From a virus: 25,795 bases of DNA. Each line of letters starts with the position of its first letter. Within the stretch, counting starts at the first letter, position 1. Shown in pieces: positions 1 through 25,795 of this stretch. Made by a program: the position numbers and the translations under genes. The notes under the pieces were generated by a model. That model did no database searches. It was not told the origin of the DNA and saw only the letters and a list, made by a program, of their open reading frames with translations. The stretch spans positions 1 to 25,795 of the IMG/VR virus record IMGVR_UViG_3300020084_000086; one strand, given 5' to 3'.

Positions 1-44
1 TGTTCTAACACACTCATATTTCTTTTTTGTTCTAACATATTCAT
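1..44 (-). CDS. Possible 5' end of a gene cut by the window edge
   Basis: An open frame starts at 44 (second ATG at 38) and leaves the window at base 1. AAAGGA lies just upstream, 3 nt from the first ATG and 9 nt from the second, a good ribosome binding site. The visible codons begin MNMLEQKRN and then nearly repeat (MSVLE), because the DNA carries a 27 bp direct repeat (1-27 and 28-54), exactly nine codons. Only 14 complete codons are visible, so coding status is uncertain. The alternative is a non-coding repeat. Confidence 0.3.
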   Translation of the reverse strand, partial: MNMLEQKRNMSVLE

Positions 45-62
45 ATTTCCTTTTGTTTTATC

Positions 63-129
63 GGTCCGCGAGGACCTGAGCAATACCAAAGCCCGACTAT
101 GCCCAGTAACCGTAGGTGGCTACTGGGCA
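63..129 (-). terminator. Two hairpins downstream of the 168-aa gene
   Basis: Nine nt after the stop codon at 139, the transcript can fold a 12 bp stem (arms 118-129 and 100-111, one G-U pair, 6-nt loop). A second perfect 5 bp stem with a 4-nt loop follows at 63-76. Neither is followed by a run of U, so a classical intrinsic terminator is not shown. A processing or mRNA 3'-end stabilising structure before the next gene is equally possible. Confidence 0.4.
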
Positions 130-138
130 CAATGAACC

Positions 139-645
139 TTAAGCACTGAAGAGCGTTGCAACTGCGGCTGCTGTTTCAGGTGTTTTGCCTGATTTTACTT
201 TAGCGCCAAAGGATCCTTTGGCAAGCACTTCAACTATAGCAGCTTTGCTGTTACTAACCTTCTCTCCTTTTTCCACTTTTGTTATTTTCCAAGCTTCACG
301 AAACTTAGCTGGAATGGCTTTTGTCTGTGGTACGTTAGTCGTGATAGAATTCACGTACTCCGCAGCCTTACGGCCGTTGCGGACCACATCTAACTTCAAG
401 CCAGCATAACGGGCAATCCAAATGGCATGCCGCGCCCGCCTGGTTCCGCCTACTTTAGCGGATAACCCACTTAATGTAAACCGACCTTTACCGGCCACAA
501 GCAATTCGCGTACAGCCGCAAGGCAGAGCGCCGATGTTTTGGTCTCGGTCGGGGAAAGAGGATTCAATGCTTTCGGCGTTTTCGCCGGTTTCTGTTTAGG
601 TGTTGCGGTGGCTTCAAGCACATCCGCAGTCATATCTTTGCTCAT
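139..645 (-). CDS. Basic unknown protein, possible winged-helix fold
   Basis: A 168-aa protein preceded by a strong ribosome binding site (AAGGAGGC, 8 nt before the ATG). The first 35 residues are rich in Lys, Pro, Ala and Thr and look disordered. Residues about 36-95 could form a small helix-turn-helix or winged-helix unit: TLSGLSAKV, then the basic helix RRARHAIWIARYAG, then a strand around LDVVRN. The remainder is Lys/Ala-rich. The family is not recognised. The basic charge suggests nucleic acid binding, which is inference. It is probably expressed from the consensus promoter at 816-844 through a leader of about 160 nt that holds a small ORF. Confidence 0.75.
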   Translation of the reverse strand: MSKDMTADVLEATATPKQKPAKTPKALNPLSPTETKTSALCLAAVRELLVAGKGRFTLSGLSAKVGGTRRARHAIWIARYAGLKLDVVRNGRKAAEYVNSITTNVPQTKAIPAKFREAWKITKVEKGEKVSNSKAAIVEVLAKGSFGAKVKSGKTPETAAAVATLFSA

Positions 646-716
646 AATAGAGCCTCCTTAAATTTTGGTTAGTCACATTCAAACAAAACAACATCATCAT
701 CATTTTCTTAACATTC

Positions 717-803
717 TTATCTCATACAGTGACCTCCGTTTATGTAAACCTTAATAAATGCCAACACCGTCCCTCCAATAAAAATGAGAAAGATAGTGCC
801 CAT
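717..803 (-). CDS. Very small membrane peptide, 28 aa
   Basis: An ATG at 803 opens a 28-codon frame directly behind a perfect sigma70 promoter (-10 box 816-821). Residues 2-21 are almost entirely hydrophobic (starts MGTIFLIFIGG), enough for one membrane span, and the C-terminus ends HCMR. There is no good ribosome binding site before this ATG, and the predicted 5' leader is only about 6 nt. An internal GTG has GGAGG upstream and would give 15 residues. It could be a real micro-protein or a leader ORF for the downstream 168-aa gene. Confidence 0.35.
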   Translation of the reverse strand: MGTIFLIFIGGTVLAFIKVYINGGHCMR

Positions 804-815
804 ATATCTTGGCTT

Positions 816-844
816 ATTATAACAAACCTGCATCATTTTGTCAA
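816..844 (-). promoter_or_regulatory. Perfect consensus sigma70 promoter
   Basis: On the minus strand TTGACA (839-844), a 17 bp spacer and TATAAT (816-821): 12 of 12 consensus bases at the optimal spacing. It reads toward the 28-aa ORF and the 168-aa gene. Transcription would start near 809-810. This site makes the genes below 810 a separate unit from the ligase. Confidence 0.85.
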
Positions 845-866
845 TACCAGAGCCACAATTCCCTAA

Positions 867-998
867 CTATATGAAATATTGAGCCCCTGTAACAGGCATA
901 ACCCGGCCACAACGGGTCAACGTGGCAGCCCTTAGCGATGCCACCGAGGCAGACTTAATGGCGGCTCCAATAACCTCTAATCCTGTCCTTTTACTCAT
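867..998 (-). CDS. Small basic ORF overlapping the ligase stop
   Basis: A 43-codon frame begins MSKRTGLEVIGAAIKSASVA and ends GAQYFI. Its ATG (998) overlaps the last codons of the ligase gene in an ATGAGTAA junction, and GGAG lies 9 nt upstream inside the ligase. This close coupling is the packing style of this genome and supports translation. The peptide is Ala/Ser/Arg-rich and not recognised. Without homologues a fortuitous frame cannot be excluded. Confidence 0.5.
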   Translation of the reverse strand: MSKRTGLEVIGAAIKSASVASLRAATLTRCGRVMPVTGAQYFI

Positions 999-2145
999 AA
1001 TCCCGAACTCCTAAACCGACGGGAAACCTAGGCTTGCCATCTTCTGACTTTCCTTGGTACCGTACACTTAATTCCCTACCCACGTACTTTTTCCAATTCC
1101 TCCATTGTTCACGGCGGTACTCGTAAGAGCCACGGCAACGGACTGAAAATTCTCTTTCGGGTCCTGTTTTGCCATTCCCGGCATCACAGGTAAAGATAGC
1201 GGTTCCTTCATCTTTTCCTTCGCCTTCTACTGCACCAAGGATTTTGAATTCGGCATCATCGAAGTCTTTTAACTTGAGGAGTTGGTTTGACCTGAATTCA
1301 TAAACATAGCCATCTGGTCCACCGCTACGGACTATCGTACCCTCATACCCATCGGTTACAAATTGCGTATGGTACTGCATGACCTCACTTTCATCTTTGG
1401 CTTGGTAAGTCTGTACCTTAATGGCTAGGCCAGGTTTATAATCTTTGCGTTTCACAAAGCGGTCTGTGAACGATTTGCCCGTATCAGGTACGTCATAATT
1501 CCAAAACCTAACGTACTGTTTGAGGCCGTTCCAATCTGGCTGTTTCTCCTCCTTAACTAAGGAAGTCAATTTTTGAAATGAAATATCACCGTGGCAATAG
1601 GCTTCACCATCAAGACGTTCGCCAACATCCATGATTGTCACCATGAAAGGTGTTAAGAACGAAAGGTTCTTATAGGGTTTATTTTTGCGGCTGGTGTAAA
1701 CCACTTCTGTTTTAGACACACGGGTCGCTATAACACGCACCCCATCTAGCTTCGGCTGCACCCAAACTGGGTAAACCAGTTTATGCTTCCGCTCGTGGAA
1801 TTTATTGGCCAGCATTGGCAGGAGGTTAGGTCCAACCGACTTCTTTTCTTTTCCCACACCTTTGGCCAAAGCCTTTAGGTCGGTAACGTAATTCTTGTCT
1901 TGTTTCCGCTTCCAGGTGCTTTCGGCTTCGGCGGCAGCTTGCTCAAACGGCGTAGTTTCATTCACCCGCCCGAGGTTTTTGCCCTCCTTCACTTTCTTAG
2001 TAGCTAATTGCTTCTTCCCACCCTGGGCGCCATGTTCTGTATAGATCACCGCTCCCTGGGAAGCTTCCTCAATCCAAATGCGCCATTCTTTAACTGTGCC
2101 CCTAGAGGCTAAGCCGTAAAGTTTTGGAAATTCTTTTTTCTGCAT
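991..2145 (-). CDS. ATP-dependent DNA ligase with N-terminal WGR-like domain
   Basis: Seals nicks in duplex DNA through an enzyme-AMP intermediate, probably joining lagging-strand fragments and repair nicks during phage replication. The 384 residues contain a WGR-like domain (about 1-85) ending in the conserved GRVNETTP...EQA stretch typical of phage ligases of this type. The nucleotidyltransferase core follows: motif I KLDGVR with AMP-accepting Lys132, motif III LDGEAY (178-183), IIIa near FWNYDV (214-219), motif IV DGYEGTIV (265-272) and motif V KLK (291-293). An OB-fold region runs from about 300. AGGAAAG precedes the ATG. Partners in this window are the RNase H and the primase. Confidence 0.95.
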   Translation of the reverse strand: MQKKEFPKLYGLASRGTVKEWRIWIEEASQGAVIYTEHGAQGGKKQLATKKVKEGKNLGRVNETTPFEQAAAEAESTWKRKQDKNYVTDLKALAKGVGKEKKSVGPNLLPMLANKFHERKHKLVYPVWVQPKLDGVRVIATRVSKTEVVYTSRKNKPYKNLSFLTPFMVTIMDVGERLDGEAYCHGDISFQKLTSLVKEEKQPDWNGLKQYVRFWNYDVPDTGKSFTDRFVKRKDYKPGLAIKVQTYQAKDESEVMQYHTQFVTDGYEGTIVRSGGPDGYVYEFRSNQLLKLKDFDDAEFKILGAVEGEGKDEGTAIFTCDAGNGKTGPEREFSVRCRGSYEYRREQWRNWKKYVGRELSVRYQGKSEDGKPRFPVGLGVRDYE

Positions 2146-2158
2146 TATCTTTCCTTTT

Positions 2159-2383
2159 TTACCGTATCCGTATCGCAGAACCCATCACATCCGCAGCATA
2201 CACATCGCCCATTTCACCATTAGGCACAATGGGAGTTTTTACAAGACAAAACCACCTAGCATACGGTTTAGTATCATCCGCCTGCCATTTCTTTAAGACG
2301 TACCACGTCCAAGAGCCGTCATGGGACTCCCAGATTTCATAAGCTTGTTCTTTTTTTACCGTTTTGCCACAAAGATTTTTCAT
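2159..2383 (-). CDS. Small conserved-looking phage protein, function unknown
   Basis: A 74-aa protein with an excellent ribosome binding site (AAGGAGAAGG before ATG 2383), ending 13 nt upstream of the ligase start, so probably co-transcribed with it. It is rich in aromatics (WTWYVLKKWQ, YARWFCLVKTP) and has a GDVYAADV segment, a layout I associate with small phage proteins of unknown function. It has no membrane segment and only two cysteines, so zinc binding is not indicated. Confidence 0.75.
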   Translation of the reverse strand: MKNLCGKTVKKEQAYEIWESHDGSWTWYVLKKWQADDTKPYARWFCLVKTPIVPNGEMGDVYAADVMGSAIRIR

Positions 2384-2426
2384 ACCTTCTCCTTCTTATT
2401 ATAATTTGACTGTGCCGCTGTTCGGT

Positions 2427-2696
2427 TCAATGTACACATTTCGAATGAATGGCCATCCTGGAAGTGCAATCCATCCACTGTTTAATTGTGAGTCTTGGTA
2501 TATTTTGATAATAAATTATTATACCCATCATGCAGGTGGCAGAGCAATAAGTAAATGGCATACCCTGGAGCTCCGGAGCTACTGGCGTAGACCAACGATT
2601 CCACAACCACGATTTAAAATCCCGGCATTCAGTTGGGCGCACCCAATGAATCCGCCAAGATAAATTGTTCTTATCGGTCGAAATGTGTACATTCAT
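2427..2696 (-). CDS. Small WVRP-motif protein, paralogue of the 5.2-5.4 kb gene
   Basis: About 89 aa. I chose the third of three tandem ATGs (2696) because AAGGAG then lies 7-8 nt upstream. The core WRIHWVRPTECRDFKSWLW clearly resembles WTLWIYWVRPNECLNFKVWLW in the gene at 5207-5437, so the two are paralogues 2.6 kb apart. The sequence is rich in Trp, Met and Cys. Function unknown. It lies in a run of small genes between the gp88-like gene and the ligase. Confidence 0.65.
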   Translation of the reverse strand: MNVHISTDKNNLSWRIHWVRPTECRDFKSWLWNRWSTPVAPELQGMPFTYCSATCMMGIIIYYQNIPRLTIKQWMDCTSRMAIHSKCVH

Positions 2697-2725
2697 CATC
2701 ATTCTCCTTTTAATTAGTGTGATTG

Positions 2726-2974
2726 TTAACGCCATTCAACGATTCCGATTCCAATACTGTCGGGGTTTTTAGATTTTTTCAAGTGAACCCTAAACCAAGA
2801 ACGGGCATGCCGTTCAGCAGCAAGCTTTGTTTGTCTCCAACTAATTCTCCCATCAGGAGTCAATATCAGGTAACCGTCAGAGAATCCAATCCCTGCATCA
2901 CGGTCGCGCCAGTATTCATCATGTTCAATGATAATTTTTCCTTGTTTTGTTATATTGTCCTTCATCATTTTCAT
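2726..2974 (-). CDS. Small unknown phage protein
   Basis: An 82-aa soluble protein starting MKMMKDNITKQGKIIIEHDE; either of the two ATGs three and four codons in is also possible. The start is 8 nt after the stop of the preceding gene and no strong ribosome binding site is visible, so translational coupling is likely. The beginning (ITKQGKIIIEHDEYWRDR) is similar in layout to the upstream neighbour (ITKRGTLVIEREGPLYEER), suggesting a tandem duplication that has diverged. Function unknown. Confidence 0.65.
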   Translation of the reverse strand: MKMMKDNITKQGKIIIEHDEYWRDRDAGIGFSDGYLILTPDGRISWRQTKLAAERHARSWFRVHLKKSKNPDSIGIGIVEWR

Positions 2975-2982
2975 TTTTATTG

Positions 2983-3222
2983 CTACTTTCTTCTGAATGG
3001 GAACGGTGATCTATACAGGTACTTGTTATACAGGTTCTTATCAAAATCAAACTCATTCTCAAACTGGAAAAACCAGCCTCTTGACTCGGCATCTGGCAGG
3101 GAAATTTTCCAGTCCCCTACGGTACTTGCCCAAGAATTTAAGCGTTCTTCATAAAGTGGTCCCTCACGTTCAATGACAAGTGTTCCGCGTTTCGTTATTA
3201 TATTGATATTGGCCTTCCTCAT
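2983..3222 (-). CDS. Small unknown phage protein, likely relative of its downstream neighbour
   Basis: A 79-aa protein from ATG 3222, which sits 1 nt after the stop of the zinc-finger-like gene, with AAAGAG upstream. It begins MRKANINIITKRG and is rich in aromatic and acidic residues (WFFQFENEFDFDKN), with a basic C-terminus. The N-terminal ITKRGTLVIE segment resembles the next gene downstream. The first bases of this gene belong to a 21 bp sequence shared with the end of the gp88-like gene (see 3217-3237). Function unknown. Confidence 0.65.
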   Translation of the reverse strand: MRKANINIITKRGTLVIEREGPLYEERLNSWASTVGDWKISLPDAESRGWFFQFENEFDFDKNLYNKYLYRSPFPFRRK

Positions 3223-3237
3223 TTTATTGCTCTTTCT
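3217..3237 (-). repeat. Fragment 3 of the gp88-like gene tail (21 bp)
   Basis: Identical over 21 bp to 3806-3826, the last codons and stop of the gp88-like gene. Here it spans the last codons and stop of the zinc-finger-like gene and the start of the next gene. It is the third of three ordered fragments of one continuous gene tail. Confidence 0.85.
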
Positions 3238-3415
3238 CACGCTCCGTTGTCATCCAGTTACGGTAAAACACTAGATGCCTGGGGCAGAAGTAATATGGGG
3301 CACCATTGAGATAAATCGCCGCAGGCATTAGCGCCGATCCATAATGCCGTGACGCCTCGCGGTTTACAGCACATTCCTCATAACAACCAACAGCATCACA
3401 AGTTTGCAATGTCAT
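3224..3415 (-). CDS. Small protein with a cysteine-rich zinc-binding pattern
   Basis: About 63 aa from ATG 3415, chosen because AAAGGAG lies 9 nt upstream. The open frame extends further but only into the promoter module. The pattern C-x4-C-x3-C near the N-terminus (TCDAVGCYEEC) plus a later CPRH suggests one structural zinc site. It is the first gene behind promoter copy A (3452-3480), so it is probably expressed from that promoter, followed by the small genes down to the ligase. Function unknown. Confidence 0.65.
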   Translation of the reverse strand: MTLQTCDAVGCYEECAVNREASRHYGSALMPAAIYLNGAPYYFCPRHLVFYRNWMTTEREKEQ

Positions 3416-3422
3416 ATTCACG

Positions 3423-3577
3423 TTCTCCTTTTCTCCATTCATCTTGACTATACTATACCATAAAACCAAGATTGGTGCAAGGATTATTATTCGCGTAACT
3501 ACGCAATTTTAAAGGGGTTTTAAGAGAATGGCGTAACTAATTGATAATATTGGGGTTTATTTTTATGTGTTATTCTG
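3423..3577 (-). repeat. Promoter module, copy A (155 bp)
   Basis: Aligns without gaps to 4786-4940 with 7 mismatches (about 95 % identical), same orientation. It holds the ribosome-binding region, a sigma70 promoter and about 100 bp upstream with AT-rich tracts and the 9-mer TAGTTACGC present twice. A third, more diverged copy lies at the right end of the window. The intergenic part of this stretch contains no gene of its own; the 3' end of the 55-aa ORF overlaps it at 3563-3577. Confidence 0.9.
3452..3480 (-). promoter_or_regulatory. Sigma70-type promoter, module copy A
   Basis: On the minus strand TTGCAC (3475-3480), a 17 bp spacer and TATAGT (3452-3457). Transcription should start near 3445 and give a leader of about 30 nt with AAAGGAG before the zinc-finger-like gene. 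The same arrangement recurs in copies B and C. Confidence 0.8.
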
Positions 3578-3730
3578 CTTGGTTGGACCGTGCAATCTGG
3601 ATAGGGTTGTTATCGTCGCTATTTTCGCCTTCCCCACTTGCCGCGTATACTGTTCGGCCCGTTCGCGGGTGTAGAAAAAACGCTCCACTGTCTGCAAGAA
3701 TCCAGGATAGGAAACTCTAAAGAATGTCAT
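3563..3730 (-). CDS. Small basic protein, 55 aa
   Basis: An ATG at 3730 with GGGGG 10 nt upstream opens a 55-codon frame (starts MTFFRVSYPGFLQTVERFFY; Arg/Lys-rich middle; ends KQNNT). The last 13 or so codons are built from a 26 bp copy of the gp88-like gene tail (3578-3603) read in a different frame. The protein may therefore have acquired its C-terminus when this sequence was inserted. Not recognised. Confidence 0.5.
   Translation of the reverse strand: MTFFRVSYPGFLQTVERFFYTRERAEQYTRQVGKAKIATITTLSRLHGPTKQNNT
3578..3603 (-). repeat. Fragment 2 of the gp88-like gene tail (26 bp)
   Basis: Perfect 26 bp match to 3825-3850. In the gp88-like gene it encodes IQIARSNQ; here it is read in another frame as the end of the 55-aa ORF. 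Confidence 0.9.
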
Positions 3731-3734
3731 GGTT

Positions 3735-3800
3735 TTAATTCCCCCTTGTTGTCCTAAGCTTGTTTATGACCCGCGTACTGTACATTACCATGGTTTCCAT
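3735..3800 (-). CDS. Mini-ORF reusing the gp88-like C-terminus (21 aa)
   Basis: Starts 7 nt after the gp88-like stop codon with GAGGG 4 nt before its ATG, and encodes METMVMYST, then RVINKL, then RTTRGN. RVINKL comes from a 20 bp exact copy of the upstream gene (3755-3774 = 3849-3868) in the same reading frame. It may only be debris of a duplicated tail; translation is possible but not shown. Confidence 0.25.
   Translation of the reverse strand: METMVMYSTRVINKLRTTRGN
3755..3774 (-). repeat. Fragment 1 of the gp88-like gene tail (20 bp)
   Basis: Perfect 20 bp match to 3849-3868, which encodes RVINKL near the end of the gp88-like protein. It is followed in order by fragments 2 and 3. Confidence 0.9.
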
Positions 3801-3807
3801 CACACCC

Positions 3808-4473
3808 TCATTTTATTGCTCTTTCTTGGTTGGACCGTGCAATCTGGATAAGCTTGTTTATGACCCGCCCATGCGCTGGATAAGCGATAACCGCTACATC
3901 TTTGCGGTAACAGGCATCACAAGGACCGCACTTCCCACCGCGGCTATATGCGCCACAAAGATACGCCTCAGCCGGGGCTTCATTTGCTGTCGGCACAATT
4001 ACTGAACCATGTAAACCCGGCGTATAGTTTCCGTCAATGCTATCGGCAGAATACCGCACCGCTACATTTGGCAGAGTTGCGATTTGTTCTAAGATATGGC
4101 GAAATTTTGCAATTTTGTAGGAACGGGTCGGCAGCCAATGCCGGACCCAGGGAGTCTGTTCAATTACCTGTTTAATTTTATTGGCCAAGGCAGGATGGTA
4201 AATGTCACCGCTATCAAACCAACGGAAGAGGACTTCCTTCTTCAGGGCTTTAACCATATCTCCCACCCAATTAGCATCGCGCCACGCTTCTCGGTTTGCT
4301 TCCCGGGCTTGCTTGACAACTGGAAAAACATAAAATCCTGTCCGTGCGTAACAACCCGCACAGGCTGGAACGGCGGTACCATTCTTATCACGCGCTCCTG
4401 GGCACGTTTCCCATGCGGCCAGGCTCCACGATTTAGCATTTAGTTTTGAGGTTTGTGAAAGATGGTTCATCAT
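3808..4473 (-). CDS. Phage gp88-like cysteine-rich protein
   Basis: A 221-aa protein resembling the phage gp88-type family of unknown activity. Recognisable parts are ETCPGA (22-27), CAGCYAR (38-44), FRWFDSGD (83-90), WLPTRS (113-118), YSADSID (141-147) and a C-terminal cluster C173, C182, C185, C188. Seven cysteines in two groups suggest a bound metal or iron-sulphur centre, and related phage families have been compared with radical-SAM-like barrels; this is inference. AAGGA lies 4-7 nt before the two tandem ATGs. It starts 11 nt after the stop of the 98-aa gene and shares promoter copy B. Its 3' end recurs downstream in fragments. Confidence 0.75.
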   Translation of the reverse strand: MMNHLSQTSKLNAKSWSLAAWETCPGARDKNGTAVPACAGCYARTGFYVFPVVKQAREANREAWRDANWVGDMVKALKKEVLFRWFDSGDIYHPALANKIKQVIEQTPWVRHWLPTRSYKIAKFRHILEQIATLPNVAVRYSADSIDGNYTPGLHGSVIVPTANEAPAEAYLCGAYSRGGKCGPCDACYRKDVAVIAYPAHGRVINKLIQIARSNQERAIK

Positions 4474-4484
4474 GTTTTCCTTTC

Positions 4485-4781
4485 TTACACAACCATACTT
4501 TTAAAAAGGTTCATTTGTAATTCCTCAAGCACCACTGGTTGAACCTGATTTTCTTTAGCACCTAAGAAAGAATGGTGGATAAGAGGTTTTTCGATTCCTC
4601 TAGCTAGAAACCATTCTTTGAGGGCAGACAATTCTTTGTCAATAAACATAAAGGAGGCAACTCCTCTACCATTGGTGGCTTTCTCTATCCGTTGTTTTCG
4701 TAGGTGGTCAAGGTGGATTAACGCACCATTAATACCCATACTTTCAAATTTGTCGTTATAGCTTCTTTTTCTTTTTCTCAT
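4485..4781 (-). CDS. Unknown 98-aa protein
   Basis: Start at ATG 4781, with AAAGGAG 6-7 nt upstream. The frame extends further only into the promoter module, where its residues (YSIVKMNGEKE) merely mirror those at copy A. The protein starts with a very basic stretch (MRKRKRSYNDK), then has mixed helices (GALIHLDHLRKQRIEKATN, DKELSALKEWFLARGIEKP). No family recognised. It is the first gene behind promoter copy B and is followed by the gp88-like gene. Confidence 0.65.
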   Translation of the reverse strand: MRKRKRSYNDKFESMGINGALIHLDHLRKQRIEKATNGRGVASFMFIDKELSALKEWFLARGIEKPLIHHSFLGAKENQVQPVVLEELQMNLFKSMVV

Positions 4782-4785
4782 TTGC

Positions 4786-4940
4786 TTCTCCTTTTCTCCA
4801 TTCATCTTGACTATACTATACCACAAAGCCAAGATTGGCGCAAGGATTATTATCCGCGTAACTACGCAATTTTAAAGGGGTTTTAAGAGAATGGCGTAAC
4901 TAATTGATAATATTGGAGTTTATTTTTATGTGATATCCTG
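4786..4940 (-). repeat. Promoter module, copy B (155 bp)
   Basis: The second copy of the module at 3423-3577, gap-free with 7 mismatches. It contains the promoter at 4815-4843 and the same upstream region with two TAGTTACGC 9-mers and AT-rich tracts. No coding sequence is visible in it. Confidence 0.9.
4815..4843 (-). promoter_or_regulatory. Sigma70-type promoter, module copy B
   Basis: On the minus strand TTGCGC (4838-4843), 17 bp, TATAGT (4815-4820). It drives the 98-aa gene and the gp88-like gene. Start expected near 4808. Confidence 0.8.
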
Positions 4941-5005
4941 AAGAAAAACAATAGGTTATGATATTGAAAGATAAGAGAGGGATTTTGAGGTAATTAATAA
5001 ACCGC

Positions 5006-5146
5006 TATACCTAAAAATGAATCATTCATTTATACCTAAAAATGAATCATTCATTTATACCTAAAAATGAATCATTCATTTATACCTAAAAATGAATCAT
5101 TCATTTATACCTAAAAATGAATCATTCATTTATACCTAAAAATGAA
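5006..5146. repeat. Iteron array: five 25 bp repeats plus a partial sixth
   Basis: Five identical head-to-tail 25 bp units start at 5006, 5031, 5056, 5081 and 5106, followed by 16 bp of a sixth (5131-5146). Each unit is TATACCTAAA followed by a 15 bp perfect palindrome, AATGAAT-C-ATTCATT. The period is not a multiple of three, and 4941-5206 has no gene, so this is a non-coding cis element. Candidate roles: replication origin iterons, a partition site, or operator sites for a dimeric protein. Read on the minus strand each unit also carries GGTATAAAT, resembling a -10 box. Two TTGACA boxes lie just upstream (5158-5163 and 5205-5210) but at unsuitable spacing. Confidence 0.95.
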
Positions 5147-5206
5147 AGCTGGAAGATTGTCAATTTCGCTTCTTGCGCCGACGCTGTATCTAGAAGAGGT
5201 GGTTTG

Positions 5207-5437
5207 TCAATTAATTTTTAATTCCTTGGTATAATCTAATGTTATGCCCAAGATGCGGGTAACACTATAGAAAGTTCGCGTCTGGACGAAAAGATTTTCT
5301 ACGTCAGCAATCATCATATCAGCGTCCGTGGCGGTGCCACATCGATAGAACCATAACCAAACTTTAAAATTCAGGCATTCATTGGGACGCACCCAATAAA
5401 TCCATAACGTCCAATTCTTCTTACCAAATTTGAACAT
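5207..5437 (-). CDS. Small WVRP-motif protein, paralogue of the 2.4-2.7 kb gene
   Basis: A 76-aa protein from ATG 5437. Its N-terminal half (WTLWIYWVRPNECLNFKVWLW) matches the protein at 2427-2696, and its C-terminal half differs. No strong ribosome binding site is visible (weak AAGAAA). It is the last gene before the iteron array. Function unknown; the paralogy is the main evidence that it is real. Confidence 0.6.
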   Translation of the reverse strand: MFKFGKKNWTLWIYWVRPNECLNFKVWLWFYRCGTATDADMMIADVENLFVQTRTFYSVTRILGITLDYTKELKIN

Positions 5438-5475
5438 CGTTATTTCTTAGGGCCCGAGCAAACAAACCTTACATT

Positions 5476-5838
5476 CTACTTTTTTCTTTTTTTTTTGTTT
5501 TTTAATTTTCTAACTTGTTTCTGATAATCACGAATCACTTTTTCTTTGCGAGCAATATCCTTAAATAACGTACCAATCAACAAGTTGGGCCCCATCGTCT
5601 GAGGCCATTCACTCCGCGGTTCCTTTCGGAGAAAGTTCCAGGGAGCCATCGCCTTGAACGCCGATCCCATTACAGTAAATGGTTTAATTAATAAGTTGGC
5701 TTTTTGCACTATCCAACGGGTCGATTGATAGCGAAATACACGCAGGCGGTATCCATAGCCGCGGAAGATTTCAAGAGTTTTGACCCGTAATTGCTGAAGG
5801 CTCGATGTTTGCTTATTTTTCTTTCTATCTTGTAACAT
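5476..5838 (-). CDS. Very basic unknown protein, 120 aa
   Basis: ATG 5838 was chosen for its ribosome binding site (AAAAGGAG, about 8 nt upstream), 29 nt after the preceding stop. The protein is strongly basic throughout and ends in a lysine/arginine run (KLKNKKKRKK). A moderately hydrophobic part (about residues 45-70) is too polar for a sure membrane span. Nucleic-acid binding is plausible on charge alone. Not recognised. Confidence 0.65.
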   Translation of the reverse strand: MLQDRKKNKQTSSLQQLRVKTLEIFRGYGYRLRVFRYQSTRWIVQKANLLIKPFTVMGSAFKAMAPWNFLRKEPRSEWPQTMGPNLLIGTLFKDIARKEKVIRDYQKQVRKLKNKKKRKK

Positions 5839-5867
5839 TAATCTTGCTCCTTTTCTGGTTAAGTATA

Positions 5868-6242
5868 TCAAGCTGCACCTTTTGTAAGCGCAATCGCGTT
5901 AGCCACATACCGTCGGCGTTCTTGGAGGAGGGTGCGCCACCGTTCTGCTGAAAACCCGATTTCTTTACAACACCATTCAAACGTAAATGGTATGTTCCAA
6001 TTATCTTCTTTATTGTCCATTAGCCAATTCCATGCATCAATAATTTCAGGTGCTAGGATTTTAGTTCCTTTTACAATCCGATATTTGAGGACAGCACAAT
6101 CTTCCAACGCTTGGTTGATAATAGCCTCAATTAAACGCTCTCCGGATTCAAACCCCACCGATGGGCAAAAGCCAAATAGGTCCTCATCCTGTTCCTTGTC
6201 GCAATCAAATTCACGATTATCTTCTAATGTCTTTTTATGCAT
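5868..6242 (-). CDS. Unknown phage protein with a helix-turn-helix-like C-terminal half
   Basis: 124 aa. The N-terminus is acidic (KEQDEDLFGF). Residues 63-110 (LAPEIIDAWNWLMD, then IPFTFEWCCKEIGFSAERWRT) follow a pattern I associate with a widespread class of small phage and mobile-element proteins: a helix, the W-x-x-PFTFEW segment, a turn (IGFSAE) and a basic helix. A DNA-binding helix-turn-helix is the likeliest reading. It starts 9 nt after the stop of the zinc-ribbon gene and shares its promoter at 6574-6602. Confidence 0.7.
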   Translation of the reverse strand: MHKKTLEDNREFDCDKEQDEDLFGFCPSVGFESGERLIEAIINQALEDCAVLKYRIVKGTKILAPEIIDAWNWLMDNKEDNWNIPFTFEWCCKEIGFSAERWRTLLQERRRYVANAIALTKGAA

Positions 6243-6251
6243 AAAGGTAAC

Positions 6252-6530
6252 TTATTTTTTCCGGTCTTTGTCAATTTGTGGTAAAGGCGTCAATACTTGG
6301 CGCCGTACGGGTTCAGGTGCGACCACTAATTTATCAGACTTTAAAAGGTATGGGGCCGGCGCATGGTTGATGCAAGCCAAACACATCCTAGCTTCTTGTA
6401 CAATTTCGTGGCCGTGTGTTACCGCTCCTTCATGGGAACGGTATGTAACGGTCCGCATGGAACGCACGACGGGAAGGGATGGTACGCGTGGCGGCGAGAT
6501 AGTGTGGCAAGATTCACAGACGAACATCAT
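6252..6530 (-). CDS. Small zinc-ribbon protein
   Basis: 92 aa with two CxxC knuckles, CESC (5-8) and CLAC near residue 50, about 45 residues apart, the usual spacing for a zinc ribbon. The intervening RTVTYRSHEG...HEIVQEARM layout is familiar from small phage zinc-ribbon proteins of unknown role. The C-terminus is proline- and charge-rich. AGGAGTCA precedes tandem ATGs at 6530. It is the first gene behind the promoter at 6574-6602, leading a unit with the two genes that follow. Confidence 0.75.
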   Translation of the reverse strand: MMFVCESCHTISPPRVPSLPVVRSMRTVTYRSHEGAVTHGHEIVQEARMCLACINHAPAPYLLKSDKLVVAPEPVRRQVLTPLPQIDKDRKK

Positions 6531-6573
6531 TGACTCCTATTGGTTAAAGTGGTCCCTGAATACTATTCTATTA

Positions 6574-6602
6574 ATTGTACCATGACTTTGCATTGGAGTC
6601 AA
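6574..6602 (-). promoter_or_regulatory. Sigma70-type promoter for the zinc-ribbon unit
   Basis: On the minus strand TTGACT (6597-6602), 17 bp, TACAAT (6574-6579): 10 of 12 consensus bases. Start expected near 6567, giving a leader of about 37 nt with AGGAG. The 160 bp gap 6531-6690 otherwise holds only AT-rich sequence and a short palindrome next to the deaminase stop. Confidence 0.85.
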
Positions 6603-6690
6603 GAATTATTTTATGGCATAACCCATTGTTTTTACAGGGAACTTAAAAATAATTTATAACCTATTGAAAACATAGCGGATTTATAAATCC

Positions 6691-7092
6691 TTAAACCGGC
6701 CTACAACGACCGATCTCTGGCTGGCCAGTGGTATAATACACTTTAGATATCCCAGCCGCCCCTAGGACCTTCCAGCAGGTTGCACAGGGCCGTGCTAATT
6801 GGTACTGCCCCATCTTATCTAGCCGGACATTGAAGAAAGTATAGCGCGGCAAGCTAGGGCGGGGGCTATTCCGTAAGTGGGCCATGAGCCGGCGGAGGGC
6901 ATGGATTTCAGCATGGCGGGTATATTCTGAACGGTTAATCCGGCGGTCAGCTTGGGGATTAAGTTCTTTGTTCCATCCGACTGTGATAAGCCGTCCTTTA
7001 AGCAACACCAAAGTGAAATGCTTTGCTTTATCAACATTCGGACGGTGGGCATATTTATCAACGACACGCCTAATGGCAGCATTCAAGTCCAT
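6691..7092 (-). CDS. Deoxycytidylate deaminase-like enzyme
   Basis: A 133-aa zinc-dependent deaminase of the cytidine/dCMP family. HAE at 60-62 supplies a zinc ligand (His60) and the catalytic Glu62; PCATC at 102-106 supplies Cys103 and Cys106. In T4-like phages such an enzyme makes dUMP for thymidylate synthesis. Substrate (dCMP, cytidine or other) cannot be fixed from the motifs, and the protein is shorter than T4 dCMP deaminase. No ribosome binding site is visible; a strong promoter whose -10 box ends 5 nt before the ATG predicts a leaderless mRNA. It fits functionally with the ribonucleotide reductase and nucleotidase in this window. Confidence 0.85.
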   Translation of the reverse strand: MDLNAAIRRVVDKYAHRPNVDKAKHFTLVLLKGRLITVGWNKELNPQADRRINRSEYTRHAEIHALRRLMAHLRNSPRPSLPRYTFFNVRLDKMGQYQLARPCATCWKVLGAAGISKVYYTTGQPEIGRCRPV

Positions 7093-7097
7093 GCTTT

Positions 7098-7126
7098 AGT
7101 GTACTATTAGCCAGCTATTTTGTCAA
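7098..7126 (-). promoter_or_regulatory. Promoter predicted to give a leaderless deaminase mRNA
   Basis: On the minus strand TTGACA (7121-7126), 17 bp, TACACT (7098-7103). The expected start (7091-7092) coincides with the A of the ATG at 7092. The -35 box overlaps the 3' end of the upstream membrane-protein gene. Confidence 0.8.
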
Positions 7127-7343
7127 TGGTTAATAACAAATTAAACAAAGAATCTAGTAATGGTCCTATAATTGTGCCGGCACAAAACCCAATGCCAAAA
7201 AACAAACATGCTAACAGTAGAATGATGATTTTCTGGAAAGTCTCAAGGGGAGGCAGATATCCAATAGGACGGTGTAAGAAATGCTTATCAACATAAGACG
7301 CAGCTAAAAATGAAAAATTATGGAGGCCATTGAATCGGCGCAT
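7107..7343 (-). CDS. Small membrane protein, 78 aa
   Basis: The N-terminal 35 residues are basic/aromatic and soluble. Residues about 38-70 are strongly hydrophobic (IIILLLACLFFGIGF, then a glycine-containing second half), giving one long or two short membrane spans. GGAGGG lies 6 nt before ATG 7343, and the start overlaps the stop of the preceding 30-aa gene (TAATG). A holin- or spanin-like role is conceivable, but nothing specific supports it. Confidence 0.7.
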   Translation of the reverse strand: MRRFNGLHNFSFLAASYVDKHFLHRPIGYLPPLETFQKIIILLLACLFFGIGFCAGTIIGPLLDSLFNLLLTIDKIAG

Positions 7344-7435
7344 TATGGCCCTCCGCGTCCTCCATCTTTATAGATACAGGCCGCCATAATAAGCATGAGG
7401 AATAACATAAATGTAAATTGGACAATAGGATGCAT
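7343..7435 (-). CDS. Very small membrane protein, 30 aa
   Basis: ATG 7435 with AAGGA 4 nt upstream, 10 nt after the preceding stop. The first 20 residues (MHPIVQFTFMLFLMLIMAAC) form one hydrophobic segment, followed by a polar glycine-rich tail. Its stop overlaps the start of the next membrane protein, so the pair is probably translated together. The frame runs further upstream but only into the neighbouring gene. Confidence 0.5.
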   Translation of the reverse strand: MHPIVQFTFMLFLMLIMAACIYKDGGRGGP

Positions 7436-7445
7436 AGGGTCCTTA

Positions 7446-8138
7446 CTACCAGGGAATATTGCTATACGTGCAATATAGAGTATTGGTGGAGAATAATGTA
7501 TAGACTCCGCTGTTTTCCGGAAACACAAATATAAAGGATACATCCGGATGCTTTGTGGTTAACCAATTGAGGAAGTGTAGCCGGCCTGGAGTATCAGCAT
7601 GGTTAGCCCTAGTTTCTGGCCCATAATTTAGACTGCCGTCAAAAATATTCGATACGGCTTGGTCTGGCGTAGTAAGCAAAAAATCAAAACCAAAACAAAA
7701 CAACTGCGTTTTACCATGGTTAATAGCAAACCGCATAGCTGCCATACCTGCGTTCATCCGCGGACGGTTTGGGTTGCATTCCGCAGGCTCCCAACAATCA
7801 TTATCCTCTGGAACCAGGAGGCGCGACAAAGGAAAACATAAATTAGGATCAGAATGGATGCCGCGTCTGATTTCATTAACCATACCTTTATCAACGGCAA
7901 CAACATAATCTGGATAAGGATGGGTGATAGGATGGTAATTTCTATGAATGCCATTGCAGCCGTAAGTTATAATATGGGATGGTATTTGAGTAATAGAGAA
8001 TTCGAGGCGGGAAGTACCATTACCAATGATAGCCGCAGCTTCTCCCCAATCGGTACGGTAATAGTTAAAATCGTCCGCATTGGGAATATCTTTAACTACA
8101 TCATTATTCCCATCTTGTAATTCTGAATATAAGACCAT
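7446..8138 (-). CDS. MAF/DUF115-like Rossmann-type protein, possible sugar transferase
   Basis: 230 aa. The N-terminal strand-loop IIGNGTSR (37-44), YGCNGIHRNY (59-68), PDYVVAVDKGM (76-86) and the late CFGFDFLLTT block follow a layout I associate with phage relatives of the motility-accessory-factor/DUF115 group, whose bacterial members act with nonulosonic (sialic-type) sugars. Reaction and substrate remain inferred. Start ATG 8138 is just after the preceding stop, within coupling distance. Its closeness to the glycosyltransferase island at 10.5-15 kb fits a role in surface glycans. Confidence 0.65.
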   Translation of the reverse strand: MVLYSELQDGNNDVVKDIPNADDFNYYRTDWGEAAAIIGNGTSRLEFSITQIPSHIITYGCNGIHRNYHPITHPYPDYVVAVDKGMVNEIRRGIHSDPNLCFPLSRLLVPEDNDCWEPAECNPNRPRMNAGMAAMRFAINHGKTQLFCFGFDFLLTTPDQAVSNIFDGSLNYGPETRANHADTPGRLHFLNWLTTKHPDVSFIFVFPENSGVYTLFSTNTLYCTYSNIPW

Positions 8139-8141
8139 GTC

Positions 8142-8561
8142 CTACCATCCGATAGTAAGTTTTGGAAATGCTTTCTTGACTGCTTCTGGATTAATTTTGA
8201 GTTTCTTGTCTTTTACACGCAAAACAAGGAGCGCATCATCAGGATCAATATTCTCTAGCATTTGGATAAAGAGTTGTTCCCGTTTGAGTTGTTTAACCTG
8301 TAACCCTTCTTGGCTCGCTACAAAATAAATGAATTTACGGCATTCTTTATAAAGCCCTCCCTCATAGTCACTAGCCTTAGCCGCTGGTTTAAAGGGAGGA
8401 GCCCCTTCCGGAAGGAGCCATTTAGTATTTGGATTCATACCAAAACCAACAATGTTTTTCAAAGATGTGGAGGAATGTTTCAGGAGGAGGGCTGTCTGTT
8501 CGTCCACGGTTTTAGCGGCTTCAATACGTTCAATAATTTTTGAAAGGGCTTCAATCGCCAT
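8142..8561 (-). CDS. DUF6433-like T4-superfamily protein
   Basis: 139 aa, soluble and helical, resembling a family conserved next to RNase H in T4-like phages (DUF6433). Familiar parts are the IIERIEAAKTVDEQTALL N-terminus, the FGMNPNTKWLLPEGAPPF loop (about 60-77) and the DALLVLRVKDKK end. Function unknown. Its AGGAG lies in the last codons of the RNase H gene, and the RNase H stop and this ATG are adjacent (TAATATG), so the two are translationally coupled. Confidence 0.75.
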   Translation of the reverse strand: MAIEALSKIIERIEAAKTVDEQTALLLKHSSTSLKNIVGFGMNPNTKWLLPEGAPPFKPAAKASDYEGGLYKECRKFIYFVASQEGLQVKQLKREQLFIQMLENIDPDDALLVLRVKDKKLKINPEAVKKAFPKLTIGW

Positions 8562-8562
8562 A

Positions 8563-9408
8563 TTAGAAATCTCCTATTCGTGGGATGAGGCTATTTAGTC
8601 TGTGGTGCATAAAATAACTGAGCAATCCCTGCCGGGTTTTTGGGCTTGCTATTTGTACCCGCCATTCATCGAGGATGGCATTTTGCACTTTAGAAGGAAT
8701 CATTTTAAAATTTATTAATGAATTATTCCGCGCATAATTCAGCACCAAATCAGCGGGAATCCCTACGGTATAGGTATCGAGTAAAGTTTTCGATAACGAT
8801 TTTTGTTTTTTACCAGGAGTAATAAATGTATCATCGTCTGAAAGGATGTTAGGAATACCATCACTTTTATCGCCCCGGAAAATATGTTCTGCTAGGGCTT
8901 TATCTAGATCAGCAGGAAACATAACAAAATCTTTTAGCCGCGGAGAATATTGCCGAAAACCATTATACTGTGCCAACTGACCAAAGTCTTTATCACCAGA
9001 TACACAAAGGACCGACTCACGGCCAAAGAATCCTTCCGTAGCGTTAGCAGTTAAGACAGCGATAATGTCATCAGCTTCCGCACCTTCTACTGTAAGGACC
9101 AAATATGGAGAATTCTGTTTAAATTCTTCCCTCATGGTATTGATGTTGTAGTGGCAAGCATTTGAAAAAGTATTTGAAGTGGCCCGTTTAGCTGCCCTAG
9201 CAGCTTTATATGATGGAAATAATTGTTTCCTCCAATAAGAGGCACTATCACAACATAAAATAGGATCACCATAGGTTTTAAAAAAGAGCTTGCGGTATTT
9301 ACCGAGCGTAAGCCACACGCGGTGCCGCACACTGGTTATAGCATAATCCTCTTGGTGGCATACAGCCGTAGAAGCAATCGCTAATTGGCTAAAATCAATA
9401 AGGAGCAT
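8563..9408 (-). CDS. rnh: RNase H, T4 Rnh/FEN family 5' nuclease
   Basis: A 281-aa FEN-type nuclease that should remove RNA primers and short DNA from lagging-strand 5' ends. Metal-site signatures are all present: D5 in LLIDFSQ, D54, the EGAEADDI block (108-115), SGDKDF (137-142) and GDKSDGIPN (179-187). The basic SYKAARAAKR segment (66-75) matches the helical-arch region. Length is close to T4 RNase H (305 aa). The start overlaps the preceding stop (TAATG). It works with primase and ligase, both in this window. Confidence 0.92.
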   Translation of the reverse strand: MLLIDFSQLAIASTAVCHQEDYAITSVRHRVWLTLGKYRKLFFKTYGDPILCCDSASYWRKQLFPSYKAARAAKRATSNTFSNACHYNINTMREEFKQNSPYLVLTVEGAEADDIIAVLTANATEGFFGRESVLCVSGDKDFGQLAQYNGFRQYSPRLKDFVMFPADLDKALAEHIFRGDKSDGIPNILSDDDTFITPGKKQKSLSKTLLDTYTVGIPADLVLNYARNNSLINFKMIPSKVQNAILDEWRVQIASPKTRQGLLSYFMHHRLNSLIPRIGDF

Positions 9409-10565
9409 TATTTGGCCGCCAAGATAACTGTCGTGTTGTTTATCCGTCCATTCACAGCCAAGTCTTTTGTCGTTAGCGTTGAGGTGACTGCATGGAGAGA
9501 GCGAATGCCAACCCCACCGTCTAAACTAGCAAAAAAGTTTTTAGGATTTCGTAATTTTCGTTGGCACGATTCTTTAGCAAATCCCTTGATTGTCGTACCT
9601 TTAATCGTCATAACTTGGTTATCCTGGGTATAATAAGTAGCAAGCATCCTAGTCTTGGTGTTATAGGTCCACACCTCCTCACATTCCAACAATTTTTTAG
9701 GATCAATAGACTTCAAACTAAGGTCTTTATGTTCAGGTAAGTATTTCAGGTGCTTGAGTGCCACTTGGGGATTTCGTTTCCGCGGTTTCCGCTGAGTTTT
9801 ATTGGCTGCAAACCATTGGGTGGCACCATCGACAATATTTTGCATAAAGGCCGTATAATTTTCTAATTGCTTTTTAGAAAAGGTGCTATAGCCTTCCCGA
9901 AGGACTTTATCATGTTTTACTGCCTTTAATTCATCAAGGACCGGCTGGTATATACCCGCAATATGCTTTGCATAGACAGGTTTTATATTATGTTCTTGTA
10001 ACCATGCCAGCATATCAAAGACATCTTTGCATCCACCTAAAATAAACGCATCGACCCTTCCATCTAAATCAGCGACATAAGTTTTGGCTTGTACTTCTAC
10101 ACGGTCCTGGATAGTCGGTGGTGGAATTGCTGTTGTTTCTTGGGCAGCTTTCTTTTGGGCTGCATTCCTTTCTTTAGCCATGTGGACTAACGCCGTTAAC
10201 GTATCCAAAAACCATGTATTGGATTTTTTATCAGGGGTATATCCTAAAAGGAGCATCCGGCACATTGCGGCTAAAGTTTGGTTGAATTCAGAATCTTTTA
10301 TAGCGGTCAAATCAACCTTGTTGTCTTGGCCAATAGATTTAAAATACGCTAACAATGCTTTCCGCCTATCTTTCAAGTCCAAGGTAGCATTATAATAATT
10401 AAATGCCGAAAGAATTTTGTTACGGTATTCTTCTGCTCCTAAGAGTTGGTCAGCGCTACTCCACGTAGGTTCTGCGCCATGAAACCCCGTATAAGCTACA
10501 GCCACCTTTTCGCGGTCCGCTGCTTTCTTCCTAAGGATGTCGCTATGTGTTTTTGCTTTGTGCAT
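9408..10565 (-). CDS. Conserved T4-like phage protein of unknown function
   Basis: 385 aa, soluble. A central helical stretch (FSKKQLENYTAFMQNIVDGA) is followed by a basic KTQRKPRKRN segment and a C-terminal part with KYLPEHKDLSLKSIDPKKL and VWTYNTKTRMLATYY. I recognise this arrangement from hypothetical proteins of marine T4-like phages, often near replication genes, but not a function. The start ATG 10565 lies 23 bp inside the end of the glycosyltransferase gene, and its stop overlaps the RNase H start. The basic hinge suggests nucleic acid contact (inference). Confidence 0.75.
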   Translation of the reverse strand: MHKAKTHSDILRKKAADREKVAVAYTGFHGAEPTWSSADQLLGAEEYRNKILSAFNYYNATLDLKDRRKALLAYFKSIGQDNKVDLTAIKDSEFNQTLAAMCRMLLLGYTPDKKSNTWFLDTLTALVHMAKERNAAQKKAAQETTAIPPPTIQDRVEVQAKTYVADLDGRVDAFILGGCKDVFDMLAWLQEHNIKPVYAKHIAGIYQPVLDELKAVKHDKVLREGYSTFSKKQLENYTAFMQNIVDGATQWFAANKTQRKPRKRNPQVALKHLKYLPEHKDLSLKSIDPKKLLECEEVWTYNTKTRMLATYYTQDNQVMTIKGTTIKGFAKESCQRKLRNPKNFFASLDGGVGIRSLHAVTSTLTTKDLAVNGRINNTTVILAAK

Positions 10566-11532
10566 AATGGCGGTTAACGATAGACTCCAATAAGTAGGTC
10601 CATTGCCGGGCCCGTCCAGTCCAATTATAAACTGAATCCATATACGCCTTTTGAATTTTTAGGCGCTCTTTAACAGATGAGGAATCAGTAAGGTAGGTAT
10701 GAATTACGCCACCTAAGACGTTGACAAAACGGTTCGCGTGGATGTTAATATCTTCATCAAACTGGTACAGCGCAGCAAAATTTGCAGTCGTTTCTGGTAA
10801 AGCCGCATAATTCGGGCATACCACTTCACATTCTGCGGACATAGCTTCAATAGCCGCAATGCACGATGTTTCAGGCCAGATAGATGGATAAGCAAAAATG
10901 TGGGCTTGTTGTAACGCAGCACGGATTACATGGTTAGGCTGGAATCCATGGTATGTGATATGTGGGTGGCGCCGGCATAATTCAAAAAGTTCATGGTACT
11001 GTTTGTCACGTTCAGGCCAACCATATATGCTGAAAGAAGAATACACATCCAAATGGACTGCGGATCCGTATTCTTTTGCTAAGACTTCAAAACAGGGTAC
11101 AAGTATTTCAAGGCCGCGGTGGGGTGTTGTGTGGTAAATGAGTCTGATAGGACTTGCTGGCTTTTGGTGTAATGGTATTGGCTCGATGGCATTTTGGAGT
11201 ACCACACCAGCGCCCAGAGGTACTCCTAACCCTAAATTATAGGTATGCATCTGGTAATGTGAAACAAAAACCAGTTGTGCAAACTTAGCACGTTCGGCAG
11301 GATTAGCTAAATGGGCTGCTTCAGGATCGTTCCAAAGATCATGCAACCAAAGGATATTCGGCTTGACTGGATCAAGGTGCCGTACCCGGCTACAAATAAT
11401 GTTGACCTTCTCTAGTAACGCGGCATCAACACGTTCTTTCAAACCTTGAAGCATCAGTTCCGTGCCGCCTTGCGCTCCACGGAACGTTCCATCTGTTTCA
11501 GGACCCGTAATGTTTAAGATAGTCTGCCCCAG
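10543..11532 (-). CDS. GT-B glycosyltransferase (GT4-like) with a non-ATG start
   Basis: Transfers a sugar from a nucleotide-sugar donor. The C-terminal domain has LIYHTTPHRGLEIL, then ITYHGFQP, and the donor-site E-x7-E signature in ETSCIAAIEAMSA. The N-terminal half has NIICSRVRHLD and NILWLHDLW, typical of phage GT4 proteins. The first ATG (11454) falls just after a conserved GGTEL segment, so the gene should start further upstream. In frame, codons to 11535 encode LNITGPETDGTFRGAQGGTE and contain no ATG. CTG 11532 (GAGGTG 4 nt before it), ATT 11535 or ATC 11520 are candidates. It is driven by the promoter at 11576-11604. Confidence 0.85.
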   Translation of the reverse strand: MGQTILNITGPETDGTFRGAQGGTELMLQGLKERVDAALLEKVNIICSRVRHLDPVKPNILWLHDLWNDPEAAHLANPAERAKFAQLVFVSHYQMHTYNLGLGVPLGAGVVLQNAIEPIPLHQKPASPIRLIYHTTPHRGLEILVPCFEVLAKEYGSAVHLDVYSSFSIYGWPERDKQYHELFELCRRHPHITYHGFQPNHVIRAALQQAHIFAYPSIWPETSCIAAIEAMSAECEVVCPNYAALPETTANFAALYQFDEDINIHANRFVNVLGGVIHTYLTDSSSVKERLKIQKAYMDSVYNWTGRARQWTYLLESIVNRHYAQSKNT

Positions 11533-11575
11533 AATTCACCTCACTTGTAAAACCGCTTTATTGGTAATAGATTAT

Positions 11576-11604
11576 AATATACCAAATTTGGATCGCTCTG
11601 TCAA
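11576..11604 (-). promoter_or_regulatory. Near-consensus sigma70 promoter for the glycosyltransferase
   Basis: On the minus strand TTGACA (11599-11604), 17 bp, TATATT (11576-11581); an overlapping TATAAT begins three bases later. Start expected near 11569, about 37 nt before the CTG at 11532. The -35 box overlaps the final bases of the gap after the AdoMet decarboxylase gene. Confidence 0.85.
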
Positions 11605-11607
11605 GGG

Positions 11608-11976
11608 CTACGCTTGGCGGGTAAAATAGTTGGTGTGCATGGATTCCGGCGAGAAATACTCAGTAATCGTGGCTTTCACACAGTCGGGATCAAATTCCTT
11701 ACAAGAAAACACATCAATATAAAACGTATTGTCGTGTTCAACAAAATGGGCAGTAAAACTTGATGTGGTAATAAGCTGGACGGCAGAATAACCCCTAAGG
11801 TTTAAATTTGATGTATCAAAGAATTGCACATGGCATGGACCCCAAGCGACCATACCAATACGTTCAATTAAATCAGCAACAAAAGCCCTGATAACGGATT
11901 CATTATGGATACCATTATTGGCACCTTTCCCATCTACCGTCATGTGGTAACCCCATTGTTCCTGGCACTCTCCCAT
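11608..11976 (-). CDS. speD: S-adenosylmethionine decarboxylase proenzyme (SpeD-like)
   Basis: Decarboxylates AdoMet, supplying aminopropyl groups for spermidine. About 122 aa from ATG 11976. The pattern VQLITTSSFTAHFVEHDN followed by FYIDVFSCKEFDPD closely matches AdoMet decarboxylases carried by marine T4-like phages. The Ser in the TSSFTAHF block is the expected self-cleavage site that becomes the pyruvoyl cofactor. WGYHMTVDG near the start and the FTRQA end also fit. AAGGAG lies 13 nt upstream, rather far; an upstream in-frame TTG is a poorer choice. It sits inside the glycosyltransferase island. Confidence 0.8.
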   Translation of the reverse strand: MGECQEQWGYHMTVDGKGANNGIHNESVIRAFVADLIERIGMVAWGPCHVQFFDTSNLNLRGYSAVQLITTSSFTAHFVEHDNTFYIDVFSCKEFDPDCVKATITEYFSPESMHTNYFTRQA

Positions 11977-12019
11977 TGCTATTGTCTTTCTCCTTTTTAC
12001 CCCCAACGTATTCCGTTAT

Positions 12020-13021
12020 TTATTCGGGAATACTTAAAAACGCAGCTTGGTTATTAGTATCGTAACACCATCCTGTCCATACCTCAAAGAAACTTTTTAC
12101 AAGTGCATCAGAAAATGGATAAGCTGCGTAAATACACTCTCTTAAATTATTTAGCGTTGTTTGGTGGCAAACGTGATCATATTCTGCACGGCCCAAGCAA
12201 ATAAGTGGTTTGCGGTGTAAAAGAGCTTCGAATCCGGTACCAGAATTCACCGTAACCACACATTTAGCTAAACGCAAACAATCTTGAATGTTCACCGCTT
12301 CGATCCATATGGCGCCAGAAAATTGTGCGGTAATCTGCTTGAGGGGCTCCATCGATCCCGGATTTACTGGATGCCCCTTCACAACAACGGGAATACCAAG
12401 ACTATGGCCGGCTTCAAGCGTTTTCGTAAGGGCATCAGCTACCGATACCGTTGAGTGGAACCGGATAGTCTCATCATGCGGTAATTGGCACGGGTAAAAT
12501 ATAAATGGATCTTTTGGTAACAAAGAGAGGTTGGTCCCAAGTGGTGGTTGGTCAAATTTACTATCTCCGCGCAAAATCCATTGCTGTAATTGTTCAAAAG
12601 CCATTCCTGCACCTTCGGCTGGTACTACAGCAAAGGGATACGCCGATGAACCAGCTCCCCATCCTTGGGTGTCACAACTAAACAACCACGGAAATTGGGT
12701 TTGGGCATAATAATACGCTTCGGTGTGGGTTAACGGAAATTCGTGGGCTTCTTTATGTGGCACATAAACACGGTCCCACCCTTGCAAGCCATCCGTTTTA
12801 GCGGTAGCACACAAACTATCGACTTCATTTGCATTAAATTGCCAGAGGGGGCGTTCCCAGACTCGTATGTTATCGCCACGGCGTTGGTGTTCTTGTGCTA
12901 GACGGTGGATAAATGCACCCCAGGGTTTTCTAATTGGCGCAATGGGCCCTATTACACTAGGCACAATGCCATACTTGAACATACAATCAAGCCGTGGGGC
13001 AAGGATAAGGATATTTTTCAT
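12020..13021 (-). CDS. KpsC/KpsS-like capsule-type glycosyltransferase
   Basis: 333 aa resembling capsule polysaccharide synthesis transferases (KpsC/KpsS type, which add beta-Kdo to a lipid anchor in bacteria). Diagnostic segments: FYPCQLPHDETIRFHS (175-190), VVKGHPVNP (213-221), VVTVNSGTGFEALLH (255-269) and KPLICLGRAEY (271-281). The actual sugar is unknown. The start overlaps the preceding stop as ATGA. Together with the GT-A enzymes upstream it suggests synthesis or remodelling of a glycan on the virion, the DNA or the host surface. Confidence 0.75.
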   Translation of the reverse strand: MKNILILAPRLDCMFKYGIVPSVIGPIAPIRKPWGAFIHRLAQEHQRRGDNIRVWERPLWQFNANEVDSLCATAKTDGLQGWDRVYVPHKEAHEFPLTHTEAYYYAQTQFPWLFSCDTQGWGAGSSAYPFAVVPAEGAGMAFEQLQQWILRGDSKFDQPPLGTNLSLLPKDPFIFYPCQLPHDETIRFHSTVSVADALTKTLEAGHSLGIPVVVKGHPVNPGSMEPLKQITAQFSGAIWIEAVNIQDCLRLAKCVVTVNSGTGFEALLHRKPLICLGRAEYDHVCHQTTLNNLRECIYAAYPFSDALVKSFFEVWTGWCYDTNNQAAFLSIPE

Positions 13022-13800
13022 ACCGTAGCAGCCCTATAAAGGTTATCGAATTCTTGCTTTTTTGCCAAATACTTAGTATTAGAATATTTTCTGTCACCTT
13101 TGCCAGTCCAAATAGCAGATCCTTCATTGAAGTCCCAATCAAGGTCAACATTTGTAAAATGATGTATATGATGAAGGGTGGGGCATGTATGCCCTCTGAG
13201 CTGCCACCAACGGGCTGCGGCGCATAATGCTACCTGATCCATAAACCACCGTTGTGGGCCACGCTCCATGGAAATAGTTGCATATTGTAAAAAATCAAAA
13301 CCTTCCGGTGCGACATAAACCAATCCAGCCGCCACTTTAGTTCCTTCATTCTCCCATCCTACTGTACCTGGCAACGGATCCCTGAAAAACAATCCAACGG
13401 GAAGGGTTGGTTGCGTAATACGTTGGCAAATTATACTATCGACATCAAGGATAAACATTGGACGTTGGCGTTCTTTTAATAATGCCAATGCTGCATAAAA
13501 CCTAGCGCAGGAATAGTATAACCGCGCTTCTCCCCTAGTGTAACTCAACTGTTCAACTGTAGTTCCTAAGGAATGGCGGCCCGCAGGATGGGGCTGTTTC
13601 TTCATCAAGTTAGTACTGGTAGCCACTAATTCGTGTATAAACCCATAGTCTTCCGTAGTTATTGAATTGGGGAAAATGATATGGAGGTGTACCGTATATC
13701 CACTCTGCATCGCTGACGTAACAAATGCAGGGCCATGGATCCTCGCATATCCAATATCACACGCAGCAAAAATAATTGGGCTATTGGCCGATAAAGTCAT
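13018..13800 (-). CDS. GT-A type glycosyltransferase-like protein
   Basis: About 260 aa from ATG 13800, overlapping the previous gene by 20 bp; an upstream ATG (13851) would overlap by 71 bp and adds residues unlike a domain start. The strand IIFAACDIGYARI opens a nucleotide-sugar fold. FILDVDSII carries a DVD (residues 119-121), expected to bind metal and donor. WFMDQVALCAA in the C-terminal half is typical of GT8-like or related families. Donor and acceptor unknown. Related in plan to the next gene upstream, from which it may descend by old duplication. Confidence 0.7.
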   Translation of the reverse strand: MTLSANSPIIFAACDIGYARIHGPAFVTSAMQSGYTVHLHIIFPNSITTEDYGFIHELVATSTNLMKKQPHPAGRHSLGTTVEQLSYTRGEARLYYSCARFYAALALLKERQRPMFILDVDSIICQRITQPTLPVGLFFRDPLPGTVGWENEGTKVAAGLVYVAPEGFDFLQYATISMERGPQRWFMDQVALCAAARWWQLRGHTCPTLHHIHHFTNVDLDWDFNEGSAIWTGKGDRKYSNTKYLAKKQEFDNLYRAATV

Positions 13801-14569
13801 AGGCACCATAGGGTTCATACTCGCGGCCACATTGGGGTCCTTGAAACACACCTGCTGCTTCTGATTCTTTCGCTAACTTATCATGTAAGTACCAAAAATC
13901 AACGAGGTCCGGCCTCCGGTGTTGTCCAGGCGATCCACGGTACCAAAGCGGCTTCCATGGTTGGGTTGCCATATTAGTATAATGTAATTGGTACATTTCT
14001 TCAGTAGCTAAATCACCAGAAGCACCTTCACCGTCAAGCACATTCCACCGTGCATCCATAGTTTGGACAACCGATGAATCCCCAGATAACATGCCAATCA
14101 TCCTATTATGCATTTCTGGTATAGCACGGAGGCGTTCAAATGGGGGTAAAATATACTCAGCGGCCGAGCAATCAATCATCATCACACAAAATTCATGCCC
14201 TCCGAACCTATGGCCTGTCCTGGCCATAAATGGTTTCCCGTCCATAGGGGTATTCCAAAGGGCTGCAATATCACGCAGGTTAATCATATCTACATCAGTA
14301 TAGATGGCCCTTCCTTTAAAGCCACATACAGCAGGAATGCCCCATCGGAATCCAGAGAATGGTGTTGGCCAAAGCTGCGTTTCCCATCCCGCCCACGGTG
14401 AGGACATATCATGCGTCTGCCGCATCCAATTAACTTCAAGGTGCAATCCATCTACTTGGAATCCAACTGCGCGGTTTGTAATAAGGGTATGGAGGTAAAT
14501 GCGCTCCATATCAGTATCCTCACCATTAGCTGAGGAACCAATAAAAATTCTAATCGTGTTATTTTCCAT
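13781..14569 (-). CDS. GT-A (GT8-like) glycosyltransferase
   Basis: About 262 aa from ATG 14569 (GAGAG 8 nt upstream); this start overlaps the methyltransferase stop by 11 bp, in line with its neighbours. The N-terminus IRIFIGSS is the first strand of a GT-A fold, FSGFRWGIP precedes the metal motif, and IYTDVDMINL gives DVD at 92-94. HYTNMATQPWKP and the C-terminal FWYLHDKLAKES region complete a small transferase. Sugar and acceptor unknown. Confidence 0.75.
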   Translation of the reverse strand: MENNTIRIFIGSSANGEDTDMERIYLHTLITNRAVGFQVDGLHLEVNWMRQTHDMSSPWAGWETQLWPTPFSGFRWGIPAVCGFKGRAIYTDVDMINLRDIAALWNTPMDGKPFMARTGHRFGGHEFCVMMIDCSAAEYILPPFERLRAIPEMHNRMIGMLSGDSSVVQTMDARWNVLDGEGASGDLATEEMYQLHYTNMATQPWKPLWYRGSPGQHRRPDLVDFWYLHDKLAKESEAAGVFQGPQCGREYEPYGAYDFIGQ

Positions 14570-15104
14570 AGGAATATCTCTCAAAAAACATCCCATTCAT
14601 TTTCATAAATCCTTTAGCCATTGTACTCACTCCTTTGATGGCCACTGTAGTTGCTTCGTCATACCTCCATCCATGGGCAGCCAACACACCTTTCCAATAC
14701 TCTTGTGTGCGGCAGTTGACATGATGGTGGCCAGCCCAACCAGGAGGAGCAGCAGTAATGACAGCCCAGTTAGCCGTTTCAAAAGCCGCAAACACATTAG
14801 GAAGATATTGTTCTTCTACATGCTCTAAAAATTCTACACACCAAATAAGGTCTGCTTGGTAGTGGAATGGCCCTTGTGTAAAATCATGGATAAATACAGT
14901 CTCCGTATGGTTAATAGAAAAATCTCCATCTACACCAACCGCGCTTTTCTTACAGGTCCTAAAATAGTGGAGCATGCCACCAGGACCACATCCTATATCA
15001 AGAACCATCGAAAACGGAATATGAGCCACTAACCAATCAGCAACACCCGTGTCTATATTTGTGCGGTTAAGGTGCCCGCCGAGGTGATTGGGCAATTCGT
15101 TCAT
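14559..15104 (-). CDS. SAM-dependent methyltransferase
   Basis: A 181-aa class I methyltransferase. Motif I is VLDIGCGPGG (34-43), the acidic end of strand 2 is GVDGD (57-61), and CVEFLEHVEE (about 88-97) is the post-II/motif IV region, as in the methyltransf_11/23 type. It probably methylates a sugar or small molecule in the glycan pathway, since four sugar-transferase genes follow. DNA-methyltransferase motifs (DPPY/NPPY) are absent. No clear ribosome binding site precedes ATG 15104. Confidence 0.8.
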   Translation of the reverse strand: MNELPNHLGGHLNRTNIDTGVADWLVAHIPFSMVLDIGCGPGGMLHYFRTCKKSAVGVDGDFSINHTETVFIHDFTQGPFHYQADLIWCVEFLEHVEEQYLPNVFAAFETANWAVITAAPPGWAGHHHVNCRTQEYWKGVLAAHGWRYDEATTVAIKGVSTMAKGFMKMNGMFFERYSYGK

Positions 15105-15122
15105 GGTGGAAGTATAATAGAT

Positions 15123-15566
15123 TTATGCTGTATTGGCAAGCTGACGTTGCCCAATAATATGGGCCGGCGGACGGCGCCATTTTCCGATAGCATCATTAAG
15201 GTAATCGTCTTTTTCGAGAACATTAAGCCGGAATTGTAAAGAGACTTCAGCATAATTCGTATCACCCCGTGTAGCATGGACAGAAATAATTTCAAATGTA
15301 AACTGGTCTAAACCAAGGTGTCCTATTTCTTCTTGTAAAAGACTAGACGATGACATATAAGACTGCCAATCAGACTGGGACCTGACACGCCGCCCTTTAC
15401 CTTTTTTCTTCCGGATTTGCCAAAAATATTTACGGCCCACATATTGCTTACCTGTAGATTTATTAGTGATAAGGTAAACAAATCCTTCTGCTTTGCCAAC
15501 ATGTTCGGGCAGAAACAGTTGCCCGCGGAATGTCCAAGGCACAACCGCCTTAGCCACTAACGCCAT
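15123..15566 (-). CDS. GIY-YIG-type nuclease-like protein
   Basis: 147 aa. The GIY-YIG signature appears in variant form as GFVYLITNKSTGKQYVGRK (28-46), followed by the basic KKKGKGRRVRSQSDW block and the DTNYAEVSLQFRLNVL segment. Similar short proteins are conserved in T4-like phages and often annotated as Seg-like homing endonucleases. Lacking a visible DNA-binding tail, it could instead be a resident repair or degradation nuclease. Start ATG 15566; weak AGG 8 nt upstream. Confidence 0.75.
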   Translation of the reverse strand: MALVAKAVVPWTFRGQLFLPEHVGKAEGFVYLITNKSTGKQYVGRKYFWQIRKKKGKGRRVRSQSDWQSYMSSSSLLQEEIGHLGLDQFTFEIISVHATRGDTNYAEVSLQFRLNVLEKDDYLNDAIGKWRRPPAHIIGQRQLANTA

Positions 15567-15586
15567 ACTCAGTGCCTGCTCGGTTC

Positions 15587-15799
15587 CTACTCAATTCCGC
15601 CATTTAGTTCAATCAAATCCGGCCCAGATTCGTCAATGTTCTGCCCATCAAGGAATTCCCCACAAAACGGGCAGAAGGACGACGGATCATCACTATTAAA
15701 TGCAACCACGTATTCCATTCCGCAATGTTCACATATGGGTTCTTCTATAGTGTCAAACCTTTCTGCAAGGACATTAATATATTCTTCTTCATGCGCCAT
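15587..15799 (-). CDS. Small acidic zinc-ribbon protein
   Basis: About 70 aa from ATG 15799, with GGGAGG upstream. Two knuckles, CEHC and CPFC, about 20 residues apart form a zinc ribbon. Both flanks are acidic (HEEEYINVLAERFDTIEE; NIDESGPDLIEL). It follows the ribonucleotide reductase gene by about 45 nt with a tiny ORF in between. It could be a small adaptor or regulator; a glutaredoxin role is not supported, as there is no CxxC in a thioredoxin context. Confidence 0.75.
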   Translation of the reverse strand: MAHEEEYINVLAERFDTIEEPICEHCGMEYVVAFNSDDPSSFCPFCGEFLDGQNIDESGPDLIELNGGIE

Positions 15800-15833
15800 T
15801 GGGTCCTCCCTTATCAAAATATGTAGCTAACAT
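15789..15833 (-). CDS. Possible 14-codon coupling ORF
   Basis: ATG 15833 with AAGGA 7 nt upstream encodes MLATYFDKGGPNGA and terminates 10 nt inside the zinc-ribbon gene. Its sequence contains the ribosome binding site of that gene. It could be a translational-coupling leader or chance. Confidence 0.2.
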   Translation of the reverse strand: MLATYFDKGGPNGA

Positions 15834-15844
15834 GGGAATTTCCT

Positions 15845-17764
15845 TTACACTTCACAATTACCACTGCTACACGCTAAAATTTGAGACCCCGTGGTCATAT
15901 CACTTTTCTCTACATCTGCCAACTGATTCCAATTGGCATCTTTTGGCATTTTGGCCAAGAAAGCCTTATATTCAGCTTCCGTACATTCCTGATAAGGTGC
16001 TTGCCGGTAACTATGTTCACTGTGGGGTAAGAAGGATACGCCGGACATTTTATCAAAATGCCGGTAAACCCAAGCTCCCACATCCATCCATTCATGTTCT
16101 TTAACAGTGATTGTAACAGATGGCTTATGTTCACACCAATAGTCTTGAAACTGTTCCCAATATTCTAACTGTTGGACCGCTGTAAGATGTTCCCGGATAA
16201 CAGCATCCTTTGGCGCTTGGATTGGAAATGAAAAAATGCCGACGTGTGATGGCTTCGTAAGGTCCTCCTCGTGTGGAAATCCTTGGGCCACCATAATGTT
16301 ATAAAGGGGATCTTTTTTGTCCATCCGTACACTACGGATATAATATCCACTATACCGCGGGTGGATCCCACTCGATGCATCGACCAACTGGCTTACCGTT
16401 CCGCTTGGCTTATTGCACGTAATGGCTACACTAGGTGAAATTTTCAGTTTTTTAGCCCATTCTTTATTTGTTTCGATAGCCACTTCTTTAAGGTCTGCGA
16501 GGCGCTTAGCCGTCGCCGTATCTATGCCATTAAGGAGCGGGCAATCCATCGTGCCCGTAAGCGAAACACCCAAGAGGCGCTCCTCCTCACAATTTTGTTT
16601 CCATTTTGGTGTCACATATTTGAAGTTTATTAACGTGGACTGCCATGTACCGAGGATCGAGGCCCAACGGACTTTTTTCCGCAATTTATCCATCGTATCA
16701 GTTGTCCTTGCTACAGCTTCCGTGAGGTTGCAAAATTCCCTATCACGTAAAATAATTTCAGAACAGGGATTGATTCCAAATTCATATTCTGGATTTCTCC
16801 GGCCTGCTTTCGTGATTTGCTGGATCGTAGCCGCACGGTTAAATATCCCACGCTCTCCAGACTTGCTTTCGTACAGCGCCTTCCACTCATTCATAAAAAT
16901 ATCCATGCCTGGTTTGACTTGGTAACATGCTGAATTATTAGCTAAAGCACGTTCGGGATGTTCAATCCACCATTGCCCAGCTTTCGCATGGCGTAAATGG
17001 TCATCAAACACATTCGAAAGGGAAAGGAGCGCAGCGCGGCGGACTCCGCCCACGAGGACTACTTCACCAGTCTTACATGCTAAGTCATGGACTTCAATGG
17101 GCATTAATTTTCTTCCTGCTGCACCTTTGAATATAGCTTCTGCAAACTTAAACAATTCATTAAGCGGTTCTGGTCCAGACGCACGGCCTCCAAAGGTCTT
17201 GAGGGCAGCACCAGCTGGCCGGAGTTTACTCAAATCCCACTTTGGAATGAGTCCTTGGTACAGCAAGCCAATGAGTTCTTTATATCCTTTTGCCCAACCT
17301 AATTTAGAATCTGCGACTTGGATAGTCGTATCAGTTGAATGGAATTCCTCAGCAATGGTGGGCATCTGGACGACAAAATCACGTTCAACCGAAAATCCAC
17401 AACCAGTTCCATTCATCAAAACATAAAGGAGTTCGTCAAATGCTTGGGGACGGTTAAATGCCATATAGGCGCAGTTATATCCAGCAATATTTTCCCGGTG
17501 TAACGCTTCTCCAGCAGTCATCAAACACCGCATAGACGGCATAACCTTTAACCCGAGGACAGCATTGTAAAGTTCTTCACGGTCATCGGCTTCTAGTTTA
17601 TATTTGCACATTTCACCGAGGTGTTCCTCAAAAAATGTAAAATACCGCGTAACAGTTTCTGGCCACGTTTCGCGGCGTCCCTGTTCCCAAAGGAATCGGC
17701 TATACCGTGAAAGGTAAATGAAATGTTGGTAAGAGGTCGGAAAACTAAATGCAGGAGTTGGCAT
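15845..17764 (-). CDS. nrdJ: Adenosylcobalamin-dependent (class II) ribonucleotide reductase
   Basis: Reduces ribonucleotides (triphosphates, as in the monomeric Lactobacillus leichmannii type) to deoxyribonucleotides using B12 as radical source. 639 aa. Expected cysteines are present: C98 (redox pair), C334 in NPCSEI (thiyl site) with C345 eleven residues on (the 408/419 spacing of the L. leichmannii enzyme), and a C-terminal pair C632/C637 in CSSGNC (the 731/736 spacing). Also GGVRRAALLSL (239-249) and CNKPSGTVSQ (450-459). AAGGA precedes ATG 17764. No separate beta subunit is needed. Activity depends on host cobalamin; no cobalamin riboswitch is visible upstream. Confidence 0.93.
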   Translation of the reverse strand: MPTPAFSFPTSYQHFIYLSRYSRFLWEQGRRETWPETVTRYFTFFEEHLGEMCKYKLEADDREELYNAVLGLKVMPSMRCLMTAGEALHRENIAGYNCAYMAFNRPQAFDELLYVLMNGTGCGFSVERDFVVQMPTIAEEFHSTDTTIQVADSKLGWAKGYKELIGLLYQGLIPKWDLSKLRPAGAALKTFGGRASGPEPLNELFKFAEAIFKGAAGRKLMPIEVHDLACKTGEVVLVGGVRRAALLSLSNVFDDHLRHAKAGQWWIEHPERALANNSACYQVKPGMDIFMNEWKALYESKSGERGIFNRAATIQQITKAGRRNPEYEFGINPCSEIILRDREFCNLTEAVARTTDTMDKLRKKVRWASILGTWQSTLINFKYVTPKWKQNCEEERLLGVSLTGTMDCPLLNGIDTATAKRLADLKEVAIETNKEWAKKLKISPSVAITCNKPSGTVSQLVDASSGIHPRYSGYYIRSVRMDKKDPLYNIMVAQGFPHEEDLTKPSHVGIFSFPIQAPKDAVIREHLTAVQQLEYWEQFQDYWCEHKPSVTITVKEHEWMDVGAWVYRHFDKMSGVSFLPHSEHSYRQAPYQECTEAEYKAFLAKMPKDANWNQLADVEKSDMTTGSQILACSSGNCEV

Positions 17765-17790
17765 AGTAGTCCTTAAAGGATAGCTTGATG

Positions 17791-18924
17791 TTAAGGGGTT
17801 CTGTTCAAATACCGGTATGTCGTGGGTACTTTTATTTCATGGTCAGTAGAATAAAAACCAGGAGAATAATTACACCGCCGCCACAATGAAAATTTAGTTT
17901 TGAGTGCTAGGCCCGAATATGTGCAGGCGCTTATGAGTTCGGTGAGGACCGGTGTCGTGAGCCCCGCCATGATTGCCTCGTTAATATCTTTCCACCGGAA
18001 CGTGGGCGCCCAAATACAGACACGCACATTCCCCGCCTGGATTAACCGTTCCATAATGCCGACAACATGCTCATTGCGTGGTTGGTTGTCAAATATAAAG
18101 GTAGTTTGTTCCCGGTTGATAATAGAAAAGACTTTTGGCAAATCACTACTGCCAGCCGCAAGGGCATTCGGTAAGAATAAACTATCTAGGGGTCCTTCGA
18201 CTACAAATGCAGGTTGACACGCATTAAATTTTTCCAAACCATAAATGAGCGGAGCATCATTACAACGGACTGTCAAATACCGTGGTACTTGACTTCCATC
18301 TTGTTGCTCTAACATGCGGCCTGTCGCTCCAACAAGGTGACCCGTTTGGTCACGGAATGGAATCACCAGTCGGCTATCATGGGGCAACCGCTTGAAATAA
18401 GATTGTAAATTTAATTTCTCTAAAACACTAAAATTTTCAGCAAAATATAAATCCAGCCAGGTTTCTTCTGGTATAAGACGTTTACGCACATATTCTACAC
18501 AGGGGTGGAGTGGATTCGTTTTTGCAAGGTTACTGATAGAAGGAAGGAGTTCTCCTAAGTCAGAATGGAAAAGGAGGGTAGGATCGGCTGGTGGTGCTGG
18601 CGCTGCTGGCGCTGGCGCTGGAAAATTTGTAGTATGCCATTGCAACTGACGGCGTTCACGGAATTGCTCAAGGCGGTATTCTTTAGCCAATTCAGGAGCC
18701 ACCATATTAATAAATTCGCCCAGTGGCAAATTGACTGCACAATTATGGCATTTATATCGGATCCGTCCTTTGCTCGGATAGAGGAAGCCTCGTTTTTTAT
18801 GTTTATTCTTTTTGGAATCGCCGCAGAGTGGGCAACGGAAATTAAAAAGGTTAGTGCCTTTGGCTTTAAATTGCGGAAGGCGGGCGCCAAGAAGCCGTGC
18901 GTATTTGAGGTCCACCCAATTCAT
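17791..18924 (-). CDS. DNA primase, T4 gp61-like
   Basis: Synthesises RNA primers at the replication fork with the phage helicase. 377 aa. The zinc-binding domain has C31-x2-C34 and C59-x2-C62. An Ala/Pro-rich hinge spans about 101-114. The RNA polymerase/TOPRIM part has FVVEGPLDSLFLPNAL (240-255, Glu243) and FIFDNQPRNE (276-285, Asp279), as in gp61-type primases. Length matches T4 gp61 (342 aa) plus the hinge and a basic tail. No ribosome binding site precedes ATG 18924; the promoter at 18933-18961 predicts a leaderless mRNA. Confidence 0.92.
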   Translation of the reverse strand: MNWVDLKYARLLGARLPQFKAKGTNLFNFRCPLCGDSKKNKHKKRGFLYPSKGRIRYKCHNCAVNLPLGEFINMVAPELAKEYRLEQFRERRQLQWHTTNFPAPAPAAPAPPADPTLLFHSDLGELLPSISNLAKTNPLHPCVEYVRKRLIPEETWLDLYFAENFSVLEKLNLQSYFKRLPHDSRLVIPFRDQTGHLVGATGRMLEQQDGSQVPRYLTVRCNDAPLIYGLEKFNACQPAFVVEGPLDSLFLPNALAAGSSDLPKVFSIINREQTTFIFDNQPRNEHVVGIMERLIQAGNVRVCIWAPTFRWKDINEAIMAGLTTPVLTELISACTYSGLALKTKFSLWRRCNYSPGFYSTDHEIKVPTTYRYLNRTP

Positions 18925-18932
18925 CAGTGGTT

Positions 18933-18961
18933 ATTATAACGTAAATGGACACAATGGTCAA
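18933..18961 (-). promoter_or_regulatory. Promoter predicted to give a leaderless primase mRNA
   Basis: On the minus strand TTGACC (18956-18961), 17 bp, TATAAT (18933-18938). Start expected at 18925-18926, 1-2 nt before the ATG at 18924. It fits in the 52 bp gap between genes and shows the primase has its own transcript. Confidence 0.88.
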
Positions 18962-18976
18962 TAGCTAACGGTTAAG

Positions 18977-19681
18977 TTATACCAGGGGGGAGGCATCGAT
19001 GCCTTGTGTAAATTTAGGCCGCCGTAAAAACATCATTGCACCAGTCGTATTGTTGCGGAGAATAATACCCTTGTCTGGATTCTTTGTCGCGTAGTCTGTA
19101 ACTTCTGCACCAGCATCTTCACTAACCCAATGCCTGTAATTAGAATATTTTTTCTTGCCCATCCTGGCTTTGTAATATTTGTTTGGATCAACGTCAAATA
19201 CCTTGTGGCCTGCGAAAACACCAGGTTCACCTTGCGGTCCTACACCGATGCCGGCGACTTGGCCGCGCCCAGCTGCATTTGTAGGCGCATCTTCAGCTAA
19301 CATTTCGAGGATGACTGCTGGAACGGGTGTTGAGTTATCTGAAAGTGATACCATAATACGGTCCAGAGCCTCCTGGAGGCCCATGGGGCGGGTCAACCAA
19401 AACAACGCATGATCTTGTTCACGTAGAAGGAATAACGCCATCGCTACAGTGCCCAAATAAGTTCGGCCTGGAGGAATCAGAGCCATGATACGTTTTAAAT
19501 TAAGGACGAGACGATCAAATGGCCTGTCGGAATCGCGTTCTTCTTTAGTCTGTGGTTTACGGAGCCTCTTGCCATCCTTATCAATCAGCCCAAATTTATA
19601 AGCATCGAGGTCCGTAAACGGCACAACGAGGCGCCGCAAAAATTGGTATAACAAATAAGAGTCTAAGAGTGGACCAGCCAT
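18977..19681 (-). CDS. Conserved T4-like phage protein of unknown function
   Basis: 234 aa. The N-terminal part (LLYQFLRRLVVPFTDLDAY, then GLIDKDGKRLRKPQTKEERD, then LVLNLKRIMALIP) follows a pattern I recognise from conserved hypothetical proteins of T4-like and other large phages. The region 125-160 is Gly/Ala/Pro-rich and looks flexible. The C-terminal DVDPNKYYKARMGKKKYSNY segment is basic. A head or assembly role is possible given the virion-type genes next to it, but no function is known to me. Start ATG 19681 overlaps the preceding stop by 1 nt. Confidence 0.75.
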   Translation of the reverse strand: MAGPLLDSYLLYQFLRRLVVPFTDLDAYKFGLIDKDGKRLRKPQTKEERDSDRPFDRLVLNLKRIMALIPPGRTYLGTVAMALFLLREQDHALFWLTRPMGLQEALDRIMVSLSDNSTPVPAVILEMLAEDAPTNAAGRGQVAGIGVGPQGEPGVFAGHKVFDVDPNKYYKARMGKKKYSNYRHWVSEDAGAEVTDYATKNPDKGIILRNNTTGAMMFLRRPKFTQGIDASPLV

Positions 19682-20076
19682 TATAGTGCTTTCAATTTTT
19701 CAACGATACCCGCATCAGCTTCTATGACTGTATCCAAGGGTAGGTGTAAATTAGCCACCACAATCGGATTAGTGGGCCAATGCCCTAGGAACAGCAATAC
19801 AGGATATAGGTAATCTAAAAATTCATCCAACTTAAACACAAGGATTCGCGTGAGCGCTTCTTTTTCAAACACATTATACATGGCCACAATATGGTTCACA
19901 AGGAGCCGTTCTTTGAGTTCTCCTGATTTCGCATACCGGCGGAAGAGCCTGCGGATATTACGGATTCTCCCGAGGTCTTCATAAAATTCATAAAGTCCGC
20001 CTTGGCCTATATTCGTATAATGTTTTGCGGCATAAAGTATAATGTTGTGATCATCCAGTGGTGTAGATAAAACCAT
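19681..20076 (-). CDS. DUF7207-like T4-superfamily protein
   Basis: 131 aa, mostly helical. Recognisable parts are ILYAAKHYTNIGQGG (13-27), EFYEDLGRIRNIRRLFRRY (30-48), ELKERLLVNHIVAMYNVF (53-70) and RILVFKLDEFLDYLYPVLLF. This arrangement is conserved in T4-like phages of aquatic bacteria with unknown function. No membrane span is certain. The start follows the preceding stop by 2 nt and lacks a ribosome binding site, so coupling is likely. Confidence 0.75.
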   Translation of the reverse strand: MVLSTPLDDHNIILYAAKHYTNIGQGGLYEFYEDLGRIRNIRRLFRRYAKSGELKERLLVNHIVAMYNVFEKEALTRILVFKLDEFLDYLYPVLLFLGHWPTNPIVVANLHLPLDTVIEADAGIVEKLKAL

Positions 20077-20078
20077 AA

Positions 20079-20477
20079 TTAGAACGTATTAAGGGCCACC
20101 CTTTTTATGGTAGTCGCATTAACAGCAATGTAAAGGTAAGTGTTGGAGAACCAAAGCTGTAGCGGTGCTTTACCGGCACTAGAAGCATTATTACTTGCTG
20201 GGTTCGCGCCCAAGGTTACGATATGGACATTCGACTTCAGGCGGGCCGTGCAAGTAACATTGGAGGTGGCTACTGTATTTGAGCATCTTAAAACGGTGTT
20301 GCCAACAAGTGTGGTCCTACCATTGATAGCAGTATTAGAAGGAACCGTGCCAAAAAGGTTCTTGACCGTGATCTTTTTAGAGACAGGAGTACCATTTGGA
20401 TTGTCAATAATGAGGAAGAGGTCCTCTGACGTTGCGCTCGTAAGAGCAGTAAGTTGGGTTACTTTTTTATCTGCCAT
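20079..20477 (-). CDS. Probable virion structural protein, 132 aa
   Basis: Begins MADKKVTQLTALTSATSEDL followed by FLIIDNPNGTPVSKKITVKNLFG, an N-terminal module I associate with structural (tail or fibre-related) proteins of phages, where it precedes beta-rich tips. The rest is rich in Asn, Thr, Ser and Val (NTAINGRTTLVGNTVLRCSN) and ends in short strands, consistent with a beta-structured virion component. Two SD-like AAGGATT elements lie directly upstream of the ATG. Its exact location in the virion cannot be told. Confidence 0.75.
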   Translation of the reverse strand: MADKKVTQLTALTSATSEDLFLIIDNPNGTPVSKKITVKNLFGTVPSNTAINGRTTLVGNTVLRCSNTVATSNVTCTARLKSNVHIVTLGANPASNNASSAGKAPLQLWFSNTYLYIAVNATTIKRVALNTF

Positions 20478-20495
20478 AATCCTTAATCCTTAAAT

Positions 20496-20579
20496 TTATA
20501 ATAGCCTTTTCAGTATAATATACGCACCGCCGCAAAGAAGCAGTAGTTCACTATAAGTGATGCTGTGTAATACGGACAT
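20496..20579 (-). CDS. Very small possible membrane peptide, 27 aa
   Basis: ATG 20579 with AAGGATGGA about 7 nt upstream. The peptide (MSVLHSITYSELLLLCGGAY, then IILKRLL) is hydrophobic over its last two thirds with a basic end, enough for one short membrane segment. It overlaps the end of the 49-aa gene by 29 bp in a different frame. Low confidence because of length. Confidence 0.35.
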   Translation of the reverse strand: MSVLHSITYSELLLLCGGAYIILKRLL

Positions 20580-20700
20580 TCTGATATCCATCCTTTATGA
20601 GCTGTATTCTCTGACTAATTGCTACGTCCTTACTCTTCCAAACTCCAAAAATCACGCAACCCATATTCGCGGTACCCATACTTAAAACATAAACTTGCAT
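20551..20700 (-). CDS. Small protein resembling DUF7336-type domains, 49 aa
   Basis: ATG 20700 to stop 20551. The sequence VYVLSMGTANMGCVIFGVWK, then KDVAISQRIQLIKDG, ending in a short strand (NVRITQHHL), follows the strand-helix-strand layout of small phage and bacterial proteins with a VYxLSxG start and a GVxxSKExA helix (DUF7336-like). The ribosome binding site is weak (GCGGA, 8 nt upstream). It lies between the two virion-type genes. Confidence 0.55.
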   Translation of the reverse strand: MQVYVLSMGTANMGCVIFGVWKSKDVAISQRIQLIKDGYQNVRITQHHL

Positions 20701-20720
20701 ATAACGTTCCGCTTTCTCTA

Positions 20721-21383
20721 TTAATCGGCTGTTGCTGTCCGGACAACAAAGGTTCCCAATGCATTGGACACAGCACCCGTCAACACGAGGTTTGCAACCT
20801 GCGCCCCGGCATTCTTAGAACGTATCACCACCGCTGTTGCAGTCGCATTTGTCAGGGTCTGGGCATTGATTTTATAGGTACCTGCTACTGTTGGTTTGAA
20901 TTTCAGGATCACAGTGTTATTAGCCCTAAGAACGGTGGTGTTGCTGGCTAAAACCATTGCATTGCCCGAAATAGTATTCGCCAAGGTTAGCTTTAGTTTG
21001 CCGCTCCCAGACGAGAACGCTATTGAATGGTTAAACACGATGTAAACATTAGCTAACGCATTCCGTTTAATCGACGTACCAAATGTTGAATTAGACGACA
21101 CAAAAACCTGGACTAATTCTGGAAACCTGAGGCTAGTATTTGAGGCATAACCCTTATTGGCTCCAGTAGCCGGATTAGCGGCGACCACGACTTCGTCAAT
21201 GAGCCGGGCATTGCTGTGCATATCGGTTTTGTTTTGCCGGCGGACCCAACCGCTGTTCGTGAGGACGATATTGCGCTTTTGCCTTTGGCTTTCTGTATAT
21301 GGTACACCGCCAGCAAGTATGCCCGCGCGGGTGTTGGCGCCAGTTGCAGGTGCAGAATCTTTAGTGAATTTCCATAGTGGCAT
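20721..21383 (-). CDS. Probable virion structural or decoration protein, 220 aa
   Basis: The N-terminal part (VLTNSGWVRRQNKTDMHSNA, with a basic start MPLWKFTKDS) followed by repeated beta-rich Asn/Thr/Val/Ala stretches (NTTVLRANNTVILKFKPTVA) resembles capsid- or tail-associated proteins of marine T4-like phages, possibly with an immunoglobulin-like C-terminal domain. No cysteines. AAGGAG lies 5 nt before ATG 21383. Low charge and compositional likeness to the 20079-20477 protein suggest both are virion components. Exact role not recognised. Confidence 0.7.
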   Translation of the reverse strand: MPLWKFTKDSAPATGANTRAGILAGGVPYTESQRQKRNIVLTNSGWVRRQNKTDMHSNARLIDEVVVAANPATGANKGYASNTSLRFPELVQVFVSSNSTFGTSIKRNALANVYIVFNHSIAFSSGSGKLKLTLANTISGNAMVLASNTTVLRANNTVILKFKPTVAGTYKINAQTLTNATATAVVIRSKNAGAQVANLVLTGAVSNALGTFVVRTATAD

Positions 21384-21461
21384 GGGAGCTCCTTACTTTT
21401 CCGCTAGCCGCCTATCGGCCAGCTTACTCGACATAATATCGCATCACCACATATTTATAAT

Positions 21462-21953
21462 TTAAAAACCAAGCCGATGCAGCTTTTTTACCGTGTCAGA
21501 AACACCTGTATAAAGGATCGGCACACCACCGGCTGATGCCCATTCGGTTATATTTTTGCTATAATCATCGACTAAAACATTCGGTGTACCATTAGCTTGG
21601 GCAAATTGGCGTTTATCTTGCCTTTTTACCATATGGATATGGTTTTTAGAGATATTACCAAGGTGCTTTGCAATCCAAATATACTTTCCGCGGATACAGT
21701 GTTCTGCATCCCAGACAGCATAAGCGGTGAGGATGTGGGGCCTGAATTTATTAATGTACTGCCAAAGGTCCTGGCCACTTGCGGTCCATCCAAGTCCAGT
21801 CCAAAAATTTGGTGTTTGGCGGATTGTAGCAGCTTGTTGCGGTGTAATAAATCCTTCCCATCCTGCACCAAATAGCTTCCGGCAACCACCATCAAAATCA
21901 ACTAGAGTATTATCCATATCACAATAAATGGTACCTACGGTATCCTTTGGCAT
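21462..21953 (-). CDS. HAD-family 5'(3')-deoxyribonucleotidase-like protein
   Basis: 163 aa. HAD motif I is YCDMDNTLVDF, with nucleophile Asp12 and acid/base Asp14. Motif II Thr76 is in LTA, Lys110 or Lys114 is a candidate motif III residue, and motif IV is VLVDDY (Asp129/Asp130). The fold, size and WTGLGW/ILTAY segments fit the NT5C family (5'(3')-deoxyribonucleotidase) found in many phages, which dephosphorylates dNMPs. Together with dCMP deaminase and ribonucleotide reductase it may balance nucleotide pools. AGGA lies 9 nt before ATG 21953. Confidence 0.85.
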   Translation of the reverse strand: MPKDTVGTIYCDMDNTLVDFDGGCRKLFGAGWEGFITPQQAATIRQTPNFWTGLGWTASGQDLWQYINKFRPHILTAYAVWDAEHCIRGKYIWIAKHLGNISKNHIHMVKRQDKRQFAQANGTPNVLVDDYSKNITEWASAGGVPILYTGVSDTVKKLHRLGF

Positions 21954-21964
21954 AGCTGTTAATC

Positions 21965-23086
21965 CTAAGCCAAATGTCGTTCGCTAACTTTGGTTCTGTC
22001 TTTGAGTTCTGTCGGTTTCCTGGGTTCGATCTTACCGTCCTTGTTGACAGTGTAACTTGTATAACTTTGTGGCAGGCGCACAAGTTGCCCATTTTTTACT
22101 TCATGCGTAACAGCATTAGCACGTCCATAACGGCCTTTGCCATAACTACTCAATCCCATAAGCCGCGCTTGCCTGTCTGGTTCAGACTCTTGCTTGGGAG
22201 GTTTAATCATTGCAACTTCATCGAGCATTGGTTCCATATCGACGCGGTCTTTCTCACCAGATAACTTGATAGCTGTATTGGCAACTGAAACCTTGACACC
22301 ATTAACCGTTTGTTGCTTCTTCGGCGCCGGTGCATTAGAGGTGCTGGGTTCTGTAGTACCAGGGGTTGCAACTAATGGGCCCGGAGATTCCTTGACCTTT
22401 TTGGCCAAAAAAGGCTTCTTCTTAGCATTCTCAGTAAACGTATCACCAATTTTCTTTGTCGTTAACCCTAAACGGTAGCTTCCGCTGCCATGTTGCTTGT
22501 TTAACTCTTTCACTTTCTTCCACATATTGTGCTTACTACCTTTATCAATTATTTTTTTGCTAGAAGCATCAAAAACAACGTGAAGATCGGAGCGTCCCCA
22601 AGCAGGAATCCCAGTCCCCGCTTCACCAACCGGCTTTTCCTTGGCCCAAAAAGGCTTCTCATCAAACTTATCACCAATTTTATTTGTCGTAATACCTAAA
22701 CGGTAGCTTCCGTTTCCATGTTGCTTGTTTAACTCTTTCACTTTCTTCCACATATCATGCTTACTACCTTTATCAATTATTTTTCTAGAAGGATCAATAA
22801 GAGCATAGTATGTTGATTTTGAAAACGCTTCACCAACCGGCTTTTCTTTGGAAACTTTCTCAAGGCCGAGTAGTTGCTTGATCTTCTTCCAGCCTAAAGT
22901 TTCCTTATCAGGCACTGGTGCTTCTGCTTCGGTAATTCCGTGTGACTTTAAGGTTTCACGCGCCTGTTCAACCGAGGGCCCGCCTAATAGGGCTTTCATC
23001 GGATGCTTTACTGTATCCAAAGCTATTTTCAGCATATGGTATGTAGGAGGATCGTGTTTATAGTCTGATAAATTTTTAGATGGCAT
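21965..23086 (-). CDS. Unknown protein with a recent internal duplication
   Basis: 373 aa from ATG 23086, next to the preceding stop (TAATATG); more upstream frame lies only inside the previous gene. The N-terminus (MLKIALDTVKHPMKALLGGP, then SVEQARETLKSHG) resembles a segment found in large-phage proteins. Residues about 90-240 contain two copies of a module IIDKGSKHxMWKKVKELNKQ followed by HGxGSYRLG, each preceded by EKPVGEA. The rest is Lys/Pro/Ser-rich and probably disordered. Function unknown; the module looks like a small ligand- or peptide-binding domain. Confidence 0.75.
   Translation of the reverse strand: MPSKNLSDYKHDPPTYHMLKIALDTVKHPMKALLGGPSVEQARETLKSHGITEAEAPVPDKETLGWKKIKQLLGLEKVSKEKPVGEAFSKSTYYALIDPSRKIIDKGSKHDMWKKVKELNKQHGNGSYRLGITTNKIGDKFDEKPFWAKEKPVGEAGTGIPAWGRSDLHVVFDASSKKIIDKGSKHNMWKKVKELNKQHGSGSYRLGLTTKKIGDTFTENAKKKPFLAKKVKESPGPLVATPGTTEPSTSNAPAPKKQQTVNGVKVSVANTAIKLSGEKDRVDMEPMLDEVAMIKPPKQESEPDRQARLMGLSSYGKGRYGRANAVTHEVKNGQLVRLPQSYTSYTVNKDGKIEPRKPTELKDRTKVSERHLA
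22441..22556 (-). repeat. Intragenic direct repeat, copy 1 (116 bp)
   Basis: Aligns to 22669-22784 without gaps, 8 mismatches (about 93 %), spaced 228 bp (76 codons, in frame). It encodes the second protein copy of the duplicated module. Confidence 0.9.
22669..22784 (-). repeat. Intragenic direct repeat, copy 2 (116 bp)
   Basis: Partner of 22441-22556, encoding the first protein copy of the module. The high nucleotide identity marks a recent duplication. Confidence 0.9.
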
Positions 23087-23087
23087 A

Positions 23088-23924
23088 TTACACCCTGTGT
23101 CCTTGCAAGGCTCGCTTAATGCGGTTGAACAAATTAAGGGATACATCGTCCAAAGCAGCATCTGGATTTATGTCCCGGTCCGGGCATTTGCACCTGCCAA
23201 ATCTTTCTAAATCATCAAGCCTATCCTCAGAAAATTCAGTTACCTGGATATCATCAGATTGGCCCGGCGTGTCCTTAGCATACTTTTTCCTAATGGCATC
23301 GGTCCCAATAAAGTTAGTATTTTCTTCTTTTTTCATATTCTCACCAAGCCTCTTTTTTGTTTGAAGGTCCATACCTGCCCGTACCGCATGGTACATTTTA
23401 ATCATTAATGCCTTGGACATGGAGGGCGGGCATCCGCTAAAGAAATTTTCTTTATCACCAGCAGCAGCCCAAGCCCGCATTTTTGAAGCTGATATACCAG
23501 TAAGACCTTCGGCATCGGGGTCCCGCATACCAGCCGACTCTACAGCGATAGACTTAAAATGGTATGCCTGATTATTATATTTCCTGAGCAAATCCCGGAA
23601 TTCATTCACCCTATCGCTACCGACAACCATGACCACCCTATCATATCCTTTTGCATCAAGCCACTCCATGGCATCAAAAATAGTGCCCGCACCAGGAGCA
23701 AGCCGAATATCTACTGTACCCAAGTCGTCCCACACCGCCTTCGCAAAATATAACTTATCATGCGGACTCAGTGGATCTGTCCGTTTATGTTGCGTATAGC
23801 TCAGGAACAAAACCGGCTTAGTATGTTCTGCCTTACCATAATTTACTAATCTATCCACCAACTTAGCATGGCCAACTGTCGGTGGATTCAATCTTCCGTA
23901 TGAAAAAACAGCAGTTGCAGGCAT
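23088..23924 (-). CDS. Cytidylyltransferase-like nucleotidyltransferase (NMNAT/HxGH type)
   Basis: About 278 aa. Nucleotide-binding signature FSYGRLNPPTVGHAKL carries the TxGH variant of HxGH. VVMVVGSDRVNEF supplies the middle strand. ISASKMRAW provides the ISxSxxR phosphate-binding motif. The protein therefore transfers a nucleotidyl group, as NMN adenylyltransferase or CTP:phosphocholine-type enzymes do; the substrate is not determined. Phage T4 NadM-like enzymes serve NAD salvage. The C-terminal 80 residues are charged and unrecognised. An in-frame TTG (23939) with TGGA 5 nt upstream is an alternative start. Confidence 0.85.
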   Translation of the reverse strand: MPATAVFSYGRLNPPTVGHAKLVDRLVNYGKAEHTKPVLFLSYTQHKRTDPLSPHDKLYFAKAVWDDLGTVDIRLAPGAGTIFDAMEWLDAKGYDRVVMVVGSDRVNEFRDLLRKYNNQAYHFKSIAVESAGMRDPDAEGLTGISASKMRAWAAAGDKENFFSGCPPSMSKALMIKMYHAVRAGMDLQTKKRLGENMKKEENTNFIGTDAIRKKYAKDTPGQSDDIQVTEFSEDRLDDLERFGRCKCPDRDINPDAALDDVSLNLFNRIKRALQGHRV

Positions 23925-23981
23925 ATTATATTTAGCCAAACAGGTCCATTGTTAACTAGCCGGAATTATACAGTAGTCCAC

Positions 23982-24010
23982 TTGACAGGATCCTATTTTT
24001 ATGATATAAT
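23982..24010 (+). promoter_or_regulatory. Perfect consensus sigma70 promoter on the plus strand
   Basis: TTGACA (23982-23987), a 17 bp spacer, TATAAT (24005-24010): 12 of 12 matches, facing opposite to every gene in the window. It lies in a 124 bp gap (23925-24048). The expected transcript begins near 24017 and runs antisense into the exported-protein gene; no plus-strand gene follows closely (only an 11-codon ORF at about 24041). A candidate source of antisense or small RNA. Confidence 0.8.
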
Positions 24011-24048
24011 TCTGACTGCGCGTCGGTACGAAGTAGAAGTAATGCAGG

Positions 24049-24510
24049 TCATCCAGCATCATGTTTGGTCCATGTAAGAAATGGTAACCTTCCAAAAGGA
24101 TTATCATTGTAATTAATATAAATCGAAAGGTCCTTGCACAATCCATCACCCCTTTTATCAATATACAATGCATCAGGCTTATTATCTCCATCTACATCAA
24201 TTTCATAAAAAAGTGGCTTATAAGGATATTGATTAGGTAGAAATTCATTATTGTCAAAGCCCAGCATTGTAACTGAATAAATGACAAAATCGATTGCAGT
24301 ATCCCCAGTAAGATCGTATGCTTCAGCCGTCAATCCTTGAGGCATATTACGTTCTATGAGTAATGTAGGAACATGGTTAAAAGAGTCAGGGGTAATGCCA
24401 CACGAAAGGATTGGCATAGGAAATGGGCGGGCTGCTGGCGTAGGTAAACTGGTACCAATTAGGGTTAATATGATAAGTAGGAGTTGGAATCCGTACTTGA
24501 GTAGTACCAC
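24049..24510 (-). CDS. Predicted exported protein with Asp-rich loops
   Basis: 153 aa, start GTG 24510, chosen because AAAGG lies 9 nt upstream; the G of GTG is the last base of the preceding stop codon. A signal-peptide-like hydrophobic stretch (FQLLLIILTLIGTSLPTPA, about residues 8-26) precedes a polar domain. Two loops, DLTGDTAIDFVIY and DVDGDNKPDALYID, resemble calcium-binding FG-GAP or dockerin-like loops. ILSC after the hydrophobic segment is too far from it for a confident lipobox. An exported or membrane-anchored phage protein is unusual here. Function unknown. Confidence 0.7.
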   Translation of the reverse strand: MVLLKYGFQLLLIILTLIGTSLPTPAARPFPMPILSCGITPDSFNHVPTLLIERNMPQGLTAEAYDLTGDTAIDFVIYSVTMLGFDNNEFLPNQYPYKPLFYEIDVDGDNKPDALYIDKRGDGLCKDLSIYINYNDNPFGRLPFLTWTKHDAG

Positions 24511-25676
24511 TATCGCCAACCTTTCACGATATCAGGAGAAAAATTCGAGCGTGAGAATTCTAGCCGATCAACTAATTTCACCGCTTTTCCTATGCGGTCT
24601 ACTGCGACATACCCTTCTGGGTTTGCTACTTCATACCCCCGTGATGTTTGGTAAAACGTTTTCGTATTCGCTGTCAAATCAAGTTGCCGTATAAGGATAA
24701 GTTTGGCATTTGTAATCCAGGAAAGGAATTGGTAGCAAAGGATAAAGGTATTCAAACCTATGTTTGCAATGGTAGCAGCTACGTCGTGACCTTCAGCCAC
24801 AGCAGCATTAAGTAAGCCCCGTGCTAATTCGGTGGGATTCTTTAACCATTCACCACTCCGTACTTGCTGGTTATTGTAACGTGCGATAAATGCAACTGTT
24901 TTAACATTTTGGCCCAAGGCCCGCAATGCCGCCGATGGAATTTGGTTTAGGATTTTCCCCGCAGTACTAAGGGCAGCGCTGCATGCCGCTGTCATTTCGG
25001 ATGTCATAGTTGCGTATCCCGATAAGTCACGGTAAACCGCATCAACTTGGAACACCCTGTGTGAGGTACCTAAAAGCGATGTAATGTTGGCATTGTATGT
25101 GGCATTCAGTGTCTTGAGGTCTTGTCCTTTGTATTGTGTGTGCCATACCAATCCAATATCAGCTGCCATAATTTTAGCTGCTAAGGGCGAGTTAATGGGT
25201 ATGGCATAAACCAGGGTATTCGGATGGAATGCAATAAATGTTTCGCCGCCTATTGTAATTTCTTTAAGGGTGTCTTTCGTAAACAAGAGGTCGCCTTGGA
25301 CGGCGCCATCCTGTGGTGCAATCGGTTTCAAAACATCCAAGGCTAAGTGGAAGATTCCATTTAACCGTCCTTCGACCATCCTATCAATATCGCTATGGGT
25401 TTTATAGACAACCGGAACCTTATTAAACACACCCTTTTTGGCAACAAAAAATTTCTTGTCGGCCGGATCAATGCCCATCACAAATGATGGCGCTCCGTCC
25501 CATTTTACACTCAATTTTGTCCGTGAATCGCTATGCCCAGCCAGCATATCGCGGACGTCCCTGAGGTAATCAAAAATACGCCTGGCTCCAGGAATACCTT
25601 CAGAAAAGAGGAGGTCCTCGACATGCTCAAGGTGGGTATTTTTCGCTTCTGTAAGGTAGTGGATGAATGACTGCAT
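24510..25676 (-). CDS. DUF6267-like phage protein with ligase-style KxDG motif
   Basis: 388 aa from ATG 25676 (AAAGGGATAAT directly upstream). Related proteins are conserved in T4-like phages of aquatic bacteria, unassigned (DUF6267). The N-terminus HLEHVEDLLFSEGIPGARRI leads to LSVKWDGAPSFVMG, where Lys58-x-Asp60-Gly61 looks like motif I of the covalent nucleotidyltransferase (ligase/capping) superfamily. FVAKKGVFNK (77-86) and VQGDLLFT (126-133) may be later motifs. This is an inference; an alternative is a structural protein with no catalysis. It is the first gene behind promoter copy C. Confidence 0.75.
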   Translation of the reverse strand: MQSFIHYLTEAKNTHLEHVEDLLFSEGIPGARRIFDYLRDVRDMLAGHSDSRTKLSVKWDGAPSFVMGIDPADKKFFVAKKGVFNKVPVVYKTHSDIDRMVEGRLNGIFHLALDVLKPIAPQDGAVQGDLLFTKDTLKEITIGGETFIAFHPNTLVYAIPINSPLAAKIMAADIGLVWHTQYKGQDLKTLNATYNANITSLLGTSHRVFQVDAVYRDLSGYATMTSEMTAACSAALSTAGKILNQIPSAALRALGQNVKTVAFIARYNNQQVRSGEWLKNPTELARGLLNAAVAEGHDVAATIANIGLNTFILCYQFLSWITNAKLILIRQLDLTANTKTFYQTSRGYEVANPEGYVAVDRIGKAVKLVDRLEFSRSNFSPDIVKGWR

Positions 25677-25706
25677 ATTATCCCTTTCTTTGTTCATCAC
25701 CATAAT

Positions 25707-25735
25707 AGTATACCACAAAGCCAGGATTATAACAA
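25707..25735 (-). promoter_or_regulatory. Sigma70-type promoter, module copy C
   Basis: On the minus strand TTGTTA (25730-25735), 17 bp, TATACT (25707-25712). It drives the DUF6267-like gene and probably the genes below it. Start near 25700; the leader contains AAAGGG before ATG 25676. Confidence 0.85.
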
Positions 25736-25795
25736 GGATTAATATCCGCTTAACCGCGCAATTTTAAAGGGGTTTAATAAAATAACGCCAGCTTT
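25707..25795 (-). repeat. Promoter module, copy C (diverged, cut by window edge)
   Basis: Aligns with copies A and B over the promoter and upstream tract: GGTATACT after a shared spacer pattern, then the CCCCTTTAAAATTGCG block. It is less similar than A is to B (about three quarters identical by eye) and runs off the window end, so its length is unknown. Confidence 0.75.

Follow-up and report, generated by a model that had tools for sequence, protein, structure and literature searches.

An apparently duplicated gene junction split by two small-gene inserts in a T4-like phage

The addition of small genes between the packed, overlapping genes of phages is usually invisible, because its traces decay. 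Some integrative elements duplicate and restore the 3' end of a gene at their attachment site. T4-type phages reportedly also carry mobile regulatory cassettes, called PeSL (Arbiol et al. 2010; Comeau et al. 2014; as cited in PMC4177764 and PMC4503421), that combine a promoter with a stem-loop terminator. Tailed phages are mosaics formed by illegitimate and homeologous recombination, in which short segments of more than 90% identity are taken from unrelated phages and joined at gene boundaries (PMC2327257). In Cluster K mycobacteriophages, start-associated sequences occur in many copies, with a 13-bp sequence of the GGGATAGGAGCCC type placed 3-7 bp before start codons (PMC3203893). At the locus described here gene addition is visible, in the form of an apparently duplicated gene junction, a foreign gene together with its probable exchange partner in the same lake, and the joining sequences.

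The window, by which we mean the whole 25.8-kb virus record that was analysed (25,795 nucleotides), encodes an ATP-dependent DNA ligase, a ribonucleotide reductase, a primase and an exonuclease, and belongs to a T4-like phage. An adjoining contig (L084), which is 99.8% identical across the last 457 bp of the window, encodes a UvsX-like recombinase, a DnaB-like helicase and DNA polymerase-like ORFs. The locus lies at the end of a GP88-family gene, gp88 (3808-4473, minus strand; 221 aa; Pfam PF17338, E=4.5e-32), for which we compared 80 homologous loci; all parts of the locus discussed below are on the minus strand. Small paralogous gene pairs are found here (2726-2974 with 2983-3222, and 2427-2714 with 5207-5437), as are short inverted copies at 2037-2056/2999-3018 (19/20 identical) and 2429-2444/2678-2693 (16/16), of a kind that arose in 0-0.7% of simulations; through the first of these, an inverted fragment of the DNA ligase gene lies inside the end of gene 2983-3222. 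Elsewhere in the window, ORF 21965-23161 contains an internal duplication of ~150 bp (22428-22851, 86%), and 15123-15566 (minus strand) encodes a SegE-like GIY-YIG endonuclease (PF19835, E=1.5e-38), possibly a homing endonuclease.

The tail of gp88 (RVINKLIQIARSNQERAIK) contains three tracts, a, b and c, each of which is repeated exactly farther downstream: a (GCGGGTCATAAACAAGCTTA, 3849-3868) recurs as a' at 3755-3774 (20 bp), b (3825-3850) as b' at 3578-3603 (26 bp), and c (AGAAAGAGCAATAAAATGAGG, 3806-3826), which holds the gp88 stop TGA inside ATGAGG, as c' at 3217-3237 (21 bp). In gp88, neighbouring tracts share 2 bp at each join (3849-3850 for a/b and 3825-3826 for b/c; the shared sequences are TA and AG), while the downstream copy is split by gaps of 151 bp (3604-3754) and 340 bp (3238-3577). 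An initial annotation had reported three matches of these lengths at these positions, in the same order and with the pieces contiguous or overlapping by 1-2 bp in the gene, separated by interruptions of about 150 and about 340 bp; our measurements agree on each of these points. The split between a' and b' is not perfectly clean, because the b match stretches to 34 bp with 2 mismatches (3578-3611/3825-3858), giving a 10-bp overlap of a' and b' in gene coordinates, of which 8/10 positions are identical.

Between 2650 and 4960, no other exact direct repeat exceeds 12 bp, apart from the promoter module described below. When the window was simulated 300 times with a third-order Markov model, a direct repeat of at least 16 bp within 1.5 kb arose in 2.3% of simulated windows and one of at least 20 bp in none. 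The tracts are genuine and far beyond chance. Given their collinear order and contiguity, it is implausible that three random pieces were copied independently; by our own arithmetic, the chance of two joins both falling within 2 bp is roughly (5/666)^2.

The homologues of gp88 bear on which arrangement came first. The GP88-family C-terminus, HG[KR]xMxKVIxL, spans the a|b join in the 80 homologous loci and reads HGRVINKLIQIARSNQERAIK in the window; the homologues retain K-[VL]-I across the join. When the tail was scored against a profile of the homologues, a added 6.5 bits and b a further 6, and the real tail outscored 990 of 1000 shuffles of the whole tail, and 966 of 1000 when a was left unshuffled (1% and 3.4% did as well), a continuity test of only moderate strength (p about 0.01-0.03). 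Because GP88 homology and profile scores run through a|b, this stretch was probably continuous in the ancestral gp88, and the separated a' and b' probably represent a broken, derived form. RNA structure beyond that of shuffled sequences was not found in the gp88 tail, nor was there an Rfam match. We also considered that the gp88 tail was built from the downstream pieces by deletion; this is less likely, as family homology and a leader of another phage (L092, below) cross the joins.

The third tract has its own history. Genes 2983-3222 and 2726-2974 align at the DNA level from the exact 5' edge of c for some 80 bp (score 68; the highest of 3000 nulls reached 47), with a shared start AGAAAG(T)AGCAAT...AAAATGA. 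The DNA similarity to this paralogue, which starts at 2974, sets in precisely at the c edge, so c' is the native Shine-Dalgarno sequence and start of gene 2983-3222. It also closes the upstream zinc-finger-like ORF in a new frame (EKEQ-stop). The occurrence of c at the end of gp88 is then most simply read as the trace of a former direct overlap of gp88 with gene 2983-3222. Since c' is native to that gene, the duplicated unit was probably the overlapping gp88/next-gene junction and not the gp88 tail alone. Thus, the initial annotation's picture of one duplicated tail interrupted by two cassettes survives in part: order, contiguity, GP88 homology across a|b and an imported zinc-finger-like gene all speak for it, but c' belongs to the start of the next gene, so that a junction would have been copied.

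Downstream of c, a 31-bp join, Z (3775-3805), leads into a', which is followed by insert Y (3612-3754), by b' (3578-3611 in its 34-bp form) and by insert X. Insert Y carries a Shine-Dalgarno-like GGGGG and most of a 55-aa ORF (3563-3730), whose end is supplied by b' in a new frame, a reuse that the initial annotation had correctly recognized. Insert X consists of promoter module A (3423-3577), which starts exactly where b' ends (3577|3578), and the zinc-finger-like gene (ORF 3224-3415). In the window, copies of the module precede three unrelated genes, at 3423-3577, at 4786-4940 (module B, 95% identical to A, before a small gene at 4485-4787) and at 25678-25780 (module C), all on the minus strand; neither the window nor the rest of L084 has a further copy. 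Modules A and B contain no conserved stem-loop or terminator-like site, and the fold z-scores of A, B and C are -0.07, -1.23 and +1.24. The promoter core had 2 matches in bacterial genomes, which is chance level. About 65 bp upstream of module B lies a perfect 25-bp tandem array (5006-5146) of 5.6 copies of TATACCTAAAAATGAATCATTCATT.

We found no homologue of the 55-aa ORF in phage records or viral contigs, no match to the gene 2983-3222 and zinc-finger-like proteins in phage records, and none to the latter in bacterial and archaeal genomes; the gene 2983-3222 protein had one weak match among viral contigs, and neither the 55-aa nor the 63-aa ORF of the inserts matched a known family. Transposase, recombinase and integrase genes and terminal (inverted) repeats were absent from the inserts, with only the degenerate 10-bp overlap flanking Y. 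We rejected Y and X as intron-like or transposon-like elements, as both are without ends and without enzymes.

The zinc-finger-like gene has a close relative in an otherwise unrelated phage. Its segment 3254-3430 (177 bp) is 91.5% identical in DNA to contig L092, with 7 silent and 5 replacing changes in the 54 codons compared, and also matches contigs L093 and L094 over 126 bp, up to a contig edge. The three contigs belong to another phage, with 58.6% GC against 43.7% here, which encodes sigma-factor-like and Cas4-like proteins; no other strong match was found between such contigs and window positions 1-9000. Like L084, they originate from the PMC8245535 metagenomes of Lake Tanganyika, the window's own sample not being stated. 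On this comparison, the zinc-finger-like gene is an imported, horizontally mobile cassette. Its homology begins at AAGGAGAA, which also forms the promoter module's 3' end, and runs no farther than YRNW, leaving 16 bp before c'; the last residues (MTTEREKEQ) are encoded by this 16-bp filler (3238-3253) and by c'. The tracts therefore do not flank the zinc-finger cassette exactly, because its homology starts at the Shine-Dalgarno sequence inside X and ends short of c'. The earlier suggestion of cassettes flanked by the tracts is not supported for the zinc-finger homology (3430-3254), which misses the tract edges.

Sequence from upstream of the L092 gene recurs at the locus as well. In L092, within ~450 bp upstream of the zinc-finger-like gene, GTAATGTACAGTAC is followed by ATTGACGGTCCAACCAATAAAGGAG. 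The same 14 bp of this promoter region form the end of Z, directly before a', and the remainder of the L092 leader resembles b|c (ATTGCACGGTCCAACCAAGAAAGAG), a leader similarity of 23 bp; ATTG-ACGGTCCAACCAATAAAGGAG is the stretch that matches b|c. Elsewhere, part of b|c recurs only in L092, where it forms the 5' leader of another gene. Within the ~450-bp L092 region, the leader match was reached by 0/5000 nulls and the 14-mer match by 4/5000; taken alone, the leader match is weak (E about 0.1 when all 9 kb are considered). Parts of the exchanged operon's leader thus probably also took part. A common dispersed repeat would have undone the reasoning of the initial annotation; b|c is not such a repeat, because a scan of viral contigs for its leader part yielded only L092-type contigs (3 of 18 matches) and chance-like coding matches. 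We set aside the latter as chance, as they apparently lie inside coding sequence and without a dyad or Shine-Dalgarno context. In a contig of the exchange-partner phage (L119:4815-4830 and 5953-5965), a dyad, TGTACAGTAC, lies beside TTGACA at two promoter-like sites and may be an operator.

We consider serial illegitimate, microhomology-assisted recombination at a duplicated gene junction the best explanation of the locus, with a probability of roughly 0.55. In the ancestor, gp88 would have been followed directly by gene 2983-3222, the two overlapping at the ATGA inside tract c. The a-b-c junction would then have been duplicated in tandem, with the 31-bp Z as the join, leaving the gp88 end and the downstream start intact; because both are intact, the spare copy would have been a tolerant place for insertion. 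Next, two inserts may have broken up the spare copy, Y separating a' from b' and X separating b' from c'. X itself is a composite, in which a promoter module that the genome also uses elsewhere was fused, at the shared Shine-Dalgarno sequence AAGGAGAA, to a gene acquired by exchange with an unrelated phage from the same lake. Both imported ORFs have lost their own 3' ends and take their stop codons from b'/module A or from c'. The joins would have formed by minimal homology, 2 bp each or the degenerate 10-bp overlap at a'/b', and this fits illegitimate, microhomology-assisted recombination in a phage with a UvsX-type recombinase and T4-like replication proteins.

The repeats, the paralogous starts and the horizontal sharing with its boundaries can be read directly from the DNA; from them we infer the order of events and the enzymology. 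The ancestor, too, we can only infer, because neither phage records, viral contigs nor the 80 GP88 loci yielded an uninterrupted junction or an uninterrupted duplicate; they yielded no other cassettes between the tracts either. A nucleotide search of phage records with 2100-5200 gave no match, and exact tract b was not found in viral contigs. The 80 other GP88 loci contain no a-b-c-like arrangement, only a 22-bp start repeat in one (L029) and 14-bp matches in three. In six GP88-bearing phages, gp88 and neighbouring genes are preceded by repeats of all or part of a leader module that reaches about 80 bp (CTTGACAGCCTAGGTACCTT...ACCTAAG...CCTAAGTTATG). The unclean 10-bp overlap at a'/b' counts against serial recombination at a duplicated junction, and so does divergence within the locus: the tracts are 100% identical, whereas the difference is 5% between modules A and B and 8.5% in the zinc-finger segment. 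The tail duplication should therefore postdate those divergences, and X would need prior assembly elsewhere.

Among the alternatives, the one that survives best invokes two unrelated causes, in which c and c' would be a start-associated repeat, with stop, Shine-Dalgarno sequence and ATG reused, and only a and b would come from a broken partial duplication. Tract c has a third, gapped copy (2991-2971) where gene 2726-2974 starts. Other GP88-bearing phages commonly have start-associated repeats, 17-39 bp in length (seven of the loci compared), and leader or start modules are repeated at gene starts in two more (L027 and L030). Repeats of the c type could therefore arise independently of a and b, which also counts against the preferred reading. 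However, c and c' are exact across 21 bp whereas the third copy has insertions, c adjoins b by the same type of 2-bp overlap as is found at a|b, and the L092 leader resembles b plus part of c as one piece. We thus regard two separate causes as unlikely.

Serial template switching is likewise doubtful. Here, pieces of the gp88 end would have been copied as filler while foreign fragments were being joined, and a continuous second copy would never have existed. The other short local copies nearby, inverted ones included, show that this stretch of the genome acquires short copies of its surroundings as well, and fillers of 31 bp and 16 bp without a recognized source stand at joins; but adjacent, barely overlapping and ordered pieces are not expected from independent jumps, and c' is native to the downstream gene. 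A quite improbable extension of the duplicated-junction reading would make the locus a reusable landing site, in which the spare copy is loaded repeatedly with single small genes by the phages of the habitat, its neighbours unharmed and the stop codon provided by the site. An assembly chimera, with strain variants of the locus joined at short repeats, is very improbable. The window is a metagenomic contig, its repeats are 20-34 bp long and 3200-3900 is covered by no second contig; yet assembly usually turns on k-mers longer than such tracts, which ordinary reads span, the joins leave ORFs and start signals unbroken, and the contig end agrees at 99.8% with an independent contig, though 22 kb off. 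A dedicated cassette-loading site, with the a-b-c junction as a preferred landing place served by a specific integrase- or homing-like enzyme, is unsupported and very unlikely: two inserts do lie within one ~65-bp sequence, gp88 and the downstream gene do keep intact ends and the SegE-like endonuclease gene is present at 15123-15566, but the inserts lack recombinase and transposase genes as well as terminal repeats, no loading mechanism is encoded in the region, the zinc-finger homology boundaries differ from the tract edges, and cassettes at these tracts were found in no other genome among the viral contigs scanned.

Returning to serial recombination at a duplicated junction, the locus resembles attachment-site elements in having a gene end twice, once intact and once as a remnant farther downstream, but here there is no integrase, the remnant is split twice and the inserts are single small genes. 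As with the start-associated sequences of Cluster K, c is repeated with a Shine-Dalgarno sequence at gene starts and may contain the stop of the upstream gene (PMC3203893). In contrast to them, c differs in sequence, has two exact copies and one gapped, and includes the start codon; a GGGATAGGAGCCC-type sequence occurs in the window as a single chance-level match.

Among named systems, the promoter module comes closest to the PeSL cassettes. In both cases a plastic region of a T4-like phage has a promoter module repeated ahead of different small genes, and here the module edges cassette X; three copies do stand between different genes. However, a promoter paired with a stem-loop terminator was not found: the modules are without the conserved stem-loop or terminator that defines the system, and the gp88 tracts are not promoter elements.

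The closest correspondence is with the mosaicism of tailed phages. The window shares 177 bp at 91.5% identity with the otherwise unrelated L092, and its low-homology joins (2 bp; AAGGAGAA) lie mostly near gene ends. As in that mosaicism, there is little shared sequence at the joins and reading frames are mostly kept (PMC2327257). If the proposed order of events holds, junction duplication would be a simple way to make room for new genes, and one that could be searched for systematically in metagenomic phages. We conclude that the locus is a clear, well-preserved instance of ordinary phage gene swapping and not a new kind of system. It differs from tailed-phage mosaicism as described in that the steps are readable, the duplicated host junction being preserved as three ordered pieces, and in that the imported genes take host tracts as their new 3' ends.
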